In this document: positions 1 to 64,000 of the stretch, one piece after another
Layout of the letters: each line of letters opens with the position of its first letter
Position numbering within the stretch: position 1 is the stretch's first letter
Assembly: GCA_905479915.1 (NCBI GenBank)
Contig: CAJQOH010000028.1
Span: forward strand, 62,001-126,000
Reading direction: 5' to 3'
DNA length: 64,000 nt
DNA from: an uncultured Flavobacteriales bacterium
GTDB lineage: Bacteria > Bacteroidota > Bacteroidia > Flavobacteriales_E > Vicingaceae
The notes under the pieces: generated by a model
Seen by the model: only the letters and a program-made list of their open reading frames with translations
Told to the model about the DNA's origin: nothing
Database searches by the model: none
Program-made: the position numbers and the translations under genes

Positions 1-472
1 TATCTTCCAATTCTTTTCTGGTCAACAATTCCGAACTCTGATCAGAAGCCCAAGCTCCAATCTGACTTTCTCTTGGCCTTTTAGCAAAATAAGCATCAGA
101 ACCTTCCGCACTCATTTTCTCAACTAATCCTTCTATTCGTACTTGTCGCTCAAGTTCTCCCCAGAAAAAGTTTAGCGCTACTTTATTGTTTTGCTCTAAA
201 TCTTTTCCTTTATCACTACTATAGTTGGTATAAAAAACAAAACTCTCATCCACAATACCGCGCATGTAAACAATACGAGTAGATGGTTGACCATTAGCAG
301 AAACCGTTGTTACAGACATTGCATAAGGATCTAGTAATTGAGCATTAACAGCTTCTTCAAACCAAACATTAAATTGTTCTATCGGATTCTCATCTACCGA
401 TTCTTCATTTAATGGTTTCCCAGAAAAATCTCTTCTAACTTCGCTTAAGTAGTTTTTAACATCATCACTCAT
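1..472 (-). CDS. pdxH: Pyridoxamine 5'-phosphate oxidase (3' end outside window)
   Basis: FMN enzyme that oxidises pyridoxamine/pyridoxine 5'-phosphate to pyridoxal 5'-phosphate in the cytoplasm. About 157 codons are visible from an ATG at 470-472; the gene runs off the left edge. Translation by eye starts MSDDVKNYLSEVRRDF and contains the family's NPIEQFNVWFEEA, DPYAMSVTTV and STRIVYMRG stretches, then a NYSSDKGKDLE segment and NFFWGELERQVRIEG, which are characteristic substrate/FMN-binding regions of PdxH. It diverges from the YqgE gene. Identification is confident; the C-terminus cannot be judged. Confidence 0.9.
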   Translation of the reverse strand, partial: MSDDVKNYLSEVRRDFSGKPLNEESVDENPIEQFNVWFEEAVNAQLLDPYAMSVTTVSANGQPSTRIVYMRGIVDESFVFYTNYSSDKGKDLEQNNKVALNFFWGELERQVRIEGLVEKMSAEGSDAYFAKRPRESQIGAWASDQSSELLTRKELED

Positions 473-496
473 AATCAAAACCAATATTACTAAGAA

Positions 497-504
497 CAAA
501 GTTA
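497..504 (-). promoter_or_regulatory. Possible -7 box for pdxH
   Basis: Reading the minus strand gives TAACTTTG, an exact match to the Bacteroidota -7 consensus TAnnTTTG, about 25 nt upstream of the pdxH ATG. No convincing -33 TTG lies at the usual spacing, so this is tentative. Confidence 0.35.
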
Positions 505-583
505 AGAAATTGATGGTTTTTATTAACATAAATCAAACATCCCTTATTATTACATAATTAATTGGTAGATTTATTGTTGTATT

Positions 584-1174
584 ATGAACAATCCATTAGA
601 CTATACCATAACCGAACTTAACAAGTTAGCTCCAAAAAAAGGACGATTACTTATTTCAGAACCTTTTATGGACGATCCTTACTTTAAACGATCTGTTGTT
701 CTACTTACTGAATACAGTAACGATGGTGCTTTAGGATTTATACTGAATAAACCCTTAGACATTACCATAAATGATACAATGGAAGATTTTCCACCTTTTG
801 ATGCTCCCATATTCATGGGAGGACCGGTTCAGTCTGACAGTTTATTCTACATCCATTCACAAGGCGAATTTATTGAGAGTAGCGTTAAGATTACAGAAAA
901 CCTCTATTGGTCTGGAAACTTCGATCAATTGAAGCAACTAGTTAAAGACCAACAAATATTTCCTCATGAAATCAAGTTTTTTATTGGTTATTCGGGATGG
1001 GACAAAGCACAATTGACTGAAGAAATAGAGTCTGAATCATGGATCATTTCAGACATTAAATCAAAAGAAATCAATCAGCTTAATGATGTTAACCTATGGA
1101 AAAACACATTAAAAGAAATGGGATCTAAATTCTCAGTATTATCTAACTTTCCAGAAGATCCAAGTTACAACTAA
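584..1174 (+). CDS. YqgE/AlgH family protein (UPF0301)
   Basis: 196 residues, the usual length for the YqgE/AlgH (DUF179) family, whose biochemical role is unsettled. Visible family features are the N-terminal GRLLISEPFMDDPYFKRSVVLL, then GALGFILNKPL around residues 46-56, the GGPV turn near residue 79, and FFIGYSGW near residues 133-140. No signal peptide, so probably cytoplasmic. It lies 6 nt upstream of an outer-membrane protein gene and may be cotranscribed with it. Family assignment is firm; function is not known from sequence. Confidence 0.88.
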   Translation: MNNPLDYTITELNKLAPKKGRLLISEPFMDDPYFKRSVVLLTEYSNDGALGFILNKPLDITINDTMEDFPPFDAPIFMGGPVQSDSLFYIHSQGEFIESSVKITENLYWSGNFDQLKQLVKDQQIFPHEIKFFIGYSGWDKAQLTEEIESESWIISDIKSKEINQLNDVNLWKNTLKEMGSKFSVLSNFPEDPSYN

Positions 1175-1180
1175 TTCTAA

Positions 1181-1981
1181 ATGAATAAAGCATCTATTAT
1201 TTTCCTACTAAGCATCCTACCCTTTTGTGTTAATGCTCAAGAAGTTGACTATGTAATTGATGACCCTAGTAAAACAAAAGTACGCAAGCAAAACCTACCT
1301 AGTTTACCAGACGATAACTCAATACCAAATCCAGATTATACTGCTTACTTTTTAAATGCAACTGCTTATACTTTAGATCATAAAAAAATTAGACTATCGG
1401 GTACAGATGTTGTCTTTGTAAAAGCAAGTTATGGTCTAATGGACAATTTTACTGCTTCAGTAAACCTCTCTATACTTGGAACATTTACCGGCTCTTTAAA
1501 ACAACAATTTAATTTAACTGATCAAGTTAAAGCTGGAATATCAGTTTCTGGAGGTAGACTAATTCTTCTAGATTCCGACTTAACACAAATTGATTCTACC
1601 ATTTATTTTGGAGGGGGACAAGCAATGCTTACTTTGGGTGATAGACAAGACAACCTGACTATAGGTACTGGAATATACTATGTAAAAAGTTCTTTTGATT
1701 TTTTAGGTAATGGTCGAGAAAGCTTCACTTCTAACAATGTGTATGTTGCTTTACAAAAGCAAATAAGTCGGAAACTATACCTTATGGCTGAAGGAATGTA
1801 CTTCTTAAATACTCAAATTTTTACTGGAGCAATCGGAATCAAAGCGATTATAGGAGATCGTATATCTTTAGGTGCTGGAGTAATGCCATTCGGCTACAAT
1901 GATCCAACAGCAAACTTAGTTGTAGAACCTATTCCTATCCCCCTCATTTCTTTTCGATATATCTTAGGAAGGGATAGATAA
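1181..1981 (+). CDS. Hypothetical exported beta-barrel-like protein
   Basis: 266 residues with a clear N-terminal signal peptide (MNKASIIFLLSILPFCVNAQ, cleavage after the final A of NA). The mature part alternates polar and hydrophobic residues with many Gly/aromatic turns and ends in a strand plus aromatic residue (LISFRYILGRDR), which suggests a small outer-membrane beta-barrel. I do not recognise a named family. It starts 6 nt after the YqgE gene and its last 18 nt overlap the convergent aminotransferase gene, so the two 3' ends form antisense RNA. Confidence 0.6.
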   Translation: MNKASIIFLLSILPFCVNAQEVDYVIDDPSKTKVRKQNLPSLPDDNSIPNPDYTAYFLNATAYTLDHKKIRLSGTDVVFVKASYGLMDNFTASVNLSILGTFTGSLKQQFNLTDQVKAGISVSGGRLILLDSDLTQIDSTIYFGGGQAMLTLGDRQDNLTIGTGIYYVKSSFDFLGNGRESFTSNNVYVALQKQISRKLYLMAEGMYFLNTQIFTGAIGIKAIIGDRISLGAGVMPFGYNDPTANLVVEPIPIPLISFRYILGRDR

Positions 1982-2812
1982 GTTTAATCGCTCTAAGATC
2001 TCTTTTGTTGCTTTATTGAAGTATCTTTTTTGACGGTATGAAACAACCCATTGTAGTCCATGTATTGCATTGGTTAAAAACAACTCGTCAGCTTGCAACA
2101 ACATGCTACCATTAAGCATTCCTTCAAAAACATTAATATTCATTTCTTTCGCTATTCGCAAAACTTGTTTTCGCATGATTCCATCCATACAACCTTCATC
2201 AATAGCAGGTGTATAAAGATTATTGTTTTTGTATAGAAAAATATTTGAGCTTAATGCTTCTACTATTCTACCTTGGTCGTTTAGGACTAAACAATCGTCC
2301 AAGTTATTTTCATTTTTATAAATACCTGCCAAAACATGAGGTATATTATTGGTCGTTTTAATTTGAGAGAGAATATTTCTGTGTCTTTTTAAATCATTGT
2401 AAACATCTACCGCTAGACCTTTCTCATTTAAGACATATTTATTATTCTTTAATGGTACAGCTTCAATAGCAAAAGATTTTCCGGTATTTTCTGGAGCATA
2501 CAGACCTCCACCTGATCGATAAACAGTTATACGTACTCTTCCTCCCTGCTTAATATGATTTTTTTGAATGAGTTTAACGATTTGCTCTTTCAATTCATTA
2601 AAAGAAATACCACCAGAAGGCATTTTTAAAATTTGCATCCCTTTTTTTAAGCGAACAAAATGATCTTCTAAAAATTGAGGTTCTCCATTAATTACACGAA
2701 CAGTTTCGAACAAAGCATCACCGTATTTAAATGCTCTATTATCCACAGTAAATACTTTTTCATCTTCCTTATAAAGAAATCCGTCAATATTGATATATAG
2801 TTGAGTACTCAA
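1964..2812 (-). CDS. Class-IV PLP aminotransferase (IlvE/PabC/Dat-like)
   Basis: 282 residues of fold-type IV PLP enzyme, a family that includes branched-chain aminotransferase, aminodeoxychorismate lyase and D-amino-acid transaminase. The segment RAFKYGDALFETVRVINGEP near residues 26-45 is typical. The catalytic Lys lies in SQIKTTNNIPHVLA, and EALSSNIFLY carries the conserved Glu-Ser-Asn of the cofactor pocket. Substrate cannot be chosen from sequence alone; PabC or a generic IlvE-like role are both possible. The start codon is TTG and overlaps the stop of the upstream phosphatase gene as TTGA, so translation is probably coupled. No in-frame ATG is available that would keep the fold. Confidence 0.8.
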   Translation of the reverse strand: MSTQLYINIDGFLYKEDEKVFTVDNRAFKYGDALFETVRVINGEPQFLEDHFVRLKKGMQILKMPSGGISFNELKEQIVKLIQKNHIKQGGRVRITVYRSGGGLYAPENTGKSFAIEAVPLKNNKYVLNEKGLAVDVYNDLKRHRNILSQIKTTNNIPHVLAGIYKNENNLDDCLVLNDQGRIVEALSSNIFLYKNNNLYTPAIDEGCMDGIMRKQVLRIAKEMNINVFEGMLNGSMLLQADELFLTNAIHGLQWVVSYRQKRYFNKATKEILERLNLSIPS

Positions 2813-3291
2813 TTGATTTGATTTAAATAATTAATTAATGGATCATTCGCAGTTATTTTAATGCCTTTAACACCAGCATTATCAGCAGCCCCCATATCTG
2901 TAACATTGTCCCCGATAAAATATGACTTGGTTTTATCCACTTCATATCTTGCAATTGCTTTTTCTAACATTTGAGAATCCGGTTTACGACAAATACATTG
3001 CTCATTTACAGAATGGTGTGGACAATAATAAATATCTAAAACATCAACACCTGCTTGCCTAAATTGCTCTAACATATACTCATGTACGGAACTAACAGCT
3101 TCATGGTTGTAAATCTCCTTTGAAATTCCTCCTTGATTGGTGATTACAATAAATTGATAGCCTTTATCTTTTAAAATGTTCAACGCATCGAACAAACCAG
3201 GAACAATAGTAAACTTTTCAACTTGATAAGTATATTGACCAGGTTCTATATTAATAACACCATCTCTATCTAAAAAAACTACCTTCCGCAT
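2809..3291 (-). CDS. HAD-IIIA phosphatase, GmhB-like (heptose bisphosphatase family)
   Basis: 160 residues. The nucleophile motif is VVFLDRDGVINIEPG at the N-terminus (DxD with two Asp), followed by the VITNQGGISKEI motif II, a zinc-binding Cys/His cluster CPHHSVNEQCICRKP near residues 90-104, and motif III/IV in KSYFIGDNVTDMGAADNAG. This architecture is that of D,D-heptose 1,7-bisphosphate phosphatase (GmhB) and close relatives that dephosphorylate sugar bisphosphates. No other heptose gene is in the window, so the exact substrate is inferred only from the family. First gene of a two-gene unit with the class-IV aminotransferase. Confidence 0.8.
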   Translation of the reverse strand: MRKVVFLDRDGVINIEPGQYTYQVEKFTIVPGLFDALNILKDKGYQFIVITNQGGISKEIYNHEAVSSVHEYMLEQFRQAGVDVLDIYYCPHHSVNEQCICRKPDSQMLEKAIARYEVDKTKSYFIGDNVTDMGAADNAGVKGIKITANDPLINYLNQIN

Positions 3292-3345
3292 TCCTATTAT
3301 TATAGGTTAAAGATATAAAAAAGAGGGTATTAAGCAAAAAACAGG

Positions 3346-3984
3346 CTAAAAACCTATCACTCCTAGAACTTGAGATAAGAAATTTGTGAAAGCATTTGGC
3401 ACAAAAATTAATGTAAACAGAAAACCAAATACGGCCCCTCCAATATGAGCATCATGCGCAATGTTAGTCCCACCTCTTTTTCCCATATACATTTCATAAG
3501 CAATATATAACACACCAAATATTAATGGTGGGATATCTAATGGAATAAACATAATTCCTATTCCTCCTGTAAAAGGCATAAAAGCAATTGTAGTAAAAAG
3601 AACAGCTGAAACTGCTCCAGAAGCACCTACAGAACTATAACCGTAGTTATCCTTATGCTTAAGCATAGAAGGGATGGAAGCAGCTACAATTCCACCTACA
3701 TATATTATCACATAATAAACTATACCTAGAGTTCCTAAACTGGTTACCAAAATAGTTTCGGCAATATTTCCAAAAGAATACAATACATACATATTAAATC
3801 CTAAATGAAAAATATTACTTCTATCATGGATTAAGGCATGTGTAAATATTCTATACCATTCTTTACCATGATGAACCTGATAAGGGTTAAATAATAATTT
3901 AGAATAAAGCTCTGGTTTACCATTTGCTGATAACGAAACAGCAACGGTAATTATGATAATTATTAATGTAATTGATAAACTCAT
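3346..3984 (-). CDS. Rhomboid-family intramembrane serine protease
   Basis: 212 residues with about six hydrophobic segments. The catalytic Ser is S122 in GASGA (residues 120-124) and the catalytic His is H180 in HDAHIGGAVFG; the conserved HLGFNM motif with H60 and N64 supplies the oxyanion-hole region. These together support an active rhomboid that cleaves transmembrane substrates in the inner membrane. The gene starts immediately after the parC stop codon (TAA directly followed by ATG), so it is the last gene of a parC-rhomboid transcript. Substrate is unknown. Confidence 0.88.
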   Translation of the reverse strand: MSLSITLIIIIITVAVSLSANGKPELYSKLLFNPYQVHHGKEWYRIFTHALIHDRSNIFHLGFNMYVLYSFGNIAETILVTSLGTLGIVYYVIIYVGGIVAASIPSMLKHKDNYGYSSVGASGAVSAVLFTTIAFMPFTGGIGIMFIPLDIPPLIFGVLYIAYEMYMGKRGGTNIAHDAHIGGAVFGFLFTLIFVPNAFTNFLSQVLGVIGF

Positions 3985-6861
3985 TTAAAACAAACTCATT
4001 TGTTCATCCCCATCATCATCTGCATCCTTGATTGGAGATTTCTTTTTAAACTTTGGTTTTGGTTCTTCTTCAGAAGGTAACTCAACCTCAGATTTTGGTT
4101 CTTCTTTTATCTCCTCCTTTATTTCAGGAACTTCCTCCGTTTTTTCCTCTTCCGATGGCGGAACTTTTTTCTTAAATTTCTTTTTAGCTTCGGAAACTAC
4201 TTCAACTACTGCTTCTTCTACCTTTTCTGAAGCCTCCTCACTTTCAACTTCTTCAACAACACCTTCCATTTCAACATCTATAGCATCACTACCTTCTGAA
4301 TCTGCAACTGTTTCAATAAGCTCTTCTTCTGGCTCTTCATAAGGAAGCGGCTCTAACAAGTCAATACTTTTAACTTTATGTGTTGTCAATCGGTTCCCAA
4401 TAGCTTTCATACCTTTTACAGCAATGAACTCTTCTAAAGCATTGGTTTCATTATCTCTCTGCTTTCCTTTAACCTTAGCAAAGGTTGTCTCTATCTGAGG
4501 TAACCAATCTGTTGAAACAACTTCTAAATGAGAGTTTTCATGATCACTAATAAATGAAACTTTTTTATCTGTAGATTCTGCTAAGAACCTTTTCACATAA
4601 TACTCTTTTTTATCTCCATCAAAATAAACTGCAGAAATTGGTTTTTCAGGATTCCATTTTTCAATAACAATCATATCCTCATCGAACTTGGTAAACAAAT
4701 CAAATCCTAACAATTGATATTCTCCACTTTGCATAATGGTTAATATTCTATCATTGGCTTTAAAATCGCCCAAGAACTCACCTCTTTCTTCTGAATTTAA
4801 ACGCTGTACGGCATCATCAAACCAGATTTTTCTTGCTGCCAATGTTGATACTCCAGCTTCTTTTAATTCTATTTTTGAAATTGGAAATTTAGTCACTCTA
4901 TTTCCTCCAGCTCCTCTTCCTTTGATAGCTAATTCAGAAAAGTCTAACTCAAATTTAAGCTTACGCACTTTAGCTACAGGTTTCAACTTAATGGATAATG
5001 TTTCCGCTTCTCCATTAGGGTTAGCTGTAAACCACAACACTTTAGAACCTTCCGTTCCTTTTGTAATAGGGTACTCTTTATCTCTAGTAATTGAAGTAAC
5101 AGAAAAACGCTTCATCATAGCCGGTCCAGATTTTCCATCCTGATAAATCGTATTATAAGTTGTACGTTTATCTCCTTTCTTCCAGACTCCTACATGGATT
5201 ATTCCTTTACCGAAAAATGCTTTTGATGAGATTTTAGAGACCATCATCACACCGTCTTTTCTAAATACAATTACACTATCAATATCAGAACAATCTGCTA
5301 TAAACTCTGAGTCTGAACGCTTCAATCCAGAACCAACAAATCCTTCTTCAAAGTTGGCGTAAAGCTTTACATTACTAACAGCAACTTTTGAAGCATCAAT
5401 ACTTTCAAAAGATCTAATTTCTGTTTTACGCTCTCGACCTTCTCCGTATTTCTTTTTTAATTCTTTAAAATAGTCAACCGCAAAATCAACCAAATTCTCT
5501 AGGTTAAATTTCACTTTTGCAATCTCATCTTCTAACGATGATAATTTCTCATCAGCCTTTTCAGAATCATGTTTAGTGATTCTTCTCATTTTAATTTCTA
5601 AAAGACGTTTAACATCTTCATCAGTTACTGGTCTTAACAAATGTTTTGTCAATGGTTTTAGCAGCTCTTGAGTCAGCTCGATAGCTTCATCATAACCTAA
5701 ACCATGTAACTTCACATAAATCTTATTCTCAATAAATATCTTTTCTAAAGATGAAAAATGCCATTGCTCTTCTAACTCTCGCTGTTTAATTTCTAACTCT
5801 AGCTTTAATAAAGCCTTTGTTCTTTCTGTAGAAATTCTAAGCATTTCTGCTACACCAATAAACTTAGGTGTATCATCTTCAATAATTCCTGCGTTTGGCG
5901 AAATTGAAATTTCACAATCTGTAAATGCATACAATGCATCAATCATCTTATCTGGAGAAACCCCAGCTGGCAAATGAATTAATATCTCTACAAATTCAGC
6001 AGTGTTATCCTCTACTTTTCTAACCTTAATTTTCCCTTTAGCATTTGCTTTAAGAATAGAATCAATCAACTTATCAGTAGTTGATCCAAAAGGTATTTCG
6101 GTTATTTTAAGTGTTTTTTTATCTTCTTGAGCAATACGAGCTCTAACTTTTATCTTCCCCCCTCTTAATCCATCATTGTAAGCAGACATATCAGCCATGC
6201 CTCCAGTTAAGAAATCTGGATAGACCGTAACTTTTTTCGTTCCTCTTAAGATTTTAATAGATCCATCTATTAATTCATTAAAGTTATGGGGTAGTATTTT
6301 ACAAGCCAATCCTACAGCAATACCTTCAACCCCTTGAGTAAGTAATAATGGAAACTTTACAGGAAGTGTTTCTGGCTCTTTATTTCTACCATCGTAAGAA
6401 GTTAACCATTCTGTTGTTTTAGGGTTAAATACAACCTCTAAAGCAAACTTGGTTAATCGAGCTTCAATATACCTTGGTGCGGCAGCTCTATCTCCAGTAA
6501 AAATATTCCCCCAGTTTCCTTGGCAATCAACCAACAAGTCTTTTTGACCTACCTGCACTAAAGCATCACCTATAGAAGCATCACCATGGGGATGGTACTT
6601 CATTGTATTACCAATAATATTAGCAACCTTATTGTAACGTCCATCATCCATTTCCTTCATAGAATGTAATATTCTACGCTGTACTGGTTTTAGACCATCA
6701 TTTAAATGAGGAACAGCTCTCTCTAAGATTACGTAAGAAGCATAATCCAAGAACCATTCTTGATACATTCCAGAAATCTGAATAACATTTTCTAAGTTAT
6801 TCTCTTCGTTTCCTTCATTTTCGAATTCTTCGTCTCTTTCTATATTTTCGTCTTCGCTCAT
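3985..6861 (-). CDS. parC: DNA topoisomerase IV subunit A
   Basis: 958-residue type IIA topoisomerase breakage-reunion subunit. The catalytic Tyr is in AAAPRYIEARLTKFALE, preceded by HPHGDASIGDALV and the QGVEGIAVGLACKILPHNF region. A C-terminal beta-pinwheel-like domain spans roughly residues 500-830. The last about 120 residues are low complexity, rich in Glu with two basic FKKK blocks, and the protein ends in DEQMSLF, a possible sliding-clamp-binding peptide. It lies 55 nt downstream of parE on the same strand, as expected for a ParE-ParC pair. Assignment as Topo IV rather than gyrase rests on this pairing and general similarity. Confidence 0.92.
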   Translation of the reverse strand: MSEDENIERDEEFENEGNEENNLENVIQISGMYQEWFLDYASYVILERAVPHLNDGLKPVQRRILHSMKEMDDGRYNKVANIIGNTMKYHPHGDASIGDALVQVGQKDLLVDCQGNWGNIFTGDRAAAPRYIEARLTKFALEVVFNPKTTEWLTSYDGRNKEPETLPVKFPLLLTQGVEGIAVGLACKILPHNFNELIDGSIKILRGTKKVTVYPDFLTGGMADMSAYNDGLRGGKIKVRARIAQEDKKTLKITEIPFGSTTDKLIDSILKANAKGKIKVRKVEDNTAEFVEILIHLPAGVSPDKMIDALYAFTDCEISISPNAGIIEDDTPKFIGVAEMLRISTERTKALLKLELEIKQRELEEQWHFSSLEKIFIENKIYVKLHGLGYDEAIELTQELLKPLTKHLLRPVTDEDVKRLLEIKMRRITKHDSEKADEKLSSLEDEIAKVKFNLENLVDFAVDYFKELKKKYGEGRERKTEIRSFESIDASKVAVSNVKLYANFEEGFVGSGLKRSDSEFIADCSDIDSVIVFRKDGVMMVSKISSKAFFGKGIIHVGVWKKGDKRTTYNTIYQDGKSGPAMMKRFSVTSITRDKEYPITKGTEGSKVLWFTANPNGEAETLSIKLKPVAKVRKLKFELDFSELAIKGRGAGGNRVTKFPISKIELKEAGVSTLAARKIWFDDAVQRLNSEERGEFLGDFKANDRILTIMQSGEYQLLGFDLFTKFDEDMIVIEKWNPEKPISAVYFDGDKKEYYVKRFLAESTDKKVSFISDHENSHLEVVSTDWLPQIETTFAKVKGKQRDNETNALEEFIAVKGMKAIGNRLTTHKVKSIDLLEPLPYEEPEEELIETVADSEGSDAIDVEMEGVVEEVESEEASEKVEEAVVEVVSEAKKKFKKKVPPSEEEKTEEVPEIKEEIKEEPKSEVELPSEEEPKPKFKKKSPIKDADDDGDEQMSLF

Positions 6862-6916
6862 TTATAAATAATTAAAAAGTTGAACGTTGTAAAGTTTCAC
6901 AACCTCCCCTAACTCT

Positions 6917-8779
6917 TTATGCTTCTATTATTTCTTCTTCTATGTCTTTTTCTACTTTAAGGTTTTCTATGATAAACTTCTGCCTATCAGGTGTGTTTTT
7001 ACCCATGTAAAAATCCAACAGTTTTTGAATTGGGGTTTCTGGTCCAATAACTACAGGTTCTAATCGAATGTTCTCACCAATAAAGTGCTTAAATTCACTT
7101 GGTGAAATCTCCCCAAGTCCCTTAAATCGTGTTATTTCAGGTTTTCCCTTCAACTCTTCAATTGCATCTTTTCTTTCTTGATCAGAATAACAATAAATTG
7201 TTTTCGATTTATCTCTAACCCTAAATAAAGGTGTTTCTAAAACCTGTAAGTGTCCGTTTTTAATTACATCAGGAAAGAATTGCAAGAAGAATGTGATTAA
7301 CAATAATCGAATGTGCATCCCATCCACATCGGCATCAGTTGCAATAATGATGTTGTTGTACCTTAAATCATCTATCCCTTCCTCAATATTTAGTGCAGCT
7401 TGCAATAAATTAAATTCTTCGTTTTCGTAAACAATCTTTTTTGTTAAACCGTAACAGTTCAAAGGTTTCCCTTTTAAACTAAATACTGCCTGAGTATTTA
7501 CATCTCTAGATTTTGTTATAGAACCCGATGCAGAATCTCCCTCGGTAATAAAAAGCATTGTTTCAGGCTTTCTTTCATTTTCTTTAGCATCGTTAAAATG
7601 AATTCTACAATCTCTTAATTTCTTATTGTGTAATGCTGCATCTTTAGCTCTCTTTTTAGCAATTTTTTTAATCCCTGCCATATCCTTACGCTCGCGTTCG
7701 GATTGCATGATTTTACGCTGTAGAGCTTCTGCGGCAGCAGCGTTTTTGTGCAAGTAATTGTCTAATTCTTTCTTTAAAAAATCCGTAACAAAAGCCCTCA
7801 TTGATGGTCCATCAGGTGCAACTTCTGTAGACCCTAACTTTGTTTTTGTTTGAGATTCAAAAACAGGCTCCATCACCCTTACACTAACTGCAGCAACAAC
7901 AGAAGATCGAATATCTGCAGCATCATAATCTTTATTGTAAAACTCTCTAATTGTTTTAACAATAGCGGTTCTAAATTCTGTTTGATGCGTTCCTCCTTGC
8001 GGAGTATACTGACCATTTACAAAGGAATAATATTCCTCTCCATAGGCTTGCGTATGAGTAATTGCAACCTCGATATCATCGCCTTTTAAATGGATAATTG
8101 GATAAAGTGGATCATTGGAAAGGTTTTGAGTTAACAAGTCTTTTAACCCCTCTTCCGAATGAATTTTCTCTCCATTAAAATTTAATGTTAATCCAGTATT
8201 TAAGAAAGCATAATTCCACAACAACTTCTCAACATGCTGTGTTCTATATTTAAACTGTTTAAAAACTTCTTCATCGGGAACAAAAGTCATTTTAGTTCCT
8301 TTTCTTAAAGTTGTTTTTTCAACTTTTGAATCTAATGTCAAATCCCCTCTTTCGAATTCAGCTTTTTTAAGCTCACCATCTCTAACCGATTGAACTCTAA
8401 AGAAACTAGATAAAGCATTTACTGCTTTTGTACCTACACCATTCAACCCTACAGATTTTTGAAAAGCTTTACTATCATACTTTCCACCTGTATTCATTTT
8501 AGACACACAGTCAATCACTTTCCCTAAAGGAATACCTCTTCCGTAATCTCTAACCTTTACAACCTTATCTCTGATACTAATATCAACGGTTTTTCCGTGT
8601 CCCATTGCATACTCATCAATAGAATTATCAATTACTTCTTTTAGTAAAATATAAATTCCATCATCATAAGCTGCACCATCACCAAGCTTACCAATATACA
8701 TTCCAGGACGCATACGGATATGCTCTTTCCAATCTAACGATCGTATATTATCTTCATTATAAATTGGTTCTTCAGCCAT
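6917..8779 (-). CDS. parE: DNA topoisomerase IV subunit B
   Basis: 620 residues, a usual length for bacterial ParE without the gyrase insert. Visible are the GHKL ATPase motifs ([26 protein letters not shown] with the catalytic Glu, [13 protein letters not shown]), the QTKTKLGS loop with the ATP-contacting Lys, and the TOPRIM domain with [12 protein letters not shown] and the metal-binding [13 protein letters not shown]. The C-terminal [13 protein letters not shown] is the conserved QGLGE-like segment. It supplies ATP-driven strand passage together with ParC directly downstream. The start is ATG; 186 bp separate it from the upstream regulator gene. Confidence 0.94.
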
Positions 8780-8887
8780 ATTCTAATTCTCTGAATTTGA
8801 AATATAAAAATAAATATAAATGGACTTCTCCTTTAGGTTCTTAACAAAGGTTTTCAAGGTATTTATCAACAACTATTTGAGCTTAAA

Positions 8888-8966
8888 AGTTGAAAGTTTT
8901 TAAAGTTAAAAGCGATGTAGTTCAAAGAAAAAACTTCTCAACTTTATACTTTAAATACTTTCAACT
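8888..8966. repeat. 20-bp imperfect inverted repeat (arms 8888-8907 and 8947-8966)
   Basis: The left arm AGTTGAAAGTTTTTAAAGTT and the right arm TACTTTAAATACTTTCAACT match as an inverted repeat in 18 of 20 positions, with a further short AAAG/CTTT match inside. The right arm reaches the stop codon of the XRE/S24 gene. It could fold in RNA downstream of that gene, but lacks a T-run on either strand, so I do not call it a terminator. Confidence 0.55.
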
Positions 8967-9757
8967 CAATTAATTTCCAACTTAGAAATTCGCTGCTTAA
9001 GGTCTTTTAATTCAATTCCCACACTTCTCATTAAACTTAAAATATTTGTAGGGTTCAACTCATCTTCTTCATATTGTCCAATACATAAGTTCAGTTTAAA
9101 CTGCCATATCTCCATCACCTCAGAGGTATGAATCGTATAAGGTTGGTAAGCTTTATTATCTGACGACAAGGTTAAATACCCACTATCTAATTGCCCTGTA
9201 AAAACTCTCTTATAGACCAACCCATCATCTTTAGTCAAAATGATGTAACAGAAATTATTTTTTACAGCATTTGGGTTTTCCATATATTCAGCAACTACAA
9301 CATCTCCATCTTTTACCCATGGATGCATAGAATCTCCCTTTATAGGAAATGCTCGATGTTTACCTGTTGGCAAAAAGTCTAAACTCATAATAGGTAAGTC
9401 TGCGATAAACTCTGTATCAGAATATCCTTGCAAATAACCAGCAGAAGCTTCTTTGGTTACTACCTCTATAACATTCTCATTGTACTCATCTACTCGCATA
9501 GGAAACAAAACTCTTTGATTACCTATATCAATAAATGTATCATCTTCCGCCAAGGTTAAATCATTTTTCACCAAAGCATCAATCGGTATTTTAAAATAAT
9601 CCGACAACATAATCAATGTATCGATTGGTGGCTCTGAACGCCCCTCCTCATAAGAACCCACTCTAGATTTAGAAATATCTACCTCTACAGAAAACTGTTC
9701 TTGTGTTAACGATTTTAAACTTCTTAAATGCTTGATGTTTTTTGCTATTTTTCCCAT
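8966..9757 (-). CDS. XRE-family repressor with S24/LexA-type autocleavage domain
   Basis: 263 residues. Residues 5-60 are a helix-turn-helix of the XRE/Cro class (SLTQEQFSVEVDISKSRVGSYEEG). The C-terminal half is a LexA/UmuD-like S24 peptidase fold: possible cleavage bond A106-G107 in EASAGYLQ, nucleophile S143 in PIKGDSMHPWVKDGD, and general base K183 in VYKRVF. The spacing is close to that of LexA. The last 30 residues are predicted helical/coiled coil. It diverges from a radical SAM repair-like gene across 102 bp holding a perfect inverted repeat, so it probably represses both genes and may respond to DNA damage. Function is inferred; motifs are seen. Confidence 0.85.
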   Translation of the reverse strand: MGKIAKNIKHLRSLKSLTQEQFSVEVDISKSRVGSYEEGRSEPPIDTLIMLSDYFKIPIDALVKNDLTLAEDDTFIDIGNQRVLFPMRVDEYNENVIEVVTKEASAGYLQGYSDTEFIADLPIMSLDFLPTGKHRAFPIKGDSMHPWVKDGDVVVAEYMENPNAVKNNFCYIILTKDDGLVYKRVFTGQLDSGYLTLSSDNKAYQPYTIHTSEVMEIWQFKLNLCIGQYEEDELNPTNILSLMRSVGIELKDLKQRISKLEIN

Positions 9758-9803
9758 AACTACAAATATAAGTCAAATAATCTACTTTTTGTAGTTATTT
9801 TTG
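9756..9803. promoter_or_regulatory. Divergent promoter with 11-bp perfect inverted-repeat operator
   Basis: Arms ATAACTACAAA (9756-9766) and TTTGTAGTTAT (9788-9798) are exact reverse complements. A minus-strand -7 box TATATTTG (9763-9770) overlaps the left arm and ends 5 nt from the repressor ATG, implying an almost leaderless mRNA. A plus-strand box TATTTTTG (9796-9803) overlaps the right arm. A dimeric regulator bound here would block both promoters; the XRE/S24 product is the obvious candidate. Confidence 0.65.
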
Positions 9804-9859
9804 AAAAAGATTAAAATAGGCACCAAAATGTCCATTCGATACAATTAAAAAAAACAACT

Positions 9860-10903
9860 ATGGAACTAAAAGGAAGAGGAAGTCAAATTCAAGTAAAAAA
9901 CAGATTCTTTAAAAACGAATACAAAGTAGAACATATAGAAGGTGTAGATATCCCAGACATTCAAAACATCAAAACTCAGTTCATCCCAGAACATCCTAAA
10001 AAAATAGTTAATACAATAAAAGGTTCTACTGTTCCATTTATGTACTCCATGAATCCTTACCAAGGTTGCGAACATGGATGTGTATATTGCTATGCTCGTG
10101 AAAGTCATCAATATTGGGGATATGGAGCTGGACTAGATTTTGAAAGAAAAATAATATATAAACCTGAAGCTCCAGAATTATTAGAGAAACAATTCAATGC
10201 TAAAAACTGGAAGGTAAGCCCCATTATGTTATCTGGCAATACGGATTGCTACCAACCTATTGAACGTAAATTAAAAATTACAAGAAGACTATTAGAGGTT
10301 TGCTTAAAATACAAACACCCTGTTAGTATCCTTACCAAAAACGCAGTTATTCAAAGAGATATAGATATACTAACTCAACTTGCTGAACAAAACTTAGTGC
10401 GTGTAGGTTTAAGCATTACATCGCTAGACAATAAACTAAGAAATGCGTTAGAACCAAGAACTGCTTCCATAAAAAAGAAACTAGAAACGTTAGAACTCTT
10501 ATCAAAAAACAACATTCCAACAATGGTTATGGCAGCCCCAATTATCCCTGGTCTAAACAGCCACGAAATACCGAACATCGTAAAAACAGTTGCCGAACTT
10601 GGTGCCCTAAGTGTAGGTTACACTACAGTTCGTTTAAATGGTGAAATAGCTGAAATTTTTGAGCATTGGATCAAGGAAGCCTATCCTAATAAAGCCAACA
10701 AAGTACTCAATCAAATACGAGAAATAAATAATGGCAATTTATACAGCAAAGGAAAAAACAGAATGAAAACACATGGCGAAACAGCCGTAATGATTAAAAA
10801 CATGTTTAAAGTAGCTCGCAACAAACACCTAAAAGGGAGAGAAATTCCTAAATACAATTTAAACGCTTTTTTAAGGCCCAGTAGTCAATTGAGATTGTTT
10901 TAG
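9860..10903 (+). CDS. PA0069-family radical SAM protein (SplB-like)
   Basis: 347 residues. The radical SAM cluster motif is GCEHGCVYCYARESH (Cys spaced CxxxCxxC) near residues 70-84, followed by SGNTDCYQPIERKLKITRRLLE and SVGYTTVRLNGEI, both typical of the PA0069 group related to spore photoproduct lyase (SplB). The family is often found with DNA-damage genes but its substrate is not established. Its C-terminus is RPSSQLRLF, a canonical-looking sliding-clamp-binding peptide. It diverges from a LexA-like repressor, which supports a damage-related role. Its stop codon overlaps the 3' end of convergent aroK by 4 nt. Confidence 0.88.
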   Translation: MELKGRGSQIQVKNRFFKNEYKVEHIEGVDIPDIQNIKTQFIPEHPKKIVNTIKGSTVPFMYSMNPYQGCEHGCVYCYARESHQYWGYGAGLDFERKIIYKPEAPELLEKQFNAKNWKVSPIMLSGNTDCYQPIERKLKITRRLLEVCLKYKHPVSILTKNAVIQRDIDILTQLAEQNLVRVGLSITSLDNKLRNALEPRTASIKKKLETLELLSKNNIPTMVMAAPIIPGLNSHEIPNIVKTVAELGALSVGYTTVRLNGEIAEIFEHWIKEAYPNKANKVLNQIREINNGNLYSKGKNRMKTHGETAVMIKNMFKVARNKHLKGREIPKYNLNAFLRPSSQLRLF

Positions 10904-11409
10904 AGAAGAACCATCAAATCTTCTACTTTCACATTATTCTTTTCAACGGTAAATTGAGCTTGATTATAGAATGGCTCACGTTCTACCAGCTTATCGGATA
11001 TAAAGTTTTTCACTTGCTCTTCATCAAGATCTTTAATTAAAGGTCGTTCTGCCTTAGCCCCACTTAAACGTGAAGCTAAAATACCAGTGTTGTATTTTAA
11101 ATAAATAGAGGTTCCTGAGCCATTAATCAAATCCATATTTCTTTGATTACAAGGAGTTCCTCCTCCTAAAGACAATACAAAACTCTTATTGTTTTCAATT
11201 ATTTTCTGAAGTGTTTTAGATTCAAGGTCACGAAAATAAGCTTCACCGTATTGCTCAAATATTTGATTAACACTTAAGTCTTCTGAATTTTCAATTTCCT
11301 TATCCAAATCAAAAAAGGATTGCTCTAGTTTTTTAGCCAACCTTTTACCTAAAGTGGTCTTACCACTCCCCATAAAACCAATTAAGAATATTTTATCACT
11401 ACTAGCCAT
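10900..11409 (-). CDS. aroK: Shikimate kinase
   Basis: 169 residues, standard length. It phosphorylates shikimate at O3 with ATP in the aromatic amino acid pathway. Seen: P-loop GFMGSGKTT at residues 11-19, the shikimate-binding D34 region FFDLDKEIE, the FRDLE arginine motif, LSLGGGTPCN, and the lid region around AERPLI. Monocistronic: both neighbours are on the opposite strand, one convergent and overlapping by 4 nt, the other divergent. Confidence 0.93.
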   Translation of the reverse strand: MASSDKIFLIGFMGSGKTTLGKRLAKKLEQSFFDLDKEIENSEDLSVNQIFEQYGEAYFRDLESKTLQKIIENNKSFVLSLGGGTPCNQRNMDLINGSGTSIYLKYNTGILASRLSGAKAERPLIKDLDEEQVKNFISDKLVEREPFYNQAQFTVEKNNVKVEDLMVLL

Positions 11410-11522
11410 AACAGATCCTCAAAAATAGTTAATAAAGCACTACAACATAATACAGGCGACAAAACTTACTTTTCAACAAAAGTAGCTTCTCTGGTAATAA
11501 AATAAATAATTAGTTTTATAGA

Positions 11523-12008
11523 ATGAGAACTATCATACTCTTCTTAACCCTATCATTCATCACATTGAATTCTAATGCTCAGGTTAAAGTATATGAAACC
11601 TTTAATGAATTTGAACAAGAATTCTTACTCCCAAAAAATAATGACACCACTTATATTGTCAACTTTTGGGCGACATGGTGCATACCTTGTGTAAAAGAGC
11701 TTCCCTATTTTGAAGAATTGAATACTAAATATGCTGATAAAAACGTAAAGGTCTGTTTGGTTAGTTTAGATTTTCCAGAAAGTGTACAGTCTCGTTTAAT
11801 TCCATTCATTACTAAAAAGAACATCAAAAGCAAGATTGTTTTATTAGCAGATAGTAAAACCAACAAATGGATAGATAAAGTTGATCCTGCATGGTCCGGA
11901 GCAATTCCAATAACGCTCTTCCTAAAAGGGAAAGAAAAACACTTCTACGAAAAAAATTACCATACCACAAAAGAACTAGAAACAGATTTACTCAAACTTA
12001 AAAATTAA
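11523..12008 (+). CDS. Exported thioredoxin-fold protein, TlpA/ResA-like
   Basis: 161 residues with a signal peptide (about residues 1-19, ending NSNAQ) and a TlpA-type domain. The redox motif is FWATWCIPCVKELPYF with C53 and C56. The cis-Pro region appears as SGAIPITLFL. Probably a periplasmic thiol reductase or oxidoreductase. It is followed after 4 nt by a second exported thioredoxin-fold gene, so the two are very likely one operon. The partner proteins are unknown. Confidence 0.87.
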   Translation: MRTIILFLTLSFITLNSNAQVKVYETFNEFEQEFLLPKNNDTTYIVNFWATWCIPCVKELPYFEELNTKYADKNVKVCLVSLDFPESVQSRLIPFITKKNIKSKIVLLADSKTNKWIDKVDPAWSGAIPITLFLKGKEKHFYEKNYHTTKELETDLLKLKN

Positions 12009-12012
12009 TACA

Positions 12013-12606
12013 ATGAAAAATTTAATTACAATCATTATTCTAACAATTGCCATTTCAACGAACATTAATGCTCAAAATGGTTACAAAATTGGTGATACAG
12101 CTACAGACTTCAATCTAAAAGGTACTGATGGTAAAAATCACTCCATGGCAGAAATTGAAAATGCCAAAGGATACATCATAATATTTACTTGTAACCACTG
12201 CCCTTTTTCTAAAATGTATGAGGATAGAATTATAGCACTACAAACAAAGTATAAAGAAAGAGGCTATCCAGTTATTGCCATAAATCCAAACGACCCTAAA
12301 GCTAATGCTGATGATAGTTTTGATAAGATGGTTATTAGAGCAAAAGAAAAAAGTTTTAATTTCTGGTACCTATTTGATGATGGACAAAAAATATTCCCTC
12401 AATATGGAGCAACAAAAACACCTCATGTATTCTTATTGGACAAAGAGAAAGTGGTTAAATATATTGGTGCTATTGATGATAACGCAAGAGATGCTAAAGC
12501 TATAGACGAAAAGTTTTTAGAAAATGCTATCGAAGCGCTTGATGCTGGAAAGAAAATAAACCCAGAAACTACAAAAGCTATTGGGTGTAGTATTAAATCT
12601 CTATAG
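12013..12606 (+). CDS. Exported peroxiredoxin/thioredoxin-like protein
   Basis: 197 residues with signal peptide MKNLITIIILTIAISTNINA. The AhpC/TSA-like domain begins KIGDTATDFNLKGTDGK and has the redox motif FTCNHCPFSKMYEDRI (C60 and C63), a CxxC-type centre seen in a widespread thioredoxin-family group sometimes annotated as redoxin. TPHVFLLDKE supplies the cis-Pro loop. Probably acts with the upstream TlpA-like protein in the cell envelope. A C-terminal IGCSIKSL contains the additional Cys typical of this group. Confidence 0.83.
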   Translation: MKNLITIIILTIAISTNINAQNGYKIGDTATDFNLKGTDGKNHSMAEIENAKGYIIIFTCNHCPFSKMYEDRIIALQTKYKERGYPVIAINPNDPKANADDSFDKMVIRAKEKSFNFWYLFDDGQKIFPQYGATKTPHVFLLDKEKVVKYIGAIDDNARDAKAIDEKFLENAIEALDAGKKINPETTKAIGCSIKSL

Positions 12607-12676
12607 GCAACACCTCTTACTATAAATGAATTTGCTCAGTTGTTTTTAATACATTCGCATCTTTAAATTTAAAGAT

Positions 12677-14308
12677 ATGATTTCAGTTGATGCAATTAGT
12701 GTAGAGTTTGGCGGAACAAGCCTATTTAGTGATGTTAATTTTGCAATTAACGAAACCGATAAAATTGCCCTAATGGGTAAAAACGGTGCAGGAAAATCTA
12801 CTATGATGAAAATTATAGCTGGAGAAACAAAAGCAACCAAAGGCCACATTAGAGGAACCAAAGAAGCAAAAATTGCCTACCTACCTCAACATCTTTTAAC
12901 AGAAGATGATTGCACTGTTTTTGAAGAAACTGCCAAAGCTTTTGCAGAAGTTTCTGAAATGAAAAATGAAATTGATGCCTTAAATAAAGAATTGGAAACT
13001 CGAACTGATTATGAGTCTGAGGAATACATGAAAATTATTGAACGTGTTACTGAACTTGGAGACAAATACTATTCTATAGAAGAAATAAATTACGATTCTG
13101 AAGTTGAGAAAGCTTTACAAGGGCTCGGTTTTAAAAGAGAAGATTTTACACGACAAACTAAAGAGTTTAGTGGTGGTTGGAGAATGAGAATTGAACTCGC
13201 AAAAATCTTATTACAGAAACCAGATCTAATTTTATTGGATGAACCAACCAATCATATTGATATCGAATCGGTTATTTGGCTTGAAGATTTTTTAGTAAAC
13301 AAAGCTAAAGCGGTGATTGTAATTTCTCACGACAAGGCCTTTATTGACAACATCACCAACAGGACCATAGAGATAACTATGGGGAAAATATACGACTACA
13401 AAGCAAATTACACCCATTACTTACAGCTAAGAACTGAAAGAATGGAACACCAATTGAAAGCCTATAAAGAACAACAAAAAATCATTGCAGACAACCAAGC
13501 ATTTATTGACCGTTTTAAAGGAACTTATTCTAAAACCAATCAAGTTGCATCGCGTGAACGAATGCTGGAAAAATTACCTGTAATTGAAATTGATGAAGTA
13601 GATACTTCTGCTCTAAGACTCTCTTTCCCTCCTTCTTCTAGATCTGGAGATTATCCTGTAACAGCAAAAGATTTGTGTAAAAGCTATGATGATCATATCG
13701 TTTTTAAAGATGCCAACATGAGTATTGAACGTGGAGAAAAGGTTGCTTTTGTTGGAAGAAATGGTGAAGGAAAATCTACCATGATTAAAGCCATAATGGG
13801 AGAAATAGATTTTGAAGGAGAGTGTGCTCTAGGACACAATGCCAAAGTTGGGTATTTTGCTCAAAACCAGGCAGCACTTTTAGATCCTGAATTAACAGTA
13901 TTCCAAACAGTTGACAATGCTGCTGAAGGAGATATCAGAACACAAATAAAAAACATTCTAGGGCGTTTCATGTTTAGTGGAGACAATATGGATAAGAAGG
14001 TAGGTTTACTTTCTGGAGGGGAAAAGACACGTTTAGCAATGGTAAAACTATTATTAGAACCTGTAAACGTTCTAATCTTAGATGAGCCTACCAATCACCT
14101 AGACATTAAATCTAAAGATATCTTAAAAGGTGCTTTACAAGATTTTGACGGTACATTAATACTGGTATCTCACGATAGAGATTTTTTACAAGGATTGGCC
14201 AACAAAGTATTTGAATTTAAAGATCAGCGCGTAATTGAGCATTTTGAAACAATAGATGCCTTTTTAGAAAGAAACAGAATTGCTAGCTTAAAAGAAATTG
14301 ATCTTTAG
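12677..14308 (+). CDS. ABC-F family ATPase (ribosome-associated type)
   Basis: 543 residues with two ABC ATPase domains and no membrane part. First Walker A GKNGAGKST near residues 35-43, signature EFSGGWRMRIELA, Walker B LILLDEPTNHID; then the inter-domain linker (roughly residues 235-310, helical, charged, YKEQQKIIADNQAFIDRFKG); second Walker A GRNGEGKST near residue 362, signature LLSGGEKTRLAM and LILDEPTNHLD. This is the ABC-F arrangement of translation factors such as Uup, EttA and YbiT. The particular subfamily is not resolved; it most resembles YbiT-like housekeeping members. Its 3' end is close to the GreA-like gene. Confidence 0.9.
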   Translation: MISVDAISVEFGGTSLFSDVNFAINETDKIALMGKNGAGKSTMMKIIAGETKATKGHIRGTKEAKIAYLPQHLLTEDDCTVFEETAKAFAEVSEMKNEIDALNKELETRTDYESEEYMKIIERVTELGDKYYSIEEINYDSEVEKALQGLGFKREDFTRQTKEFSGGWRMRIELAKILLQKPDLILLDEPTNHIDIESVIWLEDFLVNKAKAVIVISHDKAFIDNITNRTIEITMGKIYDYKANYTHYLQLRTERMEHQLKAYKEQQKIIADNQAFIDRFKGTYSKTNQVASRERMLEKLPVIEIDEVDTSALRLSFPPSSRSGDYPVTAKDLCKSYDDHIVFKDANMSIERGEKVAFVGRNGEGKSTMIKAIMGEIDFEGECALGHNAKVGYFAQNQAALLDPELTVFQTVDNAAEGDIRTQIKNILGRFMFSGDNMDKKVGLLSGGEKTRLAMVKLLLEPVNVLILDEPTNHLDIKSKDILKGALQDFDGTLILVSHDRDFLQGLANKVFEFKDQRVIEHFETIDAFLERNRIASLKEIDL

Positions 14309-14315
14309 TAACGAC

Positions 14316-14777
14316 ATGACTGAATTATCAAAAATAAAAAGCCAACTTCATTTAAAATGCTTGGAAATTGCTACTTCTAAAGTGAGCGATTTAAAAAAGA
14401 TAATCAACATCACTCAAGAAGCTGCAAACAACGAAACCAAAAGTAGCGCAGGAGATAAGCACGAAACTGGAAGAGCAATGGCTCAACTAGAAACTGAAAA
14501 ACTCTCCAAGCAACTTTCTGAAGCCTTAAAAATTGAACAGGTATTGACTCAAATCAATCCTAATTCAGAACACAAAAAAATTGGATTAGGCAGCTTAATT
14601 ACAACCAACAATGGCACCTTCTACCTTTCTGCTAGCTTAGGAAAAGTAGAAATAGACAAATCTGTATTCTACATTATTTCTCCTGCATCTCCTATTGGAA
14701 AATTATTACTCACAAAAAAAGAGAAGGAATCCTTCTCTTTTAATGGTAAAAATTATGTTATCGAAACTATAGTATAA
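14316..14777 (+). CDS. GreA/GreB C-terminal-domain-like protein (often mislabelled 3-oxoacyl-ACP synthase)
   Basis: About 153 residues from the ATG at 14316; a longer reading from a TTG at 14298 would overlap the ABC-F gene and is less likely. The N-terminal half is helical and carries ANNETKSSAGDKHETGRAMAQLETE, and the C-terminal half ends in ISPASPIGKLLLTKKE-SFSFNGKNY, which resembles the FKBP-like C-terminal domain of transcript-cleavage factors GreA/GreB. This family is common in Bacteroidota and is often annotated as 3-oxoacyl-ACP synthase without support. A role at RNA polymerase is plausible but unproven. Its last codons contain the apparent terminator of the convergent yebC gene. Confidence 0.75.
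   Translation: MTELSKIKSQLHLKCLEIATSKVSDLKKIINITQEAANNETKSSAGDKHETGRAMAQLETEKLSKQLSEALKIEQVLTQINPNSEHKKIGLGSLITTNNGTFYLSASLGKVEIDKSVFYIISPASPIGKLLLTKKEKESFSFNGKNYVIETIV
14714..14741 (-). terminator. Intrinsic terminator of yebC, inside the convergent gene
   Basis: The 11-bp perfect stem (AAAAGAGAAGG at 14717-14727 with CCTTCTCTTTT at 14731-14741) and 3-nt loop are followed on the minus strand by seven T (14720-14714). It lies 38 nt past the yebC stop but within the last codons of the plus-strand GreA-like gene. Confidence 0.7.
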
Positions 14778-14779
14778 GT

Positions 14780-15496
14780 CTATTCGCTTTCATCCATACT
14801 GTGATACACATTTTGCGTATCCTCATCTTCTTCTAACATTTCCAGCAACTTATCCACTTCTTCTTTCTGCTCGGCAGTCAACTTAGTTAACACTTGTGGT
14901 ATACGTTCAAAACCTGAAGATATGATCTCTTTCTCGTTGTCTTCAAAATACTTTTGAATTGATCCAAAGCTTTCAAAAGGAGCATAAACTATGATTCCAT
15001 CTTCATCAACAAAAACTTCTTCTGCTCCATAATCAATCAATTCTAGTTCTAACTCTTCTGGATCTGTTCCATCATTTGCAATTCTAAAATTACAAGTTCG
15101 GTCAAACATAAACTCTACAGAACCTGCAGTGCCCAATGCCCCATTACGCTTACTAAAACAATGCCTAACATTTGCAACTGTTCTATTGTTATTATCTGTA
15201 GCACATTCTACCAATACAGCAATTCCGTGAGGTGCTCTACCTTCAAAGATCACCTCTTTATAATTACTTGTATCCTTATCTTTTGCTTTTTTTATTGCTC
15301 TATCAACATTCTCTTTAGGCATGTTCGCTGCCTTTGCATTTTGCATTACAGCTCTTAATCGAGAATTACTTTCAGGATCTGGACCACCGTCTTTTATCGC
15401 CATTACGATATCCTTACCGATTCTAGAAAACGTTTTGGCCATTTTGCCCCAACGCTTCATTTTTCTAGCTTTCCTAAATTCAAATGCTCTTCCCAT
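14780..15496 (-). CDS. yebC: YebC/PmpR/TACO1-family regulator
   Basis: 238 residues, standard length. It begins MGRAFEFRKARKMKRWGKMAKTFSRIGKDI, continues with MQNAKAANMPKENVDRAIKKAKDK and has the VECATDNNNRTVANVRHCFSKRNG core, all diagnostic of the family. Members have been described as DNA-binding regulators and as translation factors relieving ribosome stalling; which applies here is unknown. Lies 7 nt downstream of ribBA and is probably cotranscribed with it. Confidence 0.92.
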   Translation of the reverse strand: MGRAFEFRKARKMKRWGKMAKTFSRIGKDIVMAIKDGGPDPESNSRLRAVMQNAKAANMPKENVDRAIKKAKDKDTSNYKEVIFEGRAPHGIAVLVECATDNNNRTVANVRHCFSKRNGALGTAGSVEFMFDRTCNFRIANDGTDPEELELELIDYGAEEVFVDEDGIIVYAPFESFGSIQKYFEDNEKEIISSGFERIPQVLTKLTAEQKEEVDKLLEMLEEDEDTQNVYHSMDESE

Positions 15497-15503
15497 GTTT
15501 GTC

Positions 15504-16715
15504 TTATTTCATTTTAAGCGAATGTCCCATCTTATCTCGCTTAGTTTCTAAATATAATTTATTATGTTCGTTTGATTCTATTTCGATAGCTACATTATCA
15601 ACTATTTCTAAACCATAACTTATAAGTCCTGTTCTCTTAGTAGGGTTGTTACTCATTAATCGAATTTTAGAAACTCCTAAATCTCTTAATATTTGTGCTC
15701 CAACACCATAATCTCTCTGATCAGCTTTAAAGCCTAACTCTTCATTCGCCTGAACAGTATCTCTACCCTCTTCTTGTAATTTATAAGCTTTCAATTTATT
15801 AATTAAACCGATACCTCTTCCTTCTTGATTCATGTAAACAATCACACCTTTTCCTTCTTTCTCTATCATCTCCATAGCTTTTGTAAGCTGAGGACCACAA
15901 TCACATCTACAAGAACCAAAAATATCACCCGTCATACAAGATGAGTGTACACGAACCATTATAGGCTCATCTTTTTCCCAAGAACCTTTAACCAAAGCCA
16001 AGTGATCCATTTCATTAGTAGTTTGTTGATAAGCTACCAAATCAAAATTACCAACCTCAGTAGGCATTTTAACACTCACCTCTCTTTTAATTAATGTTTC
16101 ATGAGTTAATCGGTAAGCAATTAAATCTTTAATAGAGACAATCTTTAGATCGAATTTATCTGCAATTTTTAACAACTCTGGTAAACGAGCCATCGTACCA
16201 TCTTCGTTCATTATTTCTACAATAACTCCTGCAGGCTCAAAACCAGCTAAACGAGCTAAATCTATTGCTGCCTCTGTATGACCTGCTCTGCGCAACACGC
16301 CTCCTCTCTTAGCTTTTAAAGGAAAAATATGACCTGGTTTTCCTAATTCTTCATTTCTAATTTCAGGATCAATCAATGCCAAAACCGTTTTTGCTCTATC
16401 ACTTGCAGAAATTCCAGTAGTACAACCGTGTCCAATTAAATCAACAGAAACTGTAAATGGAGTTTCGTACGCTGCATTATTAGACTGAACCATTAAGTCC
16501 AACCCAAGGTCTTCACACAAATCCTCTACTAAAGGAGCACAAATCAATCCCCTACCATGAGTTGCCATAAAGTTAATCATCTCAGGAGTCACTGACCTTG
16601 CTGCAGCAAGAAAATCACCCTCATTCTCTCTATCCTCATCATCCACAACAATAATTACCTTCCCTGCTTTGATATCCTCTATCGCTTCCTCTATTTTATT
16701 TAACTTTGCCTCCAT
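15504..16715 (-). CDS. ribBA: Bifunctional 3,4-DHBP synthase / GTP cyclohydrolase II
   Basis: 403 residues. Residues 1-200 are the RibB domain, which makes 3,4-dihydroxy-2-butanone 4-phosphate from ribulose 5-phosphate ([35 protein letters not shown]). Residues 205-403 are the RibA GTP cyclohydrolase II domain with zinc ligands in [17 protein letters not shown] and the catalytic [10 protein letters not shown]. Both start riboflavin synthesis. No FMN riboswitch is seen: only 41 nt separate its start from the divergent ruvX start. Other rib genes are not in the window. Confidence 0.95.
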
Positions 16716-16756
16716 TACTAAGATATTTTAATACAAAATTAATCATTAGAAAAACA

Positions 16757-17176
16757 ATGGCAAGAGTTATAGCAATAGATTATGGGAGCAAAAGAGTTGG
16801 CATTGCTGTTACTGATGAATTACAAATAATTGCAAGCGGCTTAACAACCGTTCATTCTACAGAAATAATCCCCTTTTTAGAAGATTATTTTAACAAACAT
16901 GAGGTAGAATGTATTGTTGTGGGTGAGGCTAAAGACTTACAAAACAATCCTGCAGAATCTGCTAAGGTTATTGAACCTTTTGTTAAACATCTGAGTAGAA
17001 AATTTAAAGACAAAAAAATTGCACGCGTTGACGAACGTTTTACCTCCAAAATGGCTTTTCAAACAATGATAGATAGTGGCTTAAAAAAGAAAGCCCGACA
17101 AAACAAAGCTCTAGTTGATGAAATTAGTGCAACTATAATTTTACAGAGCTATATGGATCAGAATAGTAGATCCTAA
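16757..17176 (+). CDS. ruvX: RuvX/YqgF family (pre-16S rRNA nuclease / Holliday-junction resolvase-like)
   Basis: 139 residues from the ATG at 16757 (MARVIAIDYGSKRVGIAVTD); an upstream in-frame ATG at 16706 would add 17 atypical residues and overlap ribBA, so it was rejected. RNase-H-like fold with the first catalytic Asp in IAIDYGSKRVG, the second acidic motif in VVGEAKD, RVDERFTS, and the final Asp in VDEISATIILQSYM. In E. coli this protein processes 16S rRNA 5' ends. Diverges from ribBA and is followed after 12 nt by a hotdog-fold gene. Confidence 0.9.
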   Translation: MARVIAIDYGSKRVGIAVTDELQIIASGLTTVHSTEIIPFLEDYFNKHEVECIVVGEAKDLQNNPAESAKVIEPFVKHLSRKFKDKKIARVDERFTSKMAFQTMIDSGLKKKARQNKALVDEISATIILQSYMDQNSRS

Positions 17177-17188
17177 ATATTCTCGTAC

Positions 17189-17629
17189 ATGAAAACATAT
17201 TTTCTAAAAGCTTTACTCAACTATTGGCCACCATTTTTAGGTACTGGAATTTGGGTAAAAAAGATTTCCAATGACTACCACTACATAAGAGTAGAAATGA
17301 AAATGAGGTTTTGGAATAAAAACTATGTAGGCACTCATTTTGGAGGATCTCTCTATGCTATGGTTGATCCTTTTTACATGCTAATGCTACTAAAAATATT
17401 AGGTAAAAATTATATTGTATGGGATAAATCTGCCAACATAAATTTTATAAAACCAGGAAAGGGAAATGTTTATGCTGAATTTCTATTTAGTGAAAAGCAA
17501 GTTGAAGAAATAAAAACAATCACCGACAAACAACACAAATACGAACCTACCTACAAGGTATTCATAAAAGATTCTAATGGTAGTACTGTTGCTGAAGTTG
17601 ATAAAACCCTATACATTAGAAAGAAATAA
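17189..17629 (+). CDS. DUF4442 hotdog-fold thioesterase-like protein
   Basis: 146 residues. The central stretch RFWNKNYVGTHFGGSLYAMVDPFYMLML matches the hotdog helix region of the DUF4442/PaaI-like group, including the NxxGTxFGG turn. WDKSANINFIKPG forms the next strand. A thioesterase or acyl-binding role is inferred from the fold only. Follows ruvX after 12 nt and is probably cotranscribed with it. Confidence 0.8.
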   Translation: MKTYFLKALLNYWPPFLGTGIWVKKISNDYHYIRVEMKMRFWNKNYVGTHFGGSLYAMVDPFYMLMLLKILGKNYIVWDKSANINFIKPGKGNVYAEFLFSEKQVEEIKTITDKQHKYEPTYKVFIKDSNGSTVAEVDKTLYIRKK

Positions 17630-17633
17630 GGCC

Positions 17634-18278
17634 TTAAGCATACTGCTTTTTAATTTTTTTAAACTCCTTCATATATAGTTCTACTGCAATAAACAAAAGC
17701 ATTAAAACTATTGCTGATAAGCTACTTGAAACAATTGGACTTGAGTGTTCGTTAAAAGATTCCATTCTCAACATTGGTTGCATCCCAAAGTTAACCGCAA
17801 CTATAAAGACCCAATGATACTTTGTTAAACGCAAATACCTTCCTCTACCCAGTAATTTAATTTTAAAATAGAAAAGTAATCCTGCCAAAACAATTGAAGA
17901 AATTATATATAAATAGCCCACATACTCTATCAAATCTAGCTTCGCCAACCTATAACAACAAAAGAACAAACAGAATGTAAAAAGTATTTTTGGGAAAGAA
18001 AAAAAGCCAATCAATCCATTCTTAAAACTTACCCAAGATTGCTTTTCTAAATTTTTAACTTGTTGTTCCTCAATTTTCATAAAGTAAAAACGATCATACC
18101 TTAAAAAAACTTTCTCAACCGCTTCAGAAAAACTCACCTTATTTGATGTCATCACCTCTTCTACCTCCAAAGAAATATGATCCGTCATTTCTGCATTTAC
18201 ATCAGCATAACTAACTCCTCTACCCTTTATAAACTTAGATATTTGATTTACTTCACTTTTATTTAAAACCACTTTCAT
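17634..18278 (-). CDS. Membrane protein paired with a PadR regulator
   Basis: 214 residues. The first about 85 are soluble and helical (NKSEVNQISKFIKGRGVSYADVNAEMTDHI), followed by four or five hydrophobic segments between residue 90 and 205 and a basic C-terminal tail. It starts next to the end of the PadR gene (the coding regions abut), an arrangement known for PadR-DUF1700-type pairs in which the membrane protein modulates the regulator's targets. I do not recognise a precise family. Confidence 0.6.
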   Translation of the reverse strand: MKVVLNKSEVNQISKFIKGRGVSYADVNAEMTDHISLEVEEVMTSNKVSFSEAVEKVFLRYDRFYFMKIEEQQVKNLEKQSWVSFKNGLIGFFSFPKILFTFCLFFCCYRLAKLDLIEYVGYLYIISSIVLAGLLFYFKIKLLGRGRYLRLTKYHWVFIVAVNFGMQPMLRMESFNEHSSPIVSSSLSAIVLMLLFIAVELYMKEFKKIKKQYA

Positions 18279-18279
18279 C

Positions 18280-18609
18280 TTATGCTATTTTAGGATTAAG
18301 AAAACCGGATAGATTCTGAATAAACTCCTTTAATTCTTCAATTTTTAATACAGCCTCTTTCTCTCCTTTTTCAGATAATTTATAATACTTACGCGTTCTA
18401 CCATCAACAATTTCAAACTCCACCTCTAAAACCTCTTCCCCCTCTAATTTATGTAAGATCGTATAAAGTGCTCCTTCAGTAATTGTAAATCCACCATTGG
18501 TTTGCTCTTTCGTTTTCTTGGTAATTTCATAACCATACATCCTCCCATTTTCATGCAATAGCTTCAATACTATATTAGTAAGTGTTCCTTTATAAAGTTT
18601 ATTTGACAT
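18280..18609 (-). CDS. PadR-family transcriptional regulator
   Basis: 109 residues, the size of the short PadR class. Winged-helix features: KGTLTNIVLKLLHENGRMYGYEITKK, then TEGALYTILHKLEGEEVLE (recognition helix and wing) and RKYYKLSEKGEKE. It is the first gene of a two-gene unit with a membrane protein, divergent from a lipoprotein phosphodiesterase gene. Its own promoter region (18610-18686) holds an AT-rich near-palindrome (TATATACATAATTTTTTATGTATATA), a plausible autoregulatory operator of PadR type. Confidence 0.88.
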   Translation of the reverse strand: MSNKLYKGTLTNIVLKLLHENGRMYGYEITKKTKEQTNGGFTITEGALYTILHKLEGEEVLEVEFEIVDGRTRKYYKLSEKGEKEAVLKIEELKEFIQNLSGFLNPKIA

Positions 18610-18612
18610 GGT

Positions 18613-18645
18613 GTAAATATATACATAATTTTTTATGTATATATT
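18613..18645. promoter_or_regulatory. AT-rich palindrome upstream of padR
   Basis: TATATACATAA and TTATGTATATA flank a short TTTT centre, an almost perfect dyad just upstream of the PadR start and in the gap to the divergent phosphodiesterase gene. PadR proteins commonly bind such ATGT/ACAT dyads, so an operator role is inferred. Confidence 0.5.
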
Positions 18646-18686
18646 ATTTTAGGTATTGTTTATTTCATAATTACTAAATTTGGTTG

Positions 18687-19628
18687 ATGAAATTGAAAAC
18701 CTATATCCCACTTTTATTCATCTTTCTTTATTCTTGTAGTAAAAAAGAAGATACACCGTCTACTAGCATAAAGTCATACAAAACAGAAAATGTAATTGTT
18801 ATTGTAATGGATGGTGCTCGTTATTCTGAGACCTGGGGACTTCCCAACCAACCGCTTATACCAAATATCGCTAACAATATTGCACCAAAAGGTATTATCA
18901 ATACCAATTTCAGAAACAATGGAATAACATTTACCAATCCAGGCCATTTAGCTATATGTAGTGGGATTTATTACAACCTCAACAATAGTGGAGGAGCAAC
19001 TCCACCTTTCCCAACAATGTTTCAATATTTTAATGAAACCTATCCTACAAAAAGTAGCTGGATTATTGCCAGTAAGGATAAATTAGAAGTCCTAGCCAAT
19101 ACTTCTAACACAAGCTACAACAACCTTTTTATGCCACAAACAGACTGTGGAATCAATGGACTAGGAACAGGATACAGAGATGACAGCACAACCCTTGATG
19201 TTGCCCTAAATATTTTTCAAAATCAACACCCCAATCTAACCCTAATCAACTTTAGAGAACCTGATTTCACAGCTCATTCTGGCGATTCCTTAGGGTATAT
19301 TCAACAAATCAAAAATGTTGATTCTTTAATTAATATTGTTGCTAACTTCATTGAAAATGATTCCATCTACAACGGTACCACTTCTGTTTTCATTACCAAT
19401 GATCATGGAATGCACGACAATCAGAATGGCGGATTTAATAATCATGGTGACAACTGCGAGGGGTGTAGACACATCTTATTCGCTGCTTACGGTCCAGATT
19501 TTAAAGAAAATTTAATTACAAATACAGCTTACGAACAAACAGATATTGCAACTACAATTGCTGAACTACTTTGTTTTGATTTGAAAAATACTACAGGAAA
19601 AGTAATGCAAGATTTATTTAAAGAGTAG
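18687..19628 (+). CDS. Alkaline-phosphatase-superfamily lipoprotein (phosphodiesterase/sulfatase-like)
   Basis: 313 residues from ATG 18687 (a TTG three bases earlier is less likely). The signal peptide ends in LFLYSCSKK, a lipobox with Cys about residue 17. The mature part matches the alkaline phosphatase superfamily: VIVIVMDGARYSETWG with a metal-binding Asp, FTNPGHLAICSGIY with a candidate Thr/Ser-region nucleophile, LINFREPDFTAHSGD, and FITNDHGMHDNQ with later NNHGDNCEGCRHI supplying Asp/His ligands. Substrate is not predictable. It is outer- or periplasm-facing, and divergent from the PadR pair. Confidence 0.75.
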   Translation: MKLKTYIPLLFIFLYSCSKKEDTPSTSIKSYKTENVIVIVMDGARYSETWGLPNQPLIPNIANNIAPKGIINTNFRNNGITFTNPGHLAICSGIYYNLNNSGGATPPFPTMFQYFNETYPTKSSWIIASKDKLEVLANTSNTSYNNLFMPQTDCGINGLGTGYRDDSTTLDVALNIFQNQHPNLTLINFREPDFTAHSGDSLGYIQQIKNVDSLINIVANFIENDSIYNGTTSVFITNDHGMHDNQNGGFNNHGDNCEGCRHILFAAYGPDFKENLITNTAYEQTDIATTIAELLCFDLKNTTGKVMQDLFKE

Positions 19629-19629
19629 C

Positions 19630-20376
19630 TTAAAGCTTCTTATTAAAAAGATTTTCTTGATTAGCTAGTTGATGGATATGTTTTGAATTTAAATGATGTT
19701 CAATTGCCATTAAATGTTCAATTCTATGACAATCTGTACCAACAGCATCAATCAAATTAGCATCTACCATTTTCTCAGATACTTTTTTTGTTTGAGGGGA
19801 ATAATGACCAGTTAAAGAAAGTAAATTCATTTGCAATAGAACTCCTCTAGCCTTCAACTCATCATACTTATCAAAATCATCATACCAGTAGGTATAACGT
19901 TCTGGATGAGCTAATATCGGTTTATATCCAGCCATCTGGAAGTTAAAAATGATTTCTTGTAAATTTCGTGGCTCCTGCATAAAAGGAAGCTCAAATAACA
20001 CATAGTTATCTCCAAATGTTAAGATGTCTTTTTTGTCAATCAACTCTTGGAGGCCATCATCTAAATTATATTCAGCAGCAGCTGAAATATCAATTTTAAC
20101 ATTCTGCTTTTCAAGTTCTTCTCTTAACTCATTTACCCCGTTAAGAATTTTATCTGATGTGTTTTGGTAATAATCACACATTACGTGTGGAGTAGTTACA
20201 ATTTTATTAAATCCTAAATCAACAAATCTTTTAACCAGCATTACAGAAGTCTCCATATTTGGAGAACCATCATCAATACCTGGTATTAGGTGTGAATGGA
20301 TATCAGCTCCAAAAGCCGAAAGACTAATAGGGTCTAATTTAGGTTCATTTTTAAATATTTTGCTAAAAAAACTCAA
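19630..20376 (-). CDS. CpsB/YwqE-type PHP-domain tyrosine phosphatase
   Basis: 248 residues. PHP metal motifs: ADIHSHLIPGIDDGSPNMETS, IVTTPHVMCDYY, EYNLDDGL, ILAHPERYTYW and GTDCHRIEHL. In CpsB/YwqE the Mn-dependent enzyme dephosphorylates the Tyr-kinase that controls capsule export, which fits its place as last gene of a nucleotide-sugar operon. No matching Tyr-kinase (Wzc/BY-kinase) is in the window. It starts with TTG two nt after the preceding stop; no in-frame ATG would keep the metal motif. Confidence 0.87.
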   Translation of the reverse strand: MSFFSKIFKNEPKLDPISLSAFGADIHSHLIPGIDDGSPNMETSVMLVKRFVDLGFNKIVTTPHVMCDYYQNTSDKILNGVNELREELEKQNVKIDISAAAEYNLDDGLQELIDKKDILTFGDNYVLFELPFMQEPRNLQEIIFNFQMAGYKPILAHPERYTYWYDDFDKYDELKARGVLLQMNLLSLTGHYSPQTKKVSEKMVDANLIDAVGTDCHRIEHLMAIEHHLNSKHIHQLANQENLFNKKL

Positions 20377-20380
20377 CTAA

Positions 20381-21370
20381 TTAATCTACAAATTCTTTCT
20401 TAAACCATTCCGTTGTAATAGCTAAACCTTCATCAATTCCAAATTCAGGATCATATCCTATAAGCTCTTTAGCCAAAGAAATATCAGCTAAAGAATCTCT
20501 AATATCTCCAGGGCGATCTTCTCTATAAATTGGTTCAACATCTTTACCTGCTGCTTCTCTAATTGAATGAAACAATTCATTAATAGTTACCCTACCACCA
20601 CATGCTATATTTACCACTTTTCCTTTCACTTCTTTCTCCGAAAATAATGCTTTTATATTTGCCTGAACAGCATTTTCTACAAAAGTAAAATCCCTACTCT
20701 GTTCTCCATCACCATTAATGTATGGAGACTTATTATTTAAAATAGCATCCATAAACAATGGTATAGCAGCAGCATATGGTCCTGATGGATTTTGATTAGG
20801 TCCAAAAATGTTAAAGTACCTTAATCCTATAACGTCTAAGTCATAAGTACTAGCAAAAACTTGAGCATACAACTCTTTTGTTCTTTTACTTACAGCATAA
20901 GGAGAAAGTTGTTGTCCAATTTTACCCTCAACTTTTGGCAATTCTTTACTGTCACCAAAAACAGATGATGAACTCGCAAAAACAATACGTTTAACAGCAC
21001 TATTTTTTGCAGCAGTTAAAACATTAAGAAATCCGGTAGCGTTAGCTAAATGTGTAGCAATAGGGTTCTCTATAGAACGAGGTACGGACCCCAATGCTGC
21101 TTGATGAGAAATAAAATCCACACCTTTCATTACAGCCTCACATGTTTCAAAATTTGTAATATCTCCTTCAATAAATTCAAAATTAGGGTTCCCAATAAAC
21201 TCCTCTATATTAGATAAGTAACCATTAGAAAGATTATCCAATACAATTACTTTTCCTGCATTGTACTTCATTAAATAAGTAACAATATTAGAACCTATAA
21301 AACCAGCACCTCCAGTAATTAAAAAAGTACTTTTAGTAATGTCTTGTGTTTGAAATGGAGTATTATACAT
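20381..21370 (-). CDS. SDR-family UDP-N-acetylglucosamine 4-epimerase, WbpP-like
   Basis: 329 residues, extended SDR. The NAD site is ITGGAGFIGSNIV near residues 18-30; catalytic Ser/Tyr/Lys are in ASSSSVFGDS and SPYAVSKRTKELY. The segment QDITKSTFLITGGAGFIGSNIV and its LRYFNIFGPNQNPSGPYAAAIPLF are typical of the WbpP/TviC group that interconverts UDP-GlcNAc and UDP-GalNAc (or their uronic acids). The WbpO/TviB-like dehydrogenase two genes upstream supports a UDP-GalNAcA branch. Abuts rfbB directly (TAG followed by ATG). Confidence 0.8.
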   Translation of the reverse strand: MYNTPFQTQDITKSTFLITGGAGFIGSNIVTYLMKYNAGKVIVLDNLSNGYLSNIEEFIGNPNFEFIEGDITNFETCEAVMKGVDFISHQAALGSVPRSIENPIATHLANATGFLNVLTAAKNSAVKRIVFASSSSVFGDSKELPKVEGKIGQQLSPYAVSKRTKELYAQVFASTYDLDVIGLRYFNIFGPNQNPSGPYAAAIPLFMDAILNNKSPYINGDGEQSRDFTFVENAVQANIKALFSEKEVKGKVVNIACGGRVTINELFHSIREAAGKDVEPIYREDRPGDIRDSLADISLAKELIGYDPEFGIDEGLAITTEWFKKEFVD

Positions 21371-22426
21371 CTATCTTGTTGCGTATTGTTTTTCGTAATA
21401 ATTCTCGTAATCTCCAGAAGTAATGTTATTCATCCATTCTTCATTTTCTAAATACCAATCAATTGTATTTCTAATTCCTTCCTCAAACTGAAGTGATGGT
21501 ACCCACCCCAATTCTTCTTTCAACTTAGTAGCATCTATTGCATACCTCATATCATGTCCAGCTCTATCTGTAACATAGGTAATCAATTTTTCAGACTCGC
21601 CTAAAGGCCTACTCAACTTCTCATCCATAACTTTACACATCACCTTAATAAGGTCAATATTTGTCCATTCGTTATGTCCACCTATATTGTAAGTATCTCC
21701 ATTTTTTCCATCATGAAAAATAACATCAATAGCTCTTGCATGATCGTTTACCCACAACCAATCTCTAATATTTTCACCTTTACCGTAAACAGGTAAAGCT
21801 TTATTGTTTTTAATATTGTTAATGAATAACGGGATCAACTTCTCAGGAAACTGATGTGAACCATAGTTGTTTGAACAGTTAGAGATTACTATTGGCATTC
21901 CATAAGTATGATGATAAGCTCTAACAATATGATCTGAACTAGCTTTTGATGCAGAATACGGACTTCTTGGGTCATAAGGAGTTGTTTCTAAAAACATTCC
22001 TTCCTCACCCAGAGAACCATAAACTTCATCAGTAGAAACATGATAAAAAAGTTTATCTGAAAAATTATTTCCCCAAGAATCTTTAGCTGCATTTAGCAAA
22101 TTAGTGGTACCAACTATATTTGTCACTATAAATTCCATAGGACCTTCAATTGATCTGTCCACATGAGATTCAGCTGCCAAATGAATGACTGAATCAAAAT
22201 TAAAATCTTTAAATAACTGATTGATAAAATCTGCATCTACGATATCTCCTTTTACAAATTCGTAATTGGGTTTATCTTCTACATCAGTTAGGTTAGCTAA
22301 GTTACCAGCATAAGTTAACTTATCTAAGTTTACTATTTTATAATTAGGATACTTATTCACCATTAACCTCACTAAGTGAGATCCTATAAAACCTGCTCCC
22401 CCTGTTATTAATACTGTTTTCTCCAT
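21371..22426 (-). CDS. rfbB: dTDP-glucose 4,6-dehydratase
   Basis: 351 residues from the ATG at 22426, which overlaps the stop of the upstream gene as TAATG; a TTG four codons earlier is possible but less likely. Rossmann motif VLITGGAGFIGSHLVRLM, active-site STDEVYGSLG, and YSASKASSDHIVRAYHHTYG with the Tyr/Lys pair. HLAAESHVDRSIEGP and NNYGSHQFPEKLIPL are characteristic of RfbB/RmlB. It makes dTDP-4-keto-6-deoxyglucose, but RmlA, C and D are not in this window, so they must be elsewhere or the product feeds another deoxysugar. Confidence 0.88.
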   Translation of the reverse strand: MEKTVLITGGAGFIGSHLVRLMVNKYPNYKIVNLDKLTYAGNLANLTDVEDKPNYEFVKGDIVDADFINQLFKDFNFDSVIHLAAESHVDRSIEGPMEFIVTNIVGTTNLLNAAKDSWGNNFSDKLFYHVSTDEVYGSLGEEGMFLETTPYDPRSPYSASKASSDHIVRAYHHTYGMPIVISNCSNNYGSHQFPEKLIPLFINNIKNNKALPVYGKGENIRDWLWVNDHARAIDVIFHDGKNGDTYNIGGHNEWTNIDLIKVMCKVMDEKLSRPLGESEKLITYVTDRAGHDMRYAIDATKLKEELGWVPSLQFEEGIRNTIDWYLENEEWMNNITSGDYENYYEKQYATR

Positions 22427-23721
22427 TACAAGCTCCAATATGTTAGATTATTAATAGTTCCTCTATAAATTCCTTTTATATCAACTATAACAGGATTTTC
22501 AGAAGTGATTGAATTAAAATATTCTTCAGTATAGTTTGAATACTCTTTATGGTTTACAGCAACAATAACTGCATCATAATCATCTGACATATTCTCAATT
22601 AAACCAAAACCATATTCTTCTTTCAATGCATCAGAATCTGCATGAGGGTCTACTACCTCAACTGATGAGCCAAAAGAAATCAACTCATTGATAACATCCA
22701 CTACTTTAGAGTTTCTGATATCACTTACATCCTCTTTAAAGGTAGCCCCCATCACTAAAACCTTGGACTCACTAATATGTTTTCCTGCTGCAATAACTTT
22801 TTTTACTGTTTGTTTGGCAACATATCCTCCCATAGAATCATTAACAAAACGACCAGCGTTAATAATTTGAGCATGATACCCTAATTCTTTAGCTTTATAC
22901 GTTAAGTAATATGGATCTACACCTATACAGTGTCCACCCACAAGACCTGGAAAGAATTTTAAAAAATTCCATTTCGTACCTGCAGCTTCTAATACATCAT
23001 AAGTATTAATATCCATCTTATTAAAGATAATTGAAAGCTCATTAACTAAAGCTATATTCAAATCTCGTTGTGTATTCTCTATTATTTTTGCTGCTTCAGC
23101 AACTTTAATAGTTGTTGCTCTATGAACTCCAGCTTGAACTACCTCCTCATAAACTTGAGCAATCTCTTCAAGAGAGTCATTACAACACCCAGAAACAACC
23201 TTAATCACATTTGTTAGTGTATGCTTAGTATCCCCAGGATTAATTCTCTCTGGAGAATAACCTATCATAAAGTCTTCTTTCCATTTCAACCCTGAAACCT
23301 CTTCTAAAACAGGAATACAATCATCTTCTGTACATCCAGGATAAACAGTAGATTCATAAACTACATAATCTCCCTTCTTTAAAACTTTACCAACTGTTGT
23401 TGAAGCTCCAATTAATGGAGTTAAATCAGGTAATTTATGAGCATTTATTGGTGTTGGAACTGCAACAACAAAAAATGTAGCTTCTTTTAAATCGTCCAAG
23501 TTTGCTGTAAATTCAATATCACATCCGTCAAAAGCAGAAGCGTCTAACTCTTCACTTGGATCAATATTATTCTTCATCATATCAACTCTTTTCTCATTGA
23601 TATCAAAGCCAATTACAGACATTGTTTTAGCAAATTCAAGGGCTATTGGTAAACCAACATACCCCAATCCTATTACTGCAATTTTTGTTTCTTTATTTTT
23701 TAACTGATTATATATCCCCAT
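22426..23721 (-). CDS. UDP-HexNAc 6-dehydrogenase (WbpA/WbpO/TviB-like)
   Basis: 431 residues. NAD motif IAVIGLGYVGLPIALEFAKTM, then VAVPTPINAHKLPDLTPL, the ESTVYPGCTEDDCIPVLEEVSGL segment typical of UDP-N-acetylhexosamine dehydrogenases, the catalytic Cys region LVGGHCIGVDPYYLTYKA, and GATFKEDVSDIRNSKV. It oxidises C6 of UDP-GlcNAc or UDP-GalNAc to the uronic acid. As WbpA it would feed the downstream-encoded WbpB-like dehydrogenase; as WbpO/TviB it pairs with the WbpP-like epimerase. The two cannot be separated by eye. Confidence 0.87.
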   Translation of the reverse strand: MGIYNQLKNKETKIAVIGLGYVGLPIALEFAKTMSVIGFDINEKRVDMMKNNIDPSEELDASAFDGCDIEFTANLDDLKEATFFVVAVPTPINAHKLPDLTPLIGASTTVGKVLKKGDYVVYESTVYPGCTEDDCIPVLEEVSGLKWKEDFMIGYSPERINPGDTKHTLTNVIKVVSGCCNDSLEEIAQVYEEVVQAGVHRATTIKVAEAAKIIENTQRDLNIALVNELSIIFNKMDINTYDVLEAAGTKWNFLKFFPGLVGGHCIGVDPYYLTYKAKELGYHAQIINAGRFVNDSMGGYVAKQTVKKVIAAGKHISESKVLVMGATFKEDVSDIRNSKVVDVINELISFGSSVEVVDPHADSDALKEEYGFGLIENMSDDYDAVIVAVNHKEYSNYTEEYFNSITSENPVIVDIKGIYRGTINNLTYWSL

Positions 23722-23741
23722 TCTAAAAATTCTTTTATCCG

Positions 23742-24794
23742 CTATTTTATATTACGCTCTAACAAGCTAACATCTCTTAAATTATAAATTCTTTCAATAA
23801 TATCAACAACTTTTAACCCCTCTAAAGCATTTGTTGTTGCCGTAGTTCTTCCTTTTAAAGTATCTATAACATTCTCTACAATATAATGATGATTTGCTGC
23901 AGATCCTTTATATGGTCCATAATCATTAGGAGGATTTGCTTCAGGTAATTGAGGCATTTCATATCCATCAATATTACATATTTCAACCTCATTCATATAC
24001 TGCCCACCGATTTTAACACTTCCTTTTTCTCCTATTATGGTTAAACTACTCTCTAAATTTTGTGTTGCAACGGCTGTTGAATAATTCAAACTTCCCATTC
24101 CTCCATCAATAAAATCAAAAGAAACAAATCCAGAATCTTCAAAATCCGTAGACGACTTATGTGTAAAATCTTTAAATTTTCCTTGAATATTTTCAATATC
24201 TCCAAACAACCAGTACATGATATCAATAAAGTGAGAAAATTGAGTAAACAGAGTTCCCCCATCTAAATCAGCAGTACCTTTCCAGCCTCCTTTTTTATAG
24301 TATCTGCTATCTCTATTCCAATAACAGTTTAATTGTACCATAAAAATATTTCCTAATACTTTATTCTCAATAATATCTTTTATCCAGACTGAAGGTGGCG
24401 AATACCTATTTTGCATTACAGCAAAAACATGTTTATGATTGGTTAGTGCCTTATGTATAACCTTTTCACATTTGGCCTTTGATAGTCCAATTGGTTTTTC
24501 AACAACAACATGTACACCCTTATCTAAAACTAAAGAAGCTTGTTCTGAATGCAATCCGTTGGGTGTACAAATATTAATAACATCAATATCTAAATTATCA
24601 GCCAACAAATTTTGAATAGAATCATAAAAAGGGACATTATATTTTTCTATTCCCAGTTCTGATTCTGGTCTCACATCACAAAGAGCAACTAGTTCTCCTT
24701 CTTTATTTCCTAAAATCATTTCTGCATGACGCTTCCCTATATGGCCACATCCAACAACAGCAAATTTTATTTTTTTATCCTCACTCACTTTCAA
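23742..24794 (-). CDS. Gfo/Idh/MocA oxidoreductase, WbpB-like
   Basis: 350 residues. Rossmann motif KFAVVGCGHIGKRHAEMI, then VVVEKPIGLSKAKCEKV with the catalytic Lys, and the GGWKGTADLDGGTLFTQFSHFID metal-free active-site region characteristic of the WbpB/WlbA group that oxidises C3 of UDP-GlcNAcA. The start is a non-ATG codon (TTG at 24794, or GTG at 24788), overlapping the end of the acetyltransferase gene. Function is supported by the WbpD- and WbpE-like neighbours, which would act on its product. Confidence 0.8.
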   Translation of the reverse strand: MKVSEDKKIKFAVVGCGHIGKRHAEMILGNKEGELVALCDVRPESELGIEKYNVPFYDSIQNLLADNLDIDVINICTPNGLHSEQASLVLDKGVHVVVEKPIGLSKAKCEKVIHKALTNHKHVFAVMQNRYSPPSVWIKDIIENKVLGNIFMVQLNCYWNRDSRYYKKGGWKGTADLDGGTLFTQFSHFIDIMYWLFGDIENIQGKFKDFTHKSSTDFEDSGFVSFDFIDGGMGSLNYSTAVATQNLESSLTIIGEKGSVKIGGQYMNEVEICNIDGYEMPQLPEANPPNDYGPYKGSAANHHYIVENVIDTLKGRTTATTNALEGLKVVDIIERIYNLRDVSLLERNIK

Positions 24795-25362
24795 TGATTT
24801 TTGAAACTATATTATTTTCAATTTTATATTTCTCTTTACTTTCTTCGCAAACTGCAATCCCGCTATTATCAAAGTTTAATCGATGTCCATACTCGCTCAT
24901 CCATCCAATTTGCTTTGAAGGATTGCCCACAACTAAAGCATAAGGTAAAACCGTTTTCGTTACTACAGCCCCTGCACCGATAAAGGCAAACTCTCCTATA
25001 TCATGTCCACATACTATCGTTGCATTAGCTCCAATTGAAGCTCCTCTCTTAACTATTGTTTTAGAGTACTCTCCTCTTCTATTCACAGCACTTCTTGGGT
25101 TTATAACATTTGTAAAAACCATTGAAGGGCCTAAAAAAACATCATCCTCACAAACAACTCCAGAGTATATTGACACATTATTTTGAACCTTTACATTTTT
25201 ACCTAAAACAACCTCTGGTGATACCACCACATTTTGTCCTATATTACAATTCTCTCCAAGAATACAATTTGACATAATATGCGAAAAATGCCAAATCTTG
25301 GTTCCTTGACCAATTTCGCACCCTTCATCTATTATTGCTGTTTCGTGATTAAAATAGCTCAT
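24781..25362 (-). CDS. Left-handed beta-helix N-acetyltransferase, WbpD/WlbB-like
   Basis: 193 residues from the ATG at 25362, one base after the upstream stop; an in-frame TTG at 25383 would overlap that gene and is less likely. Hexapeptide repeats run from about residue 10 to 140 (CEIGQGTKIWHFSHIMSN, CILGENCNIGQNVVVS). VFTNVINPRSAVNRRGEYSKTIV and GCGHDIGEFAFIGAGAVV-type turns match the WbpD family, which acetylates the 3-amino group of UDP-GlcNAc3NA. Together with the WbpB- and WbpE-like genes it gives a UDP-2,3-diacetamido-uronic acid branch. Confidence 0.85.
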   Translation of the reverse strand: MSYFNHETAIIDEGCEIGQGTKIWHFSHIMSNCILGENCNIGQNVVVSPEVVLGKNVKVQNNVSIYSGVVCEDDVFLGPSMVFTNVINPRSAVNRRGEYSKTIVKRGASIGANATIVCGHDIGEFAFIGAGAVVTKTVLPYALVVGNPSKQIGWMSEYGHRLNFDNSGIAVCEESKEKYKIENNIVSKIIESE

Positions 25363-25363
25363 C

Positions 25364-26347
25364 TTATCTAATGTACTCGTCAAAATTTTTATGTTCTACT
25401 TTAGTTAACTCTTCTTTAGTCAAATTCTTAAAATATTCATACGTTATTTTCAAGCCTTCAGCTCTACTCACCTTAGGTTCCCATCCTAATAAATCTCTCG
25501 CCTTTGTAATTTCCGGTTGACGCTGCATTGGGTCATTTACAGGTAAATCCTTATAAACTATCTTTTGTTCAGTTCCTGTTAGTTTAATAATCTCTTTACA
25601 GAAATCCAATATTGTAATTTCATCTGGATTACCAATGTTTACAGGCAATGAATAGTCACTCATCAATAAACGATAGATCCCTTCAATTAAATCATCTACA
25701 TAACAGAAAGAACGCGTCTGATCTCCTTTACCAAAAACAGTCAAATCTTCACCTCTTAATGCTTGTCCAATAAACGCTGGTAAAACCCTACCATCGTTTA
25801 ACCTCATACGAGGTCCATACGTATTAAATATCCTTACAATTCTAGTTTCAACTCCGTGATAGGTATTGTAAGCCATTGTAATCGCTTCTTGAAAACGTTT
25901 TGCCTCATCATAAACCCCTCTTGGTCCAATAGGATTCACATTCCCGTAATATTCTTCGGTTTGCGGATGTACTAAAGGATCACCATATACTTCAGAAGTT
26001 GAAGCAATAATCATTCGTGCTTTTTTAGCTCTTGCCAAACCTAAAAGGTTATGTGTTCCTAAAGAACCTACTTTTAATGTTTGGATGGGTATTTTTAAAT
26101 AGTCTATTGGGCTAGCAGGCGAAGCAAAATGAAGAATGTAATCTAATTCTCCTTTTAAATCAATATGCTCTGAAACATCATGATTAATAAATTCAAAGTA
26201 TTCATTACTTGATAGGTGTTCAATGTTTTTCATATCACCGGTAATCAAGTTATCCATACCAATAACATAATATCCTTCTTGGATAAAACGATCACATAAA
26301 TGAGACCCTAAAAACCCTGCAGCACCTGTAACTAAAACTCTTTTCAT
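25364..26347 (-). CDS. UDP-glucuronate decarboxylase (UDP-xylose synthase)
   Basis: 327 residues. NAD motif [50 protein letters not shown] and [10 protein letters not shown] (catalytic Tyr/Lys), and the diagnostic [21 protein letters not shown] with arginines that contact the glucuronate carboxylate. It converts UDP-GlcA to UDP-xylose, consistent with the UDP-glucose dehydrogenase gene just upstream. Standard length for soluble UXS enzymes. Confidence 0.9.
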
Positions 26348-26353
26348 AATTTA

Positions 26354-27664
26354 TTATTCAACTAGTTCTCTACCAATACTACTGTAGTAAAAACCTAATT
26401 CTTTCATTTCATTAATGTCGTAAAGATTTCTTCCATCAAAAATTACTTTTTGATTCATCTCTGCAGATAATTTATCAAAATTCGGTGTTCTAAATATTTG
26501 CCATTCAGTAGCTATAACCAATGCATCAGCATTTTGAATCGCCTCATCCCTACTCAATGCAAAGCTTATTTTATCTCCTAGCAATTCTTTTACATTAGTC
26601 ATTGCTTCGGGATCAAAAGCTGTAATCTCAGCTCCTGCAGCTAATAATTCATCAATAATATATAATGCTGGAGCTTCTCTAATATCATCTGTATCTGGTT
26701 TAAAAGCCAATCCCCATAAAGCAATTTTCTTCCCTTTCAAATCATCATTAAAATAAGCCTTAATCTTAGGAACAATAATCGTTTTTTGTTTTTCATTAAT
26801 CGACATTACAGAATCTAATATTCCAAAATGATATCCATATTCATCTCCAGATTTAGCAAGAGCTTGAACATCTTTTGGGAAACAACTTCCTCCGTATCCA
26901 ATTCCTGGAAACAAAAATCTTTTACCAATACGTTGATCAGAACCTATACCAATCCTCACCTTATCTACATCTGCACCAACTTTCTCACAAAAATTAGCAA
27001 CCTCATTCATAAACGTAATTTTGGTTGCTAAAAATGAATTAGCGGCATACTTTGTTAACTCAGCAGACTTTTCGTCCATAAACAAAATTGGATTTCCTTG
27101 ACGAACATACGGTTTGTATAAATGCTCCAACACCTTTCTTGCTTTTTCAGAAGTAGTACCAATAACTACTCTATCTGGCTTTAAAAAATCATCAACAGCA
27201 TAACCCTCACGTAAAAATTCTGGATTTGAAACTACATCAAAATCTACAGTTGCATTTTTAGCTATAGCCGCAGTAACCTTTTCCGCAGTTCCAACTGGAA
27301 CAGTACTTTTATCAATAATAACTTTATAATCCTTTATTATGTTCCCTAAGACATCTGCAACACCCAAAATATAAGATAAATCAGCAGAACCATCTTCTCC
27401 TGGAGGAGTTGGTAAAGCTAGAAATATAATTTCAGCATCCTCTACAGCCTCCTCAATTTTAGTGGTAAATGACAGTCTGCCTTGTTTTATATTTCTCTCA
27501 AACAAGACATCTAAGTGAGGCTCATAAATAGGCACCTCACCATTTCTCATTTTTTCAACTTTAGCTTCATCAATGTCCACACAAATCACATCATTACCGG
27601 TTTCAGCAAAACATGTTCCTGTAACCAATCCAACATAACCTGTCCCTACAACTGCTATTTTCAT
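26354..27664 (-). CDS. ugd: UDP-glucose 6-dehydrogenase
   Basis: 436 residues. NAD motif IAVVGTGYVGLVTGTCFAETG, LPTPPGEDGSADLSYI, VDKSTVPVGTA-like IIDKSTVPVGTAEK, and the catalytic Cys in PGIGYGGSCFPKDVQAL. C-terminal UDP-binding domain has ALWGLAFKPDTDDIREAPAL. It makes UDP-glucuronate for the UXS enzyme encoded next. Its ATG overlaps the stop of the upstream aminotransferase as ATGA, suggesting translational coupling. Confidence 0.93.
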   Translation of the reverse strand: MKIAVVGTGYVGLVTGTCFAETGNDVICVDIDEAKVEKMRNGEVPIYEPHLDVLFERNIKQGRLSFTTKIEEAVEDAEIIFLALPTPPGEDGSADLSYILGVADVLGNIIKDYKVIIDKSTVPVGTAEKVTAAIAKNATVDFDVVSNPEFLREGYAVDDFLKPDRVVIGTTSEKARKVLEHLYKPYVRQGNPILFMDEKSAELTKYAANSFLATKITFMNEVANFCEKVGADVDKVRIGIGSDQRIGKRFLFPGIGYGGSCFPKDVQALAKSGDEYGYHFGILDSVMSINEKQKTIIVPKIKAYFNDDLKGKKIALWGLAFKPDTDDIREAPALYIIDELLAAGAEITAFDPEAMTNVKELLGDKISFALSRDEAIQNADALVIATEWQIFRTPNFDKLSAEMNQKVIFDGRNLYDINEMKELGFYYSSIGRELVE

Positions 27665-28791
27665 ATAAAAAATTCTTTAATTGATTCTATAATATATTCT
27701 AATTGATCCTTTTCCATTTCCGTATGAATTGGTAACGAAATTACACTTTTACATAGCTCCAGAGTAATTGGATAATTTTCATCTTTAAATTCTGGTCTAA
27801 TGTAAGCTTTTTGATGATGTAAAGGAACTGGATAATATACCATTGCTGGAATTCCTTTATTCTTTAAAAAAGCAATTAAATCGTCCCTATTAATTCCATT
27901 TGTTTTTAAGGTATACTGATGAAAAACATGTGTAGAATCTTCTGAAATTACAGGCGTTTCTAATTCATCTACAGCTAAAAACGCATTATTATAATAGTTG
28001 GCTACATCCCTTCTTGCTTGATTGTAAGCATCCAAATTGGGCAACTTAACTCTCAAAACTGCTGCTTGAATAGAGTCTAACCGGGAGTTAACTCCAATTT
28101 CATCGTGATAATACCTTTTATACATTCCGTGATTTACGATAGCATTTAATCTTTCAGCTAAAGCCGAGTCATTTGTAAAAAGTGCTCCACCATCACCATA
28201 ACACCCCAAGTTTTTAGAGGGAAAGAAAGATGTTGTCCCAACATTTCCAATCGTTCCAGCTTTTTTACGTTCTCCATTAGAAAAAGTATAAGTTGAACCA
28301 ATTGCTTGAGCCGTATCCTCTATTACAAACAAATTATGCTTTTTTGCAATTTCCATTATACGTTCCATATTTGAACATTGTCCGAATAAATGAACTGGAA
28401 TTATCGCTTTTGTTTTTGGAGTAATCGCTTTATTTAGTTCGTCAACATCGATATTAAATGTATCTCTATCCACATCAACAAAAACAGGAACTAAATTTAA
28501 TAGCCCAATAACCTCAACTGTTGCCGCAAAAGTAAAATCAGCAGTAATCACCTCATCGCCTGGCTTTAAATCTAAAGCCATCAACGCAATTTGTAAAGCA
28601 TCTGTACCATTTCCACATGGTATTACATGTTTTACATCTAAATAACTCTCTAATGCTACCTGAAATTCTTTTACCTCAGGACCTTTAATAAAAGCAGTTG
28701 AGTCAATAACATTCATTATTGCTTCATCAACTTGATCTTTTATCTTCTGGTATTGACTTTTTAAGTCAACCATTTGAATATTATTGGACAT
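27661..28791 (-). CDS. DegT/DnrJ/EryC1/StrS aminotransferase, WbpE-like
   Basis: 376 residues of fold-type I sugar aminotransferase. Visible: GNGTDALQIALMAL, EVITADFTFAATVEV, VIEDTAQAIGSTY and the PLP Lys in SFFPSKNLGCYGDGGALFTND. MVDLKSQYQKIKDQVDEAI at the N-terminus is typical of WbpE, which transfers an amino group to C3 of the 3-keto-UDP sugar produced by WbpB. It is the first gene of the nine-gene operon that runs down to the CpsB-type phosphatase. Confidence 0.86.
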   Translation of the reverse strand: MSNNIQMVDLKSQYQKIKDQVDEAIMNVIDSTAFIKGPEVKEFQVALESYLDVKHVIPCGNGTDALQIALMALDLKPGDEVITADFTFAATVEVIGLLNLVPVFVDVDRDTFNIDVDELNKAITPKTKAIIPVHLFGQCSNMERIMEIAKKHNLFVIEDTAQAIGSTYTFSNGERKKAGTIGNVGTTSFFPSKNLGCYGDGGALFTNDSALAERLNAIVNHGMYKRYYHDEIGVNSRLDSIQAAVLRVKLPNLDAYNQARRDVANYYNNAFLAVDELETPVISEDSTHVFHQYTLKTNGINRDDLIAFLKNKGIPAMVYYPVPLHHQKAYIRPEFKDENYPITLELCKSVISLPIHTEMEKDQLEYIIESIKEFFI

Positions 28792-28922
28792 TTATATTCT
28801 CGTTTTTCCTGATAAGTCTGCTAAATTAACAAATCTCGTCTATTTTATTACAATAAATATATCTATAACGATTAAGTAATAATAATGGTCTAATTTATTC
28901 GTTAATTTGTATTTTAAAGCCA

Positions 28923-29684
28923 ATGAAATACATACTACTTTCAATATTACTTTTACCTTTCATTTCAGGCAAAGCTCAATTTGTACTTGAAAAACCGGTA
29001 GCAAAAGATACTGCTTATACAATTCCAATGATTACAGCTTCATACGCTTTTCAATGGACAGGCGCAGATATGGCTGACCGATTTGGACGCAATTATAATC
29101 TTGGTGGTAGTTTTATGGTTAAAACAAAGAAAAATTTGCTTTATGGTTTTAAAGGTAATTTTTTATGGGGAGCTGAGGTAAAAGACAATACCATTTTAAA
29201 TGAAATTATTACAAGTACAAATGAAGTAATAGACAATCAAGGACAACTAACCCAAGTATATTTAGGGCAAAGAGGTTCTTCATTCTTTTTGTTTGGAGGT
29301 AAAATGTTTAATGTACTGGCTCCAAATCAAAATTCTGGATTCATCGTTTATGGAGGTTTTGGAATGCTACAGCATAAAATAAGTATTAAATTCCAAGATG
29401 ATGTTGCTAGCTTAACAGACCAACATAAAAAGGGCTATGATCGTTTTTCTTTAGGGTATGCAGCAAACGGTTTTGCCGGCTATTTGTTTTTGAGTAAAAA
29501 TAGATTACTTAACTTTTTTGGTGGATTTGACTACACCTATGCTGTTACAAAAAGTCTTAGAAAATACAATTACGACACACAGGAAGTTGACAATAAAAGC
29601 TACACCAACATCTTATATGGCGCAAGAATTGGTTGGATAATCCGACTAAATAAAAGACAGTCTCGAGACTATTACTACAACTAG
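28923..29684 (+). CDS. Hypothetical outer-membrane-type protein
   Basis: 253 residues, signal peptide MKYILLSILLLPFISGKAQ. The mature protein has alternating strands rich in Gly and aromatic residues (YNLGGSFMVKTKKNLLYGFKGNFLWG, GFIVYGGFGMLQHKI, LLNFFGGFDYTYAV), suggesting a beta-barrel. No family recognised. It lies 17 nt upstream of waaA on the same strand, so an envelope role linked to lipopolysaccharide assembly is possible but only inferred from position. Confidence 0.55.
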   Translation: MKYILLSILLLPFISGKAQFVLEKPVAKDTAYTIPMITASYAFQWTGADMADRFGRNYNLGGSFMVKTKKNLLYGFKGNFLWGAEVKDNTILNEIITSTNEVIDNQGQLTQVYLGQRGSSFFLFGGKMFNVLAPNQNSGFIVYGGFGMLQHKISIKFQDDVASLTDQHKKGYDRFSLGYAANGFAGYLFLSKNRLLNFFGGFDYTYAVTKSLRKYNYDTQEVDNKSYTNILYGARIGWIIRLNKRQSRDYYYN

Positions 29685-29701
29685 TCTAAATCTACTTTAA
29701 G

Positions 29702-30919
29702 TTGATTATTTTCTACAACATATTTTTATTTTTTTATGTGCTAGCAATTAAAATTGCTGCTCTATTCAACCCAAAAGCACAACTATGGATAAATGGTAGA
29801 AAAAACATCTTTGAAGATTTACAGTCAGTTAAAGCGGTTAACAACATTTACTGGTTTCACTGTGCTAGTTTAGGTGAATTAGAACAGGCTAAACCAATAA
29901 TTGAAAAACTAAAAGAAAAAGACAACAGTATAAAAATCTTAATTACTATTTTTTCTCCTTCGGGATATGATTTTGCTGTAAAATATGATAAAGCCGATTT
30001 TGTCTTTTACCTACCAATTGATTCTGCAAAAAATGCCAAACGCTTTATTGACGCAGTTAATCCTACAAAAGCATTCTTTATCAAATATGAGTTTTGGTAT
30101 TATTACCTCCACCAACTTTCTACAAAAAAGATTCCAACCTATTTAATTTCAGGTGTTTTTAGAAAAAACCAACTCTTCTTTAAATGGTACGGAAGTATCC
30201 ACAAAAAAATGCTTAGTTATTTTTCTTACTTTTTTGTGCAAAATGAAGCCTCTAAAGAGTTACTAACCAACTTAGGGTACAGCAATATTGCTACAACAGG
30301 AGATACAAGGTTAGATAGAGTTTATGAAAATTCTTTAACCCCTAAAATGCCTCCACTCATTAAAAAATTTGCGGGCAATAAAAAGGTAATTATAGTAGGA
30401 AGTTCATGGGGTACAGAAGAAAAAATAATTGCTGATTTTATAAAAAGTACAAAAAAAGATTTCAAATTCATAATAGCCCCTCACAACATTAAAGAAAGTC
30501 ACATTAAAGAAATTAATGGTTTACTAGAATCTGATTTTATCAACTACTCTGATGCAACTTATGACAACATTTCAGATTCAAAAACCTTAGTGATCGATAA
30601 TATTGGGATTTTAGCAAACACCTATCAATTTTCTGATATCGCTTTTATAGGTGGTGGTTTTACTGGTGGATTACACAACATTTTAGAACCTGCTAGTTTT
30701 GGAAATGTAATTCTTTTTGGACCAAAACACGAAAAATTTCATGAAGCTCAGGAGTTAATAAACATTAATGGTGCTTATGAAATTAAAGATGTAGATGACT
30801 TAATTGCCATTACCAATCACTTGTTACTAGATGACAATCTAGAAAAGAGCAAACAATCCAATTTAGATTACATTAAAAATAACCGAGGGGCTACTGATAA
30901 GATTATTAATCAGCTATGA
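29702..30919 (+). CDS. waaA: 3-deoxy-D-manno-octulosonic acid (Kdo) transferase
   Basis: 405 residues. An N-terminal membrane anchor (about residues 2-21) is followed by a GT-B glycosyltransferase: FHCASLGELEQAKPIIEKL with the catalytic Glu, LISGVFRKNQLFFKWYG, GDTRLDRVYEN and GGGFTGGLHNILEPASFG near residue 315. It transfers Kdo to lipid A precursor at the inner membrane. The start codon is TTG (an in-frame stop lies five codons upstream and no ATG precedes the anchor). Last 10 nt overlap the convergent moaCB gene. Confidence 0.9.
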   Translation: MIIFYNIFLFFYVLAIKIAALFNPKAQLWINGRKNIFEDLQSVKAVNNIYWFHCASLGELEQAKPIIEKLKEKDNSIKILITIFSPSGYDFAVKYDKADFVFYLPIDSAKNAKRFIDAVNPTKAFFIKYEFWYYYLHQLSTKKIPTYLISGVFRKNQLFFKWYGSIHKKMLSYFSYFFVQNEASKELLTNLGYSNIATTGDTRLDRVYENSLTPKMPPLIKKFAGNKKVIIVGSSWGTEEKIIADFIKSTKKDFKFIIAPHNIKESHIKEINGLLESDFINYSDATYDNISDSKTLVIDNIGILANTYQFSDIAFIGGGFTGGLHNILEPASFGNVILFGPKHEKFHEAQELININGAYEIKDVDDLIAITNHLLLDDNLEKSKQSNLDYIKNNRGATDKIINQL

Positions 30920-31821
30920 TTCGTCCCTTTTAGAACCTGAAAAACGTGTAGCACTGCTGGAAATATAGCATCCATACTTTCTTTAGCACCATTAGTAGAA
31001 CCTGGCAGTGCCAAAACCAAAGTATTACCTTTTACCCCAGCGATACTTCTGCTCATCATAGAGTAAGGTGTACGCTCTTGTCCGTAAGAACGAATGGCTT
31101 CTTCTATACCAGGAATTTCTCTATCAATTATTGATTTCAAAGCTTCCGGAGTTACATCTCTAGATGACAAACCAGTTCCACCAGTATAAATTACCATATT
31201 AATTCCTTGTTCAATATAACTATTCGCTTTTGATTGAATTTGGTCAACCTCATCAGGAATAATTACATAATCTTTAACCTCAACACCACACTCCTCTAAT
31301 TTCTTAATGATGGCTTTACCTGCTTTATCCTCCTTCTGTCCTGCAGAAATAGTATCTGAACAAACAACAACTGCGGCCGATAAATCTTTTCTAAAACGAT
31401 CTGTAAAATCCGATTTCCCTCCTTTTTTATGTAACAATTTAATCTGATGAATTTCAACCCCTTTATCAATTGGCTTTAGCATATCGTACATATTTAAAGC
31501 AACAACACTTGCTCCATGCATTGCTTCAACCTCAACACCCGTTTTATAAATGGTTTTAACAGTCATCTTAATCACTATCTCTAAACCATTAATCTCATAA
31601 TCAATACCAGTATATTCTATTGGCATTGGGTGACAATCTGCCAAAATTAAAGGCGTTTGTTTTACCCCCAACAAACCCACTGCTCTACACATCGCAAAAA
31701 CATCTCCCTTAGGAACTGTTTTATTATTGATTGCATCTATCGTTTCTTGCTTACTTACTTTAACAATAGCTTGTGCTGTTGCAATTCTAAGTGTTGTTGA
31801 CTTATGTGTAATGTCGATCAT
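30910..31821 (-). CDS. Bifunctional molybdenum-cofactor protein MoaC/MoaB
   Basis: 303 residues. Residues 1-150 are MoaC (cyclic pyranopterin monophosphate synthase): AMCRAVGLLGVKQTPLILADCHPMP and TGVEVEAMHGASVVALNMYDMLKP. Residues 155-303 are MoaB/MogA-like molybdopterin adenylyltransferase: VVCSDTISAGQKEDKAG, MVIYTGGTGLSSRDVTPEALKS, ALPGSTNGAKESMDAIFP. Such fusions are common in Bacteroidota. Last gene of the Moco operon. Confidence 0.92.
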   Translation of the reverse strand: MIDITHKSTTLRIATAQAIVKVSKQETIDAINNKTVPKGDVFAMCRAVGLLGVKQTPLILADCHPMPIEYTGIDYEINGLEIVIKMTVKTIYKTGVEVEAMHGASVVALNMYDMLKPIDKGVEIHQIKLLHKKGGKSDFTDRFRKDLSAAVVVCSDTISAGQKEDKAGKAIIKKLEECGVEVKDYVIIPDEVDQIQSKANSYIEQGINMVIYTGGTGLSSRDVTPEALKSIIDREIPGIEEAIRSYGQERTPYSMMSRSIAGVKGNTLVLALPGSTNGAKESMDAIFPAVLHVFQVLKGTNHS

Positions 31822-31845
31822 TTGAAAATAATTATTGTAAAATAT

Positions 31846-32205
31846 CTAATGATTATTTGATGCTGTTTTTCTTGATGATACAAATATTGCAGTTAATTCT
31901 TTTGCCTCGTTTAATAATGGTTCAATTTTTTCTAACTCAAATAATTTTTCATCAATAATAAACTCCAACCAAAAAGCACTTTCATCAACCTCTTCAATAA
32001 CGATACTAATTTTTGCAATAAAACTAGCTTTTGACTGAGCAACACATGTAGCTCTGTAATTTGCAGCAACAGAAGTTGAACACCTTATTAATTGCCCTTT
32101 AATATGTTTACCTAAATAAATTTCTGGCAAAAACTCCGTTAGTTTAACACAACGATGCGCGAACTTCTTTGTTCTGTCTTTTAGATCATTTTTCATATTA
32201 ATCAT
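31846..32205 (-). CDS. Four-helix-bundle protein (S23/IVS-encoded family)
   Basis: 119 residues, all helical: LKDRTKKFAHRCVKLTEFLPE, GKHIKGQLIRCSTSVAANYRATCVAQSKASFIAKISIVIEEVDESAFWLEF. This matches the small four-helix-bundle family first described from 23S rRNA intervening sequences. No molybdenum role is known. It sits between moaE and moaCB in the same orientation and is bracketed by 11-bp perfect inverted repeats that overlap its stop codon and the moaE stop codon, which suggests insertion into the operon. Confidence 0.85.
   Translation of the reverse strand: MINMKNDLKDRTKKFAHRCVKLTEFLPEIYLGKHIKGQLIRCSTSVAANYRATCVAQSKASFIAKISIVIEEVDESAFWLEFIIDEKLFELEKIEPLLNEAKELTAIFVSSRKTASNNH
31848..31858 (+). 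repeat. Inverted repeat flanking the four-helix-bundle gene (left)
   Basis: AATGATTATTT, the exact reverse complement of the sequence at 32217-32227. It overlaps the final codons of the small gene. Confidence 0.55.
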
Positions 32206-32216
32206 TTAACATTAAT

Positions 32217-32227
32217 AAATAATCATT
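32217..32227 (-). repeat. Inverted repeat flanking the four-helix-bundle gene (right)
   Basis: AAATAATCATT, reverse complement of 31848-31858. It overlaps the end of moaE, so the 359-bp interval between the repeats holds just the small gene and its leader. Confidence 0.55.
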
Positions 32228-32666
32228 GGTTAGTTTTCCACTGAAAACTATCATCTTCAAAAATTTCTTTTCCAAAAACAGGCACTTTTATTTTAATTTC
32301 TTCAGTGATAAAACGTGTTGCATCAAAAGCCATTTGCCTATGCTTTGAAGATGTAAAAACAAATAAACAAATCTCTCCGGCCTTAACAATTCCTTTACTA
32401 TGGTAAATATGACCACAAGTTAAATCGAACTTTTCAAATGCTGCTTCTCTAATTTCATCAAAAACTTTATTCGCCATTTCATCATAAGCAGAATAATCTA
32501 TGGCAGTTACTATTTTACCATCAATTTCATCTGCTCTAACTTGACCTAAAAATATATCGTGTGCTCCAATGTTAGTTTTCACTTGATGATGTGCTATTGA
32601 AGTTCCAATTTTTTCTGGTGTGATTGGGCCTTCAACTAATGAATTTTTAATCTTTTTATCTTTCAT
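32223..32666 (-). CDS. moaE: Molybdopterin synthase catalytic subunit
   Basis: 147 residues from the ATG at 32666 (a TTG at 32675 would overlap the previous gene). MoaE features: GAHDIFLGQVRADEIDGK, IDYSAYDEMANKVFDEI, DLTCGHIYHSKGIVKAGEICLFVFTSSKHRQMAFDATRFITEEIKIKVPVFGKEIF with the catalytic Lys pair. It adds two sulfurs to cPMP together with MoaD, encoded two genes upstream. Starts 2 nt after the moeB stop. Confidence 0.93.
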   Translation of the reverse strand: MKDKKIKNSLVEGPITPEKIGTSIAHHQVKTNIGAHDIFLGQVRADEIDGKIVTAIDYSAYDEMANKVFDEIREAAFEKFDLTCGHIYHSKGIVKAGEICLFVFTSSKHRQMAFDATRFITEEIKIKVPVFGKEIFEDDSFQWKTNQ

Positions 32667-32668
32667 AC

Positions 32669-33766
32669 TTACCAATTTACAATACCTCCTTCAAGGTTAA
32701 TTAAATTATCAAATCCTTTTTGTTCTAGATACTCAATACAATTTAGACTTCTTATTCCGTGCTGACAAAAAACAATGGTTTCTTTGTTTTTATCAATTTT
32801 TTCAAAATTAGAAGGAATAGCATTTAAAGGAATGTTTATTGCATTTAACTCTTCAACCTGAGGTTGTTCCCAACTTTCTCTTACATCAATAATTTGTACA
32901 TCTCTTGAATTATCTAACCACTCTTTTAATTCAGATACAGAAATCTCGTTCACTTTTGGATCATTGGTAATTCCGCAAAAGAAATCATAATCAATGTTCT
33001 CAAATTCATCAGCATTTCCTAAAACTTTCTGAACTTCTTCTTCGGAACGATTAACATTAAGCGTTAAAAAAGAATTCTCCAATGCATCGTATGTCAATAA
33101 CTTACCTGACAAAGATTCTCCAATTTCTAAGATCATTTTAAGTACCTCATTTGCTTGTTGTGTTCCAATTAAACCCGGCAAAACACCTATTACTCCAACA
33201 TCAGAACAACTTGGAACACTACCTGCTTTTGGTGGGTCAGGAAACAAACAACGGTACGTTGGACCATTTTTATAATTGAAGACCGTGACTTGTCCTTCAA
33301 ATTTAAAAATAGCACCATAAACCAATGGTTTACCTGTAATTACACAAGCATCATTTACTAGGTAACGTGTAGAAAAATTATCTGTTCCATCAACTACAAT
33401 ATCAAACTTTTTAAATAATTCTATGGCGTTTTTTGTAGTCAGCTTTTCAGGATAAACATCAAAAGCAACATGGGGGTTCAATTGTGTCAATCTATTTTTA
33501 GCGGATATGGCTTTATTCTCTCCTATATCAGAAACTGTATATAAAATCTGCCTTTGTAGATTAGTAGCATCTACTCTATCAAAATCTACAATTCCAATGG
33601 TTCCAACTCCTGCGGCTGTTAAATACTGTAAAACAGGGCACCCCAAACCTCCTGCACCAATTACAAGAACTTTTGCAGACTTTAGTTGCTCTTGCCCCTT
33701 TAGCCCCACCTTTTCTAAAAGAATATGCCGGCTATATCTATTTTTTTCTTGATCTGAAAGACTCAT
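32669..33766 (-). CDS. moeB: MoeB/ThiF-type adenylyltransferase with C-terminal rhodanese domain
   Basis: 365 residues. Residues 1-250 are an E1-like domain: VLVIGAGGLGCPVLQYLTAAGVGTIGIVDFD, RQILYTVSDIGENKA, VDGTDNFSTRYLVNDA, and the PSCSDVGVIGVLPGLIG loop. Residues 270-365 are a rhodanese with active-site Cys in TIVFCQHGIRSLNC. It adenylates and probably thiocarboxylates the MoaD C-terminal Gly. The usual first zinc Cys pair appears incomplete (GPTYRCLFP), so the structural zinc may be lost. The MoaD gene is directly upstream. Confidence 0.9.
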   Translation of the reverse strand: MSLSDQEKNRYSRHILLEKVGLKGQEQLKSAKVLVIGAGGLGCPVLQYLTAAGVGTIGIVDFDRVDATNLQRQILYTVSDIGENKAISAKNRLTQLNPHVAFDVYPEKLTTKNAIELFKKFDIVVDGTDNFSTRYLVNDACVITGKPLVYGAIFKFEGQVTVFNYKNGPTYRCLFPDPPKAGSVPSCSDVGVIGVLPGLIGTQQANEVLKMILEIGESLSGKLLTYDALENSFLTLNVNRSEEEVQKVLGNADEFENIDYDFFCGITNDPKVNEISVSELKEWLDNSRDVQIIDVRESWEQPQVEELNAINIPLNAIPSNFEKIDKNKETIVFCQHGIRSLNCIEYLEQKGFDNLINLEGGIVNW

Positions 33767-33772
33767 AATTGA

Positions 33773-34009
33773 TTAACCTCCTGCAAATGGTGGTAGCAAA
33801 GCAACTTCTTCACTACCTGTTAAAACAAAATTATCATTTACAAATGATTGATTTACTGCAATCTTAAAATCAACAGTAGCTAACCTAGGATATTTTTTAA
33901 GCAAATCATTCCTTAGATTTTGAACAGGTAAATTATTGAATTCTAAAACTTCTTCTTTTTTACAAGAAGCTTCAGCTACCATTCCAAAATATTTAATGAT
34001 CAACGTCAT
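33773..34009 (-). CDS. moaD: Molybdopterin synthase sulfur-carrier subunit
   Basis: 78-residue ubiquitin-like protein ending in the required Gly-Gly (LLPPFAGG). Begins TLIIKYFGMVAEASCKKEE with the family's first strand and contains IAVNQSFV. The terminal Gly is adenylated by MoeB and thiocarboxylated for MoaE. Its first 17 nt overlap the 3' end of mobA. Confidence 0.9.
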   Translation of the reverse strand: MTLIIKYFGMVAEASCKKEEVLEFNNLPVQNLRNDLLKKYPRLATVDFKIAVNQSFVNDNFVLTGSEEVALLPPFAGG

Positions 34010-34541
34010 TTGGTGCGTTTAAATTTCTAAAAAGTTGAGCTTCAAAATGATTCGCATCAACAACATTCAAATTTAAGTTTTTGAAAGCATCAAGTAATTT
34101 TAATTCATCTTTTTCTAAAGAAATTCCAAAAAATGGCTCACATGACTTAGAAAAAACACTTATCAATTGATGCGTAAAACCATCTTTCTCAGGTATAGTT
34201 ATTTGGCAATCACCATGCTTTTCGATTAGGAAAGAAATCAATTTTTCGCTTACATAAGGAACATCACAACTTAAAACAATATTGGTTTCTGATTGCGAAT
34301 AAAACAAACCTGTATACAATCCTGCTAAAGGACCTTTTTCTTTAATCAAATCTTCATAAACAGGATATCCAAACTGCTCATAAGCTACATTATTCGAAAC
34401 AATCACAATATCATCCACAAAAGGTTTTAAAACAGTTATAACATATTGAATCATTGGCTCACCCTCCAACAGCATCAACCCCTTATCCTCATTCATTCGA
34501 GAACTTTTCCCTCCTGCCAATATAATTCCTGTTCTTGACAT
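33993..34541 (-). CDS. mobA: Molybdenum cofactor guanylyltransferase
   Basis: 182 residues. Nucleotidyltransferase motif GIILAGGKSSRMNEDKGLMLLEGEPMI at the N-terminus, then EDLIKEKGPLAGLYTGL and VLSCDVPYVSEKLI with the metal Asp. MobA converts Mo-molybdopterin to the guanine dinucleotide form used by DMSO-reductase-type enzymes, hinting that such an enzyme is encoded elsewhere. Starts 1 nt after the moeA stop. Confidence 0.88.
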   Translation of the reverse strand: MSRTGIILAGGKSSRMNEDKGLMLLEGEPMIQYVITVLKPFVDDIVIVSNNVAYEQFGYPVYEDLIKEKGPLAGLYTGLFYSQSETNIVLSCDVPYVSEKLISFLIEKHGDCQITIPEKDGFTHQLISVFSKSCEPFFGISLEKDELKLLDAFKNLNLNVVDANHFEAQLFRNLNAPNDVDH

Positions 34542-34542
34542 T

Positions 34543-35715
34543 TTAAATTAAATGCACATTAACCATTTCATTTTCTGAAACTTCTTGTACTGTTTCATCC
34601 AAGTAAACAAAACAATTTGCCAAAGCAAATGATTTCAAAACATCAGATCCTTGTCCTTCGAGTATCTCAACCGTTTTATAATCTGTAAATGCTTTATAAA
34701 AAGTAGCTCTTCCTTCCTTCTTTTTAATTGATTTTATCAAAGGCAATGTTAAATCATTCAATGATGGAGCCTTAGATCCTTTCATAAGGTTTATTGCTGT
34801 ATTTACATATTGATAAAAGCAAGTTAATGCTGCTGCCGGATTACCAGGCAAGGCAAAAACATAACATTTTTTAGTCTTCCCAAAATACAAAGGCTTTCCT
34901 GGTTTTTGTTTTACTTTATAAAATATCTCTTCAACTCCGTTATACTCCAATGCTTCTTTTACAAAATCATAATCACCTACAGATATTCCTCCAGACAAGA
35001 TAAGTAAATCATTATTTTCAAGAGCTTCTGAAATAGCTTTTTGAGTAGCCTCTTTATCGTCTTCAACCAAAACAATTTTTGGTTCAATATTCAGCTTATT
35101 CAATGCTGCTTTTAACATAAAGGTATTCGACTCATATATTTGTCCATCTTCCAATTCATTCCCTGGCTTCACCAATTCATCTCCAGTAGCTATAATTGTT
35201 ACACTTGGAGAATTGTAAACTTTCACAGAAGTTATTCCGAGATTAGATAAAAATCCTACTGTAGCAGCATTAATTCGAACTCCCTTTTCTAGGGCTAAAT
35301 TTCCAACTTCAATTTGATGCCCCTTCTTTCGAATATTTCCTCCTTGTTTTAACCCTTCATCTTTAACCACCAACTTTCCATCAACAAGCTCAGTTAGTTC
35401 TTGCATTACTACAGTATCACAAGAGTCAGGAACTTTAGACCCTGTAAATATTCTTACTGCTTCATTGTTTTTAATTTCAACTTTTTGAGTATCGCCTGCA
35501 GCAACTTCAGCAACTATTGGCAATTGTTCTTGAATGCTTTCATAAGAAAAAGCATAACCATCCATAGCAGATTGGTTAAACGAAGGAACTGATATGGGAG
35601 CTACAACGTCTTCTGCCAAGCAAAACTCTAAAGCATCAACAACAGTAACCTCTATTATTTCTAATGGAAATACACTTTGATTAACGAATTGTTTGGCTTG
35701 TTCTACAGATATCAT
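34543..35715 (-). CDS. moeA: Molybdopterin molybdenumtransferase
   Basis: 390 residues from the ATG at 35715, which overlaps the SpoIIE gene's stop as ATGA; a GTG seven codons upstream is less likely. MoeA motifs: PSFNQSAMDGYAFSYES, VRIFTGSKVPDSCDTVVMQE, IRKKGHQIEVGNLAL, IIATGDELVKPG, ILSGGISVGDYDFVKEAL, KQKPGKPLYFG and FALPGNPAAALTCFYQYV. It inserts molybdate into adenylated molybdopterin. Confidence 0.93.
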   Translation of the reverse strand: MISVEQAKQFVNQSVFPLEIIEVTVVDALEFCLAEDVVAPISVPSFNQSAMDGYAFSYESIQEQLPIVAEVAAGDTQKVEIKNNEAVRIFTGSKVPDSCDTVVMQELTELVDGKLVVKDEGLKQGGNIRKKGHQIEVGNLALEKGVRINAATVGFLSNLGITSVKVYNSPSVTIIATGDELVKPGNELEDGQIYESNTFMLKAALNKLNIEPKIVLVEDDKEATQKAISEALENNDLLILSGGISVGDYDFVKEALEYNGVEEIFYKVKQKPGKPLYFGKTKKCYVFALPGNPAAALTCFYQYVNTAINLMKGSKAPSLNDLTLPLIKSIKKKEGRATFYKAFTDYKTVEILEGQGSDVLKSFALANCFVYLDETVQEVSENEMVNVHLI

Positions 35716-37904
35716 ACCCTCACCCCTATAATACACACATCATCTACTTGCTCCTCTTCCCCTTTCCAACTACTAAATGTTTCATTTAGTTTTTTTCTTT
35801 GTTCTTGCATTGGCAAATGCGCAATCGAAATTAAATAATTCTTAAAAGGTTTTACTTTAAACTTTTTTCCTTTTTCTCCTCCAAACTGATCTTGAAAACC
35901 ATCCGTTAAGGTATATATAACATCACCTTTTTGAGTTTCAAATTCTCCACCAACAAAAGGAATTCCATCATTATCGTGCTTACCTATTGGCATTTTTTCT
36001 CCTTTAATCTCTATTAATTCATTATTCCGCATAACCCAAATTGGATTCTGAGCAGCAGCATAACTAAATTTATTATTTTCAAAATCAAAAGAAATCATAG
36101 AAGCATCCATCCCATCCTTACCACCTTCTGCAGAACCATCTTTTGATAAGCGTTTTATAATAAATTTTCTTGTCTTATTAAATATTTCAGAAGGAACTGT
36201 TGAGCCTTCTTTTATAGCTTCTTCTATAGATGATATATTTAAAATACTCATAATTGCTCCTGGTACACCATGACCAGTACTATCTGCATTAATTATAGCA
36301 AATTGATTGTTTGCTAATTTACCTGCCCAATAAAAATCTCCACTTACCACATCTTTTGGCTGAAAAAAGACAAAATATTCTTTTAAGTTATTATCTAACA
36401 ATTCATTTGTAGCTAAAAAGCTACGTTGTATACGCTCTGCATAATTAATTGAATCTCGTATTTCTTTATGCGCTTCTTCCACTTCATGCTTTTGAGTTTC
36501 AATTACAAACTTTTGTTGCTTAGTTGTTTCTAATCTTTTAAAGATGATAAATAGAAATACTACAACTAGTAATAATATAAAAACAATTGAATAAATAATT
36601 ATTTGCTGTTTATGTTCAATATGTTTTTCTTCCAAAAGCTGTTGCCTAAACATTTCATCATCTTTTATTTTTTGCTTTTCGTATTCATATTTAGCTTCCT
36701 GTTCCGCTACTGCTTTTTGAGCAGACTCACTATTTAAACTATCTCTCATCTCAATTTGCAATCGATACATTTCAAGGGCTTCTAAGCCTTTACCTTGCTT
36801 CTCATAAATATAGGTCAATAAGCGTGTGGAGTTTCTAATATCTCTTGGCATTTTAAATTTACTAGCCATCTGAAAACCTCTTAAACCGAATTTTTCAGCC
36901 TCTTTCAGCAAGCCCATATTAAACTTTAAATACCCTATATTAATTAGAGAGGTCATTATCCCCCTTAAATCCTTTAACTCTTCCCTTATTGCCAAACTCT
37001 TTTCAGAATAAACTAACCCCACCTCTTTACCTTTCTTTTCACATTCCTTTTCCGAATCTTTACAATAAGGATCTCCCACGGAATTATAAACATCACCTAT
37101 ATTATTATACAAGGTTGCTATTTCTCTTTTATTGCCTAGTTCCTCATTTATTTCTAAACTTTTTATGTAATTTTCTAAACCTATTCTAGCTGACTCCAAC
37201 CTGCACTCATTAGAATTTCCACATTCATCAACGATTATATCAATATACACCAATGCTATATTCCCATATGCAGTTGCCATACCTCTCTTATTCTCATGGC
37301 TTGTAGCAATTTTCAAATTCTCATTAAACTTAATTAATGCATTTTTGGCATCTTTTTTAGATAAATAAATTAATCCAATCCTACTCAAAACTGTAGAAAT
37401 GCCGTTTTGATCCTTAAGTGATTTATAAATAACAAAGCTCTTGTTTAAATAGTCTAAAGCTTCAGCTACTCGACCCAAACTCTTATTTATAGCTCCTATA
37501 TTTGATAAAAGTTCTGCTTCCCCTATCTTATTGTTAATTTCTTGATTTATCTCCAATCCTTTTTCAAAGTACCTCAGAGTTTTTTCCAAACCTCCCGTAC
37601 TTGAAGATATTACACCTAAATTATTAATTGAAGAAGCTTGAAGGTTCAATAACTTTTTCCTTACGTTATCTTTAGGTTTATTATTCAGTAATTCTTCACA
37701 ATTATTCGCAATACTATCCCAAAAACTTAAACGGTAAATCATTTTCAATTCACCAAATTCTGCTCGTGCTTCAATTATAGTCGTATCATGATTATTCTTA
37801 TTTGCTATTATAGACATCAAGCTATCCAAATCAGTCTGTGCAAACACCTGTGAAGTTGCTACGAATAAAACAAAAAATAGAATTATGTTGTTTATTTTTT
37901 TCAT
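35712..37904 (-). CDS. TPR sensor with transmembrane helix and SpoIIE/PP2C phosphatase domain
   Basis: 730 residues. Signal peptide (MKKINNIILFFVLFVATSQVFAQ), about six to seven TPR units between residues 60 and 390 in the periplasm, a coiled coil near 395-430, one transmembrane helix near 435-455, a second coiled coil, then a SpoIIE-type PP2C phosphatase from about residue 490: FFQPKDVVSGDFYWAGKL, NADSTGHGVPGAIMSILNISSI, GGKDGMDASMISFDF, YTLTDGFQDQFGGEKG, with the metal-binding Asp residues. Such proteins dephosphorylate anti-sigma antagonists or similar partners; the target is unknown. It sits between moaA and moeA with ATGA overlaps on both sides. Confidence 0.88.
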   Translation of the reverse strand: MKKINNIILFFVLFVATSQVFAQTDLDSLMSIIANKNNHDTTIIEARAEFGELKMIYRLSFWDSIANNCEELLNNKPKDNVRKKLLNLQASSINNLGVISSSTGGLEKTLRYFEKGLEINQEINNKIGEAELLSNIGAINKSLGRVAEALDYLNKSFVIYKSLKDQNGISTVLSRIGLIYLSKKDAKNALIKFNENLKIATSHENKRGMATAYGNIALVYIDIIVDECGNSNECRLESARIGLENYIKSLEINEELGNKREIATLYNNIGDVYNSVGDPYCKDSEKECEKKGKEVGLVYSEKSLAIREELKDLRGIMTSLINIGYLKFNMGLLKEAEKFGLRGFQMASKFKMPRDIRNSTRLLTYIYEKQGKGLEALEMYRLQIEMRDSLNSESAQKAVAEQEAKYEYEKQKIKDDEMFRQQLLEEKHIEHKQQIIIYSIVFILLLVVVFLFIIFKRLETTKQQKFVIETQKHEVEEAHKEIRDSINYAERIQRSFLATNELLDNNLKEYFVFFQPKDVVSGDFYWAGKLANNQFAIINADSTGHGVPGAIMSILNISSIEEAIKEGSTVPSEIFNKTRKFIIKRLSKDGSAEGGKDGMDASMISFDFENNKFSYAAAQNPIWVMRNNELIEIKGEKMPIGKHDNDGIPFVGGEFETQKGDVIYTLTDGFQDQFGGEKGKKFKVKPFKNYLISIAHLPMQEQRKKLNETFSSWKGEEEQVDDVCIIGVRV

Positions 37905-38905
37905 CCACCTATACTAATCATTGCACGATTTTTTGTATTCTTTTCTTTATCAAAAAAGTCCTCATCATTAACCATTCCTCCTCGTGATTTCTCCTTTGGT
38001 AAAACTGCCTTTAGTATATGAGGAACAACATCCTCTCCTTTTCGTAATGGTGCCAATAAATTTGTTTCTGTTGCAGAAAAAAGGCAGTTCTTAATTCTAC
38101 CATTTGCAGTTAAACGTATCCTATTGCAACTATCACAAAAAGGATTAGAAACAGTACTGATTACGCCAAAAGAACCTTGATACCCTTTAATTCTATAATT
38201 TTTTGTGGTATCATTTTTCTTGTCTTCTAGTTTAACAATCTGGTTCTCGTCATAATTATCATGAACCCTTTCTAAAATATCATTTAAACTCACCACCTTA
38301 GAAGTATCCCATTTATTGCCATCAAAAGGCATGAACTCTATAAATCGAAACGATACATTTTTATCTTTGGTAAACTCAATAAAATCAATAATCTCACTAT
38401 CATTAACCCCCTTCATTAAAACAGCATTAATCTTAACATTAAATCCCGCTAAAATGCATTGGTAGATGTTACGCATTACCCGATCAAAGTAATCTCTACG
38501 CGTCATTAATTCAAACTGCTCCTTATCTAAGGTATCTAAACTAATATTGATGTCTTTTACTCCACACTCTTTAAATAAGTCAATGTATTTATCTAACAAA
38601 ATTCCATTGGTGGTTATCCCTAAAGAAATAGGTAAAGCAGTAAGTTCTCTTATTATTTTTTCAATGTTTTTCTTAATGAGCGGTTCTCCTCCTGTTAATC
38701 TGATTTTGTTTACTCCTAAACCTACAAACTCTTTAGCCAAGAAAATAATTTCTTCGTGAGTCAACACATTCGCTTTTTCAGAAAGTTCAATGCCATCTTC
38801 AGGCATACAGTAAAAGCAACGCAAATTACACCGCTCTGTTAATGAAATTCTCAAGTAATTGTGTACTCTCCCAAATTGATCTGTTATGTTTTTAGACGGT
38901 TTCAA
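37901..38905 (-). CDS. moaA: GTP 3',8-cyclase
   Basis: 334 residues. Radical SAM cluster in LTERCNLRCFYCMPEDGI, second [4Fe-4S] cluster in NPFCDSCNRIRLTANGRIKNCLFS, and the required C-terminal Gly-Gly (SIGG). It carries out the first step of Moco synthesis. The start is TTG, overlapping the decarboxylase stop as TTGA; the next in-frame ATG would remove the first cluster, so TTG must be used. Confidence 0.94.
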   Translation of the reverse strand: MKPSKNITDQFGRVHNYLRISLTERCNLRCFYCMPEDGIELSEKANVLTHEEIIFLAKEFVGLGVNKIRLTGGEPLIKKNIEKIIRELTALPISLGITTNGILLDKYIDLFKECGVKDINISLDTLDKEQFELMTRRDYFDRVMRNIYQCILAGFNVKINAVLMKGVNDSEIIDFIEFTKDKNVSFRFIEFMPFDGNKWDTSKVVSLNDILERVHDNYDENQIVKLEDKKNDTTKNYRIKGYQGSFGVISTVSNPFCDSCNRIRLTANGRIKNCLFSATETNLLAPLRKGEDVVPHILKAVLPKEKSRGGMVNDEDFFDKEKNTKNRAMISIGG

Positions 38906-40347
38906 ATTCCAAATGCTGCTTTAGTCTCTGCCAAACACTTTTCAATCATTTTAATTGCCTTATCAACGGTAACAATCTTAGTTCTAAAAGAGAGAATTGC
39001 TATTCGTATAACATACTTTCCCTCTATTTTAGTAGAACTTAAAAACACCGAACCATCTTTATGAATCAATTCCATTAACTTTTCATTAAAATCATTTTGG
39101 TCTACTCTGCTTTCTGGATACCAAAAATAACTTACTGATAGGTCTGGTTCAGGTCCAACCTTAAAACCAATAGCGGTTAATTTCTCTCTAAAATAAGTTG
39201 TAAGCAATAATTTTTCGTCCAAACAAGCTACAAAAGGTTCAATTCCATGCAGATTTAATGGCAACCACATTCTTAAGCCTCTAAAATGTTTAGTTAATTC
39301 TGGTGAGACATCGGCAGGATTTATTTGAGCTCCCCCTACAGCATCTTGCATATAATTAGCCGTATAATGGTGTGAATGAAATACTGCTTCTTTGTCCTTT
39401 ACGAGTACAGCTCCTAAACCATAAGGCAAGAACAACCCTTTATGTGGATCTATCACCAATGAATCTGCTAATTCAATTCCTTTAAAAAGATGTTTCTTCG
39501 TTTCGCTCAACACAAAAAAACCACCATAAGCTCCATCTATGTGATACCACAAGTTATTCTCTTGAGCAATGTGACCAATCTGTTCTAAAGGATCAACTGC
39601 ACCAGTATCTGTTGTTCCTGCTGAAGCGATAACCATAAAAGGATTTAATCCTTCGGCACTATCTTTAGCAATGGTTTCTTTTAATTTTTTGGCGTCAATT
39701 CTTGAATAACCATCCAGTTCTAACAAACGTATTTGAACATCTTCTAGACCAATAATTCTAATCGCTTTATGGATACAGTGATGTATTTGAGGGCTCAAAT
39801 AAATAACACTTTGAGTTACCTTCTCATTTTTAATTTGGTGTTTATCTCGTGCTGCTGTTAAAGCAATTAAGTTAGCTACTGACCCTCCAGAAGTTAAATT
39901 ACCTACGGCTTCTTTGGGAAACCCAAACACCCCTTTCATCCAATCCAACAACTCATTTTCCATGGTTACGGCTCCTGGAGATCCAAAATACATTCCTGCA
40001 TACTCATTGGTAATACTGGCCAAAGTATCTCCTAGTGATGCTGTATAAATTCCTCCTCCAGGAATATATCCGATATGTCCACCAGAAGCTGGGCTTAACC
40101 CTTTCTCAACAACCTCATCATTGTAAATTTCAAGTAATTCTGATAAAGATTTTTTTGATGAATGAACGCTCAATTTTTGCTGATCGGCATCACCACTTAT
40201 AAATGCTTTATTAGATTCAACAGTTGCGATAAAACTATTTGTAAAATCTTGTAATTCCTTCGCATAATTGTTTCTTTGTTCTAAAGACGGCTCAAGAGCT
40301 TCTGAGATACTTTCTAAAGATTGAATACTATTGAGTAAACTTTTCAT
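38902..40347 (-). CDS. Group II PLP-dependent decarboxylase (aromatic amino acid decarboxylase-like)
   Basis: 481 residues. Features: GHIGYIPGGGIYTASLGDTLAS, TSGGSVANLIALTAARD, IASAGTTDTGAVDPLEQIGHIAQENNLWYHIDGAYGGFF (Asp and His of the cofactor site) and the PLP Lys in LVIDPHKGLFLPYGLG. This group decarboxylates aromatic amino acids, glutamate or 2,4-diaminobutyrate. Divergent tryptophan dioxygenase hints at an aromatic substrate, but that is inference. First gene of the Moco operon and translationally coupled to moaA. Confidence 0.85.
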   Translation of the reverse strand: MKSLLNSIQSLESISEALEPSLEQRNNYAKELQDFTNSFIATVESNKAFISGDADQQKLSVHSSKKSLSELLEIYNDEVVEKGLSPASGGHIGYIPGGGIYTASLGDTLASITNEYAGMYFGSPGAVTMENELLDWMKGVFGFPKEAVGNLTSGGSVANLIALTAARDKHQIKNEKVTQSVIYLSPQIHHCIHKAIRIIGLEDVQIRLLELDGYSRIDAKKLKETIAKDSAEGLNPFMVIASAGTTDTGAVDPLEQIGHIAQENNLWYHIDGAYGGFFVLSETKKHLFKGIELADSLVIDPHKGLFLPYGLGAVLVKDKEAVFHSHHYTANYMQDAVGGAQINPADVSPELTKHFRGLRMWLPLNLHGIEPFVACLDEKLLLTTYFREKLTAIGFKVGPEPDLSVSYFWYPESRVDQNDFNEKLMELIHKDGSVFLSSTKIEGKYVIRIAILSFRTKIVTVDKAIKMIEKCLAETKAAFGI

Positions 40348-40364
40348 AGTCTAAAATTGGTTAC

Positions 40365-40372
40365 CAAAGATA
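40365..40372 (-). promoter_or_regulatory. -7 box for the decarboxylase-Moco operon
   Basis: Minus strand reads TATCTTTG, an exact TAnnTTTG match, 18 nt upstream of the decarboxylase ATG. A -33 TTG at proper spacing is not obvious. Confidence 0.45.
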
Positions 40373-40511
40373 GTTTATTGACCTCAATAAAATGTGCTGT
40401 GTTAAAAGATAGTTGATATCTCTTTAATTTGTCATAAAATTCATTGGTTTTGATAATTGCTTTTACACTAAGATGACTAAATTTACGGAATCAAAGAAAT
40501 AAACAGTTACT

Positions 40512-41456
40512 ATGGATATTTACAAACAATTAAAAGAAAAGTATGAAGCTATAGGTCAAGATGTTGATGTCCATTTAAAAGGATTATTACACTCAACTCC
40601 TATAACCTACTGGGATTATATACAGACCGATGCTTTGTTGGGCTTACAAACTCAGCGAACCAATCAGCCTGATGAAATGGTATTTATTATGTACCATCAA
40701 ATCAATGAATTGTTGTTTAAAATGATTCTTTGGGAAATTGAGCAAGTTGCGGACAAAGAAGAATTAAGTCCGGATTTCTTTGCAGAACGATTGGATAGAA
40801 TTAGCCGTTATTTTGATATGTTGTCTTCTTCATTTACGATAATGGGAGATGGTATGGAAGTTGAGCAATACATGAAGTTTAGAGATACATTAACTCCTGC
40901 AAGTGGTTTCCAGAGTGCACAATATAGAATGATAGAGTTTGCCTCTACAGAGTTAATTAACCTAATCGATATTCGATTTAGAGCAACCATAGATAGAGAT
41001 ACCCCTTTCAGCCATGCGTTTGAACATTTGTATTGGCAAGCTGCAGGAAAAAACTATCATACAGGAGAGAAATCTGCATTACTTTCAAATTTTGAAAACA
41101 GATACATGGAAGATTTCATCACTTTCATGAAAAAATACAACACACTTAATTTATGGACAAAGTTTAAATCTTTACCAGAAGAAGCTCAAGGCAATACCAA
41201 ATTAATTAATGCAATGAGACATTACGACCATACTGTTAATGTTTTATGGGTTATGGCTCACCTTAATGCTGCTCGTAAATATTTAAATAGTGGAGATAAA
41301 TCTGCTGAAGCAACTGGAGGAAGTGAATGGCAAAAATACATGCACCCAAAATACCAAAAAAGAATATTTTTCCCAGAACTGTGGAGTGAAGATGAATTAG
41401 AAAACTGGGGAATAACCAACCTAGAAAGGCATGAGAGAGTAGAATCTGAAAATTAG
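40512..41456 (+). CDS. kynA: Tryptophan 2,3-dioxygenase
   Basis: 314 residues, somewhat longer than the usual about 280. Heme enzyme that opens the indole ring of tryptophan to N-formylkynurenine. Seen: TYWDYIQTDALLGLQTQRTNQPDEMVFIMYHQINELLFKMILWEIEQ, RYFDMLSSSFTIM, TPASGFQSAQYRMIEF with the substrate Arg region, and the proximal heme His in MRHYDHTVNVLWVMAHLNAARKYL. No other kynurenine-pathway gene is in the window. Divergent from the aromatic decarboxylase-like gene. Confidence 0.93.
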   Translation: MDIYKQLKEKYEAIGQDVDVHLKGLLHSTPITYWDYIQTDALLGLQTQRTNQPDEMVFIMYHQINELLFKMILWEIEQVADKEELSPDFFAERLDRISRYFDMLSSSFTIMGDGMEVEQYMKFRDTLTPASGFQSAQYRMIEFASTELINLIDIRFRATIDRDTPFSHAFEHLYWQAAGKNYHTGEKSALLSNFENRYMEDFITFMKKYNTLNLWTKFKSLPEEAQGNTKLINAMRHYDHTVNVLWVMAHLNAARKYLNSGDKSAEATGGSEWQKYMHPKYQKRIFFPELWSEDELENWGITNLERHERVESEN

Positions 41457-41484
41457 AATTCCAATATTCTTTAATTTTAGAAGG

Positions 41485-41514
41485 TTGGAAAACCCCTGTA
41501 AATTGTTACATTTG
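41485..41514 (+). promoter_or_regulatory. Consensus Bacteroidota promoter for the T9SS cargo gene
   Basis: -33 TTG at 41485-41487 and -7 TACATTTG at 41507-41514, separated by 19 bp, match the Bacteroidota housekeeping consensus. The start codon follows 17 nt later. Confidence 0.65.
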
Positions 41515-41531
41515 ATAAAAAAATATACACT

Positions 41532-43244
41532 ATGATAAAAACTAAACTATTCGGCCGACTATCACTAATGGCTACCGTATTGCTTGGTGCAAATTTCGCA
41601 TCTGCCCAAACTTACGATCTTGCTGGAGGAGCATTAACCTCTCCAACTCTTTTTGATGACATTAAAACAAACCATGTATGGCTACCAATAAAGTATGTTG
41701 AAGGTACTTTAACCAATAATGGAAGTGCTACAATTACATCATTAGATATTAACTATAAAGTAGATAATGGAGCTACTGTAACCAGTAATTTAACTGGATT
41801 AAGTATTCCAAGTTCAGGAACGTATAGTTTTTCTCATCCTACTTATTGGCTTGCTTCAATTGGAACACATACAATAAAGGTTTGGGCATCTAACTTAGAT
41901 GGAAATGCAGACAGCAATAATTCTAATGATACGATTACAGCAACTATCGTAATTTCTGAAACTATTCCTAACATCATTAATTCTTACGTAGGAATAACTC
42001 CTGTTATTACACAGATTAGTAGTGCTCAAGATCAAATAGATAAGCCAACAGATTTAGATTTTCACCCTGATTTCGGAAGAAAAGAATTATGGGTAATCAA
42101 TGAAAGACTTGCTGGAAATGGAGGAAGTGTTGTTATTTATGATAATGCTGGAGAATCAAATCAAACAGATCAACAAAAAGTAGATGGTAACGCATGGCAC
42201 TTTATGTCTTTACCAAGTGGTATTGCTTTTAGTGAAAATGGAAACTTTGCAAATTCACCAGGAGTGTTTTCTGCAAATCACAATTCAGTTCCTTTTACTG
42301 GTCCTTCATTATGGTCTAGTGATTTATCAATTTTCGCACAATGGGCTGGTCCAGGAACAAACGGAAGTCATTTAGATATGCTTCACGAATCTCCTTATTC
42401 AAGAGGGGTTGCTAGTGAAGAGCACAATGTATTTTGGATTTATGATGGATACAACAACGATCTTGCTAGATATGATTTTGTAGAAGATCACGGACCAGGA
42501 AACTCTGATCATGATGATGGAATTATTCACAGATACGGTGATTTCCCAGTATACAAAAATGCTAATAGTAAAATTGTTAATCACATAGTAGTATACGATG
42601 GATGGTTATATGTTACAGACGCTTTTAACGATAGAATTTTTAGACTTGAATTAAACACTGGTACTAAAGGAAATAACCTTAATGGATATGAAAACATTGC
42701 TGAATATGCTGAAATTACAGGATACAACTGGGAAAATGTTGTAACAACTGGGTTACAAGACCCTGCTGGAATTGATGTTGTTGATAACAGAATGATTGTT
42801 AGTGATTACACTACAGGAGATGTTATCATCTATGATATCAGCAGTATCCCAGCTACTGAAATAGATAGAATAGCAACAGGAGCAACAGGAATTATGGGTA
42901 TTAAAATTGGACCTGAAGGAAAAATTTGGTACGTTGATTATGATGCAAATACAGTAAATAGAATTGATGGTGCAGGTGTAGGTGTTGAAGATTTAATATC
43001 AGAAAACACATTAAGCATCTTCCCTAATCCTAGTAAAGACAATTTCTCTATTAATTTAAAGGGAGTTGTACTAGAAGATGTTAACGTTAATGTTTATAGC
43101 TTAACAGGGCAACTAGTTTACAGCACTATTATGCAGAATAATTCTACTGTTGTTAGAACTGAAGATTGGGCTGATGGTATTTACCAAGTTCACATCTCTA
43201 ACAATGAGTATTCTTCTACACAAAAAGTTGTAGTTCAACATTAA
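41532..43244 (+). CDS. T9SS-secreted beta-propeller-like protein
   Basis: 570 residues. Signal peptide ending NFASAQ, a CARDB/Ig-like region at about 40-150 (GTLTNNGSATITSLDINYKVDNG), a repeat-rich region at about 165-480 resembling NHL/SMP-type beta-propeller blades (DFHPDFGRKELWVINERL, VVDNRMIVSDYTTGDVIIYDI, GPEGKIWYVDYDANTVNRID), and a C-terminal type A T9SS sorting domain (LSIFPNPSKDNFSINL, GIYQVHISNNEYSSTQKVVV). Predicted to be exported across the outer membrane. Ligand unknown. It has its own promoter and a strong terminator. Confidence 0.85.
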   Translation: MIKTKLFGRLSLMATVLLGANFASAQTYDLAGGALTSPTLFDDIKTNHVWLPIKYVEGTLTNNGSATITSLDINYKVDNGATVTSNLTGLSIPSSGTYSFSHPTYWLASIGTHTIKVWASNLDGNADSNNSNDTITATIVISETIPNIINSYVGITPVITQISSAQDQIDKPTDLDFHPDFGRKELWVINERLAGNGGSVVIYDNAGESNQTDQQKVDGNAWHFMSLPSGIAFSENGNFANSPGVFSANHNSVPFTGPSLWSSDLSIFAQWAGPGTNGSHLDMLHESPYSRGVASEEHNVFWIYDGYNNDLARYDFVEDHGPGNSDHDDGIIHRYGDFPVYKNANSKIVNHIVVYDGWLYVTDAFNDRIFRLELNTGTKGNNLNGYENIAEYAEITGYNWENVVTTGLQDPAGIDVVDNRMIVSDYTTGDVIIYDISSIPATEIDRIATGATGIMGIKIGPEGKIWYVDYDANTVNRIDGAGVGVEDLISENTLSIFPNPSKDNFSINLKGVVLEDVNVNVYSLTGQLVYSTIMQNNSTVVRTEDWADGIYQVHISNNEYSSTQKVVVQH

Positions 43245-43263
43245 TTAAAGATTAGTTCAAACT

Positions 43264-43296
43264 AAAAAAAGCCCTTCAGAAATGAAGGGCTTTTTT
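43264..43296. terminator. Bidirectional intrinsic terminator
   Basis: Stem GCCCTTCA / TGAAGGGC with GAAA loop (43271-43290), preceded by seven A and followed by six T, so it works on both strands for the convergent T9SS cargo gene and GldN-like gene. Confidence 0.85.
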
Positions 43297-43298
43297 AG

Positions 43299-44105
43299 TT
43301 AATTACCCCACAAGCCGGTTTCTCTTTTATAAAAATACTGTTTTGTCTTTTCCTGTTCCAACTTAATATCTAAATCTGTTTTATTGTCAGTTACATAATA
43401 TTTTTCAGCGCCCTCTTTTTGAATAATATAACTGTCAAACATCCTATTAATAAATAGATCATCAAATGATATTCTAGATTTATCATCCTCACGCTTAAAT
43501 GCCTCCAAATTAGTTAACACACCTCTTATGTTTGGAAAATACAGCCAAAACAAATGCTTATACCCTAACACATTTCCATTTTTATCTAAAGTTTGTTTAA
43601 CCGGACAAATTCCAACGATCCTAACATCTATTTTTGAATTTTTACCATCAAAAAACCAATCCTCTTTTAACCAATATTTAACCACGCTTTTACTTTCTAA
43701 TTTCTGATAGACCAACTTCCCATCATCATCGTAAAGAGAATCTCCAACTAAATTGACCAACTCCTCTACAGTTAACTCCTGTGTAAATTCATCATTTTGT
43801 GGGTGGTAAGCTTTAATGTACCCCTTCATTAAGTTATCATAAAGCTTATCATACAAAGAGCAAGTTCTTTTATTTTTTTCATTACCTAAATGTAAATATT
43901 GATTTATCTTTTCTGTTACATCTATTTCTCGCCACAACCTTCTATGCCACATCACATCTCGTTCATCTACTGTTGGTAGCAGTTTAATTGGATACAATTT
44001 ACTTGGACCCAAAATTTTTATTTCTGAGCAATTTTGTCCTAAAGATTTTGCAACTAAAAAAAATTGAAAAACCAACACTAATAAACAGTAGTATATTACT
44101 TTCAT
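43299..44105 (-). CDS. GldN/PorN-like T9SS component
   Basis: 268 residues, signal peptide MKVIYYCLLVLVFQFFLVAKSLGQ. The core DERDVMWHRRLWREIDVTEKINQ, LYDKLYDNLMKGYIKAYHPQNDEFT, VRIVGICPVK and HLFWLYFPNIRGVLTNLEAF-SFDDLFINRMFDSYI correspond to the conserved blocks of GldN. GldN forms the periplasmic ring with GldK below the T9SS channel. Normally it lies in a gldKLMN operon; here it is alone, so it may be a second, specialised copy. GldK, L and M are not present in the window. Confidence 0.82.
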   Translation of the reverse strand: MKVIYYCLLVLVFQFFLVAKSLGQNCSEIKILGPSKLYPIKLLPTVDERDVMWHRRLWREIDVTEKINQYLHLGNEKNKRTCSLYDKLYDNLMKGYIKAYHPQNDEFTQELTVEELVNLVGDSLYDDDGKLVYQKLESKSVVKYWLKEDWFFDGKNSKIDVRIVGICPVKQTLDKNGNVLGYKHLFWLYFPNIRGVLTNLEAFKREDDKSRISFDDLFINRMFDSYIIQKEGAEKYYVTDNKTDLDIKLEQEKTKQYFYKRETGLWGN

Positions 44106-44188
44106 TTTACAAGAATAAGTTAAGTGATTGATAGCTTAACGTAAGCTATTTTGTTTTGTTGTTTAAGTTAGAAAAATCATTGAAAAAG

Positions 44189-44212
44189 AAAAATCCGAAG
44201 GATACCCCTCGG
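44189..44212 (-). terminator. Terminator downstream of the GDPD gene
   Basis: On the minus strand CCGAGGG pairs with CCTTCGG (one G-U) around a GTAT loop and is followed by ATTTTT. It lies 25 nt past the GDPD stop. Confidence 0.6.
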
Positions 44213-44236
44213 CTTTTATATTAACCTGTTTTTAAA

Positions 44237-44998
44237 CTACTTCTTATACTTCATCAATAAATTGGGGTAATCAGAAATAATTCCATCAACACCTCTCTCT
44301 ACCAATGTTTCGATTGTTTCTACGTCATTAACCGTCCACACATGCAACTCTTTACCCATTGCATGCACTCTATCTATAATGTTTTTTGTAGCATAAACGT
44401 ATTTCACAATAATCTCATCTACAAAATGATATCTTTTTAATGGTTTAAGATTTACCCCTTTATCCCAAGATAATGGAAGGTTTGCATGTTTTCCAACAAA
44501 GAGTTTACCAATCCTAATTTCTGGATCTAATTTGTGTACTCTAAATATTGCTCTATCGTTAAAAGAAATTACTTTACACCAAGCTTTGGCATCATTACTC
44601 TTAATAACATTAACGATGTGTCGCTCTATGTTAGGGTAATACATAAAGCTATACTTGGTTTCAATTAACAATTCAGCCCTACCATCAATAAGCTTAATTA
44701 CCTCATCTAAGGTTGGTACTCTTTCTTTAATGTAATATTTATTGAATTTATAGCCAGCACTATACTTTAAGATTTCTTCATAGGTTTTAGTTTTTACATA
44801 ACCTATACCTGTAGTCGTTCTTCGCAATGTTCTATCATGCAATACAATTACTACATTATCTTTTGTTTGCTGCACATCTATCTCTATACGGTCCACACCT
44901 AAATCTAGTGCCAACTGAATAGAGGCTAAAGTGTTCTCTGGCGCTAAACCACCAGCTCCACGATGACCAGTAACGGTAATTTTGTTCGTTGTAGCCAA
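44237..44998 (-). CDS. Glycerophosphodiester phosphodiesterase
   Basis: 253 residues. GDPD motifs: TGHRGAGGLAPENTLASIQLALDLGVDRIEIDVQQTKDNVVIVLHDRTLRRTT, with metal ligands E, D and catalytic His, later LLIETKYSF and VWTVNDVETIETLVERGVDGIISDYPNLL. It hydrolyses glycerophosphodiesters to glycerol 3-phosphate. No signal peptide, so probably cytoplasmic. Starts with TTG directly after the stop of the SRPBCC gene (TAA followed by TTG). Confidence 0.9.
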   Translation of the reverse strand: MATTNKITVTGHRGAGGLAPENTLASIQLALDLGVDRIEIDVQQTKDNVVIVLHDRTLRRTTTGIGYVKTKTYEEILKYSAGYKFNKYYIKERVPTLDEVIKLIDGRAELLIETKYSFMYYPNIERHIVNVIKSNDAKAWCKVISFNDRAIFRVHKLDPEIRIGKLFVGKHANLPLSWDKGVNLKPLKRYHFVDEIIVKYVYATKNIIDRVHAMGKELHVWTVNDVETIETLVERGVDGIISDYPNLLMKYKK

Positions 44999-46009
44999 TT
45001 ATTTTACAGGAAAGTAAATCTCAGTTCTCAACTCTTCTTCAGCAACCTTAGCAGGATCGTCAATATACACTTCCCAACTATCTCCATTCATTTCGTAACC
45101 GTTTTCCTCAATGTAAGCAACTAAACCTTCGTAAGTACCCATTAAATTTGCAAAAGGACCTACATGAACAGTTTTTAAAGTTTTTCCAGCATACGTCTCT
45201 CCTTTTTCTATTCTTCCTGATAGTTCCATTCCTTCTGGAACTTCAGCAACAATAGCAACATCAAAATCACACACCATTTCTTCTAAAGAAAACTTTCTAG
45301 TAATTGACATTGGTGCAGAAGTCATCTCTATTTGAGCAACTCCCATTAAAGCCATAATCTCACCAAAAGCAGCTCCCATTTTAGCACTCATTTCTGTAGG
45401 CATTAAACTTGAACTTTCAGCTATAAAAAGGATCGATTTAGACTCAACCATTTCTTCTGAAACCTCTATTGCTGGCTTCATATTCTCAGCTATCTTTTTA
45501 ATATCTTCTAATCCTCTTTCAAACATTGGACCCATCATCTCTTCTAAATCCATAAACATCATCATTGGTCGTTGAGAAAAAGGAATGTTACCTTCATCAT
45601 ACCATTCTACATTTACAAGCCCATCTTCTTGTGTATATATAAATCCTCCAACAGAAGACATTACCCATGGTTCAACAAAACTAAGGGCATAAATGGTTTT
45701 TTCATTTGCAACAATCTCTGTAATGGTCATAGATCCTTTACCAGAAATTTTACCATCCCAACCCATTTTTGCACCTACTATTTGCTCATCTTTTTCAATA
45801 GTATATTTTGCTTCTGGATCTTCTGCTGCCCATGGAGACCATGCTGCCCAATTTGAGAATTTTGAAGTCTGGTCAAATACTACTTCTACTGGTGCATCAA
45901 TTTTTATACTTCTTGCTACCCTATACTCAGAAGGACCAACCAATCCTAACACAACATATATTGCGATTAAAGCAACTATAAATATTCCTATTCCTTTTAA
46001 AAATTTCAT
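44999..46009 (-). CDS. SRPBCC domain fused to a GyrI-like domain
   Basis: 336 residues. N-terminal membrane segment (residues 4-25), SRPBCC/polyketide cyclase-like domain to about 165 (KIDAPVEVVFDQTSKFSNWAAWSPWAAEDPEAKY), then a GyrI-like/BacR effector-binding domain from about 210 to the end (GETYAGKTLKTVHVGPFANLMGTYEGLVAYIEENGYEM). Both are small-ligand-binding folds. Such fusions are common in Bacteroidota; ligand unknown. Upstream of and coupled to the GDPD gene. Confidence 0.8.
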   Translation of the reverse strand: MKFLKGIGIFIVALIAIYVVLGLVGPSEYRVARSIKIDAPVEVVFDQTSKFSNWAAWSPWAAEDPEAKYTIEKDEQIVGAKMGWDGKISGKGSMTITEIVANEKTIYALSFVEPWVMSSVGGFIYTQEDGLVNVEWYDEGNIPFSQRPMMMFMDLEEMMGPMFERGLEDIKKIAENMKPAIEVSEEMVESKSILFIAESSSLMPTEMSAKMGAAFGEIMALMGVAQIEMTSAPMSITRKFSLEEMVCDFDVAIVAEVPEGMELSGRIEKGETYAGKTLKTVHVGPFANLMGTYEGLVAYIEENGYEMNGDSWEVYIDDPAKVAEEELRTEIYFPVK

Positions 46010-46050
46010 GTGATTTTCGTTTTAAATTAAGTCTTTCAAATATAATCTTT

Positions 46051-47193
46051 TTATACCAACTCCGTTTGAGAGTAATCTTTTAGTTCATTGTAAACACTAT
46101 CACGCTCAATTGGTTGCCTATTAACATCTTGAATCAAAGCCACCATCTGATCCGAAGTCATCACTGGTTTTTGTTCTTCTACACCAGCCATACTGTATAT
46201 TTTTGTAGAATCATCTACTGTTCCGTCAATATCATTTACTCCAAAAGACAACAACAATTGAGTAGTTTTCCTACCAATCATAGGCCAGTATGCCTTTATA
46301 TGATTGAAGTTATCTAAATATATTCTAGCAATGGCATACATTCTTAAATCCTCAATAATACTTTGCTCTTCAATGTGAGACATTTGATTATTTCCATTTC
46401 TAAATTTTAATGGAATAAAGGCATTAAACCCTCCTGTTTTATCTTGCAATTCTCTTAACCTGTTCATATGATCAACCAAGTGTTTTGGTTCTTCTACATG
46501 ACCATATAAAATAGTAGCATTAGAAGGCATGCCTACATTATGAGCTGCCTCATGCATCTCTAACCACTCTTCTCCAGTACATTTATCTTTACAAATTTGA
46601 TCTCTAACTGATTTATCAAAAATTTCTGCTCCACCTCCAGGCAAAGATCCTTGTCCAGCATCTTTTAAGATCTGTAAACACTCCTCATAACCAACCTTAG
46701 CTTTACGCGCCATATAATCAAGCTCAACTGCTGTAAATGCTTTTACGTGTAAATCAGGTCTAATTTCTTTTATCTTGCTGATAAGGTTTTTGAAATACTC
46801 TAATCCCATTTTAGGATGAACACCTCCAACAATATGTACCTCAGTAATGTCTTTCCCTTCGTAGGCTTTGATCGCTTCAAATATATCTTCTTCACTCAAC
46901 TCCCATGCATCAAAATCATCTTTGTTTCTTAAAAATTTAGAGTATGCACAAAACTTACAATCAAAAACACAAATATTTGTTGGCTCAATGTGAAAGTTCT
47001 TATTGAAATACGTTTTATCTCCATGCCTGCGTTCTCTAATATGATTGGCTAAAGTTCCTAAATAACTTACCTCTGCATTTTCAAATAAATAAACCCCTTC
47101 TTCAAAGCTAATTCGTTCTTCATTATTTACTTTATCAGCAATACTTAGCAACGTACTATCGGTAATTGACTCTTTTAATAACTCTATCGACAT
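46051..47193 (-). CDS. mqnE: Aminofutalosine synthase
   Basis: 380 residues from ATG 47193 (a TTG two codons upstream is an alternative). Radical SAM cluster in HIEPTNICVFDCKFCAYSKFLRNK, then TEVHIVGGVHPKMGLEYF, LPGGGAEIFDKSVRDQICKDK and PSNATILYGHVEEPKHLVDHMNRLRELQD, all typical of MqnE. It joins SAM-derived adenosyl and the chorismate-derived precursor in the futalosine route to menaquinone. Other mqn genes are not here. Confidence 0.92.
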   Translation of the reverse strand: MSIELLKESITDSTLLSIADKVNNEERISFEEGVYLFENAEVSYLGTLANHIRERRHGDKTYFNKNFHIEPTNICVFDCKFCAYSKFLRNKDDFDAWELSEEDIFEAIKAYEGKDITEVHIVGGVHPKMGLEYFKNLISKIKEIRPDLHVKAFTAVELDYMARKAKVGYEECLQILKDAGQGSLPGGGAEIFDKSVRDQICKDKCTGEEWLEMHEAAHNVGMPSNATILYGHVEEPKHLVDHMNRLRELQDKTGGFNAFIPLKFRNGNNQMSHIEEQSIIEDLRMYAIARIYLDNFNHIKAYWPMIGRKTTQLLLSFGVNDIDGTVDDSTKIYSMAGVEEQKPVMTSDQMVALIQDVNRQPIERDSVYNELKDYSQTELV

Positions 47194-47233
47194 TCTCAAA
47201 ATTTTATATAAAGCAAATGTAATTAATATCCAT

Positions 47234-47264
47234 AAAAAAAGAGTCTCGAATTATCGAGACTCTT
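47234..47264 (-). terminator. Terminator of the metalloprotease gene
   Basis: Perfect 11-bp stem AAGAGTCTCGA (47239-47249) / TCGAGACTCTT (47254-47264) with ATTA loop; the minus strand ends in seven T. It lies 23 nt past the M43 protease stop. Confidence 0.85.
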
Positions 47265-47286
47265 ATCAAATCTATTTCCCTAACTA

Positions 47287-48567
47287 CTATTTAGTTAAAA
47301 ATACTTTTTTTGTAATAACATTTCCTTCAGATTTTATTGTCACAAAATAAACTCCATTAGGGTTATTATTTAAATCAACAGTAACCAAGTGACTGTTATT
47401 TGATTCGTTGTAAACCTCTTCTCCTAAAACATTAAAAACCGAAATAGTTGAATTAACTTTTTCTACTAAATCAATATTTATAGTACCAACTGATGGATTT
47501 GGATAAACAGACACTTGAGCTAAGTTATTTGTAATTTCTTCTGCTCCAGTAGTGTATACACATTTACTAGCACTACTATTTAGCAAGCTTGGCCTATTGT
47601 TGTTAATAGCAGCAATCATTCTTGTTTTTTGATTTGCTGTAAAAGCGTTCATACAATTATCATTTACATAATCCATATAGTTCATAAACATATCTCCGTT
47701 AGGAGCATTACTACTTCCTCCACAAGAAGATGTTGAAGGGTAATTCGGACATCCATAATTATCACCTGATTGTCTAGGTGTATCACTACAGTAATCACTA
47801 CCACAACCATTTCCTCCACCCCAAATGTGCTCTAAATTAAACCAGTGTCCAACTTCATGAGTTGCTGTTCTTCCCATTCCAAATTGACCTCCTGTATTAC
47901 CAAAATAAGGCGTACTAATATGAACTGCATTATTAGGAGCCGTAGCTGCTGTAAATGTGAAACCTAAAGTACTTCCACCAATGTCATAAACATAAATATT
48001 TAAATAATTGTTTGTATTCCATAAATCAGCAGTATAACTGGCTGGACTTCCATTTGCTGTTTTTCTTACAATACCTGTTGTACTGTTTCCATTTGGATCT
48101 TTTGTAGCCAAACAAAATTGAATTTCACAATCCACTCCTGAGAATGCTGAAGGTGTGTTACTTGCATCTGAATTGGATCTCCCAAAATCTTCATTTAATC
48201 GCTGTAACTGCTGTGCCACTCTACTATCAGGAACACTTGATGTACTCTCCCATATTTGAACAACAACAGGAACCACAATAACTGCTTTTTTAGCATTTGC
48301 ATCATAGTTATTGGCTATCCAATTTTGTAATTGCTGTTCTTTTTGAGCTTTCATCAAATCAAAAGCTACAGGGTCTTGATCTCTTAATGCTCTTTCTGCA
48401 TCTGCAGTACCACATCTATGATCAATAAAAGTAACATCACTAACCTTTAGGTTTTCAGTACCTATATTGTAATCTGTAGTACTTGAGGTTGGTTTCTGAC
48501 TGTTTTGAGCTAGTAATCCAGAACTAATAATTGTTAATGCTGAAATTAATAAGGGTATTCTTTTCAT
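47287..48567 (-). CDS. T9SS-secreted M43 (pappalysin/cytophagalysin) zinc metalloprotease
   Basis: 426 residues. Signal peptide ending GLLAQ, propeptide-like region to about residue 95, then a catalytic domain with HEVGHWFNLEH (H237, E238, H241, H247), the NGCGSDYCSDTPRQ segment and the Met-turn MNYMDYVNDNCMNAFT. C-terminal T9SS sorting domain from about 345 (VSVYPNPSVGTINIDL, GVYFVTIKSEGNVITKKVFLTK). Secreted protease. A seven-copy pentanucleotide repeat lies 9-45 nt upstream of its start codon. Confidence 0.9.
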   Translation of the reverse strand: MKRIPLLISALTIISSGLLAQNSQKPTSSTTDYNIGTENLKVSDVTFIDHRCGTADAERALRDQDPVAFDLMKAQKEQQLQNWIANNYDANAKKAVIVVPVVVQIWESTSSVPDSRVAQQLQRLNEDFGRSNSDASNTPSAFSGVDCEIQFCLATKDPNGNSTTGIVRKTANGSPASYTADLWNTNNYLNIYVYDIGGSTLGFTFTAATAPNNAVHISTPYFGNTGGQFGMGRTATHEVGHWFNLEHIWGGGNGCGSDYCSDTPRQSGDNYGCPNYPSTSSCGGSSNAPNGDMFMNYMDYVNDNCMNAFTANQKTRMIAAINNNRPSLLNSSASKCVYTTGAEEITNNLAQVSVYPNPSVGTINIDLVEKVNSTISVFNVLGEEVYNESNNSHLVTVDLNNNPNGVYFVTIKSEGNVITKKVFLTK

Positions 48568-48576
48568 GATTCGCGG

Positions 48577-48612
48577 TAGTTTAGTTTAGTTTAGTTTAGT
48601 TTAGTTTAGTTT
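48577..48612. repeat. Pentanucleotide tandem repeat (TAGTT)7 upstream of the metalloprotease
   Basis: Seven uninterrupted TAGTT units plus one base (AAACT on the coding strand). It starts 9 nt before the ATG of the M43 protease, so it lies in the leader or spacer region where copy-number slippage could change expression. Confidence 0.9.
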
Positions 48613-48810
48613 GACTACCAAATTAGTTATTCTACTTCATTTTTCAAAACAAAATTTTTAACATTATTGAATTTCCAACACTTTTATTTAACATTTTAAG
48701 CCCATGCAACCTTTTTAGCATTCCACACGTCTTTTATGTGGAGATTGTTTTAAAGTTAATTAGATAGGTAGTTAAACATAGACCAAATCTCCAATGCCTT
48801 TGAATATTAA

Positions 48811-48840
48811 AAGTCCCGTGAAAACGGGACTTTTTTTTAT
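48811..48840. terminator. Intrinsic terminator after the FAD-linked oxidase gene
   Basis: Stem AAGTCCCGT / ACGGGACTT (48811-48832) with GAAA loop, T8 on the plus strand and T4 on the minus strand. By position it serves the minus-strand gene ending at 48866. Confidence 0.7.
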
Positions 48841-48865
48841 TTGATCGAGAAAAAGAATGTGTTTA

Positions 48866-50269
48866 CTACATAAAAACTTTCCCAGGATTCATAATATGAT
48901 TAGGGTCAAATAATCCTTTAATGTCTTTTTGCAGACGAATTTCTGTACTATTAAACGGAATATCCATGTATTCTTTTTGAACAAATCCGATACCATGTTC
49001 ACCAGAAATAGTTCCTTTTAATTGGATACACAACTCAAATATTTCTCGAATACCACCAGAAAGTTTATTGTTCCAGTCATCATCAGACATGTCTCCCTTT
49101 ATAATGTTGATGTGCAAATTACCATCTCCAGCATGTCCATAACAAACCGATTTAAAACCATATTCTGCACCTATTTCTTTTACTCCTTTTAATAGGATAG
49201 GTAATTCTGCTCTAGGAACAACGGTATCTTCTTCTTTATAAATAGATTTAGACTTTACAGCTTCTCCCACTACTCGTCTAATTTTCCATAGCTTGTCTTT
49301 TTGAACAGAGTCTTCAGCAAATAGCACCTCATCACAATTGAAATCTTCTAAAACCTTATAAATGGTTTCACAATCGTTAAACAACACCTCTTGGTTATTC
49401 CCATCTACTTCTATCAATAAATGTGCTTGTATATTTTCTGGAATATGTAACGATTCATCTCCTAGATGTTCTGCACCCCAAATTAAAGCATCCCTTTCCA
49501 TAAACTCCATTCCTGAAGGTGTTACTCCTGCTCTAAAAATAGCGGAAACTGCTGCACATGCTTCTTCTGCCGAATAAAAAGGAACCAACATTAATAAATT
49601 GTGTTTTGGATAAGGAATCAAACGAAATACAGCTTTCGTAATTATTCCTAGAGTTCCTTCACTTCCTATCATCAATTGGGTGAGGTTGTAACCTGTTGAA
49701 TTTTTCAACACATTAGCACCTGTCCAAATAATCTCTCCTGTTGGTAAAACCACTTCAAGATTTAAAACATAATCTTTTGTTACTCCATATTTAACTGCTT
49801 TTGGTCCACCAGAGTTTTCTGCTAAATTCCCTCCAATAAAACAACTTCCTTTACTTGCTGGATCTGGCGGATAAAACAATCCTTTCTCTTCTACTGCATT
49901 TTGAAATACCTCAGTAATTACTCCAGGTTCAATAACTGCTTGTAAATTTCGTTCATCTATTTCTAAAATAGCATCAAAACGCTCCATAGAAAGCAACACT
50001 CCTTTATTTACGGGCAAAGCTCCACCACTCAAACCAGTACCAGCTCCACGAGGGGTTAACGGTATGTTTTCTTTGTTGCAAAGTTTAAAAATCTGAGAAA
50101 TTTCTTCTGGAGTTCTTGGCTTTACAACAACCTCTGGAAAAAACTTTAAATCTTCTGTTTCATCATGAGCATACTTATCCAAATTCTCTTCATCAAATAA
50201 AACATAATCATTACCGACTATTGTTTGTATCTGTTCTATTACTGCGCTTGTAACAACGTTATATTTCAT
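48866..50269 (-). CDS. FAD-linked 2-hydroxyacid dehydrogenase (GlcD/D2HGDH-like)
   Basis: 467 residues. FAD-binding type 4 domain with TPRGAGTGLSGGALPVNKGVLLSMERFD, PPDPASKGSCFIGGNLAENSGGPKAVKYGVTKDYV and GSEGTLGIITKAVFRLIPYP; C-terminal domain with KIRRVVGEAVKS, YGHAGDGNLHINI (metal/substrate His) and SGEHGIGFVQKEYM. Family members oxidise glycolate, D-lactate or D-2-hydroxyglutarate. The adjacent upstream DUF1338 gene, 6 nt away, favours D-2-hydroxyglutarate; this is inference from context. Confidence 0.85.
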   Translation of the reverse strand: MKYNVVTSAVIEQIQTIVGNDYVLFDEENLDKYAHDETEDLKFFPEVVVKPRTPEEISQIFKLCNKENIPLTPRGAGTGLSGGALPVNKGVLLSMERFDAILEIDERNLQAVIEPGVITEVFQNAVEEKGLFYPPDPASKGSCFIGGNLAENSGGPKAVKYGVTKDYVLNLEVVLPTGEIIWTGANVLKNSTGYNLTQLMIGSEGTLGIITKAVFRLIPYPKHNLLMLVPFYSAEEACAAVSAIFRAGVTPSGMEFMERDALIWGAEHLGDESLHIPENIQAHLLIEVDGNNQEVLFNDCETIYKVLEDFNCDEVLFAEDSVQKDKLWKIRRVVGEAVKSKSIYKEEDTVVPRAELPILLKGVKEIGAEYGFKSVCYGHAGDGNLHINIIKGDMSDDDWNNKLSGGIREIFELCIQLKGTISGEHGIGFVQKEYMDIPFNSTEIRLQKDIKGLFDPNHIMNPGKVFM

Positions 50270-50275
50270 AATTAT

Positions 50276-51085
50276 CTAGTGTTGAAGAACTAAATCTGTA
50301 CTTTCAAAAATTTTATCTGCAGAGTTTGCTATAAATCCTCTAAACAATTCACCATTGGGCTGATTGTATCGTTTGGCAAACTCATAATAGCACGAAGGTA
50401 TTAAATACTCTCCTTCTACAAACTCAACTTCCATTTTATCTGCTAAAATACTTGATTGTTCTAACATCAAATCTGAATTTCCTTTAATTTCTCCACCAGA
50501 CGCATTCATTTTAAATGAATTGGTCTTCAAAAAAAGATTCATTTCTTGCATGTCTGCGATACTTTCTAATTCATTTACATTGATCGTAAAATGATTCGCA
50601 CAAAAGCCATAAACATATAACCAAGCTCCATATTCAGATTCACTGCGTAACCTCTCATAAGTTTTGTAGGAAACCGTACCCCAAGTTCTTCCTGAAACCA
50701 ATAATGCATCTAATTCTAAGATACCTTTAGGAATCTTATTGACAAAAGACCTTACGGTAGATTGTAAGGATTTACTAAACTCTTCTAGGATTAATTCACT
50801 AATAAAAACTTTTGGAGCGGATAAATCTGTTGCATGCTCAAAATGTTTGGCGATTAACTTTTTCTCAGAAAAATAATAACTGTCTTTTTCAACATAACCC
50901 ACTTGCTTGAATAACACTGCCAGCTTATCAATACCTACTTCTGGTAAATTTACTGTTCTTAAAGCGATATGATCGTTCTTAATGTTCTCACCATGTTGCT
51001 TGAGTAACTCATTAATTTTTGATGCAGATGGAGTTTGCGTAACATAATCTTTCCATAAGGTATCAAATAACACTTCTTTTTCCAT
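50276..51085 (-). CDS. DUF1338 / HglS-like 2-oxoadipate dioxygenase-decarboxylase
   Basis: 269 residues from the ATG at 51085; the longer frame begins with a TTG and 16 unlikely residues. Family motifs: NDHIALRTVN with a metal His and substrate Arg, YGFCANHFTINVNEL with the second His, and CYYEFAKRY with the Glu ligand. HglS, a non-heme iron VOC-fold enzyme of D-lysine catabolism, converts 2-oxoadipate to D-2-hydroxyglutarate. The next gene can oxidise that product, and an Lrp-type regulator diverges from it. Confidence 0.82.
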   Translation of the reverse strand: MEKEVLFDTLWKDYVTQTPSASKINELLKQHGENIKNDHIALRTVNLPEVGIDKLAVLFKQVGYVEKDSYYFSEKKLIAKHFEHATDLSAPKVFISELILEEFSKSLQSTVRSFVNKIPKGILELDALLVSGRTWGTVSYKTYERLRSESEYGAWLYVYGFCANHFTINVNELESIADMQEMNLFLKTNSFKMNASGGEIKGNSDLMLEQSSILADKMEVEFVEGEYLIPSCYYEFAKRYNQPNGELFRGFIANSADKIFESTDLVLQH

Positions 51086-51244
51086 TGTTCTAGTTGTTTT
51101 AAAGTTTAGAAGGTTCAAAATTAATTTGAACAACTGAAATCACTCAACTATTGAATCATTATAATTTATAAAACAATAATTTTGTTACAATTTGCTACTT
51201 TTGACAACTATTAACAATCAATTTAACTTTTTTAATCTCCTTTA

Positions 51245-51715
51245 ATGAATCCAAACAATCAACTTGACAGCCTAGATCTTGAAATCTTAAGAAAACTCAC
51301 TAAAGATGCTAGAATACCTTACAGTCAGCTTGCTAAGAACCTTAAAATTTCAAATTCTTTGGCCCATCAGCGCATCAATCGACTAAAGAAGATAGGTGTT
51401 TTAAAAAGTGCTCATTTCGAAATTGATCCAGAAGTTTTAGGGTATACTACTATTGCTATAACAGGAATCGCATTAAAAGAATCTAGGTATGTAGATCAGG
51501 TGGTAAGTGCTTTAAAACAAATTCCTGAAGTTGTTGAATGCCTAAATGTTACTGGAAAATTTGCCTTACAGGTTAAAACTTATGCTTTTAACAATGACCA
51601 TTTTAGGTCTATTTTATATGAAAAAATACACCCTATAAAAGGAATAGAAGAAACAGATACTTCAATCGCATTTAATGCAGGGTTTAGTAGAAATGTTCCA
51701 TTGGTATCAAAATAA
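51245..51715 (+). CDS. Lrp/AsnC-family transcriptional regulator
   Basis: 156 residues. N-terminal helix-turn-helix LDSLDLEILRKLTKDARIPYSQLAKNLKISNSLAHQRINRLKKIGVL and a C-terminal RAM-type effector domain (LGYTTIAITGIALK, VVECLNVTGKFALQVKT). Divergent from the HglS-like gene across 159 bp, so it may control lysine or 2-oxoacid catabolism in response to an amino acid; this is inferred from position only. Confidence 0.9.
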   Translation: MNPNNQLDSLDLEILRKLTKDARIPYSQLAKNLKISNSLAHQRINRLKKIGVLKSAHFEIDPEVLGYTTIAITGIALKESRYVDQVVSALKQIPEVVECLNVTGKFALQVKTYAFNNDHFRSILYEKIHPIKGIEETDTSIAFNAGFSRNVPLVSK

Positions 51716-51751
51716 TTCAAAAAAATAGGAGTCGTAATAAAAGCTTATTTC

Positions 51752-51759
51752 TATATTTG
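51752..51759 (+). promoter_or_regulatory. -7 box for tRNA-Arg
   Basis: TATATTTG matches TAnnTTTG exactly, 14 nt upstream of the tRNA 5' end. No clear -33 element. Confidence 0.5.
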
Positions 51760-51773
51760 CACTCTTAAATTTT

Positions 51774-51847
51774 GGCTCTGTAGCACAACTGGATAATGCA
51801 CCTCGTTACGGCCGAGGAGATTTGGGGTTCGAATCCCTACAGAGTCA
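51774..51847 (+). tRNA. tRNA-Arg (anticodon ACG)
   Basis: 74 nt, cloverleaf drawn by hand: acceptor GGCTCTG pairs with CAGAGTC plus discriminator A; the anticodon stem CCTCG/CGAGG holds loop TTACGGC, anticodon ACG; T-arm GGGG-TTCGAAT-CCCT. CCA is not encoded. Followed 13 nt later by an intrinsic terminator. Confidence 0.95.
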
Positions 51848-51859
51848 CTAAGAAAGGAA

Positions 51860-51886
51860 AACCAAAGCAATGCTTTGGTTTTTTTA
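51860..51886 (+). terminator. Terminator of tRNA-Arg
   Basis: AACCAAAGC / GCTTTGGTT with a 3-nt loop, followed by T7. Confidence 0.8.
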
Positions 51887-52218
51887 TGCGCATGAGTGCC
51901 AGGTGTTCACTCTTGTAAACGAATAAGCATAAAAAAAAGAAATCATGAAACGATTTGAGTTTTCCTTTCGGAATTCGGAAACAAACAGGATCTCTAATCC
52001 TTCAGAGTCGTAAACAAGTAAGTGCAAAATGAACGCTCGCTTTTGTTTCTAACAGTTTGTCGGATTGACTTTACCCACATTTGTGTTAGAATACTTTGTA
52101 TCGAATAAAAAGATAAGGTGCGCTACTTCATAAATTAAAGTCTTTTGAATTTGGAAGGTTTTACACAAAATTTACATCAATTTACAGTTGGTTTACGCTT
52201 AAAAATGCCTTTGTGATG

Positions 52219-52226
52219 TAGCTTTG
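52219..52226 (+). promoter_or_regulatory. -7 box for the TonB-C-like gene
   Basis: TAGCTTTG matches TAnnTTTG, 29 nt upstream of the ATG at 52256; -33 not clear. Confidence 0.4.
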
Positions 52227-52255
52227 ATTCATATTAATTCTTAAAACCAAAAGAC

Positions 52256-53044
52256 ATGAAAAAGAGCATTTTAATAATAGGCACAGCATTCACAACAATC
52301 AGTTTAATGGCCTTTGGCTATTTAAACACAGAAAATACAGCAACACAATGTAGTAGTCAAGAAATAGATTCTAATGAAGCTAACATAAATACAGAACCAG
52401 CTGTTACCTTTTTTTATGATGTAGACTCTAGATTTATGAGTACTGTTACCAAAGAAAAACTACACAGCGCAACATCTATTTTAGATTTTCTTCCTAAAAC
52501 ACAAACTGACCAGGTAGAGGTTTATCAATCTGTACAGGTTATTATTTTGGATGACTACCATCAAACGAATCAAAAAGCAACAGGGAAAGATGAAATGCTA
52601 ACGACTTCACAGCTCAACCTTTTACAAACGGTTGATTACTCCAATAACATTTTAATAAGAGCTGATTTCCAACAAAAGAATAACGTAACCGGTGAATTGG
52701 GGCACAATTACTTTACACCTCATATAACTATAGTTCCAGAAAAGGAAGCCGAATACATCTATGGAAAAGAGCAGTTAATTAACTATCTAAAAACAGGGAG
52801 TCAAGAAAAAATAAACCTTTTAAATCCAGGAAAGTTGCAAGGCGGGAAACTCTACTTTACAGTTACCAAAAAAGGAACAATTGCAAATGTTAAACTTACG
52901 GCAACTTCTGGTTATCCAACAATAGATGATACAATGATAGAACTGATCAAGAACAATCCTGGAAAATGGTTACCTGCAGAAAATGCGAAGGGAGAAAAAG
53001 TAGACCAAAAACTAGTGTTTTCTTTTGGTACGATAGGCTGTTAG
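52256..53044 (+). CDS. Exported protein with TonB C-terminal-like domain
   Basis: 262 residues. Hydrophobic N-terminus (ILIIGTAFTTISLMAFGYL), then an unrecognised middle part (residues 45-190) and a C-terminal domain from about 195 matching the TonB_C fold: GKLYFTVTKKGTIANVKLTATSGYPTIDDTMIELIKNNPGKWLPAENAKGEKVDQKLVFSFG. It lacks the proline-rich linker of true TonB, so it is a stand-alone relative of uncertain role. Convergent with the double uvrA gene. Confidence 0.7.
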   Translation: MKKSILIIGTAFTTISLMAFGYLNTENTATQCSSQEIDSNEANINTEPAVTFFYDVDSRFMSTVTKEKLHSATSILDFLPKTQTDQVEVYQSVQVIILDDYHQTNQKATGKDEMLTTSQLNLLQTVDYSNNILIRADFQQKNNVTGELGHNYFTPHITIVPEKEAEYIYGKEQLINYLKTGSQEKINLLNPGKLQGGKLYFTVTKKGTIANVKLTATSGYPTIDDTMIELIKNNPGKWLPAENAKGEKVDQKLVFSFGTIGC

Positions 53045-53059
53045 ACTATTAGTTAGTTG

Positions 53060-53097
53060 AACATAACGGTTGGTGTGAAAATGCTAACCGTTATGTT
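53060..53097. terminator. 12-bp inverted repeat between convergent genes
   Basis: AACATAACGGTT (53060-53071) and AACCGTTATGTT (53086-53097) form a perfect 12-bp stem with a 14-nt loop. No T-run follows, but the position between two convergent stops suggests a terminator or mRNA-stabilising hairpin. Confidence 0.55.
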
Positions 53098-53101
53098 ATT
53101 T

Positions 53102-56100
53102 CTACACTATACCTCCACCACCTTCACCACTACCTGGCCCTATTAAAATCACTTGATTAGCAGCATTGATTAGCGTGCTGTTGTGCTCAATAAAAAGGAC
53201 TGTATCTCCTCTTTCAATTAAAGATTGAAAAACTGCAATCAATTGTAGAATATCAAAATAATGCAAGCCAGTACTTGGCTCATCAAAAAGATAAAGCGTT
53301 TTGCCTTTATGCTTTTGCAACATGGAATTGGCCAACTTTAAACGTTGCGATTCTCCACCAGATAATGTATTTCCGGCTTGACCTAACAATATGTGCCCCA
53401 CTCCTACTTGGTTAAGGATTTCCAAATTTGCTACAACCGGTCCCGATCTAAAAAAAGTTATGACTTCTTGAACCGTCATTTGCAATACTTCTCCAATTGA
53501 ACGCTCGTTATATTTACAGGCCAGAACTGCATCATTGTAACGCATTCCTTTACAGCTATCACATGTCAACCAGATATCGCTCATAAAATCCATGCTGGTT
53601 TTTAACTGACCATGACCAGCACAAGTTTTACATTTTCCATTTTTACTTTGGTAAGAAAAGTCTGCTTTCTTTAAACCCAATTCTTTGGCTAATTCTGTTT
53701 TGGAGAAAATGGTTTTTAGCTGTTCTATAATTCCGGTATACGTTGCTGGAGTGCTTAACCTATTTTGTGTTAAGATTTCTTGATCTATCAATAAAACTTC
53801 TGCAAACTGCTCTAACCCATGAACCGAAGTACAATTGGTTGGTCTATTTTTTAACCAAGAATTGTACAATACTTCTTTAATCAAGCTTGACTTCCCACTA
53901 CCCGAAACACCAGCTACAGCGGTAATCTGTCCAGCATAAAAATCAACATCAATATCTTTTAGATTATTGGCAAAAGCTCCTTTAACTCCAAAAGCCTTTC
54001 CTTTAGCGTTGTGTTGTTTATTTAATGCTTCTTTATCTGCCTCCAACAACTGATGGGTAACTGTATTTTTTGCAATACCTGCGATCTTTCCTTGATAGAT
54101 CACTTCTCCACCTTGCCTTCCTGCTGCTGGTCCCATTTCAATAATGTAATCTGCTTGTTGGATAAACGAAGCATCATGCTCTACCACAACAACTGTATTT
54201 CCGTTGGCTACAATTTGTTTTAACGCTTTTGACAAGACACCAACCTGTGCTTCATCCAAACCAATTGTTGGTTCATCCAACACATAAGTAACTCCAAAAA
54301 GGTGTGTTGATAATTGTCCGGCCAAAGTAATGCGTTGGCGTTCACCACCAGAAAGTGTGCTTACTGCTCTATCTAAATTTAAGTAACCCAATCCTAAATC
54401 AGCAATGATTTGTAAAGATGTGGTAACAGACGGCAACACCACTTTAGCAATTGTAGCCACAGTGGCATCCAATTGATCATCTAATTTTTCAATTAACGCT
54501 AAACAAGAACTAATGCTCATCCGAGAAATTTCATGAATGTTCTTCCCTAGGAATTTAGTGTTTAACAACTCAGGTTTTAAACGAGCTCCATTACAACTTG
54601 AACATTCTACATGATGCAAGATGTCTTCTAAATGTTGTAGACTCTTGTTATGCAGTTTTCGTTGATATTCATCATCAATGTAATTGCAGAACCCCCACCA
54701 TTTGGCTGTTAATTCTTGTGTTCCAGATTTTGTTTTGGTTTGATATTCCCAAGTAACATCATACAGGGTCTCACCAGTTCCGTAAAGGACAATATCCTTT
54801 ACCTCATCAGTTAATTCATTCCAAGGCAATTCAATGTTCCAGTTGTTTTGTTTGGCTGCTTCTTTTAATGTTGCGATAAACTGTCCGTTTACATCAGCAT
54901 AATACCCTATGGCTTTATTCGTAGAAACTGCTCCTTCTAAAATTGATTTTTCTGGAGCAACAATAATTGCATCAGGATTGCATGTTGGTTGCACTCCCAT
55001 CCCTTCACAAGCTGGACAAGCTCCTAAATGATGGTTAAAAGAAAAGTGTTGAGCAGTATAGTGTTCTCCTTCATGCTGTGCAATTCTCGAGTACAATAAT
55101 CTGAATGCATCGTACACTCCTGAAAGCGTTCCAACGGTTGAACGTTTAGAAGGACTTCCTCCTTTTCGGTTAATTCCAATTGCTGGTCCTAAACCAGAAA
55201 ACGAAGCAATTTCTGCTGCACTATTTTGTTTTAAAAAACTTCTGTTATAGGTAGATAACGATTCTGTAAAACGGGCATTCGATTCGGCAAACAAAGTCTC
55301 GTAAACCAAAGAGGATTTTCCACTTCCAGAAACTCCAGTAACAACAGTCAACTGGTTTTTAGGAATACGAATAGTTATATTCTTTAAGCCGTGTGTAGTG
55401 ACTCCGTTCAATACAATCTCATCACTAGTTTCCGGTATAACTGTTTTAATTTCTTCTCGTATAGTTCGCTCCTGTTCTTTCGGAACGCCTTGATGAAGAA
55501 TTGTTCCTCCGTCTGCACCACTTTTTGGCCCCAATTCGATGTGCCAATCGCTCCAAGAAATGATAGAAGCATCTTGCTCTATGCAAACAATGGTATTTCC
55601 TTTCTGTTTAATCCTATCAAACAATTGCAATAGTGAATGGATGTCATCTTGGTGCAAACCAATACTTGGTTCTACAATCACATACAAGGTATCCCCAGTA
55701 TCTTTTTTCTGTAGCTGGTTGGCAATTTTAATTCGTTGTGCTTCTCCACCAGAAAGTGTAGTGGATGATTGTCCGAGGGTTAAATACCCCAATCCTATTT
55801 CTTGTAAAATTTTGAGTCCAACAAGTACTTTTTTACTTGTGCTGAGCGTAGCCGAAGTATCTTCTTCAAAGAACTCAACAGCTTCGTTTATGGACAATTT
55901 ATAAATATCCGCAATCGACAAACCGTTATATTTAATTTGAAGCGTTGCCGCATTAAAACGATCGCCATTACAAGTACCACAAAGCAAATCTACATTCCCC
56001 AAAAAGTGCATCCCTATTTGGGTTTTCCCAGCACCCTGGCAAGTCTCACATCGTCCACCTTTGTTGTTGAATGAAAAACGCGATTTACTAAATCCTTGTG

Positions 56101-57877
56101 CTTTAGATTCTGGCAATTTGGCAAAGAGATCTCTAATATGATCTGACAAACCTAAATAGGTTGCGGGATTACTCCGTGGTGTTTTTCCTATAGGCGAATG
56201 ATCAATAAATATCAGTTTATTGACGGCTGCTAAGTTTTTAGTTGAGGATAATTTTACTGGTTCATCAACTTCAATTCCTAAGTGTTGTTGTACTGATTTT
56301 AGTAGCGTTCCTTTTACTAAGCTTGATTTTCCCGTTCCTGATTTTCCACTCACCACATTGAGTTTTCCGAGCTGAAAATCAACAGTTATATTTTTTAAAT
56401 TTCTTTCAGAACATCCAATTAACTGAATAGCATCACTAGCTGTTTTGGCAATACTACTCGATTTGGTCGCACCAAGTATTGCTCTGTACGTTGGACTAAC
56501 CGCCTCCAAATCTTTCTGCTCGGCAAATTCAGTAAAGGCTCCATTAAACAACACCTCCCCACCTTTTACTCCAGCTTTAGGTCCAATTTCTATGATATGA
56601 TCGGCACTGGTAATGGTATCCAGATCATGCTCCACCACAATAACAGTATTGCCTTTTTGTACCAATTGTTTAAAATGATAAATCAAGCGTTCGTTCTCTT
56701 CTTGGTGCAAACCAATAGAAGGCTCGTCAAAAACATACAACACATCACTTAAGGGAACCAATATTTGATTGGCTACTCTAATCCGCTGTATTTCACTTGC
56801 TCTTAATGATTTTGAAGGTCTATCTAGGGTCAAATGTCCCAAACCAAGGTCAGTTAATAAATCTACCTGAGCCTCAATTTTAGTGGTGATTGCTGCTGCA
56901 ATATCATTCCACGCATTGTTTTGAATCCAAGCTTTTAACTCGTTCAATTCAAAACGACCCACATCAGCAATGGATTTGCCATGAACGGTAACACTCAGCG
57001 CCTCATTATTTAAACGCGTTCCATTACAATCCGGACACGTTACCGCATGTACATATTTTAGAATATTGGCATTTCTATCTCTTCTCAGAATGTCCGACAT
57101 AATCGGAAGCATTCCTTTGTAATGTCCTTCTTCTCGTGGTTTGGCTTTAATACCTGTCCACTTTAAGCGCGACTCTAAACTGTGTTTACCAAAAGGCACT
57201 TTTATTTTGTCGCTACCGTGCAAAATAACTTGTTGCTGCTGGTCGGTTAAATCATTCCAAGGAATATCTACATTAAACCCTTCGGCTTCGCAAACTTGGT
57301 TGAGCACATCAATGGTTACTTGCGAATACATGATGTAGCCATTCGGTAAAGTTGGTGCCAATGCTCCTTCTCGAATTGTTTTCTCTGGATAGACAATCAG
57401 TTTGTTCAAGTCTATTTGTTCTTCCTTGCCTATGCCGTTACAACGCGTACATTTCCCTACAGCCGAATTAAACGAAAACAACGCACGAGAAAGTGCTACA
57501 TCTTTCTTCGAGGTTCCTGTTCTGGCAAACAACAAACGCAACAAATCATAAATATCTGATAGGGTACCAACGGTAGAACGCGCATGCATTCCTGTGGTAC
57601 GTTGCCCAATGGCAATAACTGGCGAAAGCCCTTCAATTTCATCTACATCCGGACGGTTAATTTTACCCATAAATTGTCGGGCAAAAGAGGGCAAGGTTTC
57701 AAAATACCTCCGCTGCCCTTCTTGGGCAAGAACATCAAATACCAAACTCGATTTTCCAGAACCCGAAATACCAGTAACCACAATAAATTTATTGTGCGGA
57801 ATACTTAACGAAACGTTTTTAAGGTTGTTGGTTTTAGCGCCCTTGATATGGATTCCTGAATGTTCTTTGGAGTTCAT
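53102..57877 (-). CDS. Double-length UvrA-like protein (four ABC ATPase domains)
   Basis: 1591 residues in one uninterrupted frame; ordinary UvrA has about 940. Walker A motifs occur near residues 37 (TGISGSGKSS), 512 (SGKSGTGKSS), 849 (TGVSGSGKSS) and 1326 (AGVSGSGKSS), so it is two UvrA copies in tandem. Each half passes directly from LFAR/LYSR to FSFN-G-C-C-G, lacking the UvrB-binding insert, as in class II UvrA (UvrA2). In the first half the ABC1 signature is degenerate (LRASEIQRIRVA) and the ABC2 Walker B lost its Asp (VIVEPSIGLH); second-half motifs are intact. Zinc CxxC pairs are present. Probably not classical excision repair; may handle intercalators or branched DNA. Confidence 0.88.
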   Translation of the reverse strand: MNSKEHSGIHIKGAKTNNLKNVSLSIPHNKFIVVTGISGSGKSSLVFDVLAQEGQRRYFETLPSFARQFMGKINRPDVDEIEGLSPVIAIGQRTTGMHARSTVGTLSDIYDLLRLLFARTGTSKKDVALSRALFSFNSAVGKCTRCNGIGKEEQIDLNKLIVYPEKTIREGALAPTLPNGYIMYSQVTIDVLNQVCEAEGFNVDIPWNDLTDQQQQVILHGSDKIKVPFGKHSLESRLKWTGIKAKPREEGHYKGMLPIMSDILRRDRNANILKYVHAVTCPDCNGTRLNNEALSVTVHGKSIADVGRFELNELKAWIQNNAWNDIAAAITTKIEAQVDLLTDLGLGHLTLDRPSKSLRASEIQRIRVANQILVPLSDVLYVFDEPSIGLHQEENERLIYHFKQLVQKGNTVIVVEHDLDTITSADHIIEIGPKAGVKGGEVLFNGAFTEFAEQKDLEAVSPTYRAILGATKSSSIAKTASDAIQLIGCSERNLKNITVDFQLGKLNVVSGKSGTGKSSLVKGTLLKSVQQHLGIEVDEPVKLSSTKNLAAVNKLIFIDHSPIGKTPRSNPATYLGLSDHIRDLFAKLPESKAQGFSKSRFSFNNKGGRCETCQGAGKTQIGMHFLGNVDLLCGTCNGDRFNAATLQIKYNGLSIADIYKLSINEAVEFFEEDTSATLSTSKKVLVGLKILQEIGLGYLTLGQSSTTLSGGEAQRIKIANQLQKKDTGDTLYVIVEPSIGLHQDDIHSLLQLFDRIKQKGNTIVCIEQDASIISWSDWHIELGPKSGADGGTILHQGVPKEQERTIREEIKTVIPETSDEIVLNGVTTHGLKNITIRIPKNQLTVVTGVSGSGKSSLVYETLFAESNARFTESLSTYNRSFLKQNSAAEIASFSGLGPAIGINRKGGSPSKRSTVGTLSGVYDAFRLLYSRIAQHEGEHYTAQHFSFNHHLGACPACEGMGVQPTCNPDAIIVAPEKSILEGAVSTNKAIGYYADVNGQFIATLKEAAKQNNWNIELPWNELTDEVKDIVLYGTGETLYDVTWEYQTKTKSGTQELTAKWWGFCNYIDDEYQRKLHNKSLQHLEDILHHVECSSCNGARLKPELLNTKFLGKNIHEISRMSISSCLALIEKLDDQLDATVATIAKVVLPSVTTSLQIIADLGLGYLNLDRAVSTLSGGERQRITLAGQLSTHLFGVTYVLDEPTIGLDEAQVGVLSKALKQIVANGNTVVVVEHDASFIQQADYIIEMGPAAGRQGGEVIYQGKIAGIAKNTVTHQLLEADKEALNKQHNAKGKAFGVKGAFANNLKDIDVDFYAGQITAVAGVSGSGKSSLIKEVLYNSWLKNRPTNCTSVHGLEQFAEVLLIDQEILTQNRLSTPATYTGIIEQLKTIFSKTELAKELGLKKADFSYQSKNGKCKTCAGHGQLKTSMDFMSDIWLTCDSCKGMRYNDAVLACKYNERSIGEVLQMTVQEVITFFRSGPVVANLEILNQVGVGHILLGQAGNTLSGGESQRLKLANSMLQKHKGKTLYLFDEPSTGLHYFDILQLIAVFQSLIERGDTVLFIEHNSTLINAANQVILIGPGSGEGGGGIV

Positions 57878-57884
57878 TCCGTGA
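57867..57884 (+). repeat. 18-bp direct repeat, copy 1
   Basis: TTGGAGTTCATTCCGTGA, overlapping the start codon of the double uvrA gene. Identical to 59479-59496. Confidence 0.85.
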
Positions 57885-57954
57885 AATTAATAAAATATGT
57901 TTTGGGTAACACACAGAAGATATTTTGTTACAAAATGATACTATTTTAATTTAC

Positions 57955-57962
57955 TACATTTG
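57955..57962 (+). promoter_or_regulatory. -7 box of the ACP-like membrane protein
   Basis: TACATTTG, exact TAnnTTTG, ends 7 nt before the ATG, implying a leaderless or nearly leaderless mRNA and supporting the short N-terminus. Confidence 0.5.
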
Positions 57963-57969
57963 AATTATT

Positions 57970-58680
57970 ATGGGTTTAGATAGTGTTGAATTATTAGTAA
58001 CGGTGGAAGAAGCTTTTGGCATATCATTTACAGATCCTGAGGCTGAGAAGATTGCTACTGTTGGTGATTTATATAAAGGTGTTTGGAGTAAAATAAAAGA
58101 TAGAGAACAAATTGAAAATAACAAGTGTAAAAGTGCAGTGTTATTTTATAAATTCAGAAATTACTTTGAAACTGAATTTGATAGCAAAAGGAAAGAAATA
58201 GTTCCCAATAGCTTATTAAAAAATATACTACCAGAAGTTGATATAAAAACAAAATGGGCTAAGATTGAAGATGGATTAGAATTAGAACTCCCAAACTTAA
58301 CTCACTCTAAAAATATAACCACAGCTTTATTTATAACGGGTATAACTTTAATATTTGGTGGGTTCTTTTTACCAATAGACATAATAAAAGAATTTGGAAA
58401 TTCTCAGTACTGGTGGTTAATGCCCATTATAGGAATTGGAGCAACAACTATAATGGTAAAATCTGCTAAACCGTTAAAAACTACTATACCACTAGATAAT
58501 ATTAGAGAATTAATTGATGAAGTATTGTTATTAAATTACGCCAAGATTAGCAAACAGTTAGGAACAAATAGACTGGAGGTCGAAAATGTAATAAAGCTAA
58601 TTATTCAAGACCGCACAGGTGTAGAATTAAAAGAAATTGTCCCCGAAGCAAGTTTTACCCACGATTTAGGAATTGATTAA
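57970..58680 (+). CDS. Membrane protein with the two halves of an acyl carrier protein at its ends (permuted order)
   Basis: 236 residues. Residues 1-40 (GLDSVELLVTVEEAFGISFTD ... EAEKIATVGDLY) match the second half of an ACP, with S5 in the DSxxxVEL position that carries phosphopantetheine. Residues 203-236 (VENVIKLIIQDRTGVELKEI ... FTHDLGID) match the first half of an ACP and stop exactly at the DLGxD just before the Ser. In between lie a soluble region (50-110) and two membrane helices (about 115-136 and 147-164), which place both ends on the same face. A reconstituted ACP by circular closure or domain swap is inferred. Related ACP-like proteins with half domains exist in Bacteroidota annotations, but function is unknown. 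Confidence 0.65.
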   Translation: MGLDSVELLVTVEEAFGISFTDPEAEKIATVGDLYKGVWSKIKDREQIENNKCKSAVLFYKFRNYFETEFDSKRKEIVPNSLLKNILPEVDIKTKWAKIEDGLELELPNLTHSKNITTALFITGITLIFGGFFLPIDIIKEFGNSQYWWLMPIIGIGATTIMVKSAKPLKTTIPLDNIRELIDEVLLLNYAKISKQLGTNRLEVENVIKLIIQDRTGVELKEIVPEASFTHDLGID

Positions 58681-58724
58681 TTACCTCCTATTTGTTCTAA
58701 AAAACGTCTAATTTTGCTTTCAGA

Positions 58725-59447
58725 ATGCGAAACGAAATAGAAAATCCAAGAATAAAATGTTACCAATGCATGCAGCCTTCAATTACCTGCATTTGTAAAC
58801 ACATTAGTCCGCTCCAAACAAATACGCGTTTTATTATTTTGATGCACCCAAAGGAGTACAAAAAAGAAAGGAACGGAACGGGTCGTATGACCAAGCTTCA
58901 ATTGGAGAATTCTGAAATTATTGTGGGTGTGGATTTTACTAACAATAAGCGGGTAAATGAATTGCTTGAAAATAGCGCCTCATTTTTATTGTATCCCGGA
59001 AACGATAGCTTTAACTTATCTACAGAAAAAAGTACAGAAGTAAATTCATTTATGGGAGAACACCCCAACATTTTTATTCTGGATGGAACATGGCCTTGTG
59101 CCCGTAAAATGATTAAACTGAGCAAAAACTTACAACAGCTAAAGAGAGTGAGTTTTGACAATACTATCAAATCAAAATTTATTATTAAGCAGCAGCCAGA
59201 ACCACTGTGCTTAAGTACTATTGAGTCTGTTTATACGGTACTAAATTTATTGAAGAAAGGTGACTTTGAAGAATGCGAAACAAAGGACTTTCTTGTTCCT
59301 TTTGAGAAAATGATAGCATCTCAACTAGAATTTATTCTTAACCCGCCTGCCAATAGCTACCGCCCCAACAAAAATAGAACGCTTGAACCTAAAGACCGCT
59401 ACAAAAAGAAAGCGCAACGAAATACCATTTTTAATCAGGAAGATTAG
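58725..59447 (+). CDS. DTW-domain tRNA-uridine aminocarboxypropyltransferase (TapT-like)
   Basis: 240 residues. N-terminal zinc motif CYQCMQPSITCICKHI, then RFIILMHPKEYKKERNGTGRMTKLQL, LYPG, the DTW motif in ILDGTWPCARKMIKLS and QPEPLCLSTIESVYTVL. Members attach the 3-amino-3-carboxypropyl group from SAM to tRNA U47 (acp3U). C-terminal basic tail RYKKKAQRN may bind RNA. It follows the ACP-like gene on the same strand after 44 nt; both are bracketed by the 18-bp direct repeats. Confidence 0.88.
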   Translation: MRNEIENPRIKCYQCMQPSITCICKHISPLQTNTRFIILMHPKEYKKERNGTGRMTKLQLENSEIIVGVDFTNNKRVNELLENSASFLLYPGNDSFNLSTEKSTEVNSFMGEHPNIFILDGTWPCARKMIKLSKNLQQLKRVSFDNTIKSKFIIKQQPEPLCLSTIESVYTVLNLLKKGDFEECETKDFLVPFEKMIASQLEFILNPPANSYRPNKNRTLEPKDRYKKKAQRNTIFNQED

Positions 59448-59478
59448 CCCCCCTTTCATAACAATTGCTAGATATGAG

Positions 59479-59496
59479 TTGGAGTTCATTCCGTGA
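59479..59496 (+). repeat. 18-bp direct repeat, copy 2
   Basis: TTGGAGTTCATTCCGTGA, identical to the sequence around the double-uvrA start codon 1.6 kb away. Here it lies in non-coding DNA after the DTW gene. Confidence 0.85.
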
Positions 59497-59674
59497 TACT
59501 ATTTAAATATATTCTACCCACTTTTTTACTTAGCAGTATAAAAAAAGTAAACCATTAAAATGCTATAGAGTAAAGTCAAACCAAGTTTATTTTTATGAGG
59601 CAAAAAACACCATAACTTTACCACTTGGTGCTTTTTTTGTATTTTTGGTGCACATAGAGATAATGTGAGACAAT

Positions 59675-60748
59675 ATGCACCCTATTAAAAAATTAGAAAA
59701 ACTACCCCCAAAACGAGAAGAAATAGAAACTCTTCATATTTTAAGGCAATTAAGTAAATCATCAACTGCATTAGGCGAATTAAAAGGTATTGCTAAAACA
59801 ATCCCTAATCAATCAATGCTAATAAATGCAGTAGTACTTCAAGAAGCCAAAGACAGTTCAGAAATTGAAAATATAATTACTACTCAAGATGAATTGTACA
59901 GAGCTCTCTCGACAACAGGAAATCAACCATCGCAAATTAAAGAAGTAATTAATTACAGAAAAGCGATTTTTCTAGGTGCTGATATAATTAATAATCAAGG
60001 TTTTTTAAGGCAAAAAGACATCATTGAATTACAAAAAACCATTATTGAAAATAATGCTGGAATTCGAAATATCGCAGGAACTGTTTTAAAGAATGATAAA
60101 ACAGGAGAAATAGTTTACACTCCACCACAAGAAAAAGACGAAATAATAGATTTACTTTCAAACTTCCTTGACCATTTCAATAGAACAGAAACTGATCTAT
60201 CTCCCTTAATAAATCTTGCTGTATTACATTATCAATTCGAAAGTATTCATCCTTTTTATGATGGAAATGGACGAACAGGGAGAATATTAAATATTCTTTA
60301 CTTAATTATAAACGGACTATTAGATATTCCTATCCTTTACCTCAGTTCATACATCAATGAGAATAAGGCTGAATATTATAAACTATTAAACAAAGTCAAC
60401 AAGAATGACGAATGGGAAAACTGGATTATATATATGCTAAAAGCAGTAGAAATTACTTCTAATAAAACAGTTAAAAAAATCAATTCAATCAAAGAATTAC
60501 TTGAAAAAACTATTCTTGTCGCTCAAGAAAAAGCAACTAAGGTTTACCGCAAAGAATTAATTGAATTACTGTTTGAGCATCCTTATTCCAAAATTGAATA
60601 TGTAGTCGAAAGACTTGGAGTTGAACGAAAGGCCGCATCAAGATACTTAAAGCAATTAGAAGAAATTGGAATATTAGAATCTCAAAAAATGGGAAGAGAA
60701 ACTATATACATAAACACAAAATTGATAGAAATATTAAAAAGAAACTAA
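59675..60748 (+). CDS. Fic-family AMP-transferase with C-terminal winged helix
   Basis: 357 residues. Fic core motif HPFYDGNGRTGR at residues 192-203 with the catalytic His; an N-terminal inhibitory helix has S61-x-x-x-E65-N66 (SSEIEN), which makes it a class II, self-inhibited Fic protein. Residues 280-357 form a winged helix (HPYSKIEYVVERLGVERKAASRYLKQLEEIGILE). It probably adds AMP to a protein target that is not known. No separate antitoxin gene lies next to it, consistent with intramolecular inhibition. Confidence 0.9.
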   Translation: MHPIKKLEKLPPKREEIETLHILRQLSKSSTALGELKGIAKTIPNQSMLINAVVLQEAKDSSEIENIITTQDELYRALSTTGNQPSQIKEVINYRKAIFLGADIINNQGFLRQKDIIELQKTIIENNAGIRNIAGTVLKNDKTGEIVYTPPQEKDEIIDLLSNFLDHFNRTETDLSPLINLAVLHYQFESIHPFYDGNGRTGRILNILYLIINGLLDIPILYLSSYINENKAEYYKLLNKVNKNDEWENWIIYMLKAVEITSNKTVKKINSIKELLEKTILVAQEKATKVYRKELIELLFEHPYSKIEYVVERLGVERKAASRYLKQLEEIGILESQKMGRETIYINTKLIEILKRN

Positions 60749-60820
60749 GCCCAACAATCTGTATATTGCATAGCACCCTTCGGTATGCTACGACAACATA
60801 CATGGGTCGTTGTACACAAT

Positions 60821-61390
60821 ATGAATAGACTTCTTTATACGATTTTAATATTAACTAGTATTCATCTGTTTTCATGTCAGAATGATTCGGACACTGAAAC
60901 TAGTTTAGATAAAGATTCTAAAATAAAAATGACAAATATGAGTAATTGGCATCCTGAATTAATACCAATAATGCGTGAAGAAGATTATCATACGCATCAC
61001 CTTGGAATGGCCGAAAATGGATTTCTTTTTTTTGGATATGAAACTTTTGTATTTCCCAATGGTTTTGCAAATGAGAATTGGCAAAATGAAAGAGTTGAAT
61101 ATGCATTAGTTTATCTGTTTGACAAAAATGGAAATCATATCGAGACAAAGTATAAATTAGCAGGAAAAACTAGTGATATTTCGACAGGAAAAACAACTCA
61201 ATTACTAAATGAATTGTTATTAGAACTTGGAAAAGTTGAATATAAAAATATAGCGGTAAAACCATTTAAAACAATAATTGATGGAATTGAATTTGGGTTA
61301 ATTCCAAATGAGGAAGTTAAGATGATTGAATTACAGCCTAGTAATACTATTGCTTTTGGTGAACCATGGGATGGTGAGTATGACACTTAA
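60821..61390 (+). CDS. Hypothetical lipoprotein
   Basis: 189 residues from the ATG at 60821; an upstream in-frame ATG at 60785 adds 12 residues before the signal peptide and is rejected. Lipobox SIHLFSC places the lipidated Cys near residue 19. Mature protein is charged and has no family that I can recognise (HPELIPIMREEDYHTHHLGMAENGFLFFGYETFVFPNG). Probably attached to the outer or inner membrane. Confidence 0.6.
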   Translation: MNRLLYTILILTSIHLFSCQNDSDTETSLDKDSKIKMTNMSNWHPELIPIMREEDYHTHHLGMAENGFLFFGYETFVFPNGFANENWQNERVEYALVYLFDKNGNHIETKYKLAGKTSDISTGKTTQLLNELLLELGKVEYKNIAVKPFKTIIDGIEFGLIPNEEVKMIELQPSNTIAFGEPWDGEYDT

Positions 61391-61465
61391 AAAACAGTGT
61401 ACAATAATGGCTATAAGCAATGTAGGACTTCTGCTATACGAAAGGTCAGTCATTTAATGACGTTC

Positions 61466-61488
61466 GCTAAACCTTTGGTTTAGCTTTT
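61466..61488 (+). terminator. Intrinsic terminator in the 61391-61556 spacer
   Basis: Perfect 8-bp stem GCTAAACC / GGTTTAGC with TTT loop followed by TTTT. Confidence 0.6.
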
Positions 61489-61556
61489 AAGAATGAATAA
61501 ATTAAAAAGAAAAGTACATAACACTTCATATACTAACCGTTATCATACATATCAAA

Positions 61557-62162
61557 ATGAAAAAACTTAATTTAATTACAGTACTTATCTCTCTTATTCT
61601 AATCATTTCTTGCGGACAGGAAAACAAGAAAAAGGAAAACTCTAGCGAATCAAGTGAAAATAGTAATACTAAGGGAGGTAATTTGGCAACAGCTATGGTT
61701 GATTATGAAACCTACATTGAAATGAGAAGTGCTCTTTTGGACATTAACCCCGAAGAATTTGGAATGACTAAATCCGAATCAAATAATCAAATATTTGGAG
61801 TAATCCTAGATATAAGTCAAGGCGATTCAGTTGTGACAATTTCAGCCTATCAAACAGGTGATGTAAGTGTATATTATAGTACAGGAATGCTCTATATGGC
61901 TGGAGTGAATGTTGAAAGATTCAGAGAGATGGCAGTCGAATACACCAATCTATCTCAAGAATATATTGAATTGGCCGAAAAGACAGACAATAAAAATTTG
62001 CCGGAATCTGGATTTGTAAAATTCTATTTTGTCACTAATAATGGGATATACAGCTATCAGAATGAATTAAATTCTATTCTAGAAAATGAATCAGACTGGG
62101 GCGTTATGATTGACAATGGATTGAAAATTGTCAAAGCATATGACGAAGCTATAAATAAGTAA
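61557..62162 (+). CDS. Hypothetical lipoprotein
   Basis: 201 residues. Signal peptide with lipobox ILIISCGQ (Cys near residue 19), then a low-complexity Lys/Glu/Ser linker (ENKKKENSSESSENSNTKGG) and a globular part with LDINPEEFGMTKSESNNQIFGVILDISQGDSVVTISAYQTGDVSVYYSTG. The middle resembles no family I know. Separate from the preceding lipoprotein and followed by an RDD gene after 43 nt. Confidence 0.6.
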   Translation: MKKLNLITVLISLILIISCGQENKKKENSSESSENSNTKGGNLATAMVDYETYIEMRSALLDINPEEFGMTKSESNNQIFGVILDISQGDSVVTISAYQTGDVSVYYSTGMLYMAGVNVERFREMAVEYTNLSQEYIELAEKTDNKNLPESGFVKFYFVTNNGIYSYQNELNSILENESDWGVMIDNGLKIVKAYDEAINK

Positions 62163-62205
62163 AAACTGAACTTTCTTATGAGTACATTAGTGTCATATTA
62201 AAAGT

Positions 62206-62553
62206 ATGAATAAAGGAATTAGAATAGCGAATTTAATAGTTGACATGTTCATAATAGCCTTTACGTCTGCTATCGTTAGTGCATTTATGTCATTTACCTC
62301 ATCACAATTTATTATGGCAATTGTTATGTTCACCTATTACTTTTTGTTTGAAGCAACTACTGGACAAACTATTGGGAAAAAGATAACTAAAACTGTTGTT
62401 GTTGATCTTAACAACAAAAAACCAAATCTAATTAAGGTATTTTTAAGAACATTAATGAGGTTTAATCCTATTGATAACTACTCTTACTTATATGGTGCAG
62501 AACAAGGTTCTCACGATATTTTATCTAGAACAAGATTAAAATTTAAAGAGTAA
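62206..62553 (+). CDS. RDD-family membrane protein
   Basis: 115 residues with two to three membrane segments. RDD features: R6-x-x-N-L-x-x-D near the N-terminus in the first helix, FEATTGQTIGKKITKTVVVD with the conserved GQTxGK turn, and C-terminal RFNPIDNYSYLYGAEQGSHDILSRTRL with the D/H-D motif. Family members are small membrane proteins, some linked to ion or osmotic homeostasis; role here unknown. Confidence 0.78.
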   Translation: MNKGIRIANLIVDMFIIAFTSAIVSAFMSFTSSQFIMAIVMFTYYFLFEATTGQTIGKKITKTVVVDLNNKKPNLIKVFLRTLMRFNPIDNYSYLYGAEQGSHDILSRTRLKFKE

Positions 62554-62646
62554 AATCTATTCTTTGGCTCATGCCAGCTCATTTAAATTGGGATTGTCAA
62601 ACTTTGATATTCAATTTCATTTCTTAGTTATTCTTACCAAACAAAA

Positions 62647-62680
62647 TACGTAAGTATAAATACTTACGTATAAATACTTA
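62647..62680. promoter_or_regulatory. Palindrome plus direct repeat, operator-like
   Basis: TACGTAAGTAT and ATACTTACGTA (62647-62670) are a perfect 11-bp dyad around AA. The 12-mer TATAAATACTTA occurs at 62655-62666 and again at 62669-62680. This lies 76 nt upstream of the nuclease-like gene and looks like a repressor or activator site. Confidence 0.55.
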
Positions 62681-62755
62681 ATTCCCTCATTTACAGCAAA
62701 TTAAATTGATTTATTCGTTTAAAAGGCTTAGATTCGTTGAACAACAATTTTAGGT

Positions 62756-64000
62756 ATGATAAAAAAGAAATTAAATAAGCTCATCGGTTTAAAGAAAGAA
62801 GAATTTGATGAATACCTTAAAGAAGGTCAAATACAAGTTCAGCCAGCCAGATTAATTCCAACACTAAAAACAGGAGATGAAATGGCATTAACCTCTATAT
62901 TTCTTTCTGTTGTTAGATTAGTAAAAGAATATAGAACAGATTTATTTAAAGAGATTAAATTACCATTAGGAGGTAAAGTATTTTATTATACAGAAGCTTG
63001 TTTCCCTGAAATTGGTAAATCTCGTATTGACGGATTAATCATAATTGTAGTTAGTGGCAAGATAAAAGATGCTGCTTTCTTTGAAATGAAAAACAAAAAT
63101 AATAGCATTGATGCGAAACAAGTAGAAACTTACTTAGGAGTTACTAAAAAGTTAGGTTTAAACAAGTTGATTACTGTTTCTAACGAGTTTGTTGCAGACC
63201 CTACCCACTCTCCTGTTAAAGTTAAAGCACCTAAGAGTATTTCTCTTTTACATTTCTCTTGGACTTACCTTTTAACTAAGGGACAATTGTTGATGTTTAA
63301 GAATGAAAACAACATACAAGATGAAGACCAAGTAGAAATAATGCGTGAAGCATTAGAATATTTGGAAAGCCCAGTTTCTGGAGTAAGTGGTTACACACAA
63401 ATGAAGCCTGGCTGGAAGCAACTAGCAGAAAACATCAGAGCTCAAACTCCTTTAAAAATATCTGATGAATATATTGCAGATGCTGTAACAAGTTGGTATG
63501 AAGAAGAAAAAGATATGGCTTTATTGATGAGTAGAAAACTTGGGGTACTGGTAAAGTCTTCTAATAAAACAAAGGAAAGCCTTAAAAACGATATTAAACG
63601 TTTAGTAAAAGAGAACTACCTGAAGGCAACATTAAGTGTTAAAAACTCTGTTTCTGATATTAAAATGATTGCTGAATTTGAGCGTAGAACAGTTTCTATG
63701 AGTATTAAAGTAATACCCCCTCTAGATAAAGGAACTGTTGCTCGAATAAATTGGATGAATAAACAATTAGAGAACAGTAAAAAGAGAATCCCAGAATTAT
63801 TTGAAAAGTTAGAAAGTAACATTTGGATCGAAGCAGACATTAAGTTTGCTAAGGCCAACCTAAAAGTTAAACTCTCTGATTTAGGTGATTTAACAGAAAT
63901 GACAAAAGGAAAAGAAATACAAGCTTTTCATGTGGTTTTAATAAATGGCTTTGGAGCCAACTTTGCCTCTAACAAAAAGTTTATCGAGTTAATTGAAAAA
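62756..64000 (+). CDS. PD-(D/E)XK nuclease-like protein (3' end outside window)
   Basis: At least 415 residues; no stop before the right edge. Residues 40-125 hold a PD-(D/E)XK-like order of motifs: helix with E42 (DEMALTSIFLSVVRLVKEY), D92 in SRIDGLIIIV, E110-x-K112 in AAFFEMKNKNN, and Q122 in KQVETYLG. The rest (residues 210-415) is largely helical with alternating charged segments, no family recognised. A restriction or defence role is possible from the fold and accessory setting but not shown. The start is ATG 62756. Confidence 0.6.
   Translation, partial: MIKKKLNKLIGLKKEEFDEYLKEGQIQVQPARLIPTLKTGDEMALTSIFLSVVRLVKEYRTDLFKEIKLPLGGKVFYYTEACFPEIGKSRIDGLIIIVVSGKIKDAAFFEMKNKNNSIDAKQVETYLGVTKKLGLNKLITVSNEFVADPTHSPVKVKAPKSISLLHFSWTYLLTKGQLLMFKNENNIQDEDQVEIMREALEYLESPVSGVSGYTQMKPGWKQLAENIRAQTPLKISDEYIADAVTSWYEEEKDMALLMSRKLGVLVKSSNKTKESLKNDIKRLVKENYLKATLSVKNSVSDIKMIAEFERRTVSMSIKVIPPLDKGTVARINWMNKQLENSKKRIPELFEKLESNIWIEADIKFAKANLKVKLSDLGDLTEMTKGKEIQAFHVVLINGFGANFASNKKFIELIEK

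Follow-up and report, generated by a model that had tools for sequence, protein, structure and literature searches.

The closest described relatives of the system analyzed here are the "non-canonical LexA" proteins of Bacteroidetes. In the account given by Sanchez-Osuna et al. (2021; PMC8565304), these autoregulated repressors combine an HTH_3 domain with an S24 domain, carry the Ala-Gly, Ser, and Lys residues, and have 13-bp 4-5-4 dyads of the form CTAA-N5-TTAG, or GGA-N5-TCC (3-5-3 core), as operators, with diverged palindromes, such as TTAC-N5-GTAA, in Weeksellaceae. recA, DinB/DnaE, and a COG1533 radical SAM gene are named there as regulon members. Relatives of the present repressor were studied in that work by EMSA and mutagenesis, with dyad binding and mitomycin C induction, and recA of one species was a predicted target yet was not induced. 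Promoters with at least two copies of the motif are mentioned, and the main text gives no fixed distance between the copies. Further traits of the family are its restriction to Bacteroidetes and an additional C-terminal helix.

The window analyzed here, a 64,000-nucleotide stretch of DNA from an uncultured Flavobacteriales bacterium, contains a gene for such a repressor. Judged from its sequence, this locus appears to be where a non-canonical LexA-type repressor, of the sort described in Bacteroidetes, controls a minimal SOS response, a reading to which we assign a probability of roughly 0.8. A LexA-like, damage-inducible switch had been proposed in the first-pass annotation and is the best reading of the locus, as the sequence features, the operator format, and recA match those of the published repressors, and it is from this match that we infer induction by damage.

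The repressor and its divergent partner

The two genes of the locus are divergent, and the intergenic region between them carries an inverted repeat.

8966 to 9757, minus strand: XRE (HTH_3)/peptidase S24 repressor, 263 aa (ORF list, Pfam, residue alignment, and fold search)
Within the repressor: predicted cleavage bond A106-G107 and catalytic residues S143 and K183
9860 to 10903, plus strand: PA0069-family radical SAM protein (NF033668), 347 aa (ORF, NCBIfam, and cluster motif)

Both reading frames were re-found by an ORF check at the coordinates first given for them. In Pfam, the repressor matches HTH_3 at its N terminus (PF01381; 1.6e-10, 41.3 bits, cut-off 23) and Peptidase_S24 at its C terminus (PF00717; 40.5 bits), and the winged LexA DNA-binding domain is absent, Pfam giving HTH_3/HTH_19 only. 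The Ala-Gly bond at 106-107, Ser143, and Lys183, which had been claimed from the sequence, were all found, and the four residues A106, G107, S143, and K183 are invariant across 39 aligned relatives. A structure model of moderate confidence (pLDDT 66) has the lambda repressor (CI) and LexA as its top matches in a fold search, with helix-turn-helix matches of the P22 c2 type at the N terminus; C-terminal helices are predicted at 236-245 and 254-262, the last with low confidence. Because of the invariant residues, the structure matches, and the published data on relatives (PMC8565304), the best explanation would be RecA-stimulated self-cleavage that frees the repressor gene, the radical SAM gene, and recA from repression. 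Among PF00717 matches in the genome assembly (3.57 Mb in 74 contigs), the repressor is the sole S24 regulator found; a second match was rejected as another such regulator and resembles a signal peptidase. Titled relatives of the repressor are all from Bacteroidetes/Flavobacteriales by name, in a search of 84,980 species genomes that reaches close relatives only.

The identification of the partner as a PA0069-type radical SAM protein is borne out by a full-length NF033668 match above the curated NCBIfam cut-off (449.3 bits versus 360), and the cluster motif CxxxCxxC is present as CEHGCVYC. We take the protein to belong to COG1533. Its structure model (pLDDT 46.7) is too poor for a fold search, no SPL is among its NCBIfam and PDB sequence matches, and in the literature on PA0069 and Rv2578c, no paper that tests the substrate was found. 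Probably it is an SplB-like enzyme that repairs DNA (or nucleotides). Most of the clade retains the divergent pair. In G017, the radical SAM gene has decayed in place through an internal deletion; in G016, a 26-residue remnant is left (L022:2593-2929; L149); in G020, the gene lies elsewhere in the assembly; and in G027, it was not found.

The neighborhood downstream of the repressor is chromosomal, with parE/parC-like genes. These topoisomerase IV-like genes (3985-8779, minus strand; parE-like at 6917-8779 and parC-like at 3985-6861) come after the repressor in the same orientation, and most genus members preserve this arrangement. Since the topoisomerase IV operon is listed among the predicted SOS targets in PMC8565304, read-through from the repressor promoter into these genes is possible. 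A long AU-rich hairpin (8885-8968, minus strand; -26.9 kcal/mol, z -3.8), located between the stop of the repressor gene and parE, is perhaps a terminator or attenuator between the repressor and the topoisomerase IV-like genes.

Paired dyads and -7 boxes in the intergenic region

The features between the two starts are as follows.

9756 to 9798, no strand assigned: inverted repeat ATAACTACAAA-N21-TTTGTAGTTAT, 11-bp arms and 21-nt interior, corresponding to the outer halves of two dyads plus flanks
9760 to 9794, minus strand: putative composite operator, two 13-bp dyads separated by 9 nt (22 bp center to center)
9760 to 9772, minus strand: operator dyad adjoining the repressor, CTTA-TATTT-GTAG (CTTATATTTGTAG), kept in the genus and at recA
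9782 to 9794, plus strand: operator dyad adjoining the radical SAM gene, CTAC-TTTTT-GTAG (CTACTTTTTGTAG), a perfect 4-5-4 palindrome
9763 to 9770, minus strand: repressor -7 box TATATTTG, inside the dyad and 5 nt before the ATG
9796 to 9803, plus strand: candidate radical SAM -7 box TATTTTTG, beginning 1 nt beyond the dyad end (9794)

The perfect 11-bp inverted repeat described at first pass is exact and has a single occurrence in the window (none in 100 shuffled sequences, with up to 3 mismatches). Two 13-bp dyads at a distance of 22 bp describe the presumptive functional unit better than a single long palindrome around an empty 21-nt interior does, and relatives keep both dyads plus the 9 nt between them. 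In a set of 35 representative repressor promoters, clustered at 85% protein identity, 18 have 22-bp dyad pairs, versus 0.21 expected and a maximum of 2 in 200 shuffles; a separate distant clade (~40% identity) has CTAA/TTAG-like sites at 17 and 41 bp. With dyads 22 bp apart, the two dimers would lie on the same side of the helix, so that cooperative binding to the pair, as in lambda CI, is probable.

The repressor promoter contains no exact CTAA-N5-TTAG or GGA-N5-TCC motif, its half-site being CTAC/GTAG, and by this exact-motif comparison the repressor fits neither of the two subgroups. A relative that is 46% identical (L082) carries CTAAATATTTTAG as well as CTACAAATTGTAG. In the orthologs L031, L076, and L077, other half-sites (TTTA/TAAA and TTTC/GAAA) occur beside altered recognition-helix residues, a pairing that is possibly a specificity code.

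The -7 element of F. johnsoniae is TAHHTTTG, with transcription starting 4 to 5 nt after it (PMC6847099). At the repressor, the spacing TATATTTG-5 nt-ATG is exact in 15/15 genomes; with a start 4 to 5 nt after the box, transcription would begin at the ATG or 1 nt before it, and the repressor mRNA is predicted to be leaderless, with a leader of 0 to 1 nt. The repeat had been described as covering both -7 boxes, which holds for the repressor box, inside the dyad, but not for the candidate radical SAM box, which lies outside and overlaps the right arm by 3 nt. This candidate box occurs with the same spacing in 8 of the 10 compared genomes having the gene there and is missing in G016, G017, and G027, where the gene is gone from its place or broken. 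Because G025 and G026 have the gene without the box, the case for autorepression is stronger than that for control of the radical SAM gene. The proposed control of this gene by the repressor remains likely but secondary: in several genus members, the gene has decayed or is missing from its place next to the repressor, while the repressor and recA sites persist. The recA -7 box in this genome, TAGATTTG, carries a G that almost never occurs at that position in F. johnsoniae promoters and may make for a weak basal recA promoter.

The putative recA operator and the extent of the predicted regulon

A genome-wide check for further ATAACTACAAA-N21-TTTGTAGTTAT sites returned none, the full 43-bp pattern being found at the locus only. 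This search misses recA because the recA promoter has both dyads without the full outer arms, and the self-contained appearance that the 43-bp key had given the locus was overturned by the dyad pattern CTAC-N5-GTAG. The second copy of the composite in the recA promoter is CTACAATTTGTAG-N9-CTTAGATTTGTAG (G000:C15:31079-31116; L017/L162). Exact CTAC-N5-GTAG sites number 32 in the genome versus 46 for the reversed control, i.e., there is no enrichment, and single dyads are therefore little informative; only the composite is. Coding sequence contains 28 of the 32, and the 4 intergenic sites include the divergon and one directly upstream of recA; the remaining intergenic single dyads (L011 and L088) have no SOS gene close by and were set aside.

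Across 14 genus genomes, the composite pattern has 22 sites, 12 at the repressor and 10 at recA, and 0 elsewhere. Because this pattern had drawn on both promoters, a model (R2) was made from repressor promoters only. In the same genomes, every match scoring at least 27.7 bits is one of 12 repressor or 10 recA sites, and the best of the remaining matches reaches 17.2 bits; all 10 recA sites are recovered (27.7 to 49.3 bits), that of the source genome with an E value of 3.5e-7. The composite operator is present at recA in every genus member with an assembled recA and a found repressor. G017, G026, and G028, with a repressor and no recA site, do not have recA in their assemblies, and G019 has the recA site, with no repressor found in its 71% complete assembly. 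In G018, which is without the repressor, recA is without the operator and lies directly after a Bcp-type-looking reading frame, as in more distant family members. The more distant, S24-bearing genus g6 (G008, G009, and G013) has no recA site and carries the operator at the repressor divergon only. Because recA is without the operator in both G018 and g6, the putative recA operator looks like a gain within the clade.

No mutagenic polymerase appears among the predicted targets. The genome has one Y-family (UmuC/DinB-type) polymerase, DinB (L084), without an operator, and a single long DnaE of ~1,435 aa, with no second DnaE found. A weak match at C56:21711, considered as a dinB operator, is at noise level. 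Flavobacteriaceae orthologs of the repressor, 50 to 60% identical, face dinB and/or dnaE, and many keep the 22-bp dyad pair; among ten Flavobacteriaceae genomes, the clean composites are at repressor divergons, and one genome has two such loci. In Aestuariibaculum sediminum, there are two composite loci (L234 and L244), and the L244 locus has a repressor paralog opposite a dnaE-like gene. Since the partner in Flavobacteriaceae is dinB/dnaE, the radical SAM gene replaces the polymerase cassette in the present lineage.

The distribution of the composite bears on the first-pass proposal that the locus is self-contained, an autoregulated S24 repressor targeting only its radical SAM neighbor. The conservation of the divergent pair and the restriction of the operator to the divergon in g6 are what such a switch would lead one to expect, but the composite at recA in all 10 genus genomes where it is visible does not agree with it, and the operators persist where the radical SAM gene is decayed (G017), a remnant (G016), or not found (G027). 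We regard a purely local switch as improbable, and the proposal was not upheld; the predicted circuit comprises recA in addition to the repressor and the radical SAM gene.

It is comparably improbable that the repressor regulates itself and the radical SAM gene in response to a signal other than DNA damage, such as a phage-type or stress signal. XRE/S24 proteins are often phage repressors, but here the only distant target is recA, the cleavage residues are intact, the genes downstream are chromosomal ones, the Flavobacteriaceae orthologs are partnered with polymerases, and the experimental data on relatives in PMC8565304 concern DNA damage. Alternatively, the repeat might act in RNA, as a hairpin or attenuator, or be a palindrome that arose by chance in an AT-rich region, with no operator function. 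We give this hardly any credence, as the repeat lies across or ahead of the point where repressor transcription is predicted to begin, its half-sites are conserved as DNA in fixed 22-bp phasing, it recurs at recA in another transcript context, and it does not occur in shuffled sequence.

Under the favored reading, a minimal SOS response, repressor dimers would bind the two 13-bp dyads, two helical turns (22 bp) apart, probably cooperatively, and would keep two promoters silent, the leaderless one of the repressor and the divergent one of the radical SAM gene, with the near-identical composite holding recA repressed. DNA damage would lead to RecA filaments and these to self-cleavage of the repressor at A106-G107, which would lift repression of the repressor, the radical SAM gene, and recA together, and a rebound of the repressor would reset the system. 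More tentatively, at a little short of even odds, the SOS response may have been cut to two operators, through which the repressor controls only its own gene, recA, and a radical SAM enzyme acting in repair, while no error-prone polymerase is under its control; recA would have joined via a near-copy of the repressor promoter, and a phased tetramer would sit on paired dyads whose half-site drifts between lineages. The apparent contraction of the regulon to recA and the radical SAM gene makes this enzyme a promising candidate for a role in repairing damage.

Relation to known SOS repressors

These observations extend the Bacteroidetes SOS repressors to a further lineage, apparently Vicingaceae, in which recA and a radical SAM enzyme seem to be what remains of the regulon. 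The repressor family, the dyad operator format, and the COG1533 radical SAM regulon member are already published, and the claim to novelty is reduced because PMC8565304 already names the last of these. As far as found, what is new is the CTAC/GTAG lineage, the fixed 22-bp pair enclosing a -7 box, a repressor message predicted to be leaderless, the exchange of the divergent partner, and a regulon that has apparently contracted to two promoters and includes no mutagenic polymerase. The retention of the 22-bp dyad pair while half-sites change offers a testable rule for binding by CI-like repressors and for the evolution of operator specificity.

The present system shares with the non-canonical LexA of Bacteroidetes its domain architecture, the Ala-Gly/Ser/Lys residues, a 4-5-4 dyad in its own promoter, and a core SOS gene, recA, in its predicted regulon. 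It differs in its CTAC/GTAG half-site, in having two dyads in a fixed 22-bp register, the second of which encloses the -7 box, in a divergent partner that is a radical SAM gene and no polymerase, and in having strong sites at two promoters only, with the mutagenic polymerase cassette not found in the genome. Canonical LexA (COG1974) likewise has an S24 domain with a cleavage bond and Ser/Lys, and control of itself and recA is predicted here as well; however, LexA has a winged DNA-binding domain, whereas the present repressor has an HTH_3 of the lambda CI type. HdiR of Lactococcus/Streptococcus is, according to PMC8565304, a comparable case, in which a repressor of phage type has come to control a small SOS-like regulon, but it belongs to another lineage, and its targets are umuC loci or cinA-recA. 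The radical SAM protein resembles the PA0069/Rv2578c family (NF033668 and NF038135) in its full-length NF033668 match above the cut-off and its CxxxCxxC motif and differs from it in the placement of its gene in a LexA-like divergon.
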